Of a DNA stretch of 64,000 nt, positions 1 to 64,000 are shown piece after piece. Origin of the DNA: Candidatus Bathyarchaeota archaeon (GTDB lineage: Archaea > Thermoproteota > Bathyarchaeia > 40CM-2-53-6 > DTGE01). The notes beneath the pieces are model-generated. The model was not told the DNA's origin. It did not search any database and worked only from the letters and a program-made list of their open reading frames with translations. The translations under genes and the position numbers were made by a program. Position 1 is the stretch's first letter. Each line of letters starts with the position of its first letter. Location: positions 1 to 64,000 of the forward strand of contig JAGTRC010000009.1 in assembly GCA_018396725.1 (NCBI GenBank), written 5' to 3'.

Positions 1-96
1 TCCTCAACGCTCATCCGGCATCGACCATCGGTAATCATGGATAGTAGTGATCGGCCTCTCATTAATTTAACCCGGGGAACCTGGGGGCTTCCCCCT

Positions 97-987
97 TCAT
101 CCCCTGTACCTCATGATGATGTTCCTGACCGTGAAGAGGGTTAGGGCCATGAACATGGCGAAGACCCCTATGAGGAGGAGCACCGTGTAGACCAGGGCGT
201 GGCCTAGGGGCAGCTGGCCCACCTCCTCGAACCTCTCCGCGACCCAGAGCCACCCGTACACGCCGGCCGCCGCCATCGCGAGCCCTGGCAGGCCCAGGAA
301 TGGTATGGGATGCCTCTCCCCCAACAGGGTCAGGATCCCCCCTAGAACCTCCAATCCGTGGAGTATGGGGCTCCTCCTCACCCCCTTGAACATGCTCCCC
401 ACCGGGACCTCCAGGATCTTGAAGTCCCCCTCCCCAGCCTTCATGAGGAGCTCCGAGTCCACGGCGAAGCCGGGCTCAGCCACCTCCACCGCCTCCAGGA
501 ACCTCCTGGAGAAGGCCCTGAAGCCGCTCTGGGTGTCCAGCTGCTCCCCCTCCCCGCCCCTAACCCCCGTAGCCATGTCCAATAGGCGCCGGCCGAGCCT
601 CCGATACCCTGGGGCCCCATCGGATACGCGGCGTCCCACTACCATGTCCGCCGATCCGTCCATTATGGGCCTTAAAAGCCTCGGGATGTCCCCCGGGTCG
701 TGCTGTCCATCCGCGTCCAATGCCACGACGGCCTCGGCGCCCAGCTCCAGGCTCCTCCTGAAGAGGTCCCTCAGGGCCGCGCCCTTACCCATGTTACGCT
801 CATGCCTGATCACCTCGGCCCCAAGCCTCTCGGCTATCAAACCCGTCAGGTCCTCGGAGCCGTCGTCGCAGACCACGACTTTATCCACGTGCCTCTGCGC
901 TTGGACTACAACCTTGGCTATAGTCCCCTCCTCGTTGTAGGCGGGGATGCACGCGATCACCCTAGGCCTGCCCGTCACCGGGGCCAA
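97..987 (-). CDS. GT2 family glycosyltransferase, dolichol-phosphate sugar synthase-like
   Basis: Predicted membrane-bound glycosyltransferase that would load a sugar onto a polyprenyl/dolichol phosphate for surface glycan or glycoprotein synthesis. The N-terminal GT-A fold is visible: PAYNEEG near residue 15, DDGS at 41-44 and DADGQHDP at 91-98, the nucleotide-sugar/metal site. Two hydrophobic helices (about 228-252 and 262-288) anchor the C-terminus. At 296 residues it fits the dolichol-phosphate mannosyl/glucosyltransferase class. The start is TTG at 987; an in-frame GTG lies three codons later. The exact sugar cannot be read from sequence. Confidence 0.85.
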   Translation of the reverse strand: MAPVTGRPRVIACIPAYNEEGTIAKVVVQAQRHVDKVVVCDDGSEDLTGLIAERLGAEVIRHERNMGKGAALRDLFRRSLELGAEAVVALDADGQHDPGDIPRLLRPIMDGSADMVVGRRVSDGAPGYRRLGRRLLDMATGVRGGEGEQLDTQSGFRAFSRRFLEAVEVAEPGFAVDSELLMKAGEGDFKILEVPVGSMFKGVRRSPILHGLEVLGGILTLLGERHPIPFLGLPGLAMAAAGVYGWLWVAERFEEVGQLPLGHALVYTVLLLIGVFAMFMALTLFTVRNIIMRYRG

Positions 988-1430
988 ACCGGACCAAACC
1001 CTCCAATTAAAGTTTAAACTCAGCCAGCCATATCCAGGGCCGACCAGATAAATATTCTATCCAAACCCCTTAAAAAATAAAACTTTTCAAGGATGAAATG
1101 AACCCATCATCCCAACCTCACCTCAACCATCCCATCCGAGATGCATGGCCGCGTCAGCCGTATATCCCTCCCCGGGTTTTGAAGCCAATAGCTGAAAGCG
1201 CAATCACTGCTAAAACCATTGCATAGCCTGTTTCAGGTCGCATGGTTGAATCCGTCTGCTAAAGCTTTCTGGCTGTAGATGGTGAAATGCCTCATCGTAT
1301 TCGGGCCTAAGGTTAATTAAGCGGTAAAATCGGAGCATTTTCAATCCAAGGATTCCATGAAAGATACCGGTATATGCCAAGGCAGGCTTCAATCCCTCCT
1401 AATAGAGATCCGCCCCTTACGGAGGGGCGA
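988..1430. other. intergenic region with hairpin
   Basis: No convincing gene. A 60-codon minus-strand frame (1210-1392) has no recognisable domain, and the stretch is poorer in GC than its neighbours, so it may be decayed DNA. A perfect 7-bp inverted repeat with a 5-nt loop (1411-1429) begins two bases past the stop of the DUF2283-like gene and could end that transcript. Confidence 0.4.
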
Positions 1431-1649
1431 TCAAGGCACAACCGTTTTCGCTGTGGCGTGCAATCCGCTTGCCCGCCAAATCTCAAAGCCTATGGGTTTC
1501 CCTTCACGGTAAAGGATCGTGGCTCTTCCATGGTCCTCGATACGGTCCTCCGCAACCTCCTTCAGGTAAACCGTTAGAACATCCACATCGCAATAATACT
1601 TTACCTTAGCCAACCTTACTCCATCTCCAAGGTTGAGAGGTCCGATCAA
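1431..1649 (-). CDS. DUF2283-like small protein
   Basis: A 72-residue protein resembling the DUF2283 family: a short beta-rich domain with a K-Y-Y-x-x-x-x-D-V-L-x-V-Y-L core and a later acidic stretch followed by G-F-E-I-W. Family members often sit next to toxin-like genes, but their biochemical role is not established. The start overlaps the end of the HEPN gene by four bases, so it is probably translated with it as the third gene of an MNT-HEPN-DUF2283 operon. An antitoxin or accessory role is inference from position only. Confidence 0.6.
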   Translation of the reverse strand: MIGPLNLGDGVRLAKVKYYCDVDVLTVYLKEVAEDRIEDHGRATILYREGKPIGFEIWRASGLHATAKTVVP

Positions 1650-2071
1650 ATCGAAGCCTGGAGCAGCCTCTCCATCAACTTGACGGCTTTATCCGCCTTC
1701 CCCAGGGCGGCTGAGGCTTCAGGTTCGCCGTAGAGCTCCCATGGAGCCAGGCCTTCAACCGGCTTGCCGTACGTGACCACACCGTGCTCGGGCGCCAACT
1801 CACGCGCCAGCCCCGCCGGTCTTACGGCCCAGCCCCTACAATCCCCTGGCAATTCACCGATCAGCTCCATCAATTCGTCCGATGGATCTTGGCTCCAGCT
1901 CGGGATCCTCATCAACGCCACCACGGCTTTCGCCGCGTTTTCAACGGCGAGCTGGGAGGCCTCAACGCACTCCCTGTAATCCCCCGTGGAGAGGAATTTC
2001 TCCGCCCTCTCTAAATAGCCCCTGGCGAGCTTGGCCCTGTACTCAGCCTCGGATTTAGGATCTATCTTCAC
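1646..2071 (-). CDS. HEPN domain protein (module 1)
   Basis: A 141-residue helical protein of the HEPN superfamily, normally an RNase-like toxin partnered by an MNT nucleotidyltransferase. The HEPN signature helix is seen as R-E-C-V-E-A-S-Q-L-A-V-E-N-A-A-K-A near residues 33-49. A candidate R-x5-H (RELAPEH) occurs in the second half, compatible with the R-x4-6-H active motif, though its placement is not certain. It follows the MNT gene after one base and overlaps the DUF2283-like gene, so the three should be cotranscribed. Toxicity is not shown by sequence. Confidence 0.8.
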   Translation of the reverse strand: MKIDPKSEAEYRAKLARGYLERAEKFLSTGDYRECVEASQLAVENAAKAVVALMRIPSWSQDPSDELMELIGELPGDCRGWAVRPAGLARELAPEHGVVTYGKPVEGLAPWELYGEPEASAALGKADKAVKLMERLLQASI

Positions 2072-2072
2072 G

Positions 2073-2537
2073 CTAAACTTCGATCACCCCGAGCCGTCCC
2101 CCCGTGGGCCTCCACCCATACTTCCCATCCCTGGTCCTGTACCTGATGAGCCCGGCCCCCCTCACCGCCGCCTTTACACGCTCGAAGAGCCTCGTGAGCC
2201 TGCCCGTCGGATCGTAGAGGATGACGGCATCCCACGCCACGTTGAGGAGGAACGAGTCCACGGTCAACCCCTCCCTGAAGATCTCCGCCTCATCGATGTC
2301 CAGCACCGTTACATCGCGTTTAAGCACCCTTCTGAGCGGGTCGTAAATCCTAAACCTCCCCTCGACGCCGCTCACGCCCCTCACGACTATTAGGAAGTCG
2401 AAGTCGCTCCATTCCTTGGAGTCGCCTCTAGCCCGGCTGCCGAACAACGCTACAGCGGTGACCCTATCCCCCAACTCCTCCACGAGCCTCTCAACAGCCC
2501 TCTCCACCAGGGGTTTATCCCAAGACGACCCAACCAC
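2073..2537 (-). CDS. MNT-type nucleotidyltransferase (module 1)
   Basis: Minimal nucleotidyltransferase of the pol-beta fold. In HEPN/MNT toxin-antitoxin pairs the MNT partner neutralises HEPN, in studied cases by AMPylation. The catalytic signature is intact: G-S at 33-34 in FGSRARGDS and the D-F-D pair at 45-47, with a further acidic strand (D-V-T-V-L-D) around residue 75. A C-terminal extension after about residue 115 is basic and unrecognised. The start is GTG at 2537. It is first in the operon with the HEPN and DUF2283-like genes. Confidence 0.82.
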   Translation of the reverse strand: MVGSSWDKPLVERAVERLVEELGDRVTAVALFGSRARGDSKEWSDFDFLIVVRGVSGVEGRFRIYDPLRRVLKRDVTVLDIDEAEIFREGLTVDSFLLNVAWDAVILYDPTGRLTRLFERVKAAVRGAGLIRYRTRDGKYGWRPTGGRLGVIEV

Positions 2538-2655
2538 CCCGACGGTCCCCTCCTCAGGGACGGTTCAAAGGAGACCTCGAGGATGGAAGCCTCCCCAGCA
2601 ACCCTCGGCCTCCATGAACCGTACTCGATCCTTCATTTCCACAATACATAAAAAG

Positions 2656-2991
2656 TTATAATTGAATCTTCCTCGCCCTCTTCAGGATCCCCTCGCAATC
2701 CTCCCTGGCGTATACGTGCAGCTCCACCGGATAGTCCCATGGCAGGCCGTACTCGTCCATCGCCCTGGCCAATATCCGTCTCCTCAGACGGGCCAGCTCC
2801 CCCCTCGACCTGGATGAGCCCACGCATATCAATACGTCTATATCGCTCAGCGCTGTAAGCCTCCCCTCAGCCGCCCCCCCGATCACGTAGGCCTCGGCGT
2901 CCGCCGCTAAGTCCTTCAGGGCCCTCGACACGGCCTCCACAGCTCTCCTCCAGTCCCTCAAATGGTTCAGGTGATATTTAACCCAGTACAT
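2656..2991 (-). CDS. MNT-type nucleotidyltransferase (module 2), variant active site
   Basis: A second small nucleotidyltransferase-fold protein, 111 residues. The motif reads G-G-A-A-E-G-R followed by S-D-I-D at 49-52; the usual Gly-Ser is Gly-Gly here, and the third carboxylate strand carries Glu (V-E-L-H-V) rather than Asp. It overlaps the upstream HEPN gene by 14 bases, which implies translational coupling. Gene order (HEPN first) is the reverse of the adjacent module, and the sequence is clearly different, so this is not a simple duplication. Activity may be altered by the Gly-Gly change. Confidence 0.78.
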   Translation of the reverse strand: MYWVKYHLNHLRDWRRAVEAVSRALKDLAADAEAYVIGGAAEGRLTALSDIDVLICVGSSRSRGELARLRRRILARAMDEYGLPWDYPVELHVYAREDCEGILKRARKIQL

Positions 2992-3421
2992 CCCTCTCCA
3001 CCCGGTCGAGAAGTTTGAACAGCTCCTCGGCCGCCCCGATCATCCCCTCCACCTCCCCCCTCGTCGCCGTCGCCACCCCATACCTGGACTCCACGTAGGC
3101 GCTCTCCACATCGATCAATGGATCCCTATACCTCCTCACGAGGTCTAATATCCTATCCGACTCCCCGGAGCAGCCCAGCTCCTCCAACCCCTTGGCCAAC
3201 ACGCCTAAAAGCTCCCTGAGGCCGTGGATCCTCGGCGCCTCCCCCATGAGCCTCAGCAGCGCGGCCTTGATCCTAAGCTGGCATGCCTGGTGAACGTTGA
3301 ATGAAGCCATGTCCAGCCTGCCCCTCCCCAGGAGATCCCTGGCCAACTCCAAGAACTCCCCTGCCCTCTCCTTGATGACGTTAACCCTCTCGCCGCTCAA
3401 AACAGGCAGCGCCTCCACCAA
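2978..3421 (-). CDS. HEPN domain protein (module 2)
   Basis: A 147-residue HEPN-family protein, the likely toxin partner of the overlapping MNT gene. It shows the family core: a helix ending M-A-S-F-N-V-H-Q-A-C-Q, then L-R-I-K-A-A-L-L-R near residue 50, the I-H-G-L-R-E-L-L segment near 75 and R-Y-R-D-P near 113. I do not see a clear R-x4-6-H motif, so RNase activity is less certain than the fold. It starts at GTG or a near neighbour at 3421 and is the first gene of its operon. Confidence 0.8.
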   Translation of the reverse strand: MVEALPVLSGERVNVIKERAGEFLELARDLLGRGRLDMASFNVHQACQLRIKAALLRLMGEAPRIHGLRELLGVLAKGLEELGCSGESDRILDLVRRYRDPLIDVESAYVESRYGVATATRGEVEGMIGAAEELFKLLDRVERDVLG

Positions 3422-3632
3422 ACACCTTATTCAACCGATCAGCTAACCATCACACTTCCCAAAGTCTTAAACGGAAACCTATAGGCTTTAACTAAGCCGG
3501 TACTGAGTGAGCCCCCATGGGGATGGCCGCCGTCAGCGTGGCCGGCACCGCCCCCCATGGCTGTATCCCAAGGCTTCAGGGCGGGATTCCGCGAGCTCCC
3601 ACTCCACCCCCTCTTCGCTCATCGCGGAGCCC

Positions 3633-4400
3633 TCATAGGCTCGTGCACACCTTTATCCCGAGCTTCTCCGCCGTCTCCCTGGCTTTCTCATCGACGTAGG
3701 GCGACACCACGAAGAGCCTCGGCTTAACCCCCTCCACCCTCTCGTATAACTGGCCAGCCCTCCAAAGCTCCGAGACGTCAGCCTTGGACACGCTGGATTT
3801 AACCTCGATCAGGATGCGCTCCTCATCCCTGGCCACGAGGTCGACCTCCACTATGCTTGGATGGCCGTGGACGAAGCCCTCCCTGTCATGGTGGATCCAC
3901 CTCTCAACCTTCCCCCCGAAGTAGCTCTCCACAAGCTCCTTCATGCCACGCCTAAAGGAGTCCTCGGCCAGTATCCCCCACCTAGCGCCTAAAGCCTGAA
4001 CCGCCCTGGCGAGCTCCTCAATCCTCTTAGAGTGCTCACCTAAAATCCTGGAGTGCTCCACGACCTGCCCCTGCAAGGCCCTGATAGCCTCGGTATTATC
4101 TGCGACCTGCCTCTGAAGCACCCTTATGGCTTCGGTGTTGTCGGCGACCTGCTTCTGAAGAACCCTAATAGCCTCGGTATTATCTGCGACCTGCCTCTGA
4201 AGCACCCTTATGGCTTCGGTGTTGTCGGCGACCTGCTTCTGAAGAACCCTAATAGCCTCGGTATTATCTGCGACCTGCTCCTGTAGGATCCTGATGGCCT
4301 TTAGGGCCTCATCTAATCCTAGGAGCCCCGCCACCGCATAGCGGAACTCCTCATCCTCCCTTAGAAGCTTGAACAGCCTGGACTTGAGTTCGGAGATCAT
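3633..4400 (-). CDS. DUF3782-like PD-(D/E)XK nuclease-fold protein with heptad repeats
   Basis: 255 residues in three parts. Residues 1-30 are helical. About 35-130 is a coiled coil built from 14-residue repeats of the form VADNTEAIRVLQ(K/R)Q. The C-terminal half carries a restriction-endonuclease-like core with E-V-D-L-V-A near 193 and I-E-V-K-S-S near 206, the D and E-x-K residues of the PD-(D/E)XK fold. The family is common in archaea and its substrate is unknown. The coiled coil is encoded by near-identical DNA repeats, so its length may vary between strains. No partner gene adjoins it; 211 bp of apparently empty DNA separates it from the HEPN gene. Confidence 0.72.
   Translation of the reverse strand: MISELKSRLFKLLREDEEFRYAVAGLLGLDEALKAIRILQEQVADNTEAIRVLQKQVADNTEAIRVLQRQVADNTEAIRVLQKQVADNTEAIRVLQRQVADNTEAIRALQGQVVEHSRILGEHSKRIEELARAVQALGARWGILAEDSFRRGMKELVESYFGGKVERWIHHDREGFVHGHPSIVEVDLVARDEERILIEVKSSVSKADVSELWRAGQLYERVEGVKPRLFVVSPYVDEKARETAEKLGIKVCTSL
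4087..4278. repeat. 84-bp tandem repeat within the coiled-coil gene
   Basis: Two perfect 84-bp copies (4087-4170 and 4171-4254) and a 24-bp partial third copy. Each copy is two diverged 42-bp halves that encode 14 residues each. The identity at synonymous sites shows recent duplication rather than selection on the protein alone. Confidence 0.9.
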
Positions 4401-4575
4401 CCCACACTCATGTCTAAAACAGGAGGTTGGGATATAAAGATTCTCGTGGCGCCAACCTCAGCCGCGAGTCCATCTCAGCCCGGAGTCTCCACTCCAGCCC
4501 TTGGAAGCCAGACAAATATGAGCACGCCCGCCCAGAGACCTTGATGTCCCCGGCCTAGTTCGGGTTTCCAACGGT

Positions 4576-4950
4576 TCACCTGCTCAGGGACTCCGTCGCC
4601 GTCGCGGTGGCGTTGATCGTCGCGCTGGTGATAACCAGCGTGATGGTCGCTGTCCCGTATAGGTTGTATCCCATGGCCTCGGGGTGGGATTCCACGACCT
4701 CCCATTCCTCCTCGGCCGTCAAAGTTTGGGGCTCCACCGTGGCCATCAGGGTGCTCGCCCGAGCCGTCGTGGGCTCGACCGTGGCCACGATGACCCTCAC
4801 CCCCTCAGCTGCCTGAGACGAGGCGTCTCCACCATAACCCAGGCGGTTGAGCTCACCGAATATTACCGGGGATAATACGAAGAGGACCACTCCGACCAGG
4901 GCTATCGAGGACCAGAACCTCCCCCCGGGCAATCTCATCCCATGGACCAT
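4576..4950 (-). CDS. small membrane-anchored hypothetical protein
   Basis: 124 residues with one hydrophobic N-terminal segment (about 13-31) followed by a Thr/Ala/Val-rich domain with weakly repeated V-A-T-V-E-P elements near residues 54 and 69. This suggests an exported, membrane-anchored beta-rich protein. I do not recognise a family. Codon choice is less clearly gene-like than in the neighbours, and the gene is flanked by non-coding DNA on both sides, so it is moderately supported. Confidence 0.45.
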   Translation of the reverse strand: MVHGMRLPGGRFWSSIALVGVVLFVLSPVIFGELNRLGYGGDASSQAAEGVRVIVATVEPTTARASTLMATVEPQTLTAEEEWEVVESHPEAMGYNLYGTATITLVITSATINATATATESLSR

Positions 4951-5297
4951 ACGCTCAGACCTTTAAGGTATAGGTGGGCTGATCAGCTATTAAGCATTTA
5001 GCAAGCCCTGATTTCAAATGCCATGGGGCTTGGAGGCTTCTCTAGACATCCCCGGATGAGCTCCCCTGGGGCTGCCCGACCTCCATCTCCACGGCTGAGG
5101 CGGGGTTGCGCATATATGGATGGCCTCAACCCGGGTATCCGTGGATCCGCGGCGCGTTTAACCCCTAGACATCCATGGGGAGCCGCGCCGTAGCCGCCTT
5201 CCCCGGGGCGATGCCCGACGGGCCTCCACCGCATCCCTTAAACGTGAAATAACGCTTATAAGATCCGCGTCATTAGCCATAGTTGAGCGGGGTTTAC
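4951..5297. other. intergenic region
   Basis: No gene recognised. A TATA-like element (gcttataag, around 5253) lies about 40 bases before the ATG at 5298 and is the likely promoter of the small ORF and the broken protease-like gene. Confidence 0.4.
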
Positions 5298-5438
5298 ATG
5301 GACGTCCCAAGGGACGACGAATCCATGCATTCGGAGGAGGCTCCGAAGGAGACGCTGGAGAAGCCCAGCGTCGGGGAGGGGGGCGAGGTCAGGAAGCCCA
5401 GGATCGGGCGCATAGCCCCGCAGCACAAGCCAGAGTAG
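5298..5438 (+). CDS. 46-residue hypothetical protein upstream of the protease-like gene
   Basis: A short reading frame encoding a highly charged 46-residue peptide with no hydrophobic segment, ending eight bases before the ATG of the broken aspartic-protease-like gene. The ATG at 5298 is preceded by a TATA-like box. The close spacing suggests a small partner protein cotranscribed with the protease-like gene, similar to a toxin-antitoxin layout, but I do not recognise the family and the coding evidence is composition only. Confidence 0.4.
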   Translation: MDVPRDDESMHSEEAPKETLEKPSVGEGGEVRKPRIGRIAPQHKPE

Positions 5439-5446
5439 GATACCTG

Positions 5447-5874
5447 ATGGGCGTAAGGGTCGAGGTCAGGGTTGCAGTCGTGGATAAAGCTGTCGAAGCC
5501 GTAGCCCTCGTCAACAGCGGTTCGAAACGGAGAATCCTCAACTCCTCGTCCAGCATAACCTCCTGACCAGGAGCGGTGTAGACCTTGAGGAGTTGGGGAG
5601 GCCGACGATAATGGAGTACAATACCCCGGGCGGTCCAATAGCCATGTATGCGTACCCGGGAGCCTGCACCGTCAGCGTCGTCGAGGAGGATAGGGCATCG
5701 GTGAACGTGAGGGCGGACCTGGTGATCTCATCGATCGAGAGGAGGGTATTGATGAGCGACGCGTTGATCGAGGAGCTGGAACCGATCATACTGAGCCCGA
5801 GGAAGGGGTTATGGGGGTTCGCAGAGGATCCCCCGGGGAAGGCCAGGCGATCATATAGGCCGCAATACTGGTAG
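5447..5874 (+). pseudogene. clan AA aspartic-protease-like protein, frameshifted
   Basis: Two overlapping frames together encode one protein of about 142 residues. The first, from ATG 5447, ends its homologous part at VALVNSG; the second resumes at FETENPQLLV from 5521. One missing base near 5519-5521 accounts for the break. The joined protein resembles archaeal retropepsin-like (clan AA) proteins: a V-(D/N)-(S/T)-G motif, a beta-rich middle, an S-D-A-L-I-E-E-L segment and a G-L-W-G-F tail. Asn replaces the catalytic Asp in the first motif. Unless the break is a sequencing error or translated by frameshifting, the gene is inactive. Confidence 0.65.
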
Positions 5875-5970
5875 GCGGAGACGCCTCCGTTGAGGATTCG
5901 ATGCGTACCATCCTGTCCACAGGCCTCCTATGGATCGGCCCGCCAGCCTGGATGGGGGTCTAGTCCAGCT

Positions 5971-5990
5971 TGAACCCTGCTTGGGGTTCA
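5971..5990. terminator. inverted repeat between convergent genes
   Basis: A perfect 7-bp stem (TGAACCC/GGGTTCA) with a 6-nt loop lies at the convergent ends of the protease-like pseudogene and the glycosyltransferase. It overlaps the glycosyltransferase stop codon. It may act as a bidirectional transcript end, although archaeal termination usually depends on T-runs. Confidence 0.35.
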
Positions 5991-6959
5991 GCCGGGCTCC
6001 CTCCCCCTTAGGCCTCTTAAGAGGCTTTTAACGCTCCCCGGGCTTCTGATCATCCCCTTCAGGCGTTGAGCCTGCTCCCTCCTCAAGTAGCTTCGGAGCT
6101 CCTCCTCCACCCTAGCCCCCCTGATCCACGCGTGGATCCAGCCCGCCAGGGATGCCATGGAGCCCACCAGGTATGGGGGGGCCGCCGTCCTCAGCAAGGA
6201 TCTCCCCAGGAAGAGGAGGGGATGGTAGCCGAGGGCGTAGCATGCGGCGCCCACCCTGAGCCTCTCCGAGACCATCTTCCCCAGGCCCTTAGCCCCCCCG
6301 GCCCTGAGGTGTACCGACCTGGCCTCGGGTACCAGCTTAACCCTCCAGCCCTTATAGAGGGCTTTAACCGTGGTGTAGGTGTCCTCCGCGTCCACGAGGG
6401 GCATGCGGCCGCCCCAGCTCACATCCATCCAGCAATCCCACCTGAAGACCCTGTTCCCACCCCTAACCTGATGGGTGGGTTCGTTCACGGTTATCCCGCC
6501 CGCCAACCCCAGCCTCGGATCCATCTCGAACTCCGAGACTATCACGTCCATGTAATTCCTCGAGAGGATCACGTCCGCATCCACCTTGGCGAGGTAATCG
6601 AAGCGTTCACGCCTAACCGCCTCCAAGCCGGAGTTGAAGGCCCTGGCTATCTCGATGCCCCTCGCGGCAGCCCTCCCCCCATCTCCGCCACCCCTCCGAC
6701 GGTGCACGGCCACCACACGGTCATGCGCTGCAGCGTATCTGTCGCATATCTCAGGCGTGGAGTCGGAGCTCCCATCGTCCACCACCACTATCCTATCCAC
6801 CCGCCTCCTTTGACCCAGCAGGGAATCCAGGCATGTGGACAATGTATCCTCCTCATCCCTCGCGCATACCACCACCAGCATCCTCCCCAGGGGATGGTTG
6901 AGCCCCATATCCATCGGCCTCAAACGGAAACCTTTACAAGATGGGGGATGGAGCCCCAT
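5988..6959 (-). CDS. GT2 family glycosyltransferase
   Basis: Predicted glycosyltransferase of the GT-A fold, probably for extracellular polysaccharide or glycolipid. It shows V-V-C-A-R-D-E-E-D near residue 30, V-V-D-D-G-S-S-D near 60, K-V-D-A-D-V near 128 and D-A-E-D-T near 190. The C-terminal third contains a hydrophobic stretch (about 240-275) that could associate with the membrane. The annotated start gives a 15-residue leader; ATG codons at residues 16, 18 or 27 are equally plausible because the conserved domain begins at M-L-V-V-V. Not a close relative of the first glycosyltransferase. Confidence 0.8.
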   Translation of the reverse strand: MGLHPPSCKGFRLRPMDMGLNHPLGRMLVVVCARDEEDTLSTCLDSLLGQRRRVDRIVVVDDGSSDSTPEICDRYAAAHDRVVAVHRRRGGGDGGRAAARGIEIARAFNSGLEAVRRERFDYLAKVDADVILSRNYMDVIVSEFEMDPRLGLAGGITVNEPTHQVRGGNRVFRWDCWMDVSWGGRMPLVDAEDTYTTVKALYKGWRVKLVPEARSVHLRAGGAKGLGKMVSERLRVGAACYALGYHPLLFLGRSLLRTAAPPYLVGSMASLAGWIHAWIRGARVEEELRSYLRREQAQRLKGMIRSPGSVKSLLRGLRGREPG

Positions 6960-7149
6960 CCATCAACTAAGCAGCTATCGATTTCAGTCAACCTCCACCA
7001 TAACCATACTTAAAGGTTGGGTCGGCTGGGGCCTTGGAGGGCTCGGGGGCTTGGGCTTTCAGCGCCGTGGATGCCTTCTACTCGATGGAAACCCGTCCCC
7101 AGGGAGAACGCTGTGAACTGGGAGGCGGGCTAATCCAGGTGGATGTTCC

Positions 7150-7560
7150 TTACACGGTCAGCCTGGGCATGCGGGGCAGCTCAGCCACCCTGAACCCTAC
7201 TATATAGGTGAAGACTGCGGCTATTATTATCCATACTATGACTGAGACCAGGGCTATCCCGAGGGCTCCGAGCCAGCCCGTATCGAAGAAATGTTTTATC
7301 AGGGCGAGCCATAACACTAGGACTATCAGGAAGCCTATGTATGGGATCCATTGGGATATGAGGGATCCCACAACCGAGCCTATCAGGGCTATCCAGAAGG
7401 CATCAGTGAACTTGGCCTTATCGCCCCCGACGGTGCTCCTGCCCACTATCCAGAGCACCAACGTCAACAGGACCAACTTGGCGATGAAGGCCAACAAGGA
7501 TCCAGCCGTGAAGCCTAAAACCATATATATCAACCCCGGCCATCGGTGGCTGGTCAACAT
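7150..7560 (-). CDS. multi-pass membrane protein
   Basis: 136 residues with about four hydrophobic helices: near 8-40, 53-72, 74-93 and 95-121. No charged catalytic motifs are visible, and I do not recognise the family. The 5' end reads cleanly from ATG 7560 with no neighbour close upstream, so it is probably monocistronic. It could be a channel-like or scaffold protein; function is unassigned. Confidence 0.6.
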   Translation of the reverse strand: MLTSHRWPGLIYMVLGFTAGSLLAFIAKLVLLTLVLWIVGRSTVGGDKAKFTDAFWIALIGSVVGSLISQWIPYIGFLIVLVLWLALIKHFFDTGWLGALGIALVSVIVWIIIAAVFTYIVGFRVAELPRMPRLTV

Positions 7561-7787
7561 ACCACCCTAGTTAATCTCCTATACGAGATAAATATTTTTC
7601 CATAACCGTCGCCGTCTCGACCCAATGCAGCCATATTTAAATTTCAAGCTGGTTTAAGCCTGGGATGGAGGACCCTGCTCAACTTCCTCCAAATGAACGT
7701 GAACGATGAGTTTGGATGCCCATGACCCGTGAGTGTGAACTCCTAATATTTATTAGTTGAGGCCCGGATATCCCCTCATGAGCTGAG

Positions 7788-10067
7788 ATGAAAAGGGCCT
7801 ACTTGGCGTTCATCCTTGTAGTGGCTTCCCCCATGGTTCTTCAAGCCTTACCGGGGGAGATGAATACGCATCTCAGCCGTTTAAGCGGCTGGGTCTACGA
7901 GGTCGTGGAGGGGGTTGAAAATCCTGTTCCGAACGCCAGAATCTCCCTATATAACGGGAGCATCCTACTCCTGGAGCAGAGGACCGGTAAGAACGGCTCC
8001 TACTCCATCGAATTACCCCCGGGAAACTACACGGTGAGGGTTGAAGATGACGGCCATATACCCCGGGAGGCCTACGTAATCCTGGGTTTAAACGCTACGG
8101 TTCGGATGGACTTCCAGCTGGAGGCGGAGGTGGAGCCTTACGAGGTCTTGATGCTGATCCAGGGCCTCCCAGAGGAGCTCCATCCGGAGCTGAGGCTGGA
8201 CGGGAGGTTCCACGGATACGCCCTTAACGGAACCAAGCTATCCTTTAAGGGGGGGAGCACCCACGTCATAGAGTTATCCGAGGTGGCCGGGGATCGCGTC
8301 AGGTTCATCCCAGAGAGGTACTTTCAGGTCGTGGATGGGAATGGCGCCGCGACGTTCCAGTATAAGCGGCAGTTCCATATAGGCTCGGAGACGAACCCTT
8401 GGATGGCTGGATGGTACGATGAGGGCTCCTTTATCCGATTTGAGGCCAGGGAGGTCATCGACCTGGGCAACGCGACCCGCCTATTATTTGATCGATGGGT
8501 CAGGGATGGGGAGGTCCTGGAGGATAACCCCCTTATCCTGAGGGTTGACTCCCCCTTCCACGTAGACTCCAAGTACAGGCGGCAGTACCTCCTCGCAGCC
8601 TATTCGGATAGGAGCAGCGTGGTGGGGGGCGGCTGGTACGATGAGAACTCCATAGCCCACATCTCCATAGCGGAGGGGGAGGTTGGGGTCATGCCCTTCA
8701 AGTACAGGTTTAATGGCTGGCGCGGCGATGTGGAGAGCCCCAACATCACCCTGAGCATATACATGGATGGCCCTAAGAGCCTCTACGCTGAATGGGAGAG
8801 GGTTCAACCCGTCGAGGTTGAGAGGCTCGATCCGCTCTACAAGGCCATCATAGGGGTTAGCCTCCTGATATCCGCGGCTAAGATCCTGAGCGGCTTATTC
8901 GCGAAGGTGAAGCTGCCCGAGGTTTTAGGGGAGCTATCAGCGGGGATGCTCCTGGGCCCCTACGCCCTGGGCGGATTAATGGTCCACGGGGAGCCCCTGA
9001 TAGAGTTGAACGAGTACATTATAGCCTTCGCCGAGATAGGGGCCATCCTCCTCCTCTTCATAGCCGGTTTAGAGACAGGCTTCGGGAGGTTCAAGGAGAT
9101 GGGTGGCGTATCGGCCATCGTAGGGGTTTCAGGGGTGGCGACCCCACTCCTCCTAGGCCTCTACATTATGGAGCTCCTAGGCTTCCCGTGGAACGTGAGC
9201 CTCCTCGTCGCCGCGGCCCTCACAGCCACGAGCATAGCGATAACTGTGAGGACCTTGGAAGGCATCGGAAGACTCCACTCAACCGAGGGGATAGTCATGA
9301 TAAACTCCGCCGTGATAGACGACGTGCTGGGCTTAGCGGTGTTAGCCGTGGTCACATCAATGGTGACGGCGGGAACCACGCTTAAACCCTTCGATGTAAT
9401 ATGGCTCCTCTCCAGGACCATAATCTTCTGGATCATCCTATTAGCCGTGGTGTTGAAGATCGCCCCAAGGATAGTGGGGGTCGCCGAGAGATGGAAGGCT
9501 AGAGGCACCGTGGAGACCATATCCACAGCTACGTGCTTCGGAAGCGCGATAGCCGCGGCGGCGATAGGCCTCTCCCCGATAGTAGGTGCGTTCGCAGCGG
9601 GGATGGCCCTGGCGGGCTCCAGGGTCATAGCTAGGATCAGGGACTACACGGAACGCCTAAGCATACTCTTCTCCCCCATATTCTTCGCCGTGATAGGCGC
9701 AGAATTTAACGTGAGAGCCCTCACCACGGAGGGGCTGTGGATAATCCTCACCCTGATAATAGTCGCCATACTAAGCAAACTGATGGGATGCGGCCTACCC
9801 GCATCGATCCTCCTAAAAGACCATAGGAGAGGGTTTAGGGTAGGCGTCGGGATGATCTCCAGGGGCGAGGTCGGACTCATAATAGCAGGCATAGGCATAA
9901 CCTCAGGCATCATGAGCCAAAGCCTCTACGACGCGACGATAGTCATGGTGATGAGCACCACCATAATAACCCCGGTAATCCTGAAATGGCTATACGCGAG
10001 GCATAGCAGAACTCACATGACGGGGCAGGATAACCCACAGCGAAACCCACGCCCCAGACCCCCATGA
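7788..10067 (+). CDS. CPA2-type cation:proton antiporter with secreted N-terminal sensor-like region
   Basis: 759 residues. A signal peptide (1-20) is followed by a carboxypeptidase-regulatory-like beta-sandwich (about 30-115). Two beta-repeat units containing GWYDE, F-x-x-W and Y-A-E-W elements follow (about 205-345). From about 350 there are 11-12 membrane helices typical of Kef/NapA antiporters: P-E-V-L-G-E-L-S-A-G, L-L-F-I-A-G-L-E, and N-S-A-V-I-D-D, whose Asp pair matches the ion-binding site. No C-terminal TrkA-N/RCK domain is present. The extracytoplasmic part doubles the usual length of about 400 residues. It may gate the antiporter or tether it to the S-layer; that is inference. Confidence 0.85.
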   Translation: MKRAYLAFILVVASPMVLQALPGEMNTHLSRLSGWVYEVVEGVENPVPNARISLYNGSILLLEQRTGKNGSYSIELPPGNYTVRVEDDGHIPREAYVILGLNATVRMDFQLEAEVEPYEVLMLIQGLPEELHPELRLDGRFHGYALNGTKLSFKGGSTHVIELSEVAGDRVRFIPERYFQVVDGNGAATFQYKRQFHIGSETNPWMAGWYDEGSFIRFEAREVIDLGNATRLLFDRWVRDGEVLEDNPLILRVDSPFHVDSKYRRQYLLAAYSDRSSVVGGGWYDENSIAHISIAEGEVGVMPFKYRFNGWRGDVESPNITLSIYMDGPKSLYAEWERVQPVEVERLDPLYKAIIGVSLLISAAKILSGLFAKVKLPEVLGELSAGMLLGPYALGGLMVHGEPLIELNEYIIAFAEIGAILLLFIAGLETGFGRFKEMGGVSAIVGVSGVATPLLLGLYIMELLGFPWNVSLLVAAALTATSIAITVRTLEGIGRLHSTEGIVMINSAVIDDVLGLAVLAVVTSMVTAGTTLKPFDVIWLLSRTIIFWIILLAVVLKIAPRIVGVAERWKARGTVETISTATCFGSAIAAAAIGLSPIVGAFAAGMALAGSRVIARIRDYTERLSILFSPIFFAVIGAEFNVRALTTEGLWIILTLIIVAILSKLMGCGLPASILLKDHRRGFRVGVGMISRGEVGLIIAGIGITSGIMSQSLYDATIVMVMSTTIITPVILKWLYARHSRTHMTGQDNPQRNPRPRPP

Positions 10068-10630
10068 GACATCCACTCAACCACCCAGCCCCGCTACCAC
10101 AATTCATTCATCTACCGCGGGCTCATAATCCTATGAGATGCTTAAACCGTGCCAAACCATTCAAATCCTATGGAGACTGTTTTTAATGGATTCCCCCAAC
10201 GCCCGATGGGGAGCAGCCTCCATCGAAAGCCCCCTCACTCAATATATAAGGCTGAAACTGGAGGCCTAGAGCTGAGGATGAGCCCAGCATAGACTATAAG
10301 ATCCACATTGCACCAAGTAAAATAGCCTATGGTAAATGGGGCGAGTATGTATAGATGTGGAGGGGCCCTGCGGAGCTTCATCCGCCTCCTCTTTCCCCCG
10401 TGGTTTCAGGAGGATTTTATAGGGAAAATGATGGTTTTGGGCTTTGGATGGTTCAACGGCGTTAAAAAATTGAAGAGGCCGCAACCGAACCGGCAGAAAA
10501 GTATGGAAACCACAAGGATGAGGAGATCAACCTATGAAAACATACACCCCTCCACGCCCTTCACCCCCCCCGGGTGGTCCCATGGGGTGAAAACGTCGCA
10601 TCCCGAATTCTAGGGGGCGGAGGCTGGGCT
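10068..10630. other. intergenic region
   Basis: 563 bases between convergent genes. Open frames on both strands at 10266-10613 overlap each other, have no domain and show atypical codon use, so I call no gene. A TATA-like sequence (aatatataag) at about 10240 may start an unrecognised transcript. Confidence 0.4.
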
Positions 10631-11545
10631 TCATGACTTCATCCTTCTAGCGCTCACCTGGAGACTTTTGGCCGGTCTCGGTATCAGTACTGCGAACAGC
10701 AGGGTGGTCGCCGCGAAGACCACCGTGGTTAAAACGAATATGTACATGAGGTTCCTCGTATCTGAGAGCTCGCTTTTAACGGATTCAAGCTCCGCCTTGA
10801 GGAGGTTGCTCTCCGAGGCCGCCGCCTGATGCATACTCTTCAATTCTTCATAACCCTTCTTCAGCTCCTCGTAGTCCCCCCTCAGTTTCTCGTTCTCCGA
10901 TCTTAGGGTTGAGTAGCTCTCCTCCAGGGATTCATACTCGGATTTAAGCTGTAGATACTCGGGCGTCGCCGCCTTAACGTAGGTTAGGGGTATCGATGTA
11001 AAAGTGGTCTGCTCACTGGTGTAAGAGTAGCTGTAGGGCACCACCCAGTAGGGCCACCAGGGCCAGCTGTAATTCCACCAGGGCGGAGGCCACCACACCG
11101 CGTAGGACGGGTAAACCGTCTTGTAGATCCGCGCCCTCTCAAGGATCGTAGCCATCAGGGGGCTCCGGGGAACATCCGGGGGCAACACTATACTATAGGT
11201 CTTATAGAAGACGTCCCCCCTCCTAACCCTCACATCCCTGGCTATGGCGTCTATCAGGACCGTGCGCTGCTCCCCAACCCCCGTATAGGCGTATATGTGG
11301 ATCGTCAACTCCCCCAGCCTCACGTTCTCCTTAGCCCTAGCGGTTATGGATACAGTTATGGCATCGCCCGGATATCCTTCAGGGGGGAAATTCACGTCCA
11401 CATCGAAGCTGGGCAGAGCCACCGTCTTATTGGTGGTCTGAGCCGAGGCCGGTGATACCCCACCCAGTAACAATATAGAGATCAAGGGTGCAAGGATGCA
11501 CAGCGCATGGATCATCCTCTTAGAGGCGGGAGGCCAAGACTCCAA
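10631..11545 (-). CDS. secreted coiled-coil membrane protein with Trp-rich segment
   Basis: 304 residues. A signal peptide (about 12-35) leads to a beta-sandwich domain (about 45-140) like those in archaeal surface proteins. A short Trp/Pro/Tyr-rich stretch follows (WWPPPWWNYSWPWWPYW, about 150-166). Then comes a long coiled coil (about 195-260, S-E-Y-E-S-L-E-E type heptads), one membrane helix (about 265-287) and a short basic tail. The layout is that of a surface stalk protein anchored at the C-terminus. I do not know a named family; function is inferred to be structural or adhesive. Confidence 0.65.
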   Translation of the reverse strand: MESWPPASKRMIHALCILAPLISILLLGGVSPASAQTTNKTVALPSFDVDVNFPPEGYPGDAITVSITARAKENVRLGELTIHIYAYTGVGEQRTVLIDAIARDVRVRRGDVFYKTYSIVLPPDVPRSPLMATILERARIYKTVYPSYAVWWPPPWWNYSWPWWPYWVVPYSYSYTSEQTTFTSIPLTYVKAATPEYLQLKSEYESLEESYSTLRSENEKLRGDYEELKKGYEELKSMHQAAASESNLLKAELESVKSELSDTRNLMYIFVLTTVVFAATTLLFAVLIPRPAKSLQVSARRMKS

Positions 11546-11746
11546 ATCAACCCTACCTCAACCATTTATATTACATCATCCATATAATATATAGTAATTA
11601 GCCTGCTATAAAATGGTTTAGGTTCCTCGCAGCCCTGGGATAGCGCTGAGGCTGGAAGGCTGATCCATCGACCCGGATCCCTAGGGTTAGGGAACCTTTA
11701 ATATAGGGGTCCACTAGTCCTCGTTTATGGACGCCCTGTATCTCGC

Positions 11747-12412
11747 TTGGGGAGGTTTCCTCATTTGGCTAGGATCGAAGGGGATATCGATGAATTATTA
11801 GAGGTGATAGCCTCCCTGCAGGAGAAGGGCGGCTCCCTAAGGGACGTGTTGAAGGCTTATCCGGGGGAGGCGGGCGACGCCATGGCCGCCCTGAGGAAAG
11901 CCTTAGCCGATGGCCTCGTGGAGGAGCGGGATGGAGGGTTGAGGCTCACGGAGAAGGGGTTGAGGAGGCTGCTAGCCCATAGGGAGCGGTTCATCCACGA
12001 GAAATACGGCCATCCCAGGGGCGTCCTAGGGCGGTTATCGAGGATCATCGAGGGTAAAGTAGGCGATCTAAGGGCTCACTGGCGGGAGAGGCATGGAATA
12101 GACCGGGGGGACCTAGACGCCTTCTACTCCTCGTTAACCATCTTCAAGGGGCGTATCGAGGATACGGTCCCCCTCAGCTCCTTGAAGCCCGGAGAAAGCG
12201 GAATCGTATCCTACTATCTAGGGGGGAAGGGTTTGCTGAGGAGGCTCGCCGAGATGGGGTTAACCCCCGGTGTAGAGGTGAGCATCGTGAAGACCGCCCC
12301 GCTCCGCGGGCCCGTCCAGGTCTCCGTGAGGGGATACTCCCTCGCGCTGGGCAGGGGGGTTGCCTCAAGGATCTTCGTAAAGCCTTTGAGGGGGCATGGG
12401 GGGCCGAGTTGA
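11747..12412 (+). CDS. DtxR/MntR-like regulator fused to FeoA domain
   Basis: 221 residues. The N-terminal half is a helix-turn-helix region reminiscent of DtxR-family metal regulators (about 10-75), followed by a helical dimerisation-like part. Residues about 140-215 form a FeoA/SH3-like domain: P-L-S-S-L-K-P-G-E-S-G, L-R-R-L-A-E-M-G-L-T-P-G and the S-L-A-L-G-R-G-V-A end. It probably senses iron and regulates or assists the adjoining FeoB. The TTG start at 11747 is chosen because the frame upstream is closed. Its TGA overlaps the FeoB TTG by four bases, so the two are translationally coupled. Confidence 0.8.
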   Translation: MGRFPHLARIEGDIDELLEVIASLQEKGGSLRDVLKAYPGEAGDAMAALRKALADGLVEERDGGLRLTEKGLRRLLAHRERFIHEKYGHPRGVLGRLSRIIEGKVGDLRAHWRERHGIDRGDLDAFYSSLTIFKGRIEDTVPLSSLKPGESGIVSYYLGGKGLLRRLAEMGLTPGVEVSIVKTAPLRGPVQVSVRGYSLALGRGVASRIFVKPLRGHGGPS

Positions 12413-14418
12413 ACCGTCGTATCAGCCCTCATCCGAGGCCGCGCAGCCGTAGAGGGGAGATAACCGTCGCCTTAGCCGGCAACGCAAACGTGGGGAAATC
12501 CGTGATATTCAACCAGCTTACGGGCCTCAACCAGATAGTTGGGAACTGGCCTGGGAAGACCGTGGAGAGGGCTGAGGGAACCCTATACTACGAGGGCAGG
12601 AGGATACGCATCATAGACCTGCCCGGAACCTACTCGCTGTCGGCCTTCTCGATGGAGGAGCTCATCGCGAGGGAGTACATCGCCGAGGGCAGCCCGGACG
12701 TGGTGGTCAACGTCGTGGACGCCTCCGCCCTGGAGCGCAACCTCTACTTAACCCTGCAGCTCCTCGAGCTTAAAACCCCCCTGGTCATGGCCCTAAACCA
12801 GATAGACTTCGCAGCCAAGAAGGGCGTGAGGATCGACGCGGAGAAGCTCTCGAAGACCCTCGGCATCCCGGTCGTGCCGACCGTCGCCACCTCGGGATTG
12901 GGGATAAACCAGCTCCTAGCCGAGATAGTGGCGTTAACCGAAGGGGAGGTGGGGATCAGCCCCATCGAGGTGGGGTTCGGCCGGGAGGTCGAGGAGCACG
13001 TGCAGAAGCTGGAGCAGAGCATTCGAAGGATCCTACCCGAGCTAGCCTCGAAGTATCCGGCGAGATGGCTGGCGGTTAAACTCATAGAGAGGGATGAGGA
13101 GGTCCAAGCCAAGGTATTAAGGGAGGACAACGGGAGGGAGATATTATCCCAGGCTGAATCCTCCATAGAGGCCATCGAGCGAATCCACGGGGAGCCCGCT
13201 CCGATAGTTATAGCCTCGGAGCGCTACAGCCTAGCGGCTAAGATAACCAGGGCCGTAACGGTGGTGGTGCATCCCCCGAAGCTCACCCTGGAGGAGAAGC
13301 TCGACTCCATAACCACCCATAAGATACTGGGCTACATCATCCTAGGCGGTATCCTCGCCGCCATGTTCACAGCCATCTTCTTGATCGGAGGCTTCCTAGC
13401 GGAGCTCCTGGAGACCATCCTCATGGAGACGGCCCTTCCCTGGGTCGAAGAGAACGCTTCACGGCTGTTCAACCCCGCGATCACAGGGATCCTCACGAGG
13501 GGTGGCCTCACAGGGATCGTAGCTGGAGTAACCATAGCGCTCCCATACATAGTGCCGTTCTATTTCCTCCTATCCCTCCTGGAGGATAGCGGATACCTCC
13601 CCAGGGCAGCCTTCCTCCTCGACAACCCCATGCATAAGCTAGGCCTCCACGGCAAGGCCAGCATATGCCTGCTGCTGGGCTTCGGATGCAGCGTACCCGC
13701 ATGCATGGGTTGTCGAATAATGGAGACACAGAGGGAGAGGCTGCTCGGCGGCTTCCTCACAGTCCTGGTTCCATGCGCCGCCAGGAGCGTCGTGATCCTA
13801 GGCCTGGTCGGGAGGTACGTCGGGATACCGGCCGCCCTAGGGGTCTACGCCTTCGATATAACGCTGATATTCCTCCTGGGGAGGCTGGGATACAGAGTCC
13901 TCCCAGGGGAGCCCATAGGCCTAATCATGGAGGTCCCCCAATACAAGAGGCCCTCCCTCAAAACCATACTGAAGAAGGCGTGGATTAGAACCCGGGAATT
14001 CATATTCGTCGCCTTCCCAATAATAATAGGCGGCAGCCTGATCCTGGAGGCGCTCAATATTACAGGCATATCCTGGACGGTCTCGGGACGTATGGCCCCG
14101 ATAGTCTCGGGGTGGCTGAGGCTCCCCGAGGCTGCTGGCATACCCCTCATGTTCGGGGTTTTAAGGAAGGAGCTGACCATGATCCTCCTAGCCGAGGTTT
14201 CGGGAACCACCAATTTCAGCAGCATCCTAACCCCGGTGCAGATGGTGGTCTTCTCGCTCGTGACGATGCTTTACATCCCATGCATGGCCACGATAGGGGC
14301 CCTAATCAAGGAATACGGGTTGATGAAGGCCTTAACCATAACGTTGGTGGACGTGGCATTAGCCCTCCTCATCGGGGGATTAGCGGCCAGGATACTACCC
14401 ATGGCCATGGCTGGATGA
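12409..14418 (+). CDS. feoB: Ferrous iron transporter FeoB
   Basis: GTP-driven Fe(II) uptake protein of the cell membrane. The N-terminal G domain has G1 GNANVGKS (24-31), the switch-II D-L-P-G-T-Y-S and G4 as N-Q-I-D in place of the usual N-x-x-D Lys form. A helical insertion domain follows. From about residue 295 the membrane part contains two gate-like segments, with G-F-G-C-S-V-P-A-C as the first Cys-containing core motif. At 669 residues it is full length for archaeal FeoB. It is coupled to the DtxR/FeoA gene upstream. Confidence 0.95.
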   Translation: MNRRISPHPRPRSRRGEITVALAGNANVGKSVIFNQLTGLNQIVGNWPGKTVERAEGTLYYEGRRIRIIDLPGTYSLSAFSMEELIAREYIAEGSPDVVVNVVDASALERNLYLTLQLLELKTPLVMALNQIDFAAKKGVRIDAEKLSKTLGIPVVPTVATSGLGINQLLAEIVALTEGEVGISPIEVGFGREVEEHVQKLEQSIRRILPELASKYPARWLAVKLIERDEEVQAKVLREDNGREILSQAESSIEAIERIHGEPAPIVIASERYSLAAKITRAVTVVVHPPKLTLEEKLDSITTHKILGYIILGGILAAMFTAIFLIGGFLAELLETILMETALPWVEENASRLFNPAITGILTRGGLTGIVAGVTIALPYIVPFYFLLSLLEDSGYLPRAAFLLDNPMHKLGLHGKASICLLLGFGCSVPACMGCRIMETQRERLLGGFLTVLVPCAARSVVILGLVGRYVGIPAALGVYAFDITLIFLLGRLGYRVLPGEPIGLIMEVPQYKRPSLKTILKKAWIRTREFIFVAFPIIIGGSLILEALNITGISWTVSGRMAPIVSGWLRLPEAAGIPLMFGVLRKELTMILLAEVSGTTNFSSILTPVQMVVFSLVTMLYIPCMATIGALIKEYGLMKALTITLVDVALALLIGGLAARILPMAMAG

Positions 14419-14508
14419 GCCTGATAAAGCCTTTCAGGGGAGCAGCCCCGATTCAATTTAAGGTTATAAGGGAGGCCCCCTTAGCTCTGATCAAGGGAGA
14501 AGGTTGCA

Positions 14509-15774
14509 ATGGCCCTGATAAGCCCCCCCGTCCTAGCCCTACTAATATTCATACTATCCTACTTCTTCTTCGCCACCGGCCGGAGGGAGCGTACGATAGC
14601 CTCCATGGCGGGGGCATTAGCCGTATGGGCCACCGGTATAATCTCCGCGGATGACGTGTTCAAGTACGTGGATCTAAACTCCCTGGGCATACTCTTCGGC
14701 ATGATGGTGGTAGTGGGAGTTTTAAAGGAGACAGGGTTCTTCGGCTGGCTGGGGGTGCACATAGCGAACCTGGTGAGATGCAACCCAACCTACATGCTCA
14801 TCCTATTCATGATGGCCACCGGCCTCCTATCAGCCTTCCTAGACAACGTGACGACGGTCCTCTTCATGACGGTGGTGATAATGGATATAGCGGAGGTTTT
14901 AGAGATATATCCCATGCCCTACATAGTGGCGGCCATAATCGCATCGAACATAGGTGGAGCAGCCACCCTGATAGGCGACATCCCAAACATAATGATCGCC
15001 TCCGCCGCGGATATAAGCTTCACAGCCTTCCTAGCCAACCTGGGACCAGCCGCCCTCATATGCCTGCTCGTATCAATAATAGTAGTATACGTGTATTTCA
15101 AGGGGATGCTCCCGAGGGAGATAGAGTACTTAAGGGTCCCCATGAATCCGAGGGAAGCCGTAAACGATCCTAAGCTCTTCAGGATGGGCAGCATAATATT
15201 CTTAGGCACCATACTCCTCTTCCTAGCCCACGACCGTATAGGGTTGACACCTGCATCCATAGCCTTGGGAAGCGCCATACTCCTCCTATTCATAGGGGGG
15301 CCGAAGATGCCCATGATACTTGAAAGGATTGAATGGAGCACCCTCATATTCTTCAGCTGCCTCTTCATAATAGTTGGGGGACTGGAGAAAACCGGCGTGA
15401 TCCACGCGATAACCTCGATTATAGCCCCTCTAACCCATATATGGCCCCCCATGCTAGCCACCATAATCCTATGGGTTTCAGCCATAGCGTCAGCCTTCAT
15501 AGATAACGTGCCCTTCACGACGGCCTTCATACCGATAATCCGGGAATTAAACGTTCCAGAAAGCAATCTTCTATGGTGGGCTCTAGCCCTCGGCACGGGC
15601 TTCGGCGGAAACGGGACGATCATAGGCTCCTCAGCTTCGATAGTCGCCGTTGGAATCGCCAGTAAGAGGGGGGTGGAGATCCCGTTCAAGGATTACATGA
15701 AGATCGGAATGCTAACCCTCGGGATAACCGTAGCCCTGGGAAACCTGATACTAATCCTGGAGTATCTAGGGTGA
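14509..15774 (+). CDS. ArsB/NhaD-family ion permease
   Basis: 421 residues with about 11 hydrophobic helices and two internally related halves. Each half carries the family signature: L-S-A-F-L-D-N-V-T-T-V near residue 105 and A-S-A-F-I-D-N-V-P-F-T near 330. The ion transporter superfamily includes ArsB (arsenite), NhaD (Na+/H+) and dicarboxylate carriers; sequence alone does not separate these. No arsenic genes (arsR, arsC, arsA) lie nearby. It follows feoB by 90 bases on the same strand, with its own ATG at 14509. Confidence 0.85.
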   Translation: MALISPPVLALLIFILSYFFFATGRRERTIASMAGALAVWATGIISADDVFKYVDLNSLGILFGMMVVVGVLKETGFFGWLGVHIANLVRCNPTYMLILFMMATGLLSAFLDNVTTVLFMTVVIMDIAEVLEIYPMPYIVAAIIASNIGGAATLIGDIPNIMIASAADISFTAFLANLGPAALICLLVSIIVVYVYFKGMLPREIEYLRVPMNPREAVNDPKLFRMGSIIFLGTILLFLAHDRIGLTPASIALGSAILLLFIGGPKMPMILERIEWSTLIFFSCLFIIVGGLEKTGVIHAITSIIAPLTHIWPPMLATIILWVSAIASAFIDNVPFTTAFIPIIRELNVPESNLLWWALALGTGFGGNGTIIGSSASIVAVGIASKRGVEIPFKDYMKIGMLTLGITVALGNLILILEYLG

Positions 15775-15949
15775 ACACCATAGAGCAGGGTAGAAGAGGG
15801 GTTTACAAACCCGGGAATCCCCTATAAACAGGTTCAACTGTACGAACCCATGAGGCCGGGGAATTCCATGGGAGTAACCTTTTAAAGGGTCCCGGGATAA
15901 TTAACCTGTCCGAATGGAACCTATACGATGCATGGAGAGGGAGGTTTAA

Positions 15950-16975
<1,026 letters not shown>

Positions 16976-17000
16976 GGATGGAGAAGAGAAGGTAAAGTCG

Positions 17001-18245
17001 ATGGCGAGGTTCCTGACGTTAGACGACTTCGACGTGGCCGGTAAGACGGTGCTCCTCAGGGTTGACATAAACGTTCCCTACGATCCTGAGACGGGCAGGA
17101 TATCGGACTCCGAGAGGCTTAGGGCGCACGCATACACGGTGAGGGAGCTGGCTGATAAAAAGGCTAGGGTGGTGGTTCTAGCCCATCAAGGGCGGAAGGG
17201 GGACCCTGACTTCATCCATTTGGATCAACATGCCATGCTGCTATCCAGGCATTCCGGGAAGCCCGTAAGCTTCATAGACGACATAGTAGGGGAGAAGGCT
17301 AGATCCTCCATAAGAGGACTTAGGGAAGGCGGGGTCCTACTCCTAGACAACGTCAGGTTCCTAGACGATGAAACCTTGGAGAAGCCTGCATCGGAGCACG
17401 CTAAAAGCATGATAGTGGAGGCCCTAGCCCCTTTAGGGGATCTATTCGTAAACGATGCTTTCTCAGCCGCCCATAGATCCCACGCCTCGATAGTGGGCTT
17501 CGCGCAGGTCATGCCGTCCGCGGCGGGGAGGGTTATGGAGAGGGAGCTTAAGGCCTGCGAGAGGGCCTTAAACCCCGAGAGGCCCAACATGTTCATACTG
17601 GGCGGGGCTAAACCCGACGATTGCATCGCCATGATGAAGCACATGTTCAACAGGGATCTACTGGACAGGGTCCTCTCATGCGGCTTGGTGGGGCAGCTCA
17701 TACTAGCCGCTAGAGGGATAGATCTAGGCGCGGAGAACGAGGCCCTCCTGGAGAAGAAGAAGGCCCTGAAGCTGCTACCTGAGGTGGAGAGGATAGACGC
17801 GAAGTACGGCGGTAAGATCGAGGCCCCGGTGGATGTGGCCGTGGAGGCGGACGGCTTACGCCTCGAACTCCCCGTAGGGGATCTGCCCACACCCCACCTG
17901 ATAATGGATATAGGATCTGAAACGGCTAGGAAATACTCCCAGATTCTAAGGGAAGCTAGAACCGTGGTGGTCAAGGGTCCGGCGGGCGTCTATGAGAGGG
18001 ATGAATTCAAGGCTGGGACGCGGAAGCTCCTGGAGGCGGTCTCCCAGCTCAAAGCATTCACCCTGATAGGAGGGGGAGACACCTCCGTAGCCGCTGAAAA
18101 ATTAGGGTTCAGGGAGTCGGACTTCTCTTACATAAGCATAGCTGGAGGAGCCTTAATAACATATCTTTCAGGGGAGCCTATGCCGGGGGTGGAGGCCCTC
18201 AGGGAAGCCGCTGAACGCTTCAAACCGGAAATGGGATCCACCTGA
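17001..18245 (+). CDS. pgk: Phosphoglycerate kinase
   Basis: Transfers phosphate between 1,3-bisphosphoglycerate and ADP, the step next to GAPDH. N-terminal substrate residues are clear (L-L-R-V-D-I-N-V-P near 18-26 and H-Q-G-R-K-G near 60), as is the hinge H-R-S-H-A-S. The nucleotide side has the glycine-rich F-T-L-I-G-G-G-D-T near 360. Length (414) and spacing fit archaeal PGK. It lies directly downstream of gap, pointing to an operon. Confidence 0.95.
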   Translation: MARFLTLDDFDVAGKTVLLRVDINVPYDPETGRISDSERLRAHAYTVRELADKKARVVVLAHQGRKGDPDFIHLDQHAMLLSRHSGKPVSFIDDIVGEKARSSIRGLREGGVLLLDNVRFLDDETLEKPASEHAKSMIVEALAPLGDLFVNDAFSAAHRSHASIVGFAQVMPSAAGRVMERELKACERALNPERPNMFILGGAKPDDCIAMMKHMFNRDLLDRVLSCGLVGQLILAARGIDLGAENEALLEKKKALKLLPEVERIDAKYGGKIEAPVDVAVEADGLRLELPVGDLPTPHLIMDIGSETARKYSQILREARTVVVKGPAGVYERDEFKAGTRKLLEAVSQLKAFTLIGGGDTSVAAEKLGFRESDFSYISIAGGALITYLSGEPMPGVEALREAAERFKPEMGST

Positions 18246-18291
18246 GCCGATCCCCCAACCCTGTTCTCTCCCCATCCCGAGATCATGGCCC

Positions 18292-18666
18292 ATGCCGAGG
18301 TTTGTAGTCCACCGCCACGAGGCTAGGCGCCTCCACTGGGACTTAAGGTTGGAGCTTCAAGGGGTTCTGAGGAGCTGGGCCGTACCTAAGGGGCCTCCCC
18401 TGGAGGAGGGGGTCAAACGGCTGGCCGTCGAGGTTGAGGATCATCCCATAAGTTATATAGACTTTGAGGGCGTTATACCCCCCGGAGCGTACGGCGCGGG
18501 CAAGGTGGAGATATGGGATAAGGGGAGCTACACCATCATGGAGCATGGGGATGGCCGCCTCAAGATCCTCTTTCAGGGGGGGCTGCTGAGGGGGGTATAC
18601 CTCCTATTCAGGATAGAGGGTAAGCGGTGGATGCTCTTGAAGGCCTCCTCACTCCCCCAGGCATAA
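18292..18666 (+). CDS. Stand-alone LigD-type 3'-phosphoesterase domain
   Basis: A 124-residue single domain matching the DNA 3'-end processing (phosphoesterase) module of bacterial LigD. Metal and catalytic residues are visible in [16 protein letters not shown] near 5-20, in V-E-D-H-P-I near 47 and in G-A-Y-G-A-G near 66. It would trim ribonucleotides or phosphates from 3' ends. No Ku, ligase or polymerase domain adjoins it. Its ATG lies 46 bases after pgk, and its 3' end overlaps the convergent ribonucleotide reductase gene by 18 bases. Confidence 0.88.
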
Positions 18667-20778
18667 CGGGGTGGGACAACCCCCCGCGTACTCCGTGTCG
18701 GCGCTTACGTATTCCCTTCTCTCTCCTAGTTCCCTCCCCATTATGGAGCCTATGTAGAGGACCTGCTCCTTCTTGCTCCCATACCTGTAGACGGTTATCC
18801 CCTTGCATCCAAGCTCGTAGGCTAGGAGGAACGCCCTCCTCACATCGTCCACGGTGGCGTCGTGGGGGAAGTTTATCGTCTTGGATACGGCGTTGTCCGT
18901 GTATTTCTGGAAGGCCGCCTGGATCCTCACATGCCACTCCGGCTCTATGTCCAGGGCCGTGGCGAAGAGCCTTCTGATGCTGGGAGGCACCTCATCCAGC
19001 TCCCTGACGGATCCTTTACGGGCGACCTTCATCATGAGTTCGTCGCTGTAGAAGCCCTCCCTCCTAGCAGCCTCCTCGAAGAGCGGATTAACCTCTAGGA
19101 GCCTCGTACCCTCCATGACGTTCCTGACGAATGACACGGCGAATAACGGCTCTATCCCGCTTGAGCACCCCGCTATTATGCTTATGGTCCCGGTTGGGGC
19201 TATGGTCGTGGTGGTGGCGTTCCTCATGGCCCTGTAGCCCTGAACATCCCATATGCTCCCCTTAAAGTTGGGGAACGACCCCCTATCCTCGCCCAGCTCA
19301 GCGGAGGCGAGCCTAGCCTCCTTGGATATATACCTCATGAGCCTCTCGGCTGTCTGCACCGCCTCCTCCGAGTCGTATGGTACTCCGAGCTTTATGAGGG
19401 CGTCCGCGAACCCCATCACGCCCAATCCTATCTTGCGGTTGCCCTTCGTCATAGCCTCGATCTCAGGGAGCGGATACCTATTCGCATCGATCACGTTATC
19501 CAGGAAATGGACCGCCGAACGGACGGTCCTCCTAAGCCTGTCGAAATCTATCTTATTATCCACCACCATATGGGAGAGGTTTATGGATCCCAGGTTGCAG
19601 GACTCGTAGGGTAGGAGGGGCTGCTCCCCGCAGGGGTTTGTAGCCTCTATCTCCCCTATATGAGGGGTGGGATTCGAAGCGTTTATTCGATCTATGAATA
19701 GTATGCCTGGATCGCCGGTCCTCCACGCCATGGTCACCATGAGGTCGAAGAGGTCGGCTGCCTTCAGCTTCCTCACGGCTTCCTTAGTGCGGGGATTTAT
19801 GAGCTCGTACTCTCCATCCTCTCGTACAGCCTCCATGAACTTATCGGTCACCGCCACTGAGAGGTTGAAGTTTGAAAGGAATCCTTCGCGGGTCTTAGCC
19901 GTTACGAACTCGATGATGTCCGGGTGATCCGCCCTGAGCACCCCCATGTTGGCGCCCCTCCTCCTACCCCCCTGCTTTATAACCTCCGTCGCCACGTCGA
20001 ACACCCTCATGAAGGACACTGGCCCCGACGCCACCCCTTTAGTCGACTTAACTATATCCCCCTTAGGTCTGAGCCTTGAAAACGAGAAGCCGGTCCCCCC
20101 TCCGGACTTATGGATCAGGGCCATATGCTTTAAGGCGTCGAATATGCTCTCCATAGAATCATAGACGGGGATTACGAAGCACGCTGAGAGCTGCCCTATC
20201 TCCGTTCCGGCGTTCATGAGGGTGGGGGAGTTGGGGAGGAAATCCAAGCTCACCATTAAATTATAGAATTCCTCTTCAACCTTCTCCACATCCGCGTCCG
20301 CATCGTATCTCCTATCCACAGCCGCGACCGTCCTAGCAACCCTCCTGAACATCTGGGCTGGGGTCTCCATGGGTTCCCCCTTTAAATCCTTCAGGAGATA
20401 CCTCCTCTCCAATACGTTTACGGCGTTAACTGAGAGCTTGAGCTCATCCCTGACACCTATGAAGCTCTTAACCCTCCTTATCTCGGCGCGCCTCTGCCTG
20501 TAGAGGATGTAGGCTTTAGCGACGTCCGAGTACCCCCTCCTCATTAAGACCTCCTCGACGATGTCCTGTATGTCCTCTACCCCTGGAATCCTGCCTGGAA
20601 ACCTCTCCTCGAGGATCCTCACGACCTCGGATGACAGCCCCTCAGCCTCCTCCCCCCTGCCCCCCCTAACGGCTATGAAGGCCTTCCTTATCGCCTCCGT
20701 GATCTTAGAGGGCTCGAATGGGACTATCCTGCCGTCCCTCTTAACTATCCGCGTAATCCCTGTATCCGTCATAAACAT
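18649..20778 (-). CDS. nrdJ: Ribonucleoside-diphosphate reductase, adenosylcobalamin-dependent (class II)
   Basis: Makes deoxyribonucleotides. An N-terminal ATP-cone (about 8-98, V-K-R-D-G-R) gives allosteric control. The ten-stranded barrel contains the active-site Cys within A-C-F-V-I near 200, N-P-C-G-E-Q near 380 and the C-N-L-G-S-I-N-L segment. The P-T-G-T-I-S loop is near 540. A C-terminal C-P-T-P-L-C pair can shuttle electrons from thioredoxin. No NrdB radical subunit or NrdG activase adjoins, which supports the B12-dependent class. At 709 residues it is a compact member without inteins. Confidence 0.93.
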
Positions 20779-21140
20779 CCCAGCATCCTATCATCCACAC
20801 GTCATAAATAAGTCCAAATTAACTCTAAACGTTAATCCTATACTATTAAATCCATAATTTTAAACATTACTTTTAGGATGCCCCAGATAAAACCTTCATA
20901 TACACGCATACAAAACCGGTGCAAGCCCGTTTCCATAATGGCTACCCCGCGGGGGCTCAGCGCCTGGAATGGGCTGACGATATTCCGAGCCCTTAGATCC
21001 GCCTGATGGCCTCATCCAAACGTCCCCTCCGCCTTAGATCCACCAATCATCCTGAACACGGCGGCTTCTTCATCGGTGGAGGAGCCTGCGCATGGGCTTC
21101 CCCAGGTATTCACGCCCCGGTGGAGGAGCATCCTAAGGGT
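20779..21140. other. intergenic region
   Basis: 362 bases upstream of nrdJ. An AT-rich tract at 20810-20875 is the probable promoter of nrdJ on the minus strand. The rest is GC-rich without a gene or recognisable RNA. Confidence 0.4.
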
Positions 21141-21953
21141 TCACCCGTATCGGAAAGCGGGTTCCGCGTGGACGCCGAGGGAGCGGGCTTCCTCCTCTAT
21201 GAACCTGCTAAGCTTTAGCCAGTAGGTTGATGAGGGCTTCAGCCTCTCCAAGAGCCATCCAGCATCCCTGAATGGGCTTGGGGATCTCAGCGGGGCGATC
21301 CTATCTATGATGGCCCCCCTCAGGTTCAGCTTATCATAGTATAGTTTGGAGCGGGTTTCACGGGCGACCTCCAGGATCCCCCTCAAATTCTCTTCGCCGT
21401 CGTTGAATCCTGGGATTATGGGTCCGAGGAATATCCAGGTTTCGATTCCGCAGGAGGCTAGTTTATGGAGCGCCTCCACTCTTCTACTCGGAGGAGGAGC
21501 TTTAGGCTCCAAGGCTTGAGCCAAACCTTCGTCCAGCGTCGTAACGGTCATGCAGACTTCGAATCCGCCGCTTAATATCACGTCTATGTCCCTTGTAACC
21601 AGGTCTGACTTCGTCTGTATTGAGGCTTTAAAACCTGTCTCCTTAAGGATCACCAGGCAGCGCCTAGTAAGCCTGTATCGCTCCTCCAGGGGCTGGTAGG
21701 GATCCGTAACCGTGGATACACCTACGATGCCCCTCGGCTTACGTCTAACCTCCCTAGCCAGTACTTCAGGGATGTTCACCTTGGCTTCAACGAAGGAGCC
21801 CCACCTCCAGGCTTCTCTGAAGCCTAGCACCGCGGGGCTGTAGCAATAGAGGCAGCCGTGTTCACATCCAAAATACGGGTTTACGGTGTAGTCTAGGCCT
21901 GGAAGCTTGCTCCTGGACAGAGCTGTCCTACAGTTTTTAATCATGTAATCCAT
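21141..21953 (-). CDS. Radical SAM protein, spore photoproduct lyase (SplB)-like
   Basis: 270 residues with the radical SAM iron-sulfur motif C-E-H-G-C-L-Y-C-Y near residue 30 and a TIM-barrel-like sequence containing T-V-T-D-P-Y-Q-P-L-E, typical of the SplB-like COG1533 group. Members include spore photoproduct lyase and many archaeal proteins of unknown substrate. The start overlaps the end of the Nre gene by 13 bases, so the pair is translationally coupled. The neighbouring Nre and FEN1 genes suggest a nucleic-acid repair role; this is inference. Confidence 0.85.
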   Translation of the reverse strand: MDYMIKNCRTALSRSKLPGLDYTVNPYFGCEHGCLYCYSPAVLGFREAWRWGSFVEAKVNIPEVLAREVRRKPRGIVGVSTVTDPYQPLEERYRLTRRCLVILKETGFKASIQTKSDLVTRDIDVILSGGFEVCMTVTTLDEGLAQALEPKAPPPSRRVEALHKLASCGIETWIFLGPIIPGFNDGEENLRGILEVARETRSKLYYDKLNLRGAIIDRIAPLRSPSPFRDAGWLLERLKPSSTYWLKLSRFIEEEARSLGVHAEPAFRYG

Positions 21954-23356
21954 TGACCGCCACTCTTCGGGAAGAAGGATTCCAGCCTTTCCTGGACGAG
22001 GAGGCCCTGCAATAACTTGCTCTTGGAGAGCCAGGTCCTGTATGGGACTTTAAGCCGGTTCATCAAGGCTTTTACAGCATCCTCGGCTCGGTCGAACCTC
22101 TCGTACCCCGTATCCAAGAGGCGGCGGACGCTCTCCCTCACGTTCCAGACCCCCACGGGTAGGACGTAATCGGGGTAGATCTCCCTGAGTATGAGCACAC
22201 CCGCCTGCCTCTTCTCCCTCTCGAGGGCTTCAACCGCAGCTAACCTGGCAGCGTAGTAGCATCCCCCAATCTCATGGGCGTATTCGCTCCTCCCCTTAAA
22301 TCCTTCATGATCCCCTATGAGCTCCGGTCTCCATCCATCCACGTTCCATGTGGTGCCTGGGAACCAGGCCTCTATCCATTCAAACTCCCACCTGGATGGG
22401 TATAGGAGGGCTGCGAACATGTTTCCTAGATGCTTGAAGGAGTAGGTTCTAAACTCATTTATCAGGGGGTAGTCTCTGATCCCGATGAGCATCGCCTTCG
22501 ATACGATGTCGTCCACCGCTGTGATGGCCCATCGAGTCGGTACAAGCCTCCTCTTGCTCCTTATCCCTAGGACGCCGGCTGAGAAGCACCTCTGAACACT
22601 AGTTACAGGTACCCCCTCCCTGTAGAGGCTTATAACAGCCTTTGAGGCCGGCAGGTCTCCGTCGTAGAAGGCCTCCTCGATCCTATGGTCGGTCTTTATG
22701 GACTCCACCCGGTAATCCTTTAGGGGGGCAGAGGGGCCGAAGGGCTGGGAGAACTCGCTCAACACGATTATGTTTGAAGGCCTCCTTTTGAGCAGGGCTT
22801 CGGAGTCCACGGGCCCCGACGCCATGGAGAGCTCCTGGAGGGTTGAGAGGAACTCGTCGGGATCGGCCGCCCCATCCACAGCCATAAGCCTCTTACCCCT
22901 AATCAGGGAATACCTGTAGTCTATGATCTCCTGGAAGCTCTTCCCAACCCATCTCTCAGGGGCGTCCAGGATGGAGGTGTCTCCCCTGAAGGGGGGAGTC
23001 ATGGGCCCAGCGTAGACTTTAGGGTAGCCCATCCTACCTACGAAGATCCCTGGAGGGCTTGAGCCTTCAACCCTTATGGATTTCACTTCCCTTAAGTGTT
23101 TGATGAGGGCTTCAGCCTTAGATAGGATCGGGCAATAGGATCTACCGCATAGCATCCTACCCCCCCTGCAGGATAGACATGGGCTTCTCCCATGGGTTAC
23201 CAGCCTAACACCTGAAACTTCGAGCATGGCACTGCTCATCCAACCGGGCCCCTCCTGGGACGGATCGTGATCCAGTCCCTCTCCACCCTCTATCATTTTA
23301 CCCGCCATAGCTGTTTCTCCGATGGACGGCCTCAAGTAATATCCTGGGCGATACAC
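21941..23356 (-). CDS. Archaeal Nre-type DNA repair protein
   Basis: Matches the archaeal Nre family (DUF650/DUF651), linked to repair of DNA lesions together with PCNA. A zinc-binding region is seen near 59-76 (C-L-S-C, then C-G-R-S-Y-C). The conserved M-T-P-P-F-R-G-D-T follows, then the W-x-G and E-I-G-G-C-Y-Y motifs. The tail carries Q-E-R-L-E-S-F-F, a textbook PCNA-interacting box. The GTG at 23356 gives 471 residues, but TATA-like boxes at about 23360-23380 lie so close that ATG at 23308 may be the true start. Confidence 0.88.
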   Translation of the reverse strand: MYRPGYYLRPSIGETAMAGKMIEGGEGLDHDPSQEGPGWMSSAMLEVSGVRLVTHGRSPCLSCRGGRMLCGRSYCPILSKAEALIKHLREVKSIRVEGSSPPGIFVGRMGYPKVYAGPMTPPFRGDTSILDAPERWVGKSFQEIIDYRYSLIRGKRLMAVDGAADPDEFLSTLQELSMASGPVDSEALLKRRPSNIIVLSEFSQPFGPSAPLKDYRVESIKTDHRIEEAFYDGDLPASKAVISLYREGVPVTSVQRCFSAGVLGIRSKRRLVPTRWAITAVDDIVSKAMLIGIRDYPLINEFRTYSFKHLGNMFAALLYPSRWEFEWIEAWFPGTTWNVDGWRPELIGDHEGFKGRSEYAHEIGGCYYAARLAAVEALEREKRQAGVLILREIYPDYVLPVGVWNVRESVRRLLDTGYERFDRAEDAVKALMNRLKVPYRTWLSKSKLLQGLLVQERLESFFPKSGGQWIT

Positions 23357-23476
23357 CCTTATATCTTATCAAGTTATATCTTATCTTAAGTTAAAATACA
23401 TGTGGAGCAGGCTGAAAGTATATGGGTTGGAAGCCCGTTTTTACAGCGGATGGTTTAGGGAGGGTGTTAGCCTTCC
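23357..23476. promoter_or_regulatory. divergent promoter region between Nre and FEN1 genes
   Basis: An AT-rich core with a nearly repeated 'ttatatcttatc' element (about 23360-23385) reads as TATA boxes on the minus strand for the Nre operon. The 'taaaataca' stretch serves the FEN1 gene on the plus strand. The shared region suggests coordinated expression of the repair genes. Confidence 0.5.
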
Positions 23477-24511
23477 TTGGGTGTGGATCTGGGAGATCTT
23501 ATTCCAAGGGTTAAGGTCTCTTTAGACAGCCTCTCAGGTAGATCCGTCGCCGTGGATGCCTATAATATGCTTTACCAGTTCTTATCCATTATTAGAGGCC
23601 CCTCAGGGGAACCCCTCATGGATCAGAGGGGCCGCGTTACAAGCCATCTAAGCGGCTTATTCTATAGGAGTTTAAACATGGCTGAGAAGGGGTTGAGGCT
23701 GGTCTACGTCTTCGATGGGACTCCCCCCGCCTTGAAAGAGGCTGAGCTGAAGGCTAGGGCTCGGGTCAAGGATGAAGCCTTGGCTAAGTATCGTGAGGCC
23801 TTGGATAGAGGTGATATGGAGGCTGCCAGGAGATACGCCCAGATGACCGCGAGGCTTAGGGATGAGATGGTTGAAGATTCCAAGAGGCTTCTAAGCCTCT
23901 TGGGGATACCTTGGGTCCAGGCCCCCTCCGAGGGGGAGGCCCAGGCGGCCTACATGACCGTTAAAGGCGATGTATGGGCTGCAGCCAGTCAAGACTACGA
24001 TGCCCTCCTCTTCGGAGCCCCGAGGCTTCTAAGGAACCTGGCCGTAACGGGGCGTAGGAGGCTTCCTAAGAGGGATGCCTTCGTAGAGGTGGAGCCTGAA
24101 CTCATAGAGTTGGATAGGGTCCTAGCCTACCTGGGCCTCTCAAGGGAGCAGCTTGTAGACCTCGGAATACTTATAGGCACCGATTATAATCCTGGAGGCG
24201 TTAGAGGGGTCGGCCCGAGGACAGCCCTGAAGCTCCTGAAGGATCACGGATGCTTGGAGGCCATCGCCGAAGCTAAGCCGGGTTTAGGCCTTCCCGAAAA
24301 CTATAAGGAGATAAGGGATATGTTCCTTAACCCAAGGATCTCAGAGGATTACAGGGTTGAGTGGGGATCCCCGGATGTGGAAGGCGTAGTTTCCTTCCTT
24401 TGCCGTGAGAGGGATTTCTCGGAGGCCAGGGTTAGGGGCGCCCTGGAGAAGACCATAACCGGCTTAAAAGCCCATGAGGCGAAGCGTACCCTGGAATCCT
24501 ATTTCGGCTAG
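23477..24511 (+). CDS. fen: Flap endonuclease 1
   Basis: Structure-specific nuclease that removes 5' flaps in Okazaki fragment maturation and base excision repair. The N-terminal nuclease region contains V-A-V-D-A-Y-N near 28 and V-F-D-G-T-P-P near 78. The I-region has P-S-E-G-E-A-Q-A-A near 150 and S-Q-D-Y-D near 171, and a G-T-D-Y-N-P-G-G-V helix-hairpin-helix lies near 235. The last residues (K-R-T-L-E-S-Y-F) resemble a degenerate PCNA-binding box. The TTG at 23477 is used because it precedes the conserved G-V-D-L-G start. Confidence 0.95.
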   Translation: MGVDLGDLIPRVKVSLDSLSGRSVAVDAYNMLYQFLSIIRGPSGEPLMDQRGRVTSHLSGLFYRSLNMAEKGLRLVYVFDGTPPALKEAELKARARVKDEALAKYREALDRGDMEAARRYAQMTARLRDEMVEDSKRLLSLLGIPWVQAPSEGEAQAAYMTVKGDVWAAASQDYDALLFGAPRLLRNLAVTGRRRLPKRDAFVEVEPELIELDRVLAYLGLSREQLVDLGILIGTDYNPGGVRGVGPRTALKLLKDHGCLEAIAEAKPGLGLPENYKEIRDMFLNPRISEDYRVEWGSPDVEGVVSFLCRERDFSEARVRGALEKTITGLKAHEAKRTLESYFG

Positions 24512-25188
24512 CCTCCGAAGCCATACTCCCCCATGAGGGGGATGAACGAGCAACCGCCCCTCTCCTCGATCTTAATACGCCCTGAGGGATACTTCCTCAC
24601 CACCGTTAGGGATTGGAATGAGTATTGGCCGCCCACGGGTATGACGAGTATCCCCGGGTTTCCCAGCTGCTCCACCAGCGGCTTAGGTATATCCGGGGCA
24701 GCAGCCGTGACCAAGATCCTATCGTATGGGGCGGCCTCATGGAACCCCTTAGATCCATCTCCGAGTATGACGGTAACCCATCTGCTATACGAGGATCCCA
24801 TAAGGTTCCTGACCGCTAACCTGAAGAGTTCAGGTACGATCTCGACCGTGAATACATGCCCCTCCACCGAGCCCCTCGAGACTATGTGGGCGATCGTGGC
24901 CGCGTGGTAGCCGCTGCCCGCGCCCACCTCCAGGACCTTCAATCCCCCTTCCAGCTCCAGAGCCTCATCCATCATAGCCACCATGTGGGGGGCGCTGATG
25001 GTTCCACCGTACCCTATCGGAAGGGGCGTGTCCGCGTAAGCGTAGCCCTTATACTCGGATGGGACGAAGAGCTCCCTAGGAACCTTTAGGAGGGCATCTA
25101 TAACCTTCTCGTCCCTGAGGATCCCCTCCCTTATGAGCGCATCCACGAGCCTACGCCTGGACTCTGCGAATCCACCCTTAGAGATCAA
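24508..25188 (-). CDS. pcm: Protein-L-isoaspartate O-methyltransferase
   Basis: Methylates L-isoaspartyl residues of aged proteins to start their repair, using S-adenosylmethionine. It has the family region V-P-R-E-L-F-V-P, the substrate loop G-Y-G-G-T-I-S-A-P-H-M, the SAM site V-L-E-V-G-A-G-S-G-Y-H-A-A and T-A-A-A-P-D-I-P. At 226 residues it is standard length. Its end overlaps the FEN1 stop by four bases in convergent orientation. Confidence 0.95.
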   Translation of the reverse strand: MISKGGFAESRRRLVDALIREGILRDEKVIDALLKVPRELFVPSEYKGYAYADTPLPIGYGGTISAPHMVAMMDEALELEGGLKVLEVGAGSGYHAATIAHIVSRGSVEGHVFTVEIVPELFRLAVRNLMGSSYSRWVTVILGDGSKGFHEAAPYDRILVTAAAPDIPKPLVEQLGNPGILVIPVGGQYSFQSLTVVRKYPSGRIKIEERGGCSFIPLMGEYGFGG

Positions 25189-25238
25189 CGCTTTAACCCT
25201 TCACAATCAATAAATAGGTTTAGAGGGGGATGGAGTAG

Positions 25239-25670
25239 ATGAAGGTTACTGAGCTCTTGGAGGCCATGGGCCACAAGGAGATTAGGGCGACCCATCCCAC
25301 TACCTTCGAGTTCACGAGGGAGCGGCATCTAACCTGGCGTGGAGACTGTATAATAGGGGTTATGGCGTCTAAGGCGGCTTCGGATCTATCGGATGAATTC
25401 AAAGCAGCGGCTAGGAGAATGGACACGGTCATACGCGTCAGGATGGAGGTGGAAGGCGTCACGGATGAGGCTTCAGGCAGGGGGCATCCATCCCTCTCAT
25501 ACACGGATGTGAAATCTCTGGTGGCTAGGAGGAGCGGATACGTCTGCGGGAGAACCCTCATGATACATTCAAATAAGGCTGCAAAGGATCTATCTAGAGC
25601 CCTGGTGGATCTAATGAGGAGCCCTAAAGCCAGGATGGAGATAATCCTAACGGCTGAGACGGCAGATTAG
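25239..25670 (+). CDS. DUF371 family protein
   Basis: 143-residue member of the archaeal DUF371 family, whose function is unknown. The conserved A-T-H-P-T-T-F-E-F-T opening and G-D-C-I-I-G-V segment are present, as is I-H-S-N-K-A-A-K-D-L near the C-terminus. It is divergent from pcm, with only 50 bases between, and starts at ATG 25239. Confidence 0.88.
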   Translation: MKVTELLEAMGHKEIRATHPTTFEFTRERHLTWRGDCIIGVMASKAASDLSDEFKAAARRMDTVIRVRMEVEGVTDEASGRGHPSLSYTDVKSLVARRSGYVCGRTLMIHSNKAAKDLSRALVDLMRSPKARMEIILTAETAD

Positions 25671-25974
25671 GCTGGGAAAAGGGAGGTAAGGCGCCTGCGG
25701 CTGGGGCTCGCAGGCTCCCCGCTTCCATGACCAGGCTTGATCCAAGCATGCCGGTAACGCCAGGCCCCCTTCGACTGGGCTGTTTCCACGTGACATGCCC
25801 GGAGATGAACCGCGGGCTCAGCCTCAGGCTGCCCCAGCCCTACGCAACGAAAGCCATGGGTGAAGGCAAGGATGCTGCGTCCACTTTCACCCTATCCTTC
25901 GATAATATGGGAGGATCCCGCTCGTAATGTCGAACGCCTCTGATTCACGCCTTTCCTATTCTATTCTCATATTC
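25671..25974. other. intergenic region with hairpins
   Basis: 304 bases between convergent genes. A perfect 7-bp stem GCCTGCG/CGCAGGC with a 9-nt loop (25692-25714) is followed by a smaller stem GCTTG/CAAGC at about 25736-25748. No ORF is convincing. This may be a transcript end or an unrecognised structured RNA. Confidence 0.35.
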
Positions 25975-26832
25975 TTATATTGGGGCTCCCGTCTTTATGA
26001 GGAGCCCTATGATGGAGGTTAAGGCTGCTATGCTGAGGCTTATGGATATCATTTCCATCAACCTCTTTTTGAAGGGGAGGTCTTTTGCGATGGATGTGTA
26101 GAAGGTGAATACTGCGATTATGGCGATGGCGTTGAGTATTGTGGCGCATAGGGAGAAGATGGGGTCCATGAGTATCAGGTAGGGGAGTATCAGGAGGAAC
26201 ACCGTGGTCACGTAGGCGAGTCCCGTATATGCGGATGCCCTATACGGGTTTCGCGCAGCCCCTTCGGATCTGGTCGAGAGGTACTCCGAGGCGGCCATTG
26301 AGAGCGAGGCGGACAGCCCTGTTATAAGGCCTACAACCGCTATCAATTTTGTATCTTTAAAGGTTAGGGTTAGCCCCGCTAGCACGCCCATCAGCTCCAC
26401 GAGGGCGTCGTTTAACCCTAGAACCATGGAGCCGACGTAGCGGAGCTTCTCCTCGTCTATAAGGCGTATGAGCTGCTTCTCATGCCTTTCCTCATCCTCT
26501 ATGACGCGTTTAGCGGAGGGGTAATGGGTTAGGACCTCGGCGTAGAGGGCTTGAGCCCGCTCCTCCCCTTTCTCCATGAGCTTCAAACCGAAGGTTAACC
26601 CGAAAAGCCTTGAGACCAGGAAGTAAAAGAATATCTTCCACCTAGCAGGCTTCGCATCCTCACCCGTGATATCCCTCCAGAAACGATAATGGGAAAGCTC
26701 ATCCTCGGCTAAACGGGATAGGACCTCCCTGTTATGGGGATCCCTAGCCGATCTGGAAAGCCTTGAGTAGATTCTATGTTCGGTGAGCTCGCTCTCCTCG
26801 AAGGCTGAGACGGCCCTCTTAATCTCCTCCAA
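25975..26832 (-). CDS. Ferritin-like/VIT1-CCC1 family iron transporter
   Basis: 285 residues. The first 135 form a ferritin-like four-helix region with paired metal-ligand motifs: E-E-S-E-L-T-E-H-R-I near 11, E-D-E-L-S-H near 43, E-K-G-E-E-R near 86 and E-D-E-E-R-H-E near 112. The rest has about five membrane helices of the VIT1/CCC1 family, with G-L-N-D-A-L-V-E near 138. It likely moves Fe or Mn across the membrane, coupling binding or oxidation at the ferritin part to transport. Together with feoB it suggests active iron homeostasis. Confidence 0.88.
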   Translation of the reverse strand: MEEIKRAVSAFEESELTEHRIYSRLSRSARDPHNREVLSRLAEDELSHYRFWRDITGEDAKPARWKIFFYFLVSRLFGLTFGLKLMEKGEERAQALYAEVLTHYPSAKRVIEDEERHEKQLIRLIDEEKLRYVGSMVLGLNDALVELMGVLAGLTLTFKDTKLIAVVGLITGLSASLSMAASEYLSTRSEGAARNPYRASAYTGLAYVTTVFLLILPYLILMDPIFSLCATILNAIAIIAVFTFYTSIAKDLPFKKRLMEMISISLSIAALTSIIGLLIKTGAPI

Positions 26833-27004
26833 CGCCGATCGACCTGAACCCCCGTGTCCACCGTTGCAACAGAACAGTATTATGAGGCGGGTTAGATCAC
26901 GCCCTCAGGTTTAATAAGGTTTATTAAGCGGTATCGGAGGTTTCCGGGAAACCCGATTTGATCTCCTTCGTGGTCGTTGGAGGGCCTGCTTCGCTCGGCC
27001 TCCG

Positions 27005-27307
27005 TCACTTCTTGTCCTCACCCGTCTCCTCCACGGTTTGGGGCTCCTCCTCGGCCTCATCCACCACGGGCATCGGAGGGGGGGTCGTGAACATGGTCCA
27101 TCCTATCCACATCACTATGCCTAAAGCCAGGACCACTAGGAGGAACACGGGTATGGCCACAGCCCACCAGCTCAGTGAGGCGGGAACACCTAGGATCGGT
27201 TCGAGGTATGGCGCGAAGAAGGCCACGAGGAACAGGACCAGCAATACTACGGCTGCCCCTAGTATTGCGCCGCCGTACAACCTATCTTTATCCATGTGAT
27301 CCTTCAC
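27005..27307 (-). CDS. small two-helix membrane protein
   Basis: 100 residues: a short charged N-terminus, two hydrophobic helices (about 12-35 and 46-72), then an acidic, Pro-rich tail. No family recognised. The ATG start at 27307 (or Met 5) sits after an AT-rich promoter-like stretch at 27340-27390. Confidence 0.55.
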   Translation of the reverse strand: MKDHMDKDRLYGGAILGAAVVLLVLFLVAFFAPYLEPILGVPASLSWWAVAIPVFLLVVLALGIVMWIGWTMFTTPPPMPVVDEAEEEPQTVEETGEDKK

Positions 27308-27443
27308 CTGGTAGAGGCCTATTTTCCTTAGGCCCAGTTATCTATGCGTATAGTATTTAAAATTCATAAGGGGTATAAAAAGTTTTAGAACACGCTACGG
27401 CGGCCACGCCCCTTTACAGATGCCTCCGAGGCCCCTCCGGGGG

Positions 27444-29129
27444 TTAGAGGGGCAGCGTCCCGTACTCCTTCAGTCTCTTCAGGATCCTGTACGCTATAGC
27501 CCTGTCCACGATCTCCATCGACTGTATCGATTTGAAGTATTTCTTGAAGTCCCTTTCATCCTTGAACTTCGATATTAACGCGACGTCGTATTCGCCTGCC
27601 AGGTCGTAGACCGAGACGTTGTTCGCATGTCCGCTTAGATCCTCTTCCAGCTGGGCTAAGGCTCTTCCATCCGCCTTCACGAGGATAAGAACATTCACTT
27701 TGTATCCCATCTTCTCAGGGTCAACCCTGGCTGTGAAGCCTTGGAGCACCCCCTTATCCTCCAGGTCTTTGAGACGCCTCTCCAGGTGATCCCTGGATAC
27801 ATTGAGTTGATGGGCAAGCCCCTCGAGATCCACCGGGACGGGGGACTGCAGCCTCCTCAGCAGGTTCAGGTCCTCCTCGTTCAACTCCACTCCTCCGACC
27901 GGCTCGGCCATGCGCTGAGCCTTAGAGACCTGGTTGACGATCTCCCTGAACTCGCTCTCCTTCAACGAGCCCCTCCTGCCCTCCTTAAAGACCGCCTTCA
28001 CGGCTTTTACAACCCCCGTCAGTAGGGGGCTGCCCTCCTCTATGCGGATTCCGAGGAGCTCCTCTATCTTCTCCTTTATGATCGTACTCCCGGACTGCTT
28101 ACCTATGGTGAATATTCTCCGGTTACCCACGAGCTCTGGCGGGTAGGGCTCATATGTGGATGGGTTCTTCAAGGCGCCGTGGGCATGTATCCCCGACTCA
28201 TGGGCGAAAGCGTATTCTCCCACTATGGCCTTGTTAGGCGGGATCGTAACGCCGGTGGCGTGGCTTATGAAATCCGCGACCTTCTTCAGCCTTGGAAGCC
28301 CCGGCTCATATTTCTTGACCCCGTGATGAACGTAAAGGTTCATTATGGTCTTCTCGGTCTCGGCGTTTCCGGCGCGTTCCCCTATCCCTAGAAACGTCGT
28401 GCTGGCGTAGACTTTATCGTATAGCCCTGAGGCAGCCCTAATCGCAGCTAAAGTATTTTCCACAGCGTTTCCTAGATCGTCGTGGGCGTGTATCTCGACG
28501 GCTGGAACCTTAGTCTCCTCCCTTATCCTCTTAATCTTCGAAGGGATCCCTCGGGGAAGTGGGGCGTCGGGCAGCGATAGACCTACCCCAACGGTGTCGC
28601 ATATCCGGTATACCTCAGCCCCTGCGTCTACAGCCGCGTCTATGAACGCCTTCTCCAAGCTCCAGGGCGTCCTAGTACTATCTTCGCCGTGAAAGAAGGT
28701 TACTAGGCCGTGGTCTTTAGCCGCGTACTCGATTACTTCAGCCACCCTGTCTATGAGCTCTCCATAGCTTTTATCGGGCCACTTGGACTCCAAGTGTATG
28801 GGGGACACCGGATGAGATATGCCTATCTCGGACAGATCCAAGGCCAACGCGTTATCCACGTCCTCCTTAACCGCTCTGCACCACGCAGCTACCCTGGCCT
28901 TTATGCCCATATCCCGGATCAGCCTTATCGCCTTTCTATCGTGGGGCTGGAACTGGTGGAGCTCTATACGCTCCACCCCCACGCTCTCCAGTAATAAAGC
29001 TATTTGGGCTGTATCCTCGGGGGAAACCGCCAATCCAGGCATCTGGACGCCGTCCCTCAACGTGGTATCATCTATTAAGGGCTCCGTCTTCAGGGGAACC
29101 ACGTAGTCGTCCAATTCTATCGTCTCCAC
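27444..29129 (-). CDS. Isopropylmalate/homocitrate synthase-family enzyme with AsnC-like C-terminus
   Basis: 561 residues. The N-terminal TIM barrel (about 12-290) condenses acetyl-CoA with a 2-oxo acid: D-D-T-T-L-R-D-G near 19, I-E-I-H-A-H-D-D-L-G-N near 213 and L-G-I-G-E-R-A-G-N near 250 are metal and substrate motifs. A-H-E-S-G-I-H carries the catalytic His/Glu pair. The 2-oxo acid is uncertain (homocitrate, isopropylmalate or citramalate synthase). From about 405 an Lrp/AsnC-like winged helix and RAM-type ligand domain follows, instead of the LeuA dimer domain. The tail probably gives amino-acid feedback control. Confidence 0.85.
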   Translation of the reverse strand: METIELDDYVVPLKTEPLIDDTTLRDGVQMPGLAVSPEDTAQIALLLESVGVERIELHQFQPHDRKAIRLIRDMGIKARVAAWCRAVKEDVDNALALDLSEIGISHPVSPIHLESKWPDKSYGELIDRVAEVIEYAAKDHGLVTFFHGEDSTRTPWSLEKAFIDAAVDAGAEVYRICDTVGVGLSLPDAPLPRGIPSKIKRIREETKVPAVEIHAHDDLGNAVENTLAAIRAASGLYDKVYASTTFLGIGERAGNAETEKTIMNLYVHHGVKKYEPGLPRLKKVADFISHATGVTIPPNKAIVGEYAFAHESGIHAHGALKNPSTYEPYPPELVGNRRIFTIGKQSGSTIIKEKIEELLGIRIEEGSPLLTGVVKAVKAVFKEGRRGSLKESEFREIVNQVSKAQRMAEPVGGVELNEEDLNLLRRLQSPVPVDLEGLAHQLNVSRDHLERRLKDLEDKGVLQGFTARVDPEKMGYKVNVLILVKADGRALAQLEEDLSGHANNVSVYDLAGEYDVALISKFKDERDFKKYFKSIQSMEIVDRAIAYRILKRLKEYGTLPL

Positions 29130-29505
29130 AGGTCAACTGTGAGTATAAGTGAGGGTTCTATTAATATATTTCGCTCCATGCCGTAGAAGAATTAATGTTA
29201 TCATATGAGACTTGAAAATTAAATAATTATTATCCGTATATAGTTGAATCTGGGATATGAACTACATGAGATGGGGGATCCTTAGGATAAAACCCTAAAC
29301 CATGGGGGAATCCCTCGCGAAGGCGGGATAACATATGGTTAACCCCTCGACGAGAAGGGCTGCCTGAGACGGCGAGGGGAGCATCTTAACATGAATGATC
29401 AACGAAGCATTCCATGAGCCTCAGCTAGGCTGGGAAAAGCTCTTATTACCCTTCCTACACCCTATTATGTATTGTAGCATGAAGTGATGAAGGAAGTGAT
29501 TAGAC
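29130..29505. other. intergenic region
   Basis: 376 bases between divergent genes. AT-rich DNA at 29155-29260 holds promoters. A perfect 7-bp inverted repeat (CCCCTCG at 29343-29349, CGAGGGG at 29373-29379) with a smaller inner stem may mark a structured leader or RNA. No ORF is convincing. Confidence 0.35.
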
Positions 29506-29883
29506 GTGTCATATGTATATGTGGAGAAGCCCCCGAAGATAGCCGTTTACCAGCCGCCCCCAGAGGAGTACGTCTACATCCCTCCGCCGAAGACCGTGGT
29601 GGTTCAAGAGCCCCCACAGATATACGTGCAACAGCCCCCACCGGTGGAGTATATAGAGCCGTCTCCGCCGGATGTATATTACATTCCGCCACCCGAAGAA
29701 TACGTCTATAAGCCTCCCCCGATCCTCTGCGTATACCAGCCTCCACCAGTGGAGTATCTCATGGAGCAGCCCGAGGAGAGATACGTGGTTCAGCCGCCCC
29801 CGCTACGCCTCTGCTATTCATGCGGCATGAACATAGATCCATCGGCCACGTGTTGTCCCTATTGCGGGATCGCCCAGGAATAA
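29506..29883 (+). CDS. Pro/Tyr-rich repeat protein with C-terminal zinc ribbon
   Basis: 125 residues. The first 95 are a low-complexity run of triproline blocks alternating with Tyr/Val/Glu (for example PPPEEYVY), repeated about every 8-16 residues. The last 25 residues carry C-Y-S-C and C-P-Y-C pairs, forming a zinc ribbon. No membrane segment or signal peptide is visible, so it is probably cytoplasmic. The start is GTG at 29506. I do not recognise the family; extended polyproline binding of protein partners is inferred. Confidence 0.7.
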   Translation: MSYVYVEKPPKIAVYQPPPEEYVYIPPPKTVVVQEPPQIYVQQPPPVEYIEPSPPDVYYIPPPEEYVYKPPPILCVYQPPPVEYLMEQPEERYVVQPPPLRLCYSCGMNIDPSATCCPYCGIAQE

Positions 29884-30209
29884 TCCGAAACCCCATATTT
29901 TTTTATCTTAATTACCGCCTTAAGTAGATTCATCATTTCATGGAGACCATAACCCGGAGCCCCTCCATTAGCGAGAACTCAACCCATCCGGAGAGGCTGC
30001 GGCGAAAAACTAGCGATCCGGCATCTCCTGTTACCCGTTCCACCCTAATATGGAGGGGAGCCCCCTAGAGCATACGCGGATAGATCTTCGAAAATGGGAC
30101 GGTTATGAGCCGGTGATGATGAGTACATCTCGGCAAATAAGGGACCCAGGGCTTTAGGCGAGGTCCTCTAGGGGGTAGAAATGGATCGAGAACGGTGGAG
30201 TGGGGGATG
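29884..30209. other. intergenic region
   Basis: 326 bases between convergent genes. A T-rich run (attttttta, about 29900) lies just after the zinc-ribbon gene stop and is a likely transcription terminator. Otherwise nothing recognised. Confidence 0.4.
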
Positions 30210-31331
30210 CTAGGCCAGCTCTATCCTGGTCTTGACAGCTCTCATGAGGTCGCTCCTGGTGATTATCCCTATCAGTTTCCCATCCTCGACGACCGGAAGC
30301 CTGCCTATACCATACTTGGATATTTTAATCAATGCCTCCGATGCGGGATCTTCCGGGTTCACCGTTACAAGCCTGGCTAGGGGGGTCATGGCCTCCTTGA
30401 CGGGGGTGTCTCTCCACCTGTCCCTCGGAATCCTCCTCACGTCCTCGACGGCCAATATGCCCTTGAGCCCTCCTTCATCCACCACCGGGAACCCCCCATG
30501 GGTATATTTATAGAAGCATTCGTTTACGGCCTCCTCTAGGCTCCAATCGGGCGAGACCGTGCAGACGGGGGAGCTCATGAAACCTCTAACCTTCTCCTTC
30601 GCCAGGGCCTGGGCGATGACCGTATGCCTTAAACTCGCCTCAGCCCCACTTTTAATGAACCATCCCAGGAAGATGAGCCACATCCCGTTGGCGATGCCCC
30701 CCGTAAAGATGCTTAGGAAACCGAACCCGATGAAGGCGTAGGATATCACTTCGGCTGCGAGGGCCGATTTACGCGTGGCGGAGATTAAACTCCCGGAGCG
30801 CATCCACAGCATTGCCCTTAAAACCCTTCCCCCATCCATCGGGAAAGCTGGAATGAGGTTAAAAAGGCCGAGCATAAGATTGATTATAAATCCATATTGG
30901 AGCACGGCGGACACCGCCACCTCCCTCAACCCTAAGAGCTGAACCGAGAGGAGCCGGGCAGCCGCGAAGACGCCCGCCAACAGGAGGCTTGAAAGGGGCC
31001 CTATAACAGCCATCTTCAACTCCTCCCCGGGTTCCCTGGGCTCCTCAGCGATCTGGGAGACGCCCCCGAAGAGGAATAGGACGATGCTGGGAACCGGGAT
31101 ACCCATCCTTTTAGCCACTATCGAATGGCATAACTCATGGAACAACACGGATAAGAATATTATCACGGCCGATGAGACACCTACTACCAGGTATCTGAGG
31201 AGCCCCTGGCCGGGGTACTGTAGAGGCGTATAGCTGAAGCCCACGCTCCATACAACCATCAAGAATACGATGATCCAGGTGTAATGCAACCTGACCTCTA
31301 TACCGTATATTTTCCCTATTTTCAGAGACAA
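30210..31331 (-). CDS. Site-2 protease family (M50) metalloprotease with two CBS domains
   Basis: 373-residue intramembrane zinc protease. About six membrane helices span 1-245. The catalytic zinc site is H-E-L-C-H near residue 65 with the third ligand in N-L-I-P-A-F-P-M-D-G-G near 160. Two CBS domains (about 250-305 and 315-370) follow in the cytoplasm and could bind adenine nucleotides to control proteolysis. Substrates cannot be inferred; relatives cleave membrane-bound regulators. Confidence 0.92.
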   Translation of the reverse strand: MSLKIGKIYGIEVRLHYTWIIVFLMVVWSVGFSYTPLQYPGQGLLRYLVVGVSSAVIIFLSVLFHELCHSIVAKRMGIPVPSIVLFLFGGVSQIAEEPREPGEELKMAVIGPLSSLLLAGVFAAARLLSVQLLGLREVAVSAVLQYGFIINLMLGLFNLIPAFPMDGGRVLRAMLWMRSGSLISATRKSALAAEVISYAFIGFGFLSIFTGGIANGMWLIFLGWFIKSGAEASLRHTVIAQALAKEKVRGFMSSPVCTVSPDWSLEEAVNECFYKYTHGGFPVVDEGGLKGILAVEDVRRIPRDRWRDTPVKEAMTPLARLVTVNPEDPASEALIKISKYGIGRLPVVEDGKLIGIITRSDLMRAVKTRIELA

Positions 31332-31631
31332 TTCAGACCACTAATACGCCGATTCGTTAATAGACGATCAATGTTCTCATATAAACTTATCCTGTAGCCG
31401 CCTTTATGCCTGGTTACGTCGAGGAATGTATAGATGCTTAAACGGACATGTAGACCAGACCTTTCCACCATGATACTTCAACGTATCCATGTATGTGGAG
31501 GGGGTTAAGCCGGAGGATGAGGGGATTCCCTAGTTTTCCAGCATCCATTATCTATGGGGGACCGTTCAAGTTAAATCCGATGAGATGGTTAACTAGCTGT
31601 TGAAGCTGGCGTGGTGAGGAGGGGTTAAGCT
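31332..31631. other. intergenic region
   Basis: 300 bases between divergent genes; AT-rich near 31350-31400 (promoter of the protease gene). No gene recognised. Confidence 0.4.
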
Positions 31632-32819
31632 TTGTTCGAGGTGGATCTCCTCTCTAAACTTGTGGAGATAGACACGGATTCCATGGAGAAAAAGAATTAT
31701 GAGGCTATAGTGGAGGTTATCAGGGGGGAAGCTGAGGATCTCGGCTTGGAGACGAGCATCCATGATGGAGCTGGGGAAGCTGGGGATTCGAGGCCCCGCC
31801 CCAACATCCTGGTGGAGCTTGACGGCGGCTTGGATAGGACGCTGATCATAGCGGCCCATTACGATACGGTCCCCCCAGGGGATGGATGGAGTTATCCCCC
31901 CCACAAGCTCACTTTGATAGGCGATGAGGCGTATGGGAGGGGGGCTGCCGACGATAAGAGCAGTATAGCCGCCGCCCTTGGAGCCCTAAGATTATTATCT
32001 GAGAGGGGGAGCTCCAAGATGAACATCCTTTTAGCGGCGACCTGCGACGAGGAGGTGGGGGGTGAGGCGGGGCTGGGATATCTAGCTAGGAAAGGGGTGA
32101 TAACCGGGGACTACGGCTTAGTGTTGGATGCATCCCCCGACGCCGTCTACGCTGGGGCGTGCGGGATAGTCTGGGGTAAAATAATTGTGGAGGGTGTACA
32201 GGGGCATGCAGCTTACCCTCATGAAGCCCTGAACCCCATAGATGAAGCTGTGAAGGCGTTTACTTCCTTGAGGAGGTTCTCGAGGGAGAGGGAGAGGATA
32301 TACTCCCGGCTGTCGGCTCCTCCAAATTCTCCACATAGAAAAGTATGGGGGAGATTCACGTTGACGATGCTGAACGCGGGATGGAAGGAGAACGTGATCC
32401 CAAGGGTATGCGAGGCGAGGTTTGATATGAGGATCTGTCCAGATGAGGATCCTCAGGAGGCCATCGATAAGTTGAACAGCTTCATAGGGGCTTTAAAGCC
32501 CAGGATTAAAGCGGAGATATCATGCGAGGTTGACAAGGTTTGGCCCCCGTACTATACGGATCCCAGCCACGTTTTCATAGAGGCTTTTAGGAGGGCGGCT
32601 TCAAAGGCCGCCAAACACAGGCTGGGCATAGCCGGAGAACTCGTGGCCAACGATGGCCGCTGGCTTGCAGGGCTTGGGATACCCACCATAAGTTTCGGAG
32701 CCCTGAGGAAATGCACCCATATACACGGTGTGGATGAGCACGTCCACGTCTCAGATCTAATCCTGGTCAGGGACTCCATAGTTAACCTGGCAGAGGAAGG
32801 GGTTCCGAGGGACGCCTAG
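31632..32819 (+). CDS. M20 family metallopeptidase (ArgE/DapE/CPG2-like)
   Basis: 395-residue di-zinc hydrolase that removes acyl groups or cleaves short peptides. The metal ligands are seen in A-A-H-Y-D-T-V near 75, G-R-G-A-A-D-D-K near 97, C-D-E-E-V-G-G near 138 and a C-terminal H-I-H-G-V-D-E. A dimerisation insert (G-V-Q-G-H-A-A-Y-P-H) lies near 190. The natural substrate is uncertain: succinyl-diaminopimelate, acetyl-ornithine or LysW-type substrates are all possible. The TTG start at 31632 is used. Confidence 0.88.
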   Translation: MFEVDLLSKLVEIDTDSMEKKNYEAIVEVIRGEAEDLGLETSIHDGAGEAGDSRPRPNILVELDGGLDRTLIIAAHYDTVPPGDGWSYPPHKLTLIGDEAYGRGAADDKSSIAAALGALRLLSERGSSKMNILLAATCDEEVGGEAGLGYLARKGVITGDYGLVLDASPDAVYAGACGIVWGKIIVEGVQGHAAYPHEALNPIDEAVKAFTSLRRFSRERERIYSRLSAPPNSPHRKVWGRFTLTMLNAGWKENVIPRVCEARFDMRICPDEDPQEAIDKLNSFIGALKPRIKAEISCEVDKVWPPYYTDPSHVFIEAFRRAASKAAKHRLGIAGELVANDGRWLAGLGIPTISFGALRKCTHIHGVDEHVHVSDLILVRDSIVNLAEEGVPRDA

Positions 32820-32840
32820 ATGCGGGTATTATATAGCTGC

Positions 32841-33410
32841 TCAGCCCCCTTTCTCATATAATCTCCTAAGGGTCCAGCGTATCGCGTTCCTCAACTCGTT
32901 CAACCTTCGAGCATCCCCATAGTTGAGTATCCTCAAGCTCTTCAGGATACCTGACTCCCCGGACACCTCGTATTTAAAGGCCTTATCGGAGGGCAAAGTC
33001 CCAGAAGCAACCTCCTCCTCGTCCTTCCTACGCATGGGCTCCAGGACGCGGTTTATCAGGAAGGATGTGAAGGGGGGTAGATCGACGCGGAAGCTGATAT
33101 TCTGGGCGGGGAAGAGGAGGAGCTCATCGCCCCTGACGAGCAGCTCCCCTAGGAAGACGCCGTCCACAGTGGTTAATTCAAGCTTTTCCTCCTCGACTGG
33201 AGGGGGAATCTCCACCTCAACCGGCTTCTCCCTCACCTCCACCTTCAGCCTCTTGAAACTCTTCTCGGCTAATACCTCGTCGAGCACGGCGATAACGGCC
33301 TTGTTAGCGGAGATTTCGCGTTCCAGCTCAGCAACCTTCCTCTCCAGATGGGCCTTAGCCTCGGCGAGGCGCCTGACAATGTCTTCCTCCCGGCTCAAAA
33401 CATCCACCAA
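32841..33410 (-). CDS. coiled-coil hypothetical protein
   Basis: 189 residues. Residues about 5-55 form a coiled coil, followed by a Val/Pro/Glu-rich linker and a globular C-terminal domain with mixed strands and helices (R-I-L-N-Y-G-D near 160, then R-N-A-I-R-W-T-L-R-R). I do not recognise the family. It is convergent to the M20 peptidase with 21 bases between the stops. Codon use resembles the neighbours, so it is probably real. Confidence 0.6.
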   Translation of the reverse strand: MVDVLSREEDIVRRLAEAKAHLERKVAELEREISANKAVIAVLDEVLAEKSFKRLKVEVREKPVEVEIPPPVEEEKLELTTVDGVFLGELLVRGDELLLFPAQNISFRVDLPPFTSFLINRVLEPMRRKDEEEVASGTLPSDKAFKYEVSGESGILKSLRILNYGDARRLNELRNAIRWTLRRLYEKGG

Positions 33411-33658
33411 ACCATCAAAACTGTAGGGCTGACACGGATAATGTTAAGCACGATTCGTCTAATAAATATGTTTTCGATGCAGATCCCTACCTCTAACCGA
33501 CAAGCTACGTTTCTATCTGCGCACCGGAATATCCGGTGGGCGGCGTCACCCCTATGAAGCTTGGGGCTTCAAACGCTGTAAGCTTATATTTAACCAAGGT
33601 GAGATCAGGAGATTGGATACTAAGCGGTTCCCGCTAGGTATGGAAGGGATGATCCGCG

Positions 33659-34969
33659 GTGCCGTTTAAAGGTTACCATTACATCTCAGAGGTTTTTGAA
33701 GGAGGCCCCAGGGATGAATCGGTCAGGGTCAGGGGGTGGCTCCACGGGAAACGCTCGAGCGGCGGCGTCCACTTCCTGCTTTTAAGGGATGGCACCGGCA
33801 TAATACAGTGCACCGTCCATAAGGGGGATATCCCCGAGGACGAGTTCAAATCCATCGAGAAGATACCCCTGGAATCCGTCCTCAGCGTCTCCGGAGATGT
33901 CAGGGAGGACCCGAGGGCTCCAGGGGGATTGGAGCTATCCGTCAGGGGGATCGGTATAATCCGTGTGGCTGAGGAAGGCTACCCGATAGCTAGGAAATAT
34001 CACGGCCCCGAGTTTCTCCTGGATCATAGACATCTATATCTTAGGAACGAGAAGATGCAGGCCGTTATGAGGGTTAGGGCGGCGATACTCGAGGCGGCGA
34101 GGGAGTGGCTTAGAGACAACGGATATACAGAGGCGCATATGCCCATCCTCATAACGGCGGCGTGCGAGGGGGGATCGACCCTCTTCGAGGTGAAATACTT
34201 CGACCGTAAGGCCTATCTCACGCAGAGCTGGCAGCTCTACGCGGAGGCCACGATAGCATCCCTCGGAAAGATATATACGGTGGCCCCATCCTTCAGGGCG
34301 GAGCGGTCTAGAACCAGGAGGCACCTAACCGAGTATTGGCATCTGGAGGTGGAGGCCCCATGGTACGACCTCGAGGACATAATGAAGGTTCAGGAGGAGC
34401 TCCTCTCATACATATGCCGTAGAGTAGCCTCTGAGAGGGGGAGGGATTTAAAGCTCCACGGCAGGGATCCCTCAGACCTGATGGATGTTAACCCTCCCTT
34501 CGAGAGGATAACCTACGATGAGGCATTGGAAAAGTTGAGGGGCATCGGTGTGAACCATAATTGGGGCGAGGACCTAGGCTGGGAACAAGAGAAGCGGCTG
34601 GCAGCCATGTTCGATAAACCTTTCTTCGTGACCCATTATCCTAAAACTGCGAAGGCGTTTTATCATAAGCCTGACCCCTCGAATCCTTCTGTGACCCTTT
34701 CAGCCGACCTGCTCGCACCGGAGGGTTACGGCGAAATAACCGGGGGAGGGCAAAGGATAGATGATCTAGATCAGCTCATCCAGAGGATACGGGAGGAGGG
34801 CCTGAACCTGGAGGACTATAGATGGTACGTGGAGCTTCGAAGATACGGCTCCGTCCCCCATTCCGGTTTCGGGATGGGGCTGGAGCGGGTCCTGATGTGG
34901 ATGTGCAGGCTCAGCCACATCAGGGATGCCATAGCCTTCCCGAGACTCATAAACCGCGTCTACCCATGA
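33659..34969 (+). CDS. asnS: Asparaginyl-tRNA synthetase
   Basis: Class IIb aminoacyl-tRNA synthetase charging tRNA-Asn. An N-terminal OB-fold anticodon domain (about 18-110) leads to the catalytic domain. Motif 2 reads F-R-A-E-R-S-R-T-R-R-H-L-T-E-Y-W-H-L-E, which separates AsnRS from AspRS (usually R-H-L-N-E). Motif 3 is G-F-G-M-G-L-E-R-V-L near 410. The GTG start at 33659 is used. Presence of AsnRS implies direct Asn-tRNA formation. Confidence 0.92.
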   Translation: MPFKGYHYISEVFEGGPRDESVRVRGWLHGKRSSGGVHFLLLRDGTGIIQCTVHKGDIPEDEFKSIEKIPLESVLSVSGDVREDPRAPGGLELSVRGIGIIRVAEEGYPIARKYHGPEFLLDHRHLYLRNEKMQAVMRVRAAILEAAREWLRDNGYTEAHMPILITAACEGGSTLFEVKYFDRKAYLTQSWQLYAEATIASLGKIYTVAPSFRAERSRTRRHLTEYWHLEVEAPWYDLEDIMKVQEELLSYICRRVASERGRDLKLHGRDPSDLMDVNPPFERITYDEALEKLRGIGVNHNWGEDLGWEQEKRLAAMFDKPFFVTHYPKTAKAFYHKPDPSNPSVTLSADLLAPEGYGEITGGGQRIDDLDQLIQRIREEGLNLEDYRWYVELRRYGSVPHSGFGMGLERVLMWMCRLSHIRDAIAFPRLINRVYP

Positions 34970-35447
34970 GACTCCTCGCCCTCACTCTATGGAGGGCCAA
35001 GATGGCTAACGTTAAAACCCCGAGCATGATCAGGGGAGGAGACGGGAACTCGGGTACAACCGAGTATTGGACTTGGCCCTGGACATCCCTGAAACCTACC
35101 TTGCTCGCCTTGACGTAGACCGTATATAGGCCTCTGGGAGCCCCCTGCGGGGTACGATACTCATCGAGGAACCTGCCCGCAGCATCCGAGTATAAGAGGG
35201 CTATATGATAGGTTTCACCGTCGGGCCCGGTGACCTGGATTGAGACTAGAACGTTCTCCACTGGAGAACCGTCGAGGAGAAATATTCTACCTGACACCCT
35301 TATAACCTCGTCCAGATCATACGTCTCCTTATCCACGCTTACTTGGAGCTGCAGGGGCTCCTGAGCGTTAACGCTTAAAACCTGGGAGAGGATGATGGAA
35401 AACATGGCTGTTGAGAGGATCAGGATTAAATACAGCTTCCGGATCAT
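34947..35447 (-). CDS. secreted beta-sandwich protein with PEF-CTERM-like sorting tail
   Basis: 166 residues. A signal peptide (1-28) is followed by one Ig-like/carboxypeptidase-regulatory-like domain (about 35-128) with S-I-Q-V near 83 and A-S-K-V-G near 112. The C-terminus has V-V-P-E-F-P-S, a hydrophobic helix and a basic tail, the layout of archaeosortase (PEF-CTERM) signals. It should therefore be a cell-surface protein processed at the C-terminus. The domain is clearly paralogous to that at 38402-39385. It overlaps the end of asnS by 23 bases. Confidence 0.75.
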   Translation of the reverse strand: MIRKLYLILILSTAMFSIILSQVLSVNAQEPLQLQVSVDKETYDLDEVIRVSGRIFLLDGSPVENVLVSIQVTGPDGETYHIALLYSDAAGRFLDEYRTPQGAPRGLYTVYVKASKVGFRDVQGQVQYSVVPEFPSPPLIMLGVLTLAILALHRVRARSLMGRRGL

Positions 35448-35528
35448 CCCTCATCCTTAAAAGAAACGTATAACTCCTATATCAAGGTTCCATCACGACG
35501 CGTTTCCTGGGGTAGCCTCCCTTAGACT

Positions 35529-35693
35529 TTACCTGTCAGCTTCGAAATCTTCCTCCTTTGAGATGTAGATCCCCAAGGTATCATCGTCCTCTAGGTCTTC
35601 AGCCACCTCTTCCAGGTTGAGCCCATCCAGGGTTCTCATCTCCAAGCCTTCCCTTTTAAATATTACCAGCTTTAGTCTGCCAAGTTTATCCAA
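35529..35693 (-). CDS. 54-residue acidic hypothetical protein
   Basis: A short reading frame with TTG start at 35693, preceded by an in-frame stop and a GGGGTGA purine stretch that could bind 16S rRNA. The product is Asp/Glu-rich with a basic N-terminus (R-L-K-L-V-I-F-K-R) and an acidic middle (L-E-D-D-D-T). No family recognised. It sits alone between two secreted proteins on the same strand. Coding status rests on ribosome-site spacing and protein composition only. Confidence 0.4.
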   Translation of the reverse strand: MDKLGRLKLVIFKREGLEMRTLDGLNLEEVAEDLEDDDTLGIYISKEEDFEADR

Positions 35694-35951
35694 TTGTCAC
35701 CCCGCTCCCTGAAGCCCCGCGAAATGGATTAATCTTATTTCTAAGATTCTATCTAAATTCATGGGTTGAAACTTGGTTTTCACCATCCCAAATATCATAT
35801 TCGAGGATGGCCTGCACAGATGGGCGCTTTAAACGCTTTTACATTGGGCCGGTTCAACCCATGGAAGAGTTGGGTCGACCCGCCTATACGCCGGGGTCGT
35901 TAAGTCCTCAGCCGTGAACCATTCCTTGGGATTGGCTCAATCGTATCCGTG

Positions 35952-37118
35952 TCAGCTTTCGACTATGAATGTTTCGGATCCCGCCGCTATGAACCTGCCC
36001 CCACCGGATATCGGTTTATCCGAAACGTAGACCTTTACATGGTATATTCCGGGTTCCGCGTTTAAAGGTATTTTAAAGTCGAAGGGGAGGTCTTTGGATT
36101 CTCCCGGATTGATGGGGACCACGCTTAGAATGACCCTTATTGGGATCCTATTGGGCGCCTGTACTTCAACCCAGACCACGCTTGAGTCGAGGGCCATCCC
36201 GTAGTTCCTTACGGTCACCCTTATCTTCATGGATTCCCCTTGACGGTATATCAATCTTGTTTCGTTGCCCTCGGCGTTCAGGATGAGTATCGACTCTATT
36301 TGGACGCTGGGATATGATGGATACTCCGTGATGAAGGTTGTGTGGGTTCTAATTATGTTCCCGTTGTATACGGCTGTGGCGTATATGACGTAGGTTCCAT
36401 TTAACGGCTTTATCCCCTCTTTTCCAGTTGTCAACTTGAATGAGCTGTAGAAGGCCCCCAGCTTATCGGTTCGGGTTGAATTAAAGTATATTAGTCTACC
36501 CGCGGGGTTAACCGCGAACAGGTATATCGTAGCGTTGAATATGGGCACGCCGAAGTTCGTGGAGAGGCCCCCTATGATTCTAACCTCCTCCCCTATCCCA
36601 TATAGGGGCTTATCGGTTCTCACGGTCAATTCCAGCTCGGATTTATACGGTTCTTTGGGGCCGGGTTTAGAACCAGGCTGCTCGACCATCACCGAGACCG
36701 TGGCGCTGTTCGTGGAGCCCCCGAATCCTACGCCGACCACCGTTATATTATAGGTTCCCGGCGGAGATTCCGCCGCGGTTCTCACAGTCAGCTTCGATTT
36801 AAAATCGCTCCTGCCTATTCGTGGGGATAGCTGGCTCACCCATTCGAGGGGTAACCCTTCTACGCGGAGGAATACCAGCTCCCCTCCATGATCCTTGGGT
36901 CCACCGCCTTCCCCGATTCCCGTTACCTGGATGTCGAACTTAGCGATGTCTCCCGCCCTGCATCTCCTAACGGCGGGTTTCGCCTCCAGCCTGAATTTAG
37001 GTTCTTCGTCTACCCCCTCATCTAGTGCTGAGTTCGGGTTTATGTTTAAGCTGGCTATGGCTAGGGATGTCAGGAGTAGGGCTAGTAGGAGGGCTGGGGC
37101 GTGCCTGAAGCGGCTCAT
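35952..37118 (-). CDS. secreted multi-domain beta-sandwich protein
   Basis: 388 residues. A signal peptide (about 1-32) is followed by three immunoglobulin-like regions: about 45-150 (ending V-S-V-M-V-E), about 165-265 (L-E-L-T-V-R-T-D-K-P-L-Y, an alpha-2-macroglobulin/Ig-like pattern) and about 275-388 (CARDB-like, I-R-V-T-V-R-N-Y-G). N-x-S/T glycosylation sites are frequent. No C-terminal membrane anchor is seen, so it may be held by another surface protein. It is divergent from the winged-helix gene with 123 bases between. Confidence 0.72.
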   Translation of the reverse strand: MSRFRHAPALLLALLLTSLAIASLNINPNSALDEGVDEEPKFRLEAKPAVRRCRAGDIAKFDIQVTGIGEGGGPKDHGGELVFLRVEGLPLEWVSQLSPRIGRSDFKSKLTVRTAAESPPGTYNITVVGVGFGGSTNSATVSVMVEQPGSKPGPKEPYKSELELTVRTDKPLYGIGEEVRIIGGLSTNFGVPIFNATIYLFAVNPAGRLIYFNSTRTDKLGAFYSSFKLTTGKEGIKPLNGTYVIYATAVYNGNIIRTHTTFITEYPSYPSVQIESILILNAEGNETRLIYRQGESMKIRVTVRNYGMALDSSVVWVEVQAPNRIPIRVILSVVPINPGESKDLPFDFKIPLNAEPGIYHVKVYVSDKPISGGGRFIAAGSETFIVES

Positions 37119-37241
37119 AGCTTTTCGATATATCTCTTGTTGGATATATATTTAAGTGTTTTCCTGTATTACATAAGTACATTTCTCCAAAAAGCAGAAA
37201 TACCAAAAGCCGTGAATTACTAAAAAGATGAGGCAGAGGAT
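37119..37241. promoter_or_regulatory. divergent promoter between surface protein and wHTH-MinD operon
   Basis: AT-rich intergenic stretch with 'gatatatctc' and 'gatatatatttaag' near 37128-37155 on one side and 'attactaaaaagatg' toward the winged-helix gene. It could carry overlapping promoters controlled by the adjoining wHTH protein. Confidence 0.45.
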
Positions 37242-37601
37242 TTGAGGCGGGAACCCGACGAAGCTTCGACGAAGACGTTCCTCGAAATAATCCAGAAGCT
37301 GGAGACGATAATTCAGAGATTAGACGCCTTAGCGGAGAAGATAGATAAACTCTCCCTTGAAAAACCACGGGAGAAGGAGCCCAGAAGCCTGCCGATGGAC
37401 GTGGCGACGCTGTTATCATTACCCGATCATCTAAGGAAGACAGCCCTAATCCTCTGCAACTTAGGGGAGGCCACGGCGGAGATGGTGGCGAAGGAGACCG
37501 GGAGGGCGAGGGCCGCCGAAAGCGACTACCTGAACCAGCTGGCATCCAGGGGATACATAAAGAAGAAGAGGATAGGCAGGAAGGTGTACTTCCAAGTCTA
37601 A
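37242..37601 (+). CDS. winged-helix DNA-binding protein with N-terminal coiled coil
   Basis: 119 residues. Residues about 10-42 are a coiled coil (L-E-T-I-I-Q-R-L-D-A-L). About 50-118 is a MarR/ArsR-like winged helix: L-S-L-P-D-H-L-R-K-T-A, a recognition region R-A-A-E-S-D-Y-L-N-Q-L, and a wing K-K-K-R-I-G-R-K-V-Y. It starts at TTG 37242 and is followed 34 bases later by a MinD/ParA ATPase, probably in one operon. A regulator of the flanking surface genes is inferred. Confidence 0.75.
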   Translation: MRREPDEASTKTFLEIIQKLETIIQRLDALAEKIDKLSLEKPREKEPRSLPMDVATLLSLPDHLRKTALILCNLGEATAEMVAKETGRARAAESDYLNQLASRGYIKKKRIGRKVYFQV

Positions 37602-37635
37602 TTGGAGATGATGAAGAGGAGAACATGTAAGGGAG

Positions 37636-38430
37636 ATGGATGAATTGGGTTTAGGGATATGTCTACACTCCTATAAGGGGGGTACGGGGAAGACGACCAT
37701 CGCGGCCAACATAGCCGCATACCTAGCCGGGAGGGGCCTCAAGATATGCATATTAGACTACGACTTTAGGGCCCCGAGCCTCCACATAATATTTAAAGAG
37801 AACCCTAAAAGATGGGTTAATGATTATTTAAATGGAAGATGCGAATTCGAGGACGTACTCCATAAGCTCTCAGGGAAGTACAGGCTCGGAGGAGAGTTGA
37901 CGGCGGGCTTCGCCGACCCGTCCTCGGAGGCTTTACGGGACATGCTAGCCAAGGATAGGAAATGGGAGATGAACGCCCTGAAAAGGACTATAAAGGCGAA
38001 GAGAACCGTACTCGACGATCTAGGATACGACCTGTTCATCCTAGATACAAGCCCTGGCATACAATACTCATCCGTGAACGCCGTGGTGGCCTCAGACCAG
38101 GTGCTACTAGTGATGAAGGGGGATGAATTCGACCTGGAGGGCACCAGGGAGCTCGTGAAAGGGGTATACGAGCCCTTAGGCCGGAGGGCGAAGCTGATAA
38201 TAAATAAGATACCCGTCAAGGAGGTGGGCGCTAAACTGGCGGATGAAACGGTGGCTCACATCGTGGAGTCGCTGAATCTGGAGCTGCTGGGCAGGTTACC
38301 GTGCGATTGCATCCTCATGTTCGAGGGAGGGAAACACCTGTTCGTACTGGAGAACGAGGAGCATCCCTTCTCAAAGTCGATAGAGGAGATCGCCGAGAAG
38401 ATTAGAGCTTTGACTCGTACTCCCTCCTAA
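37636..38430 (+). CDS. MinD/ParA family ATPase
   Basis: 264-residue deviant-Walker-A ATPase. The P-loop K-G-G-T-G-K-T-T lies near 15-22, the switch I D-Y-D-F-R-A-P-S near 43, and the Walker-B-like L-F-I-L-D-T-S-P-G near 135. Such enzymes dimerise on membranes or DNA to position other complexes. No amphipathic C-terminal membrane helix is evident. It is cotranscribed with the winged-helix gene and overlaps the convergent surface-protein gene by 29 bases. Its cargo could be the surrounding surface system rather than the chromosome. Confidence 0.85.
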   Translation: MDELGLGICLHSYKGGTGKTTIAANIAAYLAGRGLKICILDYDFRAPSLHIIFKENPKRWVNDYLNGRCEFEDVLHKLSGKYRLGGELTAGFADPSSEALRDMLAKDRKWEMNALKRTIKAKRTVLDDLGYDLFILDTSPGIQYSSVNAVVASDQVLLVMKGDEFDLEGTRELVKGVYEPLGRRAKLIINKIPVKEVGAKLADETVAHIVESLNLELLGRLPCDCILMFEGGKHLFVLENEEHPFSKSIEEIAEKIRALTRTPS

Positions 38431-39385
38431 GCCTCTCATAGGTTTCATCGTCGATCTTACCCATGGCCTTCAACTCCTCTATCTTAGCCATAGCCCTGGC
38501 AGCCGACATATAGCTTAGGTCTACACCCCTCCTCCTACGCCTAAACCTGAAGGATAGGAGGGACGCGATGACGATACTAGGGAGGGCTAGGACCAGCATT
38601 ACGTAATGCCTATTCTCCCGAAGTATATGGTAGAGCGGTGAGGCTTCAGGCATTCCACCTTTCCTGTTGGATGTGGCGTTGGAGGGCTGCTCAGCCTCCA
38701 GGACCACCAGGGTGAAATTCGCCTCCCTTACTTTACCATCGGCTATCCCGGCTATGATTACATCGTATCTACCCGGGGCCGCGTCCCTCGATGCGTTTAG
38801 ATATAGAATGGAGTATCCTCCAGGGTTTATATACGCCGGGTTCAGGCGGTATCCGAGGAACCTTGGATGAGACACTATCCTTAAGGAGATTTCTTCAGGA
38901 TATCCTGGAACCGCCTCGATGGTGCAGTTTCCCAGTCCCCCCGGCTCCAACTCCAGAATTTTAGGGGAGATCATTAGATTGAAGTCGGAATAAAGGATGA
39001 AAGGTATATTCATGGTGGCATCCAAGTATCCCACTTTACTCGCAGTTAAATACAGGGTGTAATTGCCGGTGAGGATCTCCCCCTTCAACGTGAACTCATC
39101 GTAGAAGTAACCTGTCTCATTGGAATAGGTTAATGTTATATGGATGCTCCCGCCGTGCGGATCGTTAACCTGGATGGAGATTAGGGCATCCGGTACCCCC
39201 CTACCGTCCTGTTGAACCTGCCCCTGCACGATTATGACCTTAGAGGATTCCTGGGATCTATGGGTCAGCCTCACGGTTACCTTCAGCTCAGCCTCTGCCC
39301 TACTTGATGGCTGCACGTATACGATGGATCCCGAGACGACCATCATTAACACTAGGATTAGCGCCGCGGCGGATCTACCACCCAT
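38402..39385 (-). CDS. secreted beta-sandwich protein with membrane anchor and SHOCT-like tail
   Basis: 327 residues. A signal peptide (1-32) leads to an Ig-like domain (about 35-130) paralogous to the one at 34947-35447: shared S-I-Q-V, an H-I-T-L/H-I-A-L strand, Y-D-E-F/D-E-Y and A-S-K-V-G. A second beta domain (about 135-230) follows, then a membrane helix (about 258-278), a run of Arg and a cytoplasmic tail. The tail resembles a SHOCT domain (A-K-I-E-E-L-K-A-M-G-K-I-D-D-E-T-Y). It is probably a surface receptor-like protein reaching into the cytoplasm near the MinD ATPase. Confidence 0.75.
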   Translation of the reverse strand: MGGRSAAALILVLMMVVSGSIVYVQPSSRAEAELKVTVRLTHRSQESSKVIIVQGQVQQDGRGVPDALISIQVNDPHGGSIHITLTYSNETGYFYDEFTLKGEILTGNYTLYLTASKVGYLDATMNIPFILYSDFNLMISPKILELEPGGLGNCTIEAVPGYPEEISLRIVSHPRFLGYRLNPAYINPGGYSILYLNASRDAAPGRYDVIIAGIADGKVREANFTLVVLEAEQPSNATSNRKGGMPEASPLYHILRENRHYVMLVLALPSIVIASLLSFRFRRRRRGVDLSYMSAARAMAKIEELKAMGKIDDETYERLRREYESKL

Positions 39386-39648
39386 CTGGACACCCTTCGA
39401 TCCTCCTGGAATCTACCATCAGGGTATTTTATAAGCCTCACTCCCCCCGATCAACCATAAAGAGGGCTTTAACTGGGATATTTGGGAAGTTCAACTCCTT
39501 AAGCTCGCACTGAAACCTAGTGGATGGTCGGGGACGTTAACCTATTCAACCGACCGCTATAATCTAGTTTATGGGGTAGCCGTCATGGATGCGTTATGAG
39601 TTCCGGTTAAACCCTGCGGCGGCAAACCTTACGTGAAGCCGGGCCACC

Positions 39649-39888
39649 CTATTCTTCCATGGGGTTCACACATATGTATAGTATGTTGCTGCCCCTAAGA
39701 ACTACTTTACCTAGGATCGTCGTAGGGGAGTTGTTCCTGTATTCCTTTGCACCGTCCAGGATTATGTTCATGTGGCCGTCGCAGTCGATCATCTTCCCCC
39801 TGTACTCCGCGTTGTTCTTAAGCCTGATCAGGACTTCGGCGTTGATCTTTCTGGTCAACAGGTTTAGGGGCTTCTTTGATGGCTCCAA
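39649..39888 (-). CDS. Sm-like (LSm/SmAP) RNA-binding protein
   Basis: 79-residue Sm-fold protein that forms rings on U-rich RNA. Sm1 is seen as V-L-I-R-L-K-N-N-A-E-Y-R-G-K-M-x-x-x-D-G-H-M-N-I, and Sm2 as G-K-V-V-L-R-G-S-N-I-L-Y-I. Length is standard. It is divergent from nucS across an AT-rich 121-bp promoter region. Confidence 0.95.
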   Translation of the reverse strand: MEPSKKPLNLLTRKINAEVLIRLKNNAEYRGKMIDCDGHMNIILDGAKEYRNNSPTTILGKVVLRGSNILYICVNPMEE

Positions 39889-40009
39889 TGTTCCTCCTAT
39901 CCTTAACCAATGGTTTGGCTACTATTTTCTATAAAAGCCTTGTTATTCATGTGGGGTCGATCCCCCGGATTATCCCCGTGTAATGTATAAACTTACTTAA
40001 GTAATCTCC

Positions 40010-40813
40010 GTGGAGGCATGTTCCGATCCGGGATTGAGGGTGTTTCAGGCGCCCACCGTTGAATTAGCCGTGGAGGCCTTGAGGGAGGGCTTCAGGAAAG
40101 GCGAACTAACGATCATAATCGGCTGTTTAAGGGTGGACTATCACGGGAGGGCTAGGTCCAAGCTAGGATTTGGAGAGCGTATAGCGATCCTTAAGCCGGA
40201 TGGAGCCCTGCTGATACACAGGCCCCGCGGGCATTCGCCTGTGAACTGGCAGCCGCCAGGCTCCAAGTTCGACGTCAAATCTTCAGATGGAAAGGTGGTT
40301 ATAGACGCTGAGAGGAGCAATCCCTTCGAGAGGGTTACATTAACGTTCAATAGGATAGACCTGCTGGTCTCTTCGAGGTTAAAGGATGAGGCTGAGTTCA
40401 GCCTCTACGTGGATGAGCATGACATAAGGGATGCGTTGGTCTTGGAGCCGGATCTATTTGAAGATGGATTTCGCATAATCACCAAGGAGAAGAAGGTTCC
40501 GTCAGGCTTCGTGGATCTATTCGGAGTGGATAAACGGGGGAGGTTAACGGTTATCGAGGTGAAGAAGGGCGTGGCGGGGAGAGAGTCCCTAATCCAACTT
40601 AAACGCTACATAGACGATTTAAAGAGGAGGGGCGACGCCGATCTCAGAGGAGTCATCCTGGCCTCCGGATTGGCTAAGGGATGCCGGGGCCTCATGGAGT
40701 CGCTAGGATTGGAGTTTAAGAGGGTGAATTCAAAGAGGTGTTACGAGGCCCTGATGAGGCATAGGAGGGAGGGCTTCCAGTTGGATTTAAGCAGATGGTT
40801 CAGGTCCAGCTGA
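40010..40813 (+). CDS. nucS: Endonuclease NucS (EndoMS)
   Basis: Mismatch-specific or branched-DNA endonuclease. The N-terminal beta domain (about 1-115) binds DNA. The C-terminal RecB-like nuclease has G-F-V-D-L-F-G-V-D near 165 and V-I-E-V-K-K-G near 183 as catalytic residues. The tail Q-L-D-L-S-R-W-F is a textbook PCNA-interacting box. Start GTG at 40010. It precedes radA by 73 bases on the same strand, which fits joint expression of repair genes. Confidence 0.95.
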   Translation: MEACSDPGLRVFQAPTVELAVEALREGFRKGELTIIIGCLRVDYHGRARSKLGFGERIAILKPDGALLIHRPRGHSPVNWQPPGSKFDVKSSDGKVVIDAERSNPFERVTLTFNRIDLLVSSRLKDEAEFSLYVDEHDIRDALVLEPDLFEDGFRIITKEKKVPSGFVDLFGVDKRGRLTVIEVKKGVAGRESLIQLKRYIDDLKRRGDADLRGVILASGLAKGCRGLMESLGLEFKRVNSKRCYEALMRHRREGFQLDLSRWFRSS

Positions 40814-40886
40814 CTCAAAACAAGTTTATATCGATCCATACCCCTAGGATTTTTAGGGGATCCCGAGCTGATCCCATATTATCGGG

Positions 40887-41891
40887 TTGAGTTGGATGGG
40901 ATTGAAAGCTGAGAAGGAAGGGCTCAGATATGAGCAGGTCGAGGATATACCGGGTGTAGGCCCCGCCACCGCTGAGAAGCTCCGTGAACTAGGCTTCCAC
41001 ACGGTGGAGTCCCTCGCAACCGCTACGGTCAGGGAGCTTTCGCTGGCGGGTATCGGGGAGAAGCAGGCGGCTAAGATAATAAGCGAGGCTAGGAGCAGCA
41101 TAGCATTGACTTTTATCAGGGCAGATGAGCTCATGAAGATGAGGGAGAGCGTTTTAAAGCTCACCACCGGGAGCAAAGCCCTCGACGCCCTCATAGGGGG
41201 AGGCGTCGAAACCCAGAGCATAACCGAGTTTTACGGGGAGTACGGCGTGGGTAAGAGCGTGTTATGCCATCAACTCGCGGTTAACGTCCAGCTTCCAAGG
41301 GATATGGGTGGTTTAGAGGGGAACGCCCTATACATAGATACGGAGCAGACCTTCCGACCCGAATGGATAGAGAGGATGGCCGGCCATCTAGGATTGAGCC
41401 CCGAGAAGACGGCGTCCAACATTATCTACTCCGAAGCCTACAACAGTGACCATCAAATACTGATACTGGAGAAGGCTGATAAAGTGATAAAGGAGAACAA
41501 CGTTAAGCTGATTATAATAGATTCCCTGACGGCCCATTTCAGGAGCGAATACCTTGGAAGGGAGATGCTGGCTGAGAGGCAGCAGAAGCTGAACAACCAT
41601 CTCCACAGGCTCCTCAGGCTTGCGAGGGCGTTCAACGCGGCTGCGGTGGTCACAAACCAGGTGATGTCGAAGCCCGACCAGTTCTTCTCCATGGGCGTGG
41701 AAGCGGTGGGTGGACATATAGTGGCCCATACATCCCATACCAGGATATTCCTCAGGAAGGCGTCGAGGGGAGCCATAAGGATAGCCAGGCTGATCTCCTC
41801 CCCATACCTTCCCGAAGGCGAGCAGATATTCAGGATAACCGGTAATGGAGTGGAGGACGTTGAGGAGAAAGACCTCGCCGAGAGGAGATGA
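40887..41891 (+). CDS. radA: DNA repair and recombination protein RadA
   Basis: RecA/Rad51-family recombinase that forms filaments on single-stranded DNA and exchanges strands. An N-terminal helix-hairpin-helix domain (I-P-G-V-G-P, about 21-26, and I-G-E-K-Q) is followed by the ATPase core with G-E-Y-G-V-G-K-S (117-124), Walker B L-I-I-I-D-S-L and the L1/L2 loops. Length 334 fits archaeal RadA, without an intein. A TTG at 40887 is used; ATG at 40896 is an alternative. Confidence 0.96.
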   Translation: MSWMGLKAEKEGLRYEQVEDIPGVGPATAEKLRELGFHTVESLATATVRELSLAGIGEKQAAKIISEARSSIALTFIRADELMKMRESVLKLTTGSKALDALIGGGVETQSITEFYGEYGVGKSVLCHQLAVNVQLPRDMGGLEGNALYIDTEQTFRPEWIERMAGHLGLSPEKTASNIIYSEAYNSDHQILILEKADKVIKENNVKLIIIDSLTAHFRSEYLGREMLAERQQKLNNHLHRLLRLARAFNAAAVVTNQVMSKPDQFFSMGVEAVGGHIVAHTSHTRIFLRKASRGAIRIARLISSPYLPEGEQIFRITGNGVEDVEEKDLAERR

Positions 41892-42258
41892 GCTGGACTT
41901 CGAACCGCCCGGAGAGGTTGAGGAACTGTTTAAACTCGTGGTGGAAGGGAAGGTTAGGGACGCTGAGGAAGCCCTAAACAAGGCCTTGGAAGCCCTCTCC
42001 GGGTATAGGGGGAGGGAGGGGTTCCAGGGGTACATCAGGGGGCTTGAGGGCGTACTCCTATCCCTTAGGGAGAGGGAGCGCTCCACCTACCTGTCGGAGC
42101 TTAACTCCCATGAGGCCCTGAAGAAGGCCAGGAAGGAATTCATAAAGAATATACGCGAGGAACTCCACGCGCCATACGACAAATGGTATTTCAAAGCCCT
42201 ATTGGACTACGTCGACTTCCTGGCATCGAACCCTCCTAATCTAAAGGATAAGGGTTGA
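41845..42258 (+). CDS. helical hypothetical protein downstream of radA
   Basis: 137 residues, mostly charged helices; no domain recognised. It overlaps radA by 47 bases as annotated, so an internal start (TTG at about 41860) is more likely; the first 15 residues look like out-of-frame radA. It is convergent with the membrane protein downstream, overlapping it by 23 bases. Close linkage to radA suggests coexpression but not function. Confidence 0.6.
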   Translation: MEWRTLRRKTSPRGDELDFEPPGEVEELFKLVVEGKVRDAEEALNKALEALSGYRGREGFQGYIRGLEGVLLSLRERERSTYLSELNSHEALKKARKEFIKNIREELHAPYDKWYFKALLDYVDFLASNPPNLKDKG

Positions 42259-42535
42259 GGGTGTAAAGGAGGATCCACGTGGCCGCCCAAACGAATATAT
42301 AGGTGCCTATACCGATCATCACCGCCTTATTCCTCCCCTTAAGCTCAGCCTCCCCGTATCTAAGTCCGTAACGGACCACGTAATAGGATACTATGTAGAG
42401 GAGCATCATGACGGATATGCCTTGGACACCCTTCAGATGGAGGATGTATGAGGAGGCCCCTGCGAGGATCGCCAGGAAGAAACGGAACCAGTAAACTATC
42501 CCCGAAGGCTTTATCTGGATGCCCAACTCTTCCAC
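42236..42535 (-). CDS. small three-helix membrane protein (EMC6/Rab5-interacting-like)
   Basis: 99 residues with three hydrophobic helices (about 16-32, 40-56, 72-92) and a short loop of charged residues between helices 2 and 3. The pattern of R-F-x-x-A-x-x-A-G near the start resembles archaeal relatives of EMC6 (Rab5-interacting family), which help insert membrane proteins. The resemblance is weak and rests on topology. Confidence 0.5.
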   Translation of the reverse strand: MEELGIQIKPSGIVYWFRFFLAILAGASSYILHLKGVQGISVMMLLYIVSYYVVRYGLRYGEAELKGRNKAVMIGIGTYIFVWAATWILLYTLNPYPLD

Positions 42536-42587
42536 CCATGGATCAGCAACTCTGTTACCCTAAAGAGGTTATTAAGCTATTGGTGCG

Positions 42588-44642
42588 ATGCTTCGTTCAC
42601 GAGAGGGCTGGGGTTTGAAGAAGGAGGCTATGACCAGCTTCGACGTGAAGGCCGTCGTCGACGAGCTCCAAGTGATCCTACAGGGCAGAAGGATAAGGAA
42701 TATCTATCAGTTGGGGGGGAAGCTCTTCCTTATACGCGTATCTCCCGGACCGATCGATTTAATCCTGGAGTTGGAGAGGAGGATCCACTCCACAAGGTTC
42801 AAGTTTGAGGCCCCCCTGAAGCCCTCGAATCTATGCATGGAGCTGAGGAAACACCTGAGGAACAGCGTCATAGAGGATTTCCTGCAACACGAGTTCGAGC
42901 GCATAGTGGTTTTAAAGGTTAAGTCGAAGGAGGGGCTGCTCAGCCTGATCGCCGAGATATTTAAGAGGGGCAACATGATACTCGCGGACGAGGAGGGCTT
43001 GATCATCACCGCATATTATTTTGCGGAGCTGAAGGATCGCAGGATCTTTAGGGGGAGCCCACTGGTGTATCCGCCTTCAACGGGGATCCATCCCCGGTCA
43101 TTGGAGATCGGCCATCTGAAGGCCGCGTTGGAGAAGGATCCTTCCGCGCCCGTGGGAAGGGCCATCGCAGGGGTGATCCCGTATCCCAGGACCTACCTGG
43201 ATGAAGCCCTATCGACGGCGGGGATCCACAGGGATAAAACGGCTTCCCAGGTAGGGGATGAGGAGTTGAAGTCCATATTGTCCGCGGTTAAGGGGTTATT
43301 CGAGAAGCACAGCATAGACTCTTACACTCCATGCATAGTAAGGGATGAGCACGGGGAGGCTGTGGATGTGGTTCCGATACCCTTAAACCTCCACAAGGGT
43401 ATGCAGCTCCAATATTTTGAGAGGTTCAACGAGGCCGCAGATGAGTATTTTAAGGAGTCCTACCTGGAGGGCTTGAGGAGCTCCTATGCCGGGAAGTTGA
43501 CCGTTGAACTGGATCGGATGAGACGGATCCTGGAGAGGCAGAGGGGGGAGGAGGCTAGGCTCAGGGAGATGGCTGCCCGATACAGGCTTGGGGGAGACCT
43601 GTTAAAGGCCAACTCACCGTATTTAGAGGAGATCCTAAGGTTCATACGGGAGAACTGGAGGAGCGGGGAGTTAATTAGCCTTCTAAAGGAGAGGTTCGAT
43701 AGGGATCCCCAAGCCGGATTAGTGGGATCCATCCAGGGTATCGACAGGAAGAATAGGAGGATCACCCTGCTTCTAGAAGGGGTTGAACTCGAGATAGACC
43801 CTTTCATCTCGCCCTACAGCTCCGCAGGCTTATACTATGAGGAATCTAAGCGTTTAAACGCGAAGCTGGAGAGGCTTAGGGAGCTCATAAGGGAGAACGA
43901 GGCCAAGGTTGCAAGGGGGATGGTCGAGGTGTCAGAGGCCCCCCATCCCAGGATGAAGCTTAGGAGGGAGCTTAAATGGTATGAGAGGTTCAGATGGTTC
44001 TACTCCTCGGAGGGCTTACTGGTCCTATCCGGCAGGGATACAGGCACGAACAGCCTCCTGGTGGAGAGGTACATGGGCTCCTCCGACCTGGTTTTCCACG
44101 CCGAGATCCACGGCTCACCCTTCACCATAGTTAAGGAGGGGGGAAGGAGCGCGGGGGAGGACACCGTCCAGGAGGCGGCAGCCGCTACAGCCTCCTATAG
44201 CAGGGCCTGGAGGGAGGGCTTGACGGCCCTAGACGTGTACTGGGTGAACCCGGATCAGGTGAGCAGGAAGGCCCCATCAGGCGAATATTTAGGCAGGGGA
44301 ATGTACATGATATACGGCCCCAGGAATTATGTGAGGGGCGTCCCATTAAGGCTGGCCATAGGTTTAAACCTCGGAGAAGGCGCGGTGAGGGTTGTGGGGG
44401 GCCCCCCGAAAGCATTGGATAGGTGGAGCCTCATATACGCCGAGTTGACGCCCGGCGACACAGCCCCGGGGAGGATAGCGGGTGAGGTTAGGAGGATCTT
44501 CGCGGATAAATTGGGTGAAGGCCTAAAGTCCGCGGTGATGAACCTGGACGTAACGGAGTTTCAACGTTTACTCCCCCCAGGCAATTCGAGGATAACTGGG
44601 ATAGCGAAGGGTCGCAACGAAGCCCTCCCGGATACCCCTTAA
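42588..44642 (+). CDS. rqc2: NFACT (Rqc2/NEMF/FbpA-like) ribosome quality control protein
   Basis: 684 residues. The N-terminal NFACT-N domain starts at about residue 15 (S-F-D-V-K-A-V-V-D-E-L); I favour ATG 42630 over the annotated 42588. The D-R pair with K-D-R-R-I-F-R-G near 150 matches residues needed for C-terminal tailing in bacterial RqcH. A coiled coil (about 300-345 and 415-450) and an NFACT-R domain with L-V-L-S-G-R-D-T-G-T-N-S and D-L-V-F-H-A-E follow. It binds stalled 50S subunits. It heads a compact run into pyrC. Confidence 0.9.
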   Translation: MLRSREGWGLKKEAMTSFDVKAVVDELQVILQGRRIRNIYQLGGKLFLIRVSPGPIDLILELERRIHSTRFKFEAPLKPSNLCMELRKHLRNSVIEDFLQHEFERIVVLKVKSKEGLLSLIAEIFKRGNMILADEEGLIITAYYFAELKDRRIFRGSPLVYPPSTGIHPRSLEIGHLKAALEKDPSAPVGRAIAGVIPYPRTYLDEALSTAGIHRDKTASQVGDEELKSILSAVKGLFEKHSIDSYTPCIVRDEHGEAVDVVPIPLNLHKGMQLQYFERFNEAADEYFKESYLEGLRSSYAGKLTVELDRMRRILERQRGEEARLREMAARYRLGGDLLKANSPYLEEILRFIRENWRSGELISLLKERFDRDPQAGLVGSIQGIDRKNRRITLLLEGVELEIDPFISPYSSAGLYYEESKRLNAKLERLRELIRENEAKVARGMVEVSEAPHPRMKLRRELKWYERFRWFYSSEGLLVLSGRDTGTNSLLVERYMGSSDLVFHAEIHGSPFTIVKEGGRSAGEDTVQEAAAATASYSRAWREGLTALDVYWVNPDQVSRKAPSGEYLGRGMYMIYGPRNYVRGVPLRLAIGLNLGEGAVRVVGGPPKALDRWSLIYAELTPGDTAPGRIAGEVRRIFADKLGEGLKSAVMNLDVTEFQRLLPPGNSRITGIAKGRNEALPDTP

Positions 44643-44650
44643 CGGAGGCG

Positions 44651-45970
44651 ATGACCGTGGAGGCGGATTGGAACGTCATAGGCAGGGTCTACATGGGCTC
44701 CATAGGCCTGATGGAGGGGGGGGTCTCGCTCAGCGATGGGAGGATAGTCAAGGTGGGTAGGGTTTCAAGCCTACCCCGCTCCCGCGAGGTCTTTAAGCGC
44801 AGGGGGGCCGTCATAGTGCCTGGGCTTATAGACTGCCACGTACATCTGAGGGGCTTGAACCTATCCTATAAGGAGGATTTCTACACTGGCACCTGCGCGG
44901 CGGCGGCGGGGGGCTTCGCGACGGTCCTGGATATGCCGAACACCGACCCGCCCACGGATTCACCCCAGCGCCTAAAGGATAAGATGGGGGAGGCATCCCG
45001 GGACGTGGTGGTGGATGTGGGGTTCCACGCATACCCCCCTAAAAACGCCGGTGAGCTGTTGGAGCTGCGCAGGATGGGGGCGGCCTCCATTAAATTCTAC
45101 ATGCCCATACTTGATTCGGCCAGGTTGGAGGAGATGCTTCCCCTATGCGGCTCCCTGGATATACCCGTAACGGTGCATCCTGAGAGCCGCCGCGTAATCG
45201 AAGAAGCCTTTGGGGAGGTGGGGCGTGTGGATTCCATCGAGGATTTCCTTTACGTCCACTCCGTAAGGGCTGAGGTCGAGGGGGTCAGGGAAGCTCTCAG
45301 GGCTGGAGGTAGATCCGCGAGGATCCACCTCTGCCATATCAGCTCCAGGGATGCGTTACGCGTCGTCGAGGGGGCGCGCTCCAAGGGGATCAGCTGCTCA
45401 GTGGAGGCCACCCCACACCATCTAACTCTGACCTATAAGGACCTGGCCAGGATCGGGGCCATCGGGTTGACCGTCCCCCCCTTAAGGGACGGCCGCGACC
45501 TGGACGCCCTGTGGAGCGGGTTGATGGGGGGAGGAGTGGACGTCGTAGGCAGCGACCATGCGCCCCACTCACTGGATGAGAAGCTCGGCAGCGACCTGGA
45601 GGCCGTACCCCCGGGGATCCCAGGCTTAGAGACCACCCTTCCATTGTTGACCACGTTCATAAGCCAGGGGAGGCTCAGCATAGATCTCCTCGTCAAGCTC
45701 CTCGCCGAGAACCCCTCCCGAATATTCGATTTAAAGGGTAAGGGCTATATAAGGGAGGGCTTCAGAGGCGACCTAACCGTGATCGACCTGGAATCCACCC
45801 ATGTGATCAGGCCTGAATCCTTTAAATCCAAGGCTAAATACTCTCCTTTTTCAGGCTTCAAATGTAAGGGGAGGGCTGCAGCCACCTTCGTAGGCGGCTC
45901 CCTAGCGATGGAGGACGGGGAGGTCCTGGCTAAGCCCGGTTCGGGAAGGGTACTGAGAAATGCGGGATAG
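44651..45970 (+). CDS. pyrC: Dihydroorotase
   Basis: Third step of pyrimidine synthesis, closing carbamoyl-aspartate to dihydroorotate. Metal ligands are seen in I-D-C-H-V-H-L-R-G near 57, the carbamylated Lys in S-I-K-F-Y-M near 147, His in T-V-H-P-E-S near 178, and S-D-H-A-P-H near 300. At 439 residues it is the long (type I) form. It starts eight bases after the NFACT gene and overlaps the Mut7-C gene by 11 bases. Confidence 0.93.
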   Translation: MTVEADWNVIGRVYMGSIGLMEGGVSLSDGRIVKVGRVSSLPRSREVFKRRGAVIVPGLIDCHVHLRGLNLSYKEDFYTGTCAAAAGGFATVLDMPNTDPPTDSPQRLKDKMGEASRDVVVDVGFHAYPPKNAGELLELRRMGAASIKFYMPILDSARLEEMLPLCGSLDIPVTVHPESRRVIEEAFGEVGRVDSIEDFLYVHSVRAEVEGVREALRAGGRSARIHLCHISSRDALRVVEGARSKGISCSVEATPHHLTLTYKDLARIGAIGLTVPPLRDGRDLDALWSGLMGGGVDVVGSDHAPHSLDEKLGSDLEAVPPGIPGLETTLPLLTTFISQGRLSIDLLVKLLAENPSRIFDLKGKGYIREGFRGDLTVIDLESTHVIRPESFKSKAKYSPFSGFKCKGRAAATFVGGSLAMEDGEVLAKPGSGRVLRNAG

Positions 45971-46556
45971 GAGGTTCCTATTAGACGGCATGCTGGGGAA
46001 GCTCGCCAGGTGGCTTAGGCTCCTAGGTGAAGAAGCCATCTATGAGAGGGACATGGCCGACGACGACTTGGTGGCCAAGGCCTTAAAGGAGAAGCTCATA
46101 CTCCTGACTTCAGATGAGGAGCTCTTCAGGATGGCTTCAAGTAGGGGCGTCGAGGCCTGCCTGGTCGAGAGGAGGCCCATCCATGAGGAGCTGAGGCTCC
46201 TGGCTGGACGCTACGGGATATGTCTGGAGCTCGACCCGAGCCTCTCCCGCTGCCCCAGGTGCGGCGCCCCCTTGAGGGGGGCGTCGAGGGAGGAGGTTGA
46301 AGGCTCTGTTCCACCCGGGAGCTTTATGAGGTACAGGGAGTATTGGATATGCTCAAATAAGTCTTGTAAAAAGGTTTATTGGAGGGGAAGCCACTGGAGA
46401 AACATACATAAAACGTTGAGGAAGTGCGGTGGAGTAAGAGGTGCAGGAATTGACGAAGCTGAGGCTCAGCCTCGAGGACGGGGAGCTTCTAGTCAGGCTC
46501 GCCAGGAAGGCCATAGTGGAATGGCTGAAGAGCCGCGTAAAGATAAACCCCCCTGA
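45960..46556 (+). CDS. Mut7-C RNase-fold protein with zinc ribbon
   Basis: Mut7-C proteins combine a PIN-like RNase fold with a zinc ribbon. Here residues 5-100 carry F-L-L-D-G-M-L-G-K-L-A-R-W-L-R, D-M-A-D-D-D-L and T-S-D-E-E-L-F. Residues about 100-150 hold two Cys pairs (C-P-R-C, C-S-N-K-S-C) with W-x-G-S-H-W-R-N. The last 40 residues run 116 bases into the next gene in another frame; related proteins end near H-K-T-L-R, so this tail may be a lost stop. RNase activity is inferred from the fold. Confidence 0.85.
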   Translation: MRDRRFLLDGMLGKLARWLRLLGEEAIYERDMADDDLVAKALKEKLILLTSDEELFRMASSRGVEACLVERRPIHEELRLLAGRYGICLELDPSLSRCPRCGAPLRGASREEVEGSVPPGSFMRYREYWICSNKSCKKVYWRGSHWRNIHKTLRKCGGVRGAGIDEAEAQPRGRGASSQARQEGHSGMAEEPRKDKPP

Positions 46557-47082
46557 AAACGTCGATGAGAAGCTTAAGGTGAATGCAGGCGTCTTCGTGA
46601 CGCTGAACCGTTGGGATAAGGGCCGCAGCCTGAGGGGATGCATCGGAATACCATACCCGGTTAAGCCTCTGATAGAAGCCGTCATAGAGGCCGCCATAGA
46701 CGCCGCAACCGGCGATCCCCGCTTCCCCCCCGTAAAACTGGATGAGATGAGATCCATAGTCGTAGAAGTCAGCGTCCTAACCCCTCCAGTGGAGGTGAGG
46801 GTTGAGGATCCCATGGACTACCCCAGGCGTATAGAGATAGGCGTAGACGGATTGATAGTTGAGAAGGGCCCGTTCAAGGGGCTGCTCCTACCCCAGGTGG
46901 CCGTGGAATGGAACATGGACCCGGAGGAGTTCCTGAGCAACTGCTGCATGAAAGCCGGCTTACCCCCGGACTCATGGATCTCCAAGGATGTGAAGATATG
47001 GAAGTTTCAGGCCTCGGTGTTCGCTGAGGAGGAGCCTGAGGGAAGCGTTAGATGGGCTATGCATCCGGGGAGTCGGGTTTGA
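46441..47082 (+). CDS. AMMECR1 domain protein
   Basis: 213-residue AMMECR1-family protein. The conserved L-R-G-C-I-G-I-P block lies near 60, followed by A-A-x-D-A-A-T-G-D-P-R-F-P-P and V-E-V-S-V-L near 105. The family is present in archaea and eukaryotes; its enzymatic role is not settled. GTG start at 46441. It overlaps Mut7-C by 116 bases and the following glycosyltransferase by 31 bases as annotated, within one operon. Confidence 0.92.
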   Translation: MQELTKLRLSLEDGELLVRLARKAIVEWLKSRVKINPPENVDEKLKVNAGVFVTLNRWDKGRSLRGCIGIPYPVKPLIEAVIEAAIDAATGDPRFPPVKLDEMRSIVVEVSVLTPPVEVRVEDPMDYPRRIEIGVDGLIVEKGPFKGLLLPQVAVEWNMDPEEFLSNCCMKAGLPPDSWISKDVKIWKFQASVFAEEEPEGSVRWAMHPGSRV

Positions 47083-48314
47083 GGGCCTACTTCGCCGTCA
47101 ACGGCCTAGGGCTAGGCCACATAAAGAGGTGCGAGACCATAGCCGAGAGGCTTATAGAGGATGGATGGCAGGTGTTCTTCTCCACCTACCTGGACGGCTA
47201 TGAGTACGCGTCCCGGAAGGGGTTCAAGACCCTACGCGCCACACCCATATCCTACGTGGTGGACGATAAGGGGAAAGTGGACTATAAGGGCACCCTCATG
47301 GGCAACGGGCTCTCCATGGGGTTCAGGCGGGCCCTGAGACAGGTGGCTGAGGAGATAAGGTACATCAAGGCCGTCAGGCCCGACCTGATAGTCTCGGACT
47401 CCAGGGCTTCAACCATAATAGCCGCCAAGCTCATGGGGCTCCCAGTGGTACTGATCATAAATCAGATGAGGATCGAGATGGCTGAGACCTTAAAGGCCAA
47501 CTCCCCGGTTGAGAGGATCATCCTCCTAATCCTCAGGTCTTCATGGTTCATCCTGAAGCATTTAATAGAGTATCTGTGGACCCTGAGCGATAAGATATTG
47601 GTGCCGGACCTCCCCCCGCCCTACACCATCTCCAAGAATACCCTGGGGATCCTCTCGTATAGGAAGAAGAGGGACATAGCCTTCATAGGACCCCTGGTCG
47701 AAGGGAAGCCCATGCGAGGCCGCAGCTCGAGACCTACAGGGGACGAGCCCTTCATATACGTGGCGGTTAGCGGGCCTAGGAGGGAGAGGAGGACCCTGGC
47801 TTCGAAGCTCATGGAAGTCCTCCCCGAGATACCTGAATACAGGTTCATCCTTACGGAGGGGGAGCCCTCCCGGGACACGCCCGCTAAGAGGGTGGGTAAT
47901 GTAACCGTCTATCCATGGGTCAGCGACGAGGACCAGCTTAGCCTGTTACAGGGCTGCGAAGTCGTTGTATGTAGAGCGGGCCACGGCATGATCTCGAAGG
48001 CCCTGGCCTATGGTAAGCCGATGGTGTTGATTCCTATCCCAGGTCACATGGAGCAGCTTGGAAACGCCTTAAGGGTTAAGGAGCTCGGCTTCGGAGAGGT
48101 GTTGAACCAGGAGGATTTGACGGCTTCCACCCTTAGGGAGGCTATAAGGGGAGCCCTTAGATCGGGCTTAGGGCGGGGGATCCAGCTTATCGCTGGAAGC
48201 GCTGGGAGGAACCCGGCTGAAGAATTTTTAAATATTATAAGCGGGTCCCGGGGCAGAGCCCTAGTAACGGTCCGAGCCCCTCCAAGCCCCCGCAGCACGT
48301 CTAAGCAGCTCTGA
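47052..48314 (+). CDS. GT-B glycosyltransferase (family 28/MurG-like)
   Basis: About 411-420 residues. The domain opens at A-Y-F-A-V-N-G-L-G-L-G-H; the true start is probably TTG at 47079, overlapping the AMMECR1 stop. The C-terminal half contains V-C-R-A-G-H-G-M-I-S-K-A-L-A-Y-G-K-P, the nucleotide-sugar site of MGT/MurG-type enzymes, and Y-P-W-V-S-D. It would add a sugar to a lipid or small molecule in surface glycan formation. The acceptor is unknown. Confidence 0.85.
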   Translation: MGYASGESGLRAYFAVNGLGLGHIKRCETIAERLIEDGWQVFFSTYLDGYEYASRKGFKTLRATPISYVVDDKGKVDYKGTLMGNGLSMGFRRALRQVAEEIRYIKAVRPDLIVSDSRASTIIAAKLMGLPVVLIINQMRIEMAETLKANSPVERIILLILRSSWFILKHLIEYLWTLSDKILVPDLPPPYTISKNTLGILSYRKKRDIAFIGPLVEGKPMRGRSSRPTGDEPFIYVAVSGPRRERRTLASKLMEVLPEIPEYRFILTEGEPSRDTPAKRVGNVTVYPWVSDEDQLSLLQGCEVVVCRAGHGMISKALAYGKPMVLIPIPGHMEQLGNALRVKELGFGEVLNQEDLTASTLREAIRGALRSGLGRGIQLIAGSAGRNPAEEFLNIISGSRGRALVTVRAPPSPRSTSKQL

Positions 48315-48433
48315 GGAGCAGTTGATTCCGGCGGTTACACGGGGATGCCTCATCGAGGCCCAACGCCTCCCCTCCGGGTTTTATGATTAAATTTATTAAC
48401 TTAATATTATTAATCATTCAGCGGTGCATCAAA

Positions 48434-49423
48434 GTGGATCTATTGTTTATAAGCCAGGACGAGGTAGCCGCCCTCCTGGATATGAGGGATACCCTAGCGG
48501 CCGTGGAGGATTCCTTCAAGGAGAAAGGTTTAGGCCACGTCCAGATGCCGCCCAAACTCTACCTATACTATGCGAGGCATAACGGGGACCTGAGGGTGAT
48601 GCCCTGCTACATGGAGAGATCCGAGAAATCCGGCGTGAAAATAGTGAACGTACACCCGGAAAACCCCACCTCAAAAGGGTTGCCCACCATAATGGCCGTG
48701 ATCATGCTGGTCGACCCATCCACGGGCGCCCCCATGGCGATCATGGACGGCACCCTCATAACCGCCATCAGGACGGGCGCTGCGAGCGGCGTCGCCACCA
48801 AGTACCTGGCCAGGAGGGACTGCGAGACCTTAGGGTTGGTCGGCGCCGGCGGCCAAGCCCTGAGGCAGCTGGAAGCCATAGCGGAGGTAGCCCCGATAAG
48901 AAACGTTAAAGTCTACGATAAATACAGGGAGAAGGCCCAGAGGTTCATTAAGGAGGTTGAGGGAAAGTTCAGTTTAACCTTTAAAGCGGTCGACAGCGTG
49001 GAGGAATGCGTGAGAGGCTCCGACATAATCACCACTATAACCCCCTCCAGGGGAACCATCGTGGAGGATGAATGGGTGGAGGAGGGCACCCATATAAACG
49101 CTATAGGAGCCGACGCCCCGGGGAAGCAGGAGCTGGACCCCAGGACGTTGAAGAGGGCCAGGATAGTCGTGGACGACTGGGAGCAAGCCTGCCACAGCGG
49201 CGAAGTTAACGTTCCATTATCCCAGGGGCTCATAAGCAAAGAGGATATATATGGGGAATTGGGCGAGATAGTGTGCGGCGTGAAAGGGGGCAGGGAATCA
49301 GCCCAGGAGATAACCATATTCGACTCCACAGGCCTCGCCGTCCAGGACGTGGCAACCGCATGGATAGTTTATGAGAGGGCGAAGAAGAAGGGGGTAGGAA
49401 CCTGGCTGACACTGTTCAGGTGA
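48434..49423 (+). CDS. Ornithine cyclodeaminase/alanine dehydrogenase family enzyme
   Basis: About 329 residues from GTG 48434. The longer ORF start at 48383 lies inside an AT-rich promoter, so I reject it. NAD-binding G-A-G-G-Q-A is near 140, substrate residues M-P-P-K-L and R-T-G-A-A-S-G-V-A-T lie before it, and D-S-T-G-L-A-V-Q-D near the end. Archaeal members include alanine dehydrogenase; deamination of alanine, ornithine or a related amino acid cannot be separated by sequence. Confidence 0.88.
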   Translation: MDLLFISQDEVAALLDMRDTLAAVEDSFKEKGLGHVQMPPKLYLYYARHNGDLRVMPCYMERSEKSGVKIVNVHPENPTSKGLPTIMAVIMLVDPSTGAPMAIMDGTLITAIRTGAASGVATKYLARRDCETLGLVGAGGQALRQLEAIAEVAPIRNVKVYDKYREKAQRFIKEVEGKFSLTFKAVDSVEECVRGSDIITTITPSRGTIVEDEWVEEGTHINAIGADAPGKQELDPRTLKRARIVVDDWEQACHSGEVNVPLSQGLISKEDIYGELGEIVCGVKGGRESAQEITIFDSTGLAVQDVATAWIVYERAKKKGVGTWLTLFR

Positions 49424-49492
49424 GGACCTCCTCCACCCAGCTTTCACAAACATCGTCAACGCTAATATCTTGGTTCCCGCCTTCTAAACGCT

Positions 49493-49846
49493 ATGGAGGA
49501 CCATTTCAAACCCTTAATAAAGGGGGAGTTGGAGCAGGCCCTGGAAGATTTGAAGAGCCTCCAGGGGAGCCTCCGCAGAGGAGGCCCTAGAGTTGATTTA
49601 TGGCGTCCAATGGAGAGGCTTGAATACGCGGCATTCCTCCTGTCGATAACCTTCGGGCTAATGGATTATGACCCGAACCATGGCGACATGGAAAAAATTG
49701 CGGATGGAGACGAGCCATCCAAGCTCGTTGAACTGTTGACCGGCTGCCTGGAGGCTCTGGAAAGAGATGATCCTAAAAGATGCTATGATGGGGTTAAAGC
49801 CCTGGTGAAGATCCTTGGATCCCTGATCGGCGGGAGGGGGAGATGA
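49493..49846 (+). CDS. helical hypothetical protein
   Basis: 117 residues, almost wholly helical, with a tripartite pattern of amphipathic helices (about 5-30, 40-60, 75-115). It is somewhat like HEPN-type bundles in length, but no HEPN motif is seen. Starts at ATG 49493 with an AT-rich region upstream. No family recognised. Confidence 0.55.
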   Translation: MEDHFKPLIKGELEQALEDLKSLQGSLRRGGPRVDLWRPMERLEYAAFLLSITFGLMDYDPNHGDMEKIADGDEPSKLVELLTGCLEALERDDPKRCYDGVKALVKILGSLIGGRGR

Positions 49847-49903
49847 GATCCGCCTGCCCGGCTCCGCTCCTCCCATCCCGGGGGGTTCAGGCCCACCCCC
49901 TTG

Positions 49904-50467
49904 TCATCCAGCTGGTTTTCGGGGGAGTATCCTGCGCCGGATCACGATCTCCGTAATCAGGCTTATGGCTATTATCTCAGCCCAGGCTTTGGCTAGGATC
50001 GAGAGTATCACCATGTCCGTCATATGGTGGGCGAGGGACGGTATGAAGTACACGGTGATGTACTTGAGGAACGCGTAGAGGAATATGAACTCCGGTATGA
50101 AACCTATGGGTCCGGCTATGAGGGGCCTAAGCTTCTTCGATGCGAGCCCGAACCCTAGCCCCGTTAGGGCTTTGCCGGGTATTATCAGGGAGCCTAGCAG
50201 TGGACCGTACCATCCGGCCACCCCGAAACGGTAGAAGGGCGTTAGGGCCACCAATGCTCCAGCTATGAATCCTAGGGCTGGGCCGCATTGGAGGGCGGCT
50301 AGGAACGTGCCTATATGGGATAGGTCCAGGGCCACCTGGGGATGGATGGGTGCGAGGTACATGGATAACAGGGCTAGTACGTTGCCTAGGGCCCCCATGG
50401 AGGCTATGAACGTGATCCTGCCGCTTATGGATTGGGTCTCCGGCCCCTTCACTCCTTCGGGCTCCAT
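49904..50467 (-). CDS. ECF transporter S-component-like membrane protein
   Basis: 187 residues with about six hydrophobic helices, including A-L-D-L-S-H-I-G-T-F-L-A-A-L near 50, a pattern found in substrate-binding S components of ECF vitamin transporters. No EcfA/EcfT genes adjoin it, so it would share an energy module encoded elsewhere. Substrate is unknown. It lies 46 bases after purA on the same strand and could be cotranscribed. Confidence 0.7.
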   Translation of the reverse strand: MEPEGVKGPETQSISGRITFIASMGALGNVLALLSMYLAPIHPQVALDLSHIGTFLAALQCGPALGFIAGALVALTPFYRFGVAGWYGPLLGSLIIPGKALTGLGFGLASKKLRPLIAGPIGFIPEFIFLYAFLKYITVYFIPSLAHHMTDMVILSILAKAWAEIIAISLITEIVIRRRILPRKPAG

Positions 50468-50513
50468 GGGCCGGCTTTATCAGGGATCAACCTTATAAGA
50501 TTTAGGTATCTAC

Positions 50514-51533
50514 TCATTTATGAGTACTCCTATCTATGATATCATCAGCGGCCGGGCCGGTCCCGATCAAGACCACGGGGACCCCCACGGCGGCCTCCAC
50601 ATCCCTGATGAAACGCGCCGCCTCCCCGGATAACTCCTCGTATCTCCGAGCCCCCCTGCATTCAGGATAGACTATGTCCAGCTTGGTCACAGCCACCTCC
50701 GTAGCCCCGTTCAACATGACGGCCCTACGCGCCAGGTCGAAGTCGAAGGGCGCAGCCCTGCGCTCACGCCTGGTGACGGTTCCATACTCCATCCAGCCCC
50801 GTCTGAGGACCTCATCCCTCGGAAGCTCCCCCTTCAAGGGGCCGGCCCCCACCCTCGTAACGTAGGCTTTGAACACGACCAGGACGTGGTCGACCCTCGT
50901 GGGGCCCAAGCCTATATCGGATAGTATCGCCGAGGCGCATACATCCTTGGCGGTGCAGTACGGATACGTCCCATGATAGAGGGAGAGATAGGTGCCCTGC
51001 GTCCCCTCCACGAGGACCACGCCGCCGCTGTCCAAGGCCCTGTTAACCTCTAAGGGTACATCCCTTATATAGGGTGAGAGCTCAGGCAGGTCCCTAGCCA
51101 TCTTAGCCCTCCTCATGACCCTGTCGGCGCTGCAAGTTCCGATGCCGCTCTTAGTGGATCCGATCTTCTCCACGAGATGGGATGACTTGGCCTCCTCCTC
51201 TATATGCCTCTCCTCTATTATGGCGCATTGAGGATCCAAGCCCAGCCTCGAGCCGCAGCCCAGCCTCTCCACCTCATCCAATAGGACCCTCGGGTTGACC
51301 AGGACGCCGGCCCCTATCAGGAGCTGGGCATCCTCATATATGAAGCCGCTTGGAACCATCCGGAGGAAGTACTTCTCCCCCTTAAACTCCACCGTATGAC
51401 CGGCGTTCGGCCCCACACCGCCCCTAACCACTATCTCAGGCCTATCCCTCAAAGCTAGATAGGAGATTATCTTACCTTTACCCTCATCACCGAAGAATCC
51501 GCCTACCACGACCCTACAAGGCATCCCTTCCAC
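50514..51533 (-). CDS. purA: Adenylosuccinate synthetase
   Basis: Joins IMP and aspartate with GTP in AMP synthesis. The P-loop-like G-F-F-G-D-E-G-K-G-K opens the protein at 12-21, G-P-N-A-G-H-T near 41 holds catalytic His, and G-S-T-K-S-G-I-G and E-G-T-Q-G-T-Y-L are conserved. At 339 residues it is the short archaeal form that lacks insertions of the bacterial enzyme of about 430 residues. Confidence 0.95.
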   Translation of the reverse strand: MEGMPCRVVVGGFFGDEGKGKIISYLALRDRPEIVVRGGVGPNAGHTVEFKGEKYFLRMVPSGFIYEDAQLLIGAGVLVNPRVLLDEVERLGCGSRLGLDPQCAIIEERHIEEEAKSSHLVEKIGSTKSGIGTCSADRVMRRAKMARDLPELSPYIRDVPLEVNRALDSGGVVLVEGTQGTYLSLYHGTYPYCTAKDVCASAILSDIGLGPTRVDHVLVVFKAYVTRVGAGPLKGELPRDEVLRRGWMEYGTVTRRERRAAPFDFDLARRAVMLNGATEVAVTKLDIVYPECRGARRYEELSGEAARFIRDVEAAVGVPVVLIGTGPAADDIIDRSTHK

Positions 51534-52108
51534 CCTTTGGGAAGGATGGAACGCTTGGGATAAAAGGCTTTAGGAAAGCCCAGGCGGCAATCGGAGATGG
51601 ACACACTCTCGGCTTGAAAGCCTTCTTGAAGTTGGTGTTATAAGGAACCGAGGGTTATGTAAGATCCATCAGAAGGATGCGCCTTTATTAAAGACGTGTT
51701 ATGGTTATTCTAGGCAGGATGCCATTCCATAGCTTATTTTTACTTAAACGATTTAATTTTCTTCTTGTTAGAGATGGGTTTTAGGTTTATAGTTTATAAT
51801 GAAAGCCCAGATGGTCCCACCATGCCTTCCCCGGCGCTATCGCGGTTTCAAGGCCGAACTCGCGACCGACGTGAAAATCATAGCATCAGAGGTTTCCCTC
51901 AGCCTTTCGCGTGTGGGCTCATCAACTAATTATAGTTTAGAGGCGGCTTTTCAGTCCGCCCATCGTAACTTCACAGCTTTAAGCTCAGCATTTGGAGCTT
52001 CATCACGCCGCCCAGTAATTAGCCGCTCGCCCCGGGATTTAAAGTTACCCCTGGATCACATGCCGATCCCATCTATACTCGTTATGGTACTCCTGGGGGA
52101 TAGAGCGG
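51534..52108. other. intergenic region
   Basis: 575 bases between the divergent-facing purA promoter and the HypA 3' end. An AT-rich tract (about 51690-51800) carries TATA-like elements. The 131-codon plus-strand frame that follows has codon use unlike the neighbours and no domain, so I call no gene. Confidence 0.4.
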
Positions 52109-52486
52109 CTACTTTGACCGTTTCTTTATCCTTATATGTTTCACGATGCAGTCGTTCAACCCCTCTATTTCGAGGTCCCTCCCGCCGCATCTAGGGCATT
52201 TAACCGATGCTAGGGCCTCGAATGGATCACCCCTAGCCTTCACCGGGCCCTCGTAGCCGCATCCATTGCATAGGGCTCTGACGCTCCTCGTGGTTATGCG
52301 TATCTTGGCGTTTTCAGCCATGCTCTTCTCAGCTAAGGCCTTAAGGCAGAAGGCCAGCTGACCCCTGTTTAAATGGCTTAGAGCGCTTATCTCCAGGGCT
52401 ATCTCAGTAACCTCCTCAGCCTCGTTCTCAGCCGCCACCCTGAGCACGGTGGAGAGTATGCTTTGGGCCGTCGTAAACTCGTGCAA
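52109..52486 (-). CDS. hypA: Hydrogenase/urease nickel incorporation protein HypA
   Basis: Nickel chaperone for NiFe hydrogenase maturation. I start it at TTG 52486 because this gives the invariant M-H-E opening whose His binds nickel; the longer ORF adds an unrelated 45-residue leader. The zinc site is C-N-G-C and C-P-R-C near residues 73-98. Length from this start is 125, typical for the family. No hydrogenase or hypB gene lies in the window, so its client is elsewhere. Confidence 0.88.
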   Translation of the reverse strand: MHEFTTAQSILSTVLRVAAENEAEEVTEIALEISALSHLNRGQLAFCLKALAEKSMAENAKIRITTRSVRALCNGCGYEGPVKARGDPFEALASVKCPRCGGRDLEIEGLNDCIVKHIRIKKRSK

Positions 52487-52781
52487 CACCGTCCGCCAGG
52501 GAACAGGAGGAATATGAAGGATATTAACTCTGCTCTGCTGCACCCCCTCTTGAGGGTCAGCGCCCAGATATGGATGGGTGGATGGGGAGGATGGGCCGGT
52601 GACACGGCTCGGGACCGGATCCACGCCCGGCTCCCCCAGGCTCCAGCCTTGGAGGGCATAGGCATGATGGATGGATGGGCCACGGGTTTGGATCCTAGCC
52701 TTTTCTAAGGGGCGTGTCTATAGTATTTTTTATAGGGCTCCACCTTAATTATGCACGCATGGAATTTAGGTTCAGGGTTAT

Positions 52782-54440
52782 GTGAGATTGGTTAAGTTCA
52801 TATTTGTTACGGGCGGCGTGATGTCCGGGATCGGGAAGGGCATAGTCACAGCCTCCATAGGGAAGATCCTTCAGGTTAGGGGTTTCTCCGTGACGGCTGC
52901 TAAGATCGATCCTTACCTGAACGTGGACGCTGGGACGATGAACCCTATAATTCACGGGGAGGTCTTCGTCACCGATGACGGCGGCGAGATAGATATGGAT
53001 CTCGGAACCTATGAGAGGTTCCTGGATGTTAACCTCTCCAAGAGGCATAACATAACCACGGGCCAAGTCTACTCCACGGTCATAGGGAGGGAGCGTAAGG
53101 GCGAGTATCTGGGCAGGTGCGTCCAGATAATCCCCCATATAACGGATGAGATCAAGGATAGGATCAGGTCCATAGCTGAGGAGAGCAACGTGGAAGTGAT
53201 GGTTACGGAGATAGGTGGGACCGTCGGTGATATTGAGGGCCTCCCCTTCCTCGAGGCCGCGAGGCAGATAAGGCTTGAGGAGGGCGGCGGGAACGTCCTA
53301 TACGCCCACGTCACATGGGTTCCGGTCCTCTCGGTGGTGGGGGAGCAGAAGACCAAGCCTACCCAGCACAGCGTCCAGGAGCTTCGGAGGATAGGCATCC
53401 AACCCGACATAATAGTGGCGAGGAGCGGCGCACCCCTGAAGGAGGTTCCCAGGAAGAAGATAGCGCTCTTCTGCAACGTGGAGGAGAGGGCGGTCTTCGC
53501 CTCGCCGGACATGGAATGCATATATGAGTCCCCGCTGATCCTCGACCGGCAGGGCATGGGCGACTACATCTGCGAGAGGCTGGGCTTAGGGTCAAGGAGG
53601 GCTGAATGGAGGAGTTGGGAATCCATCGTGGAGAGGTTCACGTCGCCCTCAGGAGAGGTATGGATAGCCATGTGCGGAAAGTATGCTGAGCTGGCGGACT
53701 CCTATGTGAGCGTCAATGAGGCTTTGAAGCATGCCGGGGCGGCGTGCAACGTGAGGGTTAAGATCGACTGGATCGAGACCGAGGTCTTCGAGGAGGATCC
53801 TGGGAGGATAGACCTGCTCTCGAGGTATGATGGGGTGCTCGTACCGGGGGGCTTCGGGTCAAGGGGGACCCAGGGGAAGATAGCCGCCATCAGGTACGCC
53901 AGGGAGATGGATAAACCCTTCCTGGGGATATGCTTCGGGTTCCAGCTCGCCGTGGTGGAGTACGCCAGGCACATAGGGTTTGAAGGAGCGAACAGCACGG
54001 AGGTTGACCCCGATACTCCCCATCCCGTCATAGACCTGATGCCCGAGCAGAAGGGGGTGAAGGAGAAGGGAGCGACCATGAGGCTTGGAGCCCACGAGGT
54101 CCAAGTGACCCCTGGAACACTAGCCTATAAGCTCTATGGGACGGAGAGGATCTGGGAGAGGCACAGGCATAGATACGAGGTCAACCCCGGCTACATAGAA
54201 GCCCTAAGGGAGGGGGGCCTAGTCTTCTCAGGGGTGAGCCCGGACGGTAAACGTATGGAGATACTGGAGATCCCGGGGAGATACTTCTTCCTCGCCACCC
54301 AGTTCCATGGAGAGTTCAAGTCGAGGCCTGAGAAGCCCTCGCCGCCATATTATGGATTCATAAAGTCATGCCTAGACCGGAAGCAGGGGCTAAGTAAGCC
54401 GGTGTTCCAAGGTTTGAAGGGGATAACAGCCCATACATGA
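52782..54440 (+). CDS. pyrG: CTP synthase
   Basis: Converts UTP to CTP with glutamine nitrogen. The N-terminal synthetase domain begins [13 protein letters not shown], with [15 protein letters not shown] near 41. The C-terminal class I glutamine amidotransferase (about 290-545) has F-L-G-I-C-F-G-F-Q with the nucleophilic Cys and a later F-H-G-E-F-K His-Glu pair. Start GTG at 52782. DUF460 follows 58 bases later. Confidence 0.96.
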
Positions 54441-54498
54441 ACCGGAACCCTGGGAAAACGCTACTTTAAAATCCATCCCTCTAATATATTTTTCCGGG

Positions 54499-55719
54499 TT
54501 GGAGAAGGCTAGCGATAGGAAGCTGATCGTGGGCTTAGACCCTGGGACGACGTGTGGAGTAGCCGTCATAGGCTTGGATATGAAGCCCATCCTCCTCACC
54601 AGTTTTAGAGGGGCCAACAGGGACGAGATAGTTAGAGCGGTATCGGAGGCTGGGCGGCCCATACTGGTGGCATGCGACGTGGCGGATCCCCCAGGTTTCG
54701 TCAGGAAGATCGCATCCCTCTTCGAGGCGGGTCTGTTCACCCCCGGGCGGGATATGACGATCCAGGAGAAGAGGCGTATAGTGGAGGAGCACTTCCAATC
54801 CCTCGCCAAGGGCTTGGATGCGCATACCCTGGATGCCCTGGCAGCCGCCCTTAAAGCCTACCTGGCGTATAAGAACAAGTTTGAGAGCGTGGAAGCCAGG
54901 CTTAGGAGGCTTCTGAAACCCGAGACATTGGAGGAGATAAAATCTGAGATAATAAGGGGGGTGAGGCTGAGCCGTATAATCTCCAGGGAGATAAAGGGCC
55001 TAGAAGAAGAGGGGAGGGAGAAGATAGTTAAGGTCTACGTCCAGGACAAGGCGAGACCCGCCGATCATAGGCCTGAGGATCCGAGGGATAGGCTCATCAG
55101 CCTCCTCAGATTGGAGAACGAGAGATTGAAGGCTGAGCTGAGGAGGCTGAAGGCTGAACGGGACGAGCTTGAGAGGACCCTGAGGAGGAGGGCATCCGAG
55201 GAGTACGAGGAGCTCAGAAAGGATGCGGCCTATAGGATCCAAGAGAAGGAGATCGCCGACCTGAGGCTTAGATTGAGGGAGGCTGAGAGGAGGATAGAGG
55301 AGCTCACCTCCAAGCCTTCTGGAGAGGAACAGGTATCCGGGGACTTCGTAACCTTGAAGGAGGTCCCATCCTTCACCCATGACGAGGTGGAGAAGGCCGT
55401 TACTGAGGCGGGTGAAGGCTCCTATATAATGCTCTTAAACGCCGCGGGTGGAGGCGCATCCACGGCTAGGAGGCTGGCGGAGGCGAAGCCCCGCGTGGTG
55501 GTGAGGTGCACGGAGATGTCCCATCAGGCTGAGGCGATTCTAGCTGAACGTAACATACCCGTCATACCCATAAGCCGTTTAGAAGTGAAGTATATAAAGG
55601 GGAAGCCGATGGTGGAGAGGAAGATTCTAGAAGAGAGTATACGCGAACATAAGAGGAGACTCATAGACTCCATGATGGATGAACTCCTCAGATCCGTGGG
55701 GATAAACGGGGCGGGATAA
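54499..55719 (+). CDS. DUF460 RNase H-like protein
   Basis: 406-residue archaeal DUF460 (COG2433) protein. The N-terminal RNase H-like fold carries G-L-D-P-G-T-T-C-G-V near 10-19, a D-V-A-D near 60 and D-A-H-T-L-D-A-L-A-A-A near 113, acidic residues of the type used for metal-dependent hydrolysis. A basic linker and long coiled coil (about 190-280) precede a C-terminal domain near 290-400. Family members are often longer; this one is compact. Its nucleic-acid substrate is unknown. TTG start at 54499. Confidence 0.9.
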   Translation: MEKASDRKLIVGLDPGTTCGVAVIGLDMKPILLTSFRGANRDEIVRAVSEAGRPILVACDVADPPGFVRKIASLFEAGLFTPGRDMTIQEKRRIVEEHFQSLAKGLDAHTLDALAAALKAYLAYKNKFESVEARLRRLLKPETLEEIKSEIIRGVRLSRIISREIKGLEEEGREKIVKVYVQDKARPADHRPEDPRDRLISLLRLENERLKAELRRLKAERDELERTLRRRASEEYEELRKDAAYRIQEKEIADLRLRLREAERRIEELTSKPSGEEQVSGDFVTLKEVPSFTHDEVEKAVTEAGEGSYIMLLNAAGGGASTARRLAEAKPRVVVRCTEMSHQAEAILAERNIPVIPISRLEVKYIKGKPMVERKILEESIREHKRRLIDSMMDELLRSVGINGAG

Positions 55720-55868
55720 GCTGCTTTAACAGATCCCTCACTAGGTGAAGCGTAGGGGAGACCGCCACGATCCCCCATGATCGGGTGTTCCTGGGATCGC
55801 TGAGAGAAAACGAGATAAATGAGGAGACTGAGCAGTGAACCCTGATGGCAAGTCCCCGGTATTAAATC

Positions 55869-56132
55869 TCACTGGTGGACTTGTTTGTGAGTGCATACCC
55901 TGAGTAGATGGATGGTTTGCTCAATCCAATTTACAGTGTAGAGTATCCGGCATGCCCTTGAAACTGAGTAGCCGTAGGCTCCTCGGAGACGACCCTTTTT
56001 AGGCTCACCTAGTTTAAGCGGATTCTCAGATTCCACCAGCGATTTAATCGCTTCATCTACCTTTCCGGTCAGGATTCTATCGAGCTGTTTATAACGTTGT
56101 TTAAAAGTGGAGGTTATTACTATGCGCCACAG
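55869..56132 (-). CDS. RelE/ParE-family toxin lacking a canonical start
   Basis: An 87-codon frame that ends with TGA at 55869 and is open back to 56132. The product fits a RelE mRNA interferase: an N-terminal strand V-I-T-S-T-F, the helix pair, then K-G-R-L-R-G-A-Y-G-Y-S-V-S and C-R-I-L-Y-T-V with basic residues typical of the active face. No ATG, GTG or TTG precedes the fold; CTG at 56132 is the best candidate start, 13 bases after the antitoxin stop. Translational coupling to the antitoxin is likely. Confidence 0.65.
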   Translation of the reverse strand: MWRIVITSTFKQRYKQLDRILTGKVDEAIKSLVESENPLKLGEPKKGRLRGAYGYSVSRACRILYTVNWIEQTIHLLRVCTHKQVHQ

Positions 56133-56145
56133 GAGGCGGGCACCC

Positions 56146-56487
56146 CTATTCCTTCAGCCACCTCAGCGCATCGTCAACCTTATTGAAGGTTTTCGCCTCT
56201 CCACGCTCGATTTCAGCCATGCTCCTCTCTAAATCTTCCATCTCTTCCTCAGATAGGAATTCGTCCTCTACGCTTAAGGTTTCCGTTGAGGGAGAGGTGT
56301 TCGTTGACTCCGTCAGGGGAAGAGTCACTTGCTGAAAGCTGGAAACAGTATACGATTCCTCCCCATTATCTATAAAGACGACCTCACTGGCGAAGCAGGG
56401 ATCCACCGTATCTCTTTCATATTCATATATGCGACTTAACCTGTGCACTATGTCACCCCTCCACCTTTCTAATTTCGACTTCCCCAT
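56146..56487 (-). CDS. RelB-type antitoxin-like protein
   Basis: 113 residues. The C-terminal helix (M-A-E-I-E-R-G-E-A-K, then D-D-A-L-R-W-L-K-E) matches the toxin-neutralising tail of RelB/PHD-like antitoxins. The N-terminal half is unusual, Ser/Thr/Glu-rich, and lacks a clear DNA-binding fold. It lies directly upstream of the RelE-like toxin, so the two form a toxin-antitoxin operon. The antitoxin would also be expected to repress its own promoter. Confidence 0.65.
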   Translation of the reverse strand: MGKSKLERWRGDIVHRLSRIYEYERDTVDPCFASEVVFIDNGEESYTVSSFQQVTLPLTESTNTSPSTETLSVEDEFLSEEEMEDLERSMAEIERGEAKTFNKVDDALRWLKE

Positions 56488-56588
56488 TATCTTTGACGGA
56501 TACTTTAAATTCTTGCCACATAGTGTACTGTCCTGTCCATTTTTCCCTAGGTATGATTATATGCGCCACATGCTTATATGCGACGGGT

Positions 56589-56735
56589 TTAGGGGGGCGG
56601 AGGGTAAACCTGTTCAAAACCAGGTGGCTTAGGTATTGGAAGCTTGAACCCTAAATTTACTTTCGTATACTCGCCGCCGTAGGGGTCGAAATCAGCGACT
56701 ATACCTATCACTGTAGCATCGACGACGTAAACCAT
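56589..56735 (-). CDS. 48-residue hypothetical protein
   Basis: A small frame from ATG 56735 encoding a peptide that opens M-V-Y-V-V-D-A-T-V-I-G and ends in a proline run. It reads as a plausible beta-rich small protein and is closed upstream by an in-frame stop. It sits upstream of the antitoxin on the same strand and may be a fragment. No family recognised. Confidence 0.3.
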   Translation of the reverse strand: MVYVVDATVIGIVADFDPYGGEYTKVNLGFKLPIPKPPGFEQVYPPPP

Positions 56736-56885
56736 ACGCCGACCACAGGGATAGTAGTTTCATTGACTGAATAAAAGCTTTTTCTGAGCTTGCTGAAACT
56801 TGGGGCTGGAGCTCAGACCAGGGATTATGGATTTCGTGAACTGAATCCCATGACTCTGGAATCGGCAGGATTAGGAGATCCATCT

Positions 56886-57947
56886 TCAGCTGGTTTCTCC
56901 TACACCTGGGCTCCCCAGCTGGAGGGCCTTCGTTAGGGTTAGGTTCAGCCATAGCATGGATAAGCCTCCTAAGGTCGTTGCTGTAATTAGGTTGAAGAGA
57001 TGGTACGCGACGCCCACCTCTAAGGCCTCCACGGCGTCGCAGCCTAGAAGCCTGTAGATGAGGGCCCAGTAGGCTTCGAAGGTTCCGGCGTAGCCGGGGG
57101 GAGCGGGCGCGGCGAAGGATATCTGGAGGAGCATGGACCCCAGTAGGGCCTTGGCCGGGGCTAGGCCGGCCTTGAACGCCTTGAAGAAGGCGGCTGTGCA
57201 TAGTCCGGGTATGACCCAGAGGAGCGTGGATAGGCCCCAGAGGAGTATGAGGTCCATCCCCCTCCGGGAGAGGCCGGCCAAACCGGTGTAGTAGTTTAAC
57301 GTTAAGGGTTTGAGGCGGCGCCTAATCTTATCCGGGAGCACCCCTATGAGGCGCATCCCCAGCCTCTTCAGGATGTTTATCCTCGGCGCCGCGAGGAGGA
57401 TCAGGGAGAGGGCTACGCCCCCGTATCCCAGTAGCTTCAGGGCTCGTAGGACGGCTGCGTTCAATGCGGATGACTCCGCCATGAGGAGGAGGCTTAACCC
57501 CAGGATGAACCCGATACCCATGGTGTCGAAGAGGCTTTCCACAGCCATGGAGAGGATGGTTAGGCTTAGGGGAGCCCCGCCGCCCTTCTTGAGGGCGTAG
57601 GCCCTGCCGAGCTCCCCCAGCCTGAAGGGCACGAGCATGTTCGTCAAGTATCCTATGAAGGTGGCTTTCAGAACCGTTATGTAGGGGATTTGGAGGGCCA
57701 TGTCCCCGAGTATACGCCTCCAACGGACCGCCTTGAGGATGTAGAAGGCCAGATCGAGGGTCAGGGCCGCCAGGATCCATGAGGGATAGGCGCCCCTCAA
57801 GGCTGAGGCGATCCCTGAAACCCCTACGTGGACGAGGAGGAGGACGAGGATGGACGCCCCGATGAGGGAGAGGAGGAGTAGACGAGCCCTGAAATCCATG
57901 GTGTTCAACTCTCTCGTGATTCTCAACGGCGGATCCCATCCCTTCAT
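56886..57947 (-). CDS. UPF0104 (lysylphosphatidylglycerol synthase TM-region/AglD-like) membrane protein
   Basis: 353-residue multi-pass protein of the LPG synthetase/flippase-like family (UPF0104). About eight membrane helices span the protein; conserved R-W-R-R-I-L near 76, P-F-R-L-G-E-L-G-R near 107 and A-P-A-P-P-G-Y-A-G-T near 280 are the hallmark loops. Relatives act in lipid-linked sugar handling or flipping of lipids. The likely start is the internal Met at residue 17 (57899), where the first helix begins. Confidence 0.85.
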   Translation of the reverse strand: MKGWDPPLRITRELNTMDFRARLLLLSLIGASILVLLLVHVGVSGIASALRGAYPSWILAALTLDLAFYILKAVRWRRILGDMALQIPYITVLKATFIGYLTNMLVPFRLGELGRAYALKKGGGAPLSLTILSMAVESLFDTMGIGFILGLSLLLMAESSALNAAVLRALKLLGYGGVALSLILLAAPRINILKRLGMRLIGVLPDKIRRRLKPLTLNYYTGLAGLSRRGMDLILLWGLSTLLWVIPGLCTAAFFKAFKAGLAPAKALLGSMLLQISFAAPAPPGYAGTFEAYWALIYRLLGCDAVEALEVGVAYHLFNLITATTLGGLSMLWLNLTLTKALQLGSPGVGETS

Positions 57948-58119
57948 GTAGATGGGATGGGGATATGGGCATGCTCCATGTGAGGATAGTTCACTATGCG
58001 GGCTTCACCCCTCTCCCGCCCATCAGAGTTTAAGATGGGAGCCAACCCTTATTAAACCGTTTATCCATTGTGATAGCCGGGCCTCCAACGGCCGGCCTTA
58101 AGGGACTGGGTGATATGGT

Positions 58120-59262
58120 TTGAGCCTCTCGCCTGGGGAGATGGCTGACTTCGCTGGGAGGGTCGTCAGGGAATCCCTCAGGATAGGTAGGCGGAGGGAT
58201 GGGAGCTTCGAGTCCGTGAGGATAGGATACAACTCCACAGACCCTACATGCGAGGACTTCGCCCTGAGGGTTGAGGAGGAGTGCTGGAGGGTTGGAGCCC
58301 ATACGATACTTATCCCGTACTCCTCCAGGAGGGAGAGGATCCGCTTCGAGGTGTCCCCTGAGGATTCCCTGAGGGAGGTGAGCCCCCTGGCCAGGGCGTT
58401 GGCCAGGAGCGTTGACGCCACGATATATATAGGGGAGCAGGACCAGCCTGGATGGGCCTCAGGCCTCCACGAGAGGGTGAGGCTCTCAGCCCCCGGGAGG
58501 GAGCTGATAAGGCGTATCCTCGATAGGAGGCGGGTGAGATGGCTCTACTTCGGCTGGCCCATACCGGGGGCCGCCGAGTACTATGGATTATCCCCGGATG
58601 AGTTCAGGAGGATATTCTTCAACGCCATCCGTTCAAGCTTCAGCCGGGAGCTGAGGGAGCTCACCTCCACCTATAGGAGGAGCCTGGAGGGTAAGAGGCT
58701 CATAAGGATAATCCATGAAGACGGCTCAAAGCTGGAGTTCAGGATGGATGGGCGGCCGATCCTCGTGGACGACGGGGTCATATCCGATGAGGACCTGACC
58801 CGGGGAGATGTAGGCTTAAACATCCCCTGCGGCGAGGTCTTCGTAGCCCCCCTGGAGACCACAGCCAACGGGGAGATAAGGTTCGAGAAGGTTCATATAC
58901 CCGGATTCGGCTCGGCCGAGGATCTCCGGATGAGATTCAGGAGGGGGAGGATAATCGACTTCGAGGCTGAAGAGGGGGCTGGGAACCTTAAAGCCTTCCT
59001 TGAGGCAAACACGGGCGACAAGGATAGGATAGCTGAGTTCGGGATAGGCTGCAACCCAGGAGCGGAGTACACGGGCGGGAGCATAATAGTCGACGAGAAG
59101 ATCTATGGAACCATCCATATAGCGATAGGGAGCAACACGGGATCCTACCATGGGAGGAACAGGGCCTCAAGCCACCTGGACATGATAAAGGATATGAGAG
59201 AGGGCGTTGTGGAGGCGGACGGCCTAGAGATAATGAGGCATGGGAAGCCGTCGGCCGGCTGA
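58120..59262 (+). CDS. M29 family aminopeptidase
   Basis: 380-residue metal-dependent aminopeptidase that removes N-terminal residues from peptides. The catalytic site is visible: N-I-P-C-G-E-V-F-V-A-P near 230, A-E-F-G-I-G-C-N-P-G near 305, Y-G-T-I-H-I-A-I-G near 330, and a late S-H-L-D-M-I. The start at 58120 is supported by absence of other starts nearby. No partner genes adjoin. Confidence 0.9.
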   Translation: MSLSPGEMADFAGRVVRESLRIGRRRDGSFESVRIGYNSTDPTCEDFALRVEEECWRVGAHTILIPYSSRRERIRFEVSPEDSLREVSPLARALARSVDATIYIGEQDQPGWASGLHERVRLSAPGRELIRRILDRRRVRWLYFGWPIPGAAEYYGLSPDEFRRIFFNAIRSSFSRELRELTSTYRRSLEGKRLIRIIHEDGSKLEFRMDGRPILVDDGVISDEDLTRGDVGLNIPCGEVFVAPLETTANGEIRFEKVHIPGFGSAEDLRMRFRRGRIIDFEAEEGAGNLKAFLEANTGDKDRIAEFGIGCNPGAEYTGGSIIVDEKIYGTIHIAIGSNTGSYHGRNRASSHLDMIKDMREGVVEADGLEIMRHGKPSAG

Positions 59263-59357
59263 TATGCGCGGGCCATCCGGAGGCTTGACCGACTTCAGGG
59301 AAACGTTTAAATAGCATAGCATATTTAATCGCGTTAAAAATATCGGCGGTACACGAA

Positions 59358-59903
59358 ATGTCGAGTTTGAAGAACCCGATCCTGGACGCCATAAAAGGGA
59401 GGAGGAGCATATTCAGGTTTAAGCCCGACCCCGTCCCGGAGGAGGAGATCGAGGCCATACTGGAGGCGGGAAGATGGGCCCCCTCATGGACCAACACTCA
59501 GCCGTGGAAGTTCATAGTGGTCAAGGATCCGGAGAGGAAGCGCAGGCTCACCGAAGCCGCCGTAACCATAACCGGGATAGGGATCAGCGAAGCCCCCGTC
59601 GTAATAGCTGTGGTGGCAGACCCTGAGGCGGATCCATACCATTACGTGGAGGACTGCGCAGCCGCAACACTCAACATGGCCCTAGCAGCCCACAGCCTAG
59701 GCCTGAGCAGCTTCTGGGTGGGAGTATTCGACGCCAAAGGGGAGAAGAGATCCTCGGAGGAGAGGGTTAAGGAGATACTGGGGGTGCCTAAGGCCCTCCG
59801 GGTGATCTCCATGCTCCCGGTAGGGTTCGCGGATATAAGCCCCGTGAAGAGCAGGAAACCCCTATCAGAGATGGTTTACAGGGAATCCTACGGTAAGGCC
59901 TAG
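59358..59903 (+). CDS. Nitroreductase family protein
   Basis: 181-residue FMN-dependent oxidoreductase. The R-R-S-I-F-R-F flavin-binding start (near 17), A-G-R-W-A-P-S-W-T-N-T-Q-P-W-K-F near 40 and A-A-T-L-N-M-A-L-A-A-H-S-L-G near 110 are family motifs. Its natural substrate is uncertain. ATG at 59358; a TATA-like region precedes it at about 59315-59335. Confidence 0.92.
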   Translation: MSSLKNPILDAIKGRRSIFRFKPDPVPEEEIEAILEAGRWAPSWTNTQPWKFIVVKDPERKRRLTEAAVTITGIGISEAPVVIAVVADPEADPYHYVEDCAAATLNMALAAHSLGLSSFWVGVFDAKGEKRSSEERVKEILGVPKALRVISMLPVGFADISPVKSRKPLSEMVYRESYGKA

Positions 59904-60193
59904 GGCCCCCTAAACCCCCTCTTCTTTAAATCCATATCCGGAAACCTGAGAGGCGAGCAGGCCACCCGGCACCCCCAGGTAAATCCGCATGGGACGGCCC
60001 GATCCCGCTTGGCAGCACACCCCCGCTTTCTCCGTTATCTCCTAATTATAAGTGTGTAAGCCTTCAATCGTTCCGGTGCCCGCACGCGGTGCTGCTGAGT
60101 TCGGGTAGGTTTCGAAGCCGCGCTGGTGATTTATTAGTTCTCGCCGGCAAGGTTTATAACTTGTAGCTACAAGTAGCTTGTGGGTGCAAGTTA
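59904..60193. other. intergenic region upstream of the ATPase
   Basis: 290 bases. The promoter and operator of the ATPase lie at 60151-60190; the GC-rich part before it (60050-60130) has no recognised RNA. Confidence 0.4.
60151..60190 (+). promoter_or_regulatory. TATA box with duplicated palindromic operator
   Basis: A TATA-like 'ggtttataa' is followed by a perfect 16-bp palindrome (60159-60174) and a second related inverted repeat, CTTG-6-CAAG (60177-60190), ending three bases before the ATG at 60194. Alternating CTTG and CAAG half-sites suggest cooperative binding of a dimeric repressor. Confidence 0.55.
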
Positions 60194-60295
60194 ATGTCCT
60201 ACTTCGATCCGCACCCAAAGAATAGGAGAATAGACCTGTAAGACCGGGAAAGGGAGCTGTCCTCCCTGATCGGGTTCGTCGATAGGGGATCGCCC

Positions 60296-61312
60296 TTGAT
60301 CCTCGTTTTAGGGCTCAGGAGGAGCGGGAAAACCTCGCTCCTCCTTACGGCCCTCAGCGAATTAACGAATCCGAGCATAGTCCTCGATTTAAGGGAGCTT
60401 TATGCGAGGGGGAAAGCCACCGCCCTAGATTTAACCAGGATCTTGGAGAAGGGACTTAACGCCCTCCTAAAGGGGTTTACGGGCTTCCGGGGGAGGCTGC
60501 TCGAACTCCTTAAGGGGGTTAGGGGCGTGGAGGTCGCGGGCCTCAGCTTAGAGTTCAGGAGGGTTTTGAGGGAGCCGGATTTAAGCGAGCTCCTAACCCT
60601 GCTTGACGAGGCGGCCCAGGGGAGGGGAGAGAGGGTCGTACTGGCGTTCGATGAGGCCCAGGAGTTGAGGAAGGTCGCGGGCTTCAGGTTCGACGCCCTC
60701 CTAGCCCACGTCTACGATCACTTAAGGAATCTCACGGTGATATTGACCGGCTCCCAGGTAGGACTCCTATACAGGTTCCTCAGGGTTGGGGATCCCGACG
60801 CCCCCCTGTACGGGAGGGCTATGAGCACGGTGAACCTGGAGAACCTAAGCAGGGAGCAGTCGATGGAGTTCCTGAAGAGGGGGTTCGAGCAGCACGGCCT
60901 CCCCGTAGGGGAGAAATACATCGAGGAGGCCGTCTCAAAGCTGGATGGATCCATCGGATGGTTAACGCTGCTGGGGTATAGGACCGTGGAGGCGGGCTCA
61001 GCTGATAGGGGGATGATCGAGGCCGTGCTCGAGGAGGCATCCAGCCTCGCCCTGGAGGAGTTGACACATTTCCTAAACCTGCGACCCACAGCTAAGAACA
61101 GATACGAGAACCTGTTAAGGGCCGCGGCGACTTTGGGGGAAGCCGCTTGGAGCAGCCTAAAACTAGCCTTACAAGCGGTGGAAGGGAGGAGGATAAACGA
61201 TAGGAACTTCACCGCCATCCTCAAAAGCCTTTTGGAATCGGGATTCCTAACAAGAGAAGACGGGAAATACAGGATCTCAGACCCCATACTCAGACATGCA
61301 CTACGCACATAA
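60296..61312 (+). CDS. Archaeal AAA-type ATPase with 5' nonsense interruption
   Basis: 338 residues as read from TTG 60296. P-loop R-R-S-G-K-T-S, Walker B L-A-F-D-E-A-Q and a C-terminal winged-helix domain (K-S-L-L-E-S-G-F-L) mark the archaeal ATPase (PF01637) family. The natural frame begins at ATG 60194, encodes a typical leader, and meets a TAA at codon 16 (60239-60241) where Tyr or Phe is expected before D-R-E. Beyond it the frame is continuous. If real, either the gene starts just before the P-loop or is inactive. Confidence 0.8.
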   Translation: MILVLGLRRSGKTSLLLTALSELTNPSIVLDLRELYARGKATALDLTRILEKGLNALLKGFTGFRGRLLELLKGVRGVEVAGLSLEFRRVLREPDLSELLTLLDEAAQGRGERVVLAFDEAQELRKVAGFRFDALLAHVYDHLRNLTVILTGSQVGLLYRFLRVGDPDAPLYGRAMSTVNLENLSREQSMEFLKRGFEQHGLPVGEKYIEEAVSKLDGSIGWLTLLGYRTVEAGSADRGMIEAVLEEASSLALEELTHFLNLRPTAKNRYENLLRAAATLGEAAWSSLKLALQAVEGRRINDRNFTAILKSLLESGFLTREDGKYRISDPILRHALRT

Positions 61313-61344
61313 AGCAGATCCCTCCCTTAAGCATCCCGAACATC

Positions 61345-61599
61345 ATGCCAGGCGTGCCCATCCATCGAGGAGGGATGCGCCGTATCTCGGCGATTCTTCA
61401 ACCATCCTGTGCTCCTGGAATTCCGGAGGATCAGCTACGTCGCTGCTATGATTGCGGCAAGGCGTATCGCCCGGATTGCATGAAGGAAGAGCCAACGATA
61501 AGGGAGCTAGGCGTTTGCCCTGACCGCGGGGAAGTATTCGAGGCTGAGGAGGATTACTGGGTATGGGAACAAGAAGCCGGGATGAATAGTCGAGGTTAG
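61345..61599 (+). CDS. small Cys-rich (zinc-ribbon-like) protein
   Basis: 84 residues. A central C-Y-D-C-G-K-A-Y-R-P-D-C segment and a later single Cys (G-V-C-P-D-R-G) resemble a zinc ribbon in which one Cys is replaced by Arg. An acidic Trp-rich tail follows. The gene lies just after the ATPase on the same strand. No family recognised; it may be decayed. Confidence 0.4.
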   Translation: MPGVPIHRGGMRRISAILQPSCAPGIPEDQLRRCYDCGKAYRPDCMKEEPTIRELGVCPDRGEVFEAEEDYWVWEQEAGMNSRG

Positions 61600-61763
61600 T
61601 TTAAGTTCTGATCTGCAAGTATGTGGAGTTTTGACTCTCAAGGTCTAGATGGCTTTTCAGGGCGGCGGAGATACATCGGTAGATTCGAGAAGCTTAGGGG
61701 TGGGTGCCATACGTGGAGCTTATCTGGCGGCCACGACTTCGAGCGGCTGGGCTGCTATATGCC

Positions 61764-61955
61764 TTATTTCTCGAACATCCCTTCCTTCTTCATCCTCTCG
61801 TATTCGAGGCTTATTAGGAGGCGTACGGTGTCCGCTGAGGATTCGAATCCGTATCTCCCCTTTATGGCTAGGAACTTCTTTAGGAGTTCCCCTTCGAGGT
61901 CTAGCCTCACGGACATCTTACCCTCCCTCCCGGATTTCTGGGGCATATTCTCCAC
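61764..61955 (-). CDS. ribbon-helix-helix DNA-binding protein
   Basis: 63 residues with a CopG/MetJ-like fold: basic start, a strand M-S-V-R-L-D-L, then two helices (L-L-K-K-F-L-A-I-K and S-A-D-T-V-R-L-L-I-S-L). It would dimerise and bind operator DNA. Its promoter region contains repeated TTTAAAATG elements, suggesting self-control. It may be part of the provirus-like region. Confidence 0.7.
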   Translation of the reverse strand: MENMPQKSGREGKMSVRLDLEGELLKKFLAIKGRYGFESSADTVRLLISLEYERMKKEGMFEK

Positions 61956-61965
61956 TCCATCTGCA

Positions 61966-62070
61966 TTTTAAAATGTCGGCGTATGCGGTTATAACACTTC
62001 TTGCCATAAGGATACTTGAATAGCTGCTATGCCTTAACATACTTTAAAATGACGCTATAACACTTTAAAG
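61966..62070. promoter_or_regulatory. repeated TTTAAAATG operator-like elements
   Basis: Two copies of a similar pattern, TTTAAAATG-x-CG followed by TATAACACTT (about 61967-61999 and 62042-62066), stand about 75 bases apart in front of the RHH gene. They probably bind the RHH repressor. Confidence 0.45.
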
Positions 62071-62201
62071 AGGTGTGAACGTTAAAAATTGGAGGGCCCC
62101 GGAGGCGGCACATGTGAAGCTCACAAAGGAATGAGGGAAACCTGACATTATATCCATGGTAGAACTGCCCGGCAAGCCCCGGAGAGAGGTTGAGGGGGAG
62201 G

Positions 62202-62306
62202 ATGACGGCGAACCTTGGAACAAACCCTGGGAGCCTCATGGGATCCATCCTAGGCGGCCTAGGCAGCCTGATCTACTACATCTACCTGCTCCTCTCCGGG
62301 AAGTGA
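62202..62306 (+). CDS. 34-residue membrane peptide (tentative)
   Basis: ATG at 62202 with a strong purine run directly before it. The product is a short N-terminal Gly/Asn stretch and one hydrophobic helix (L-I-Y-Y-I-Y-L-L-L). Small single-helix proteins are common in archaeal viruses. A 52-codon frame (62156-62314) overlaps in another frame and encodes a charged Pro-rich peptide; only one is likely translated, and I cannot decide between them. Confidence 0.35.
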   Translation: MTANLGTNPGSLMGSILGGLGSLIYYIYLLLSGK

Positions 62307-62338
62307 AGAAGTGAAGGAATGAGAGGACGCAAAAACCG

Positions 62339-62366
62339 GATATATATAATATATATAATATATATT
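62339..62366. repeat. AT-alternating tract
   Basis: A run of alternating A and T (atatatataatatatataatatat pattern, interrupted by two AA steps) stands out in a GC-rich genome. It could be a promoter core for the packaging genes or an easily melted site. Confidence 0.6.
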
Positions 62367-62489
62367 AGTTCTATATCGATGATCCTTACAGGATACCCCT
62401 ATGGAGCAGCCCTGTAGGCCCCATGCCCTATAGGGAGGGATCGATCTATACATTGATTGTGAAGCCTGGTTCCTCCTTCGGCTTAGAGC

Positions 62490-62939
62490 ATGGACTCTGG
62501 TGGGGTTGGTGGCACGGATAAATTTCTTCCCATGGCTCGGAGTGGGGAGGATCTACCGGAGAGGTATATCAAGAAACTGTTTAAATCTGGGGAGGGGGGA
62601 GGGGGGGTATCCCTTGAAACCCTTAGAAATTTGATAAGTGGTCTGCGCAGAATCTTAACGGAACCATATAAAATATCGCTTAAAGATAAAGAAGTGCCTG
62701 AAATTCGAGACCTCATAATCGCCAAGCTGATAAAATCGATAAAAATCGCCGAAAAAATGGTTAAAAATGACCCCGAAAAATACCTGCGCGTCCTAGGCTA
62801 CCTCGCCCAGGTATTAAACAGCGCCTGCGACTCCAAGCTCCGCTTCGACCTGCTCGCCGAGAAGGTCCAGGAGCTCGAGCGCATGGTCGCGGCGGAGGCG
62901 GAGAGGGCGGAAGGAAAAGGCGAAGGGGAGAAGGTTTGA
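62490..62939 (+). CDS. helical protein, possible terminase small subunit
   Basis: 149 residues: a Gly-rich start, a helical middle with many Lys (I-I-A-K-L-I-K-S-I-K), and a coiled-coil end (about 115-145, acidic/basic). It ends on the four-base overlap with the large terminase gene, the usual place of the small terminase. The 5' two-thirds has lower GC than the 3' end, a mosaic look. No recognised domain, so the role rests on position. Confidence 0.5.
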   Translation: MDSGGVGGTDKFLPMARSGEDLPERYIKKLFKSGEGGGGVSLETLRNLISGLRRILTEPYKISLKDKEVPEIRDLIIAKLIKSIKIAEKMVKNDPEKYLRVLGYLAQVLNSACDSKLRFDLLAEKVQELERMVAAEAERAEGKGEGEKV

Positions 62940-63772
62940 GCCTTGAAGCGCGGCTCAAGCGCCTGGAGCGCGAATTATGGCTGCGCCGAGCAAAACAAAC
63001 GATACCCGAGGATCCTGCCAGATTCTGCGTCGAGGTGCTGGGCTTCCGGCCCACGAAGTACCAACTCAAGCTCCTCAGGGACCCAGGCCAGTTCATAGCG
63101 GCGCGGTGGTGCAGACAATCGGGGAAGAGCTTCATAGTTTCAGCCCTCCTTCTCCACTACGCCCTGACCCATCCGGGCAGCTACATAATGGTGGTGGGGC
63201 CAAGCTTCAAGGCCTCGAAGCGCATCATCCGTAAAGTTACGCCTTTCTTAAGGAAAGTCCCCGGCTGGCTGAAGGGTAAACCCCGGAAGACCAAGCTGGA
63301 ATTCATCAACGGGAGCATGATCGAGGCCCACAGCAACAACCCGGATACGATCCGGGGGGAGACCAGCCACTTCGTCTACTGGGATGAGGTGAACTTCACA
63401 GCCGACGACGAGGAGATGTACGACGCCATAATCTTCAGCCTCGGGACGACCAGGGGCCGCTTCCTGGGGACCTCGACGCCGTGGACCACGGACCACATCT
63501 TCTACAGGATGTGCACGCACCCCGACTTCGAGGATTACAGCCGGCACCACGTGACGTGGCGGGAGGCCTTGGAGCCCAACGGCCCCCTATCCAGGCAGAT
63601 CCTCGAGAAGATCAAGAAACAATACGCGTCGGATCCCAACCGTTGGAGGCGGGAGATGGAGGCGGAATGGGCGGAGGACGAGGATGTCTGGCTGCCCCAA
63701 AGCCTCATCACGGACTGCATAGACCCCGACCTCGAATACTACGATGAGAGGGATCTGGTGGCCAATCTTTGA
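62936..63772 (+). CDS. terL: Large terminase subunit, ATPase domain
   Basis: 278 residues of a viral DNA-packaging motor. P-loop R-Q-S-G-K-S near 60, a Walker-B-like F-V-Y-W-D-E-V near 140, then coupling motif T-S-T-P near 175. The domain ends at a TGA just before the nuclease part, which lies in the next frame, so the protein is either split or frameshifted. Start is TTG at 62936. A genuine provirus or viral remnant is implied. Confidence 0.85.
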   Translation: MSLEARLKRLERELWLRRAKQTIPEDPARFCVEVLGFRPTKYQLKLLRDPGQFIAARWCRQSGKSFIVSALLLHYALTHPGSYIMVVGPSFKASKRIIRKVTPFLRKVPGWLKGKPRKTKLEFINGSMIEAHSNNPDTIRGETSHFVYWDEVNFTADDEEMYDAIIFSLGTTRGRFLGTSTPWTTDHIFYRMCTHPDFEDYSRHHVTWREALEPNGPLSRQILEKIKKQYASDPNRWRREMEAEWAEDEDVWLPQSLITDCIDPDLEYYDERDLVANL

Positions 63773-64000
63773 CCCATATCGTAGGCGTGGACCTCGGCAA
63801 GAAAAGGGACTACACGGTCATCGCCGTCCTAAAGGAGTTTGAGGCGGTCTGGAGGCTCGTCTTCCTGAAGCGTTTCAAGCTCGGCACAGCCTACGCCAGC
63901 GTGATAGGCTACTTGAAGGTCCTATGTGAGAAGATGCCGGATGTAGCTAAGATCGTGGTGGATCAGACGGGCGCCGAATACTTCGTCGAGGACTTGGCCA
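63769..64000 (+). CDS. Large terminase nuclease domain, partial (cut by window end)
   Basis: A frame from TTG 63769, overlapping the ATPase stop by TTGA, runs open to the window end. Its start, V-G-V-D-L-G-K-K-R-D-Y-T-V-I-A-V, is the RNase-H-like nuclease opening with the first catalytic Asp; a further V-V-D-Q-T-G appears at about residue 60. It continues the terminase chain in the -1 frame. Confidence 0.75.
   Translation, partial: MTHIVGVDLGKKRDYTVIAVLKEFEAVWRLVFLKRFKLGTAYASVIGYLKVLCEKMPDVAKIVVDQTGAEYFVEDLA

Follow-up and report, generated by a model that had tools for sequence, protein, structure and literature searches.

Gene organization of the cluster

The window is a 64,000-nucleotide stretch of the genome of a Candidatus Bathyarchaeota archaeon, and it contains a cluster of three surface-protein genes (B1, B2 and B3) around a winged-helix gene (wHTH) and an ATPase gene. 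The genes and their features are listed in Table 1. All five open reading frames of the original prediction, which was made from the sequence without database searches, were recovered at their positions by an ORF check. The shared domain assigned to the two outer proteins was also detected. B1 and B3 align by BLASTP with 34% identity over 128 aa (E = 2e-17) and contain the quoted motifs (S-I-Q-V, D-E-(F/Y) and A-S-K-V-G), and a more distant copy of this domain is present in B2 (E = 4e-7). No RNA families were found in the cluster region. A defence system was considered and rejected, since PADLOC gave weak P-loop or CARF-like matches only. As had been supposed, literature searches of open-licence papers found no named system with this composition.

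Table 1. Coordinates of the genes and features of the cluster within the window.
Feature	Position	Strand	Description
B1	34947-35447	(-)	166 aa; MG2-like domain, C-terminal TM with basic tail; signal-like N-terminus
B2	35952-37118	(-)	388 aa; secreted, MG2-type; divergent from wHTH; frequent but separable neighbour
TGTATTACA palindrome-like element	37165-37173		between wHTH and B2; sole TGTRNYACA of the window
wHTH	37242-37601	(+)	119 aa; helical N-part, then TrmB-type winged helix; gene 1 of the wHTH-ATPase pair
ATPase	37636-38430	(+)	264 aa; MinD/ParA-type
ATPase deviant Walker A	37672-37695	(+)	residues 13-20, YKGGTGKT, signature lysine; from sequence and alignment
ATPase CxC motif (C223, C225)	38302-38310	(+)	near C-terminus; from alignment
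B3	38402-39385	(-)	327 aa; signal peptide, two beta-sandwich domains, single TM, cytoplasmic helical tail
ATPase/B3 3'-end overlap	38402-38430	both, convergent	29 bp
B3 cytoplasmic tail	38405-38524	(-)	residues 288-327; helical hairpin, SHOCT-like; proposed ATPase docking site
B3 TM helix	38543-38611	(-)	about residues 259-281; from hydropathy and AF2 helix 259-307

wHTH, ATPase and B3 form the conserved core

The wHTH occurs in 14 of the 38 genomes searched in the window's order, and an ATPase scoring above 250 bits occurs in the same 14. Full-length B3 was found in 13 of these ATPase-bearing genomes; in the remaining one, G036, the contig breaks off within B3 and leaves just the tail. None of the three genes was found in the remaining 24 of the 38 genomes, where absences from incomplete genomes, such as G019 and G021, are weaker evidence. 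G001, which belongs to a sister genus of the same family and is 98% complete, lacks all three. This all-or-none occurrence spans five families in which the flanking genes are mostly different. The order of wHTH upstream, ATPase, and convergent B3 downstream is kept wherever the contig permits. The 3' ends of ATPase and B3 in orthologous loci overlap or are at most 18 bp apart, with B3 always convergent. A tree of 54 ATPases fits a single origin of the B3 association, which it does not prove.

The wHTH-ATPase pair together with B3 is the conserved core of the cluster, and B1 and B2 lie outside it. The proposed five-gene cluster therefore holds for the core but not for B1 and B2, which are separable and also occur apart. 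The original prediction was to be given up if the ATPase or wHTH gene kept no surface gene beside it. In the neighbourhood survey of the 38 genomes, the gene of a membrane-anchored surface protein is kept alongside that of the ATPase, and thus this objection does not arise.

Features of the wHTH and the ATPase

The winged helix of the wHTH matches the TrmB type with 26.9 bits (cut-off 25.6), and the best PDB match of its profile is AspA, with a weak E-value of 0.005. At E ≤ 1e-10 the wHTH is present in 146 of the 257 genomes of the class, and 84 of 398 genomes drawn across the phylum also have it. It is located directly upstream of the ATPase in 74 of the 80 named loci. TackOD1, a domain reported from thaumarchaeal type IV pilus loci (PMC5847659), is fused to the wHTH at two loci (L048 and L315).

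The ATPase is matched by the AAA_31, ParA and CbiA profiles far above their cut-offs. Its Walker A motif, SYKGGTGKT, carries the signature lysine of the deviant ParA/MinD form. A DxDxR motif follows strand 2 (D41-Y-D43-F-R45), in which both aspartates are invariant and the arginine nearly so, and the CxC motif is invariant among 21 aligned homologues. The nearest folds to the AF2 model (pLDDT 90.7) are MinD, FleN, FlhG and Soj, with E-values of 1e-12 to 1e-15 for MinD, FleN and Soj. By the curated NCBIfam cut-offs the protein falls below MinD proper (minD_arch, 56.7 versus 201.75 bits; minD_bact, 53 versus 212.9 bits), and it also scores under the cut-off of eps_fam. The C-terminal amphipathic membrane-targeting helix of MinD was not seen when the AF2 model was inspected by eye, since four residues follow the last core helix (244-260). 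The C-terminal tyrosine cluster of BY-kinases is absent, as there is no tyrosine among the last 24 residues. Almost all relatives of the ATPase that carry a name come from Bathyarchaeota MAGs. Positions specific to B3-linked ATPases are mostly within 104-121 and 150-193, and they may mark a partner surface or merely common ancestry. As a second ParA in the window's genome, the two other P-loop matches were rejected, because one is CooC-like and the other Mrp-like; no further ParA/MinD candidate was seen there.

The cytoplasmic tail is the best-conserved part of B3

The AF2 model of B3, which was built from eight sequences, has a mean pLDDT of 78, with 80-91 in the tail. It contains beta-sandwich domains at residues 35-131 and 136-228, a TM helix that continues on the cytoplasmic side, and another, short helix. 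Fold comparison gave generic matches of the Ig/FnIII and S-layer kind, and the MG2 score of B3 (26.5 bits) is below the Pfam cut-off of 32.8. A membrane anchor with a SHOCT-like cytoplasmic tail had been proposed for this protein. The TM and the cytoplasmic tail are present, but the SHOCT match is weak and under the Pfam cut-off (E = 0.014, 15.6 versus 27 bits), and it was found in one of eight B3 homologues. Among nine genus-level sequences, the 40-residue tail has a mean pairwise identity of 60%, compared with 43% and 35% in the outer domains and 17% in the linker and TM. The tail is thus the best-conserved part of B3, which is the pattern expected from an intracellular docking site, and we propose that it may serve as the docking site for the ATPase.

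The wHTH-ATPase pair outside the order

Among the loci examined, B3 is confined to the window's order. Outside the order, the convergent slot is occupied by an MFS-like protein (PF07690) in about 20 loci. This protein also ends in a conserved tail (consensus PETLP..I..R.L..YI..AKKIKEKY), whose identity is 42% versus 23% for the body in 15 sequences. Six loci (f50) have adjacent MFS and wHTH genes but no ATPase, and those MFS proteins end without the tail; for one of the six, L315, the wHTH was shown to be the TackOD1 fusion. A search of 12 genomes of the order that carry B3 gave no homologue of the tailed MFS protein. Homology of the two kinds of tail was rejected, as an MFS-tail profile scored B3 tails no better than shuffles. 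A common motif was rejected as well, because the pattern that fits all 13 and 20 tails was post hoc and the profile test was negative. If both kinds of tail dock the ATPase, this docking must have arisen twice, which speaks against the relay considered below.

No adjoining convergent gene was found for 86 of 135 ATPase frames scanned at class level, in a redundant set. In a sister family of the same order (f2), an ATPase subfamily of about 30% identity is found in operons at 12 loci. There a TM-anchored beta-sandwich gene precedes the ATPase, and a V4R protein mostly follows. The cytoplasmic tails of these beta-sandwich proteins are recognisably alike, with 39% identity versus 36% for the ectodomains. 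Four more paralogue loci of this family are without the anchor.

The wHTH-ATPase pair is widespread in archaea outside the order, and the window's cluster would be the order-specific form of this two-gene module. Since the neighbours of the pair elsewhere are different membrane proteins, in many cases MFS-like, or include no membrane protein, the link to a surface protein is a local variant of the wider module. The gene set is real and conserved, and the original prediction was partly right; the set is better described as one order's version of a more widely distributed archaeal module.

An upstream element shared with pilus operons

In most Bathyarchaeia a conserved element precedes the wHTH by about 90 bp, and TCGYAAGAYTTAATA occurs in front of the wHTH at most of the non-redundant Bathyarchaeia loci that lie outside the window's order. 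A 14-bp promoter element is common to wHTH-ATPase and type IV pilus operons outside this order. The pattern CGYAAGAYTTAATA was matched 131 times, in 96 of 257 genomes, as against 11 matches of its reversed form, and genomes having the element carry one to four copies. Of 50 inspected sites not associated with a wHTH, ten are 19-60 bp upstream of a FlaI/T2SSE-type ATPase, with a T2SSF-type protein next in most cases. Three others are upstream of a large surface protein (beta-helix, PKD, Big_1), and nine are beside a NitrOD5-like gene. The CGYAAGAYTTAATA element is absent from the window's order. Pilus co-regulation within the order was rejected, because the pilus ATPase promoters of the window's genome and of three other genomes (G008, G010 and G012) have neither element.

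Possible function of the module

There is about an even chance that the wHTH-ATPase module acts with a tailed membrane protein, which is B3 here, and feeds the state of the surface to gene expression. The B3 tail would recruit the ATPase to the membrane and determine the nucleotide or dimer state of this protein, which would then act on the wHTH. We infer the ATPase-tail binding, the ATPase-wHTH interaction and the direction of signalling, as well as any positioning. Contact with the membrane could come from such a tail, as the ATPase itself has no membrane-targeting helix. The state or amount of the surface structure would be fed back to expression as by FleN/FlhG with FleQ, where a MinD-type ATPase acts on the regulator of a surface machine. 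The ATPase might also place or cluster B3, as originally suggested. This reading draws on the joint occurrence and convergent linkage of the core genes, the conserved B3 tail, the parallel case of the MFS tail, the tailed proteins of the f2 operons, and the connection elsewhere in the class to pilus genes through the CGYAAGAYTTAATA element and TackOD1.

A general archaeal relay, in which the MinD-type ATPase and the winged helix use interchangeable membrane partners (MFS-like in many lineages, beta-sandwich surface proteins in the window's order) through docking tails and control, for example, type IV pili, is a tentative extension that we consider somewhat less probable than not. Several observations stand against a relay. 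The ATPase and B3 are convergent and not in one operon, the pilus-linked element is missing from the window's order, and the element at B2 does not track the wHTH. Moreover, the tail in the sister family is hardly better conserved than the ectodomain, and many loci of the class have no adjoining membrane gene.

The main rival to the relay is DNA partition of the AspA-ParBA/SegAB type, which we regard as unlikely. The wHTH would sit on a centromere-like site in front of its own gene and the ATPase would move DNA on the nucleoid, with B3 as a membrane tether or an incidental neighbour. In these systems, too, a small archaeal DNA-binding protein accompanies a ParA-type ATPase, and elements precede the gene. 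The palindromes bound by AspA and SegB lie upstream of the genes that encode these proteins (PMC5120986) and can be compared with the conserved element upstream of the wHTH. The tight two-gene pairing, the single ParA/MinD candidate in the window's genome and the AspA match of the wHTH point the same way, although the AspA similarity is weak. However, neither ParB, which bridges AspA and ParA, nor SegB is part of the set, and a conserved membrane partner is present instead. The three-gene cassette of AspA-ParBA was not seen either, as wHTH and ATPase directly adjoin each other in the window and at most loci. The nearly complete G001 and further genomes of the order lack all three core genes, the few element copies per genome include sites at pilus and surface genes, and partition leaves the conserved-tail membrane partners in the convergent slot unexplained.

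It is rather improbable that the module serves spatial positioning only, with the ATPase placing or clustering B3 and the surface structure (compare haloarchaeal MinD4/MinD2 and bacterial TadZ/ParC-type ATPases) while the wHTH merely autoregulates the pair. The MinD-type fold and the conserved membrane tails of B3 and the MFS-like protein are consistent with it. So is the precedent of H. volcanii, in which MinD2 and MinD4 determine where archaella and chemosensory arrays are placed, and MinD2 affects transcription little (PMC11588486). However, the wHTH is strongly conserved beside the ATPase over several classes and is in some lineages fused to signalling output domains, which suggests more than autoregulation. 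That B3 adjoins the pair by inheritance, with no functional tie, would suit convergent neighbours without a common promoter and ATPases that fit a single origin, but it is very improbable given the all-or-none occurrence across five families with mostly different flanks and the unrelated membrane protein with a conserved tail that fills the same slot elsewhere.

Compared with FleN/FlhG-FleQ, the relay has an ATPase of similar fold, which is among its best matches, and would likewise influence a DNA-binding regulator and a surface machine. It differs in that the partner is a 119-aa winged helix rather than an NtrC-type AAA+ activator such as FleQ, and in that the set includes a beta-sandwich protein that is anchored in the membrane and has a conserved tail, and no flagellum. 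The Haloferax MinD2/MinD4 proteins are also archaeal MinD-family members tied to surface machinery rather than division, whereas the consulted part of that source (PMC11588486) describes no wHTH-ATPase pair or B3-type partner for them. In the split BY-kinase CapA/CapB, the last 30-50 residues of the membrane protein CapA trigger CapB, a separate cytosolic ATPase of related fold (PMC3795738), and a similar switching by the tail is proposed here. The DxDxR after strand 2 corresponds to the Walker A' of BY-kinases. In contrast to CapB, the window's ATPase has the signature lysine, lacks the tyrosine cluster and a polysaccharide context, and scores under the eps_fam cut-off. B3 resembles SHOCT-tailed proteins in its short two-helix C-terminal tail but remains below the Pfam cut-off.

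The functions of archaeal MinD/ParA proteins are known mainly from Haloferax and Sulfolobus, and Bathyarchaeia are an abundant, nearly uncultured group. The module is conserved over several Thermoproteota classes, with the membrane partner swapped and its tail under the strongest constraint, and it offers a testable handle on how the cell surface is linked to gene control or cell organisation in these archaea.

B1 and B2 carry a promoter element of their own

The MG2 match of B2 is above the Pfam cut-off (37.7 versus 32.8 bits), and B2 has no C-terminal TM; in B1 the match is just below the cut-off (29.5 bits, E = 1e-6). The B1/B2 pair also occurs apart from the core, as a second copy in the window's genome (L112), at a distance of 24-75 kb in genomes of family f4, and in G001, which has neither wHTH nor ATPase. 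Searches for dyads and elements, which were in part post hoc and whose shuffle figures are descriptive only, placed a TGTNNYACA-type element upstream of B2 in the window, in L112, in G001 and in the f4 copies. At L114 the element is at the very start of the B2 frame as called. Where B2 does not adjoin the wHTH, the element is missing in front of the wHTH.

The wHTH had been suggested to control expression. As a regulator of B1/B2 through a TGTNNYACA operator it was rejected, because the element tracks B2 promoters, including copies far from any wHTH. Since the element persists in the wHTH-free G001, control of B1/B2 by the wHTH is unsupported. From these patterns, B1 and B2 appear to be associated surface proteins with their own promoter element.

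The PEF-CTERM-like tail predicted for one of the secreted proteins was not confirmed, as no NCBIfam/TIGR PEF model matched B1 at E ≤ 10 in a search that can miss short models. Orthologues retain an end composed of (P/S)EF, a TM and basic residues. The window's genome also encodes exosortase/archaeosortase-like proteins.

ATPase sequence features and relatives

The CxC motif of the window's ATPase is invariant across 21 ATPases of its family (alignment A4), and it was not present in the ATPase sequences read from the distantly related f2 subfamily. One in-frame TAG each was flagged within the ATPase matches of three compared loci (L008, L017 and L019), which could reflect an assembly error, a match end or recoding.

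In family f2, operons that join a TM-anchored beta-sandwich protein to a MinD-like ATPase occur at L050, L051, L225, L227-L234 and L237, and most of them also encode a V4R protein. At L222, from a Lokiarchaeota MAG, an ATPase relative is followed by a 217-aa protein that matches the wHTH model, and the N-terminal part of this protein looks longin/roadblock-like by eye. The ATPase relatives of L168 and L170 lack the wHTH and come before a coiled-coil protein whose TM lies at the N-terminus.

B2/B1 pair, promoter element and contig end

The window's own genome encodes an additional B2/B1 pair, whose promoter element is identical in kind to that of the window's B2. The class-wide 14-bp element is adjoined by a NitrOD5-like gene (about 110-180 aa) at nine loci (L240, L242, L257, L258, L260, L263, L265, L275 and L285). 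An ORF that looks terminase-like from its sequence (AARWCRQSGKS..., VYWDEVNF) lies at the end of the window's contig; it possibly marks a provirus edge.

Positions of the features described
Feature	Location	Positions
CxC motif	Window	38302-38310
Terminase-like ORF	Window	62936-63772 and 62490-62939
Additional B2/B1 pair	L112 (G000:C1:53000-62000)	3206-5142
ATPase relative and 217-aa protein	L222	4992-6393
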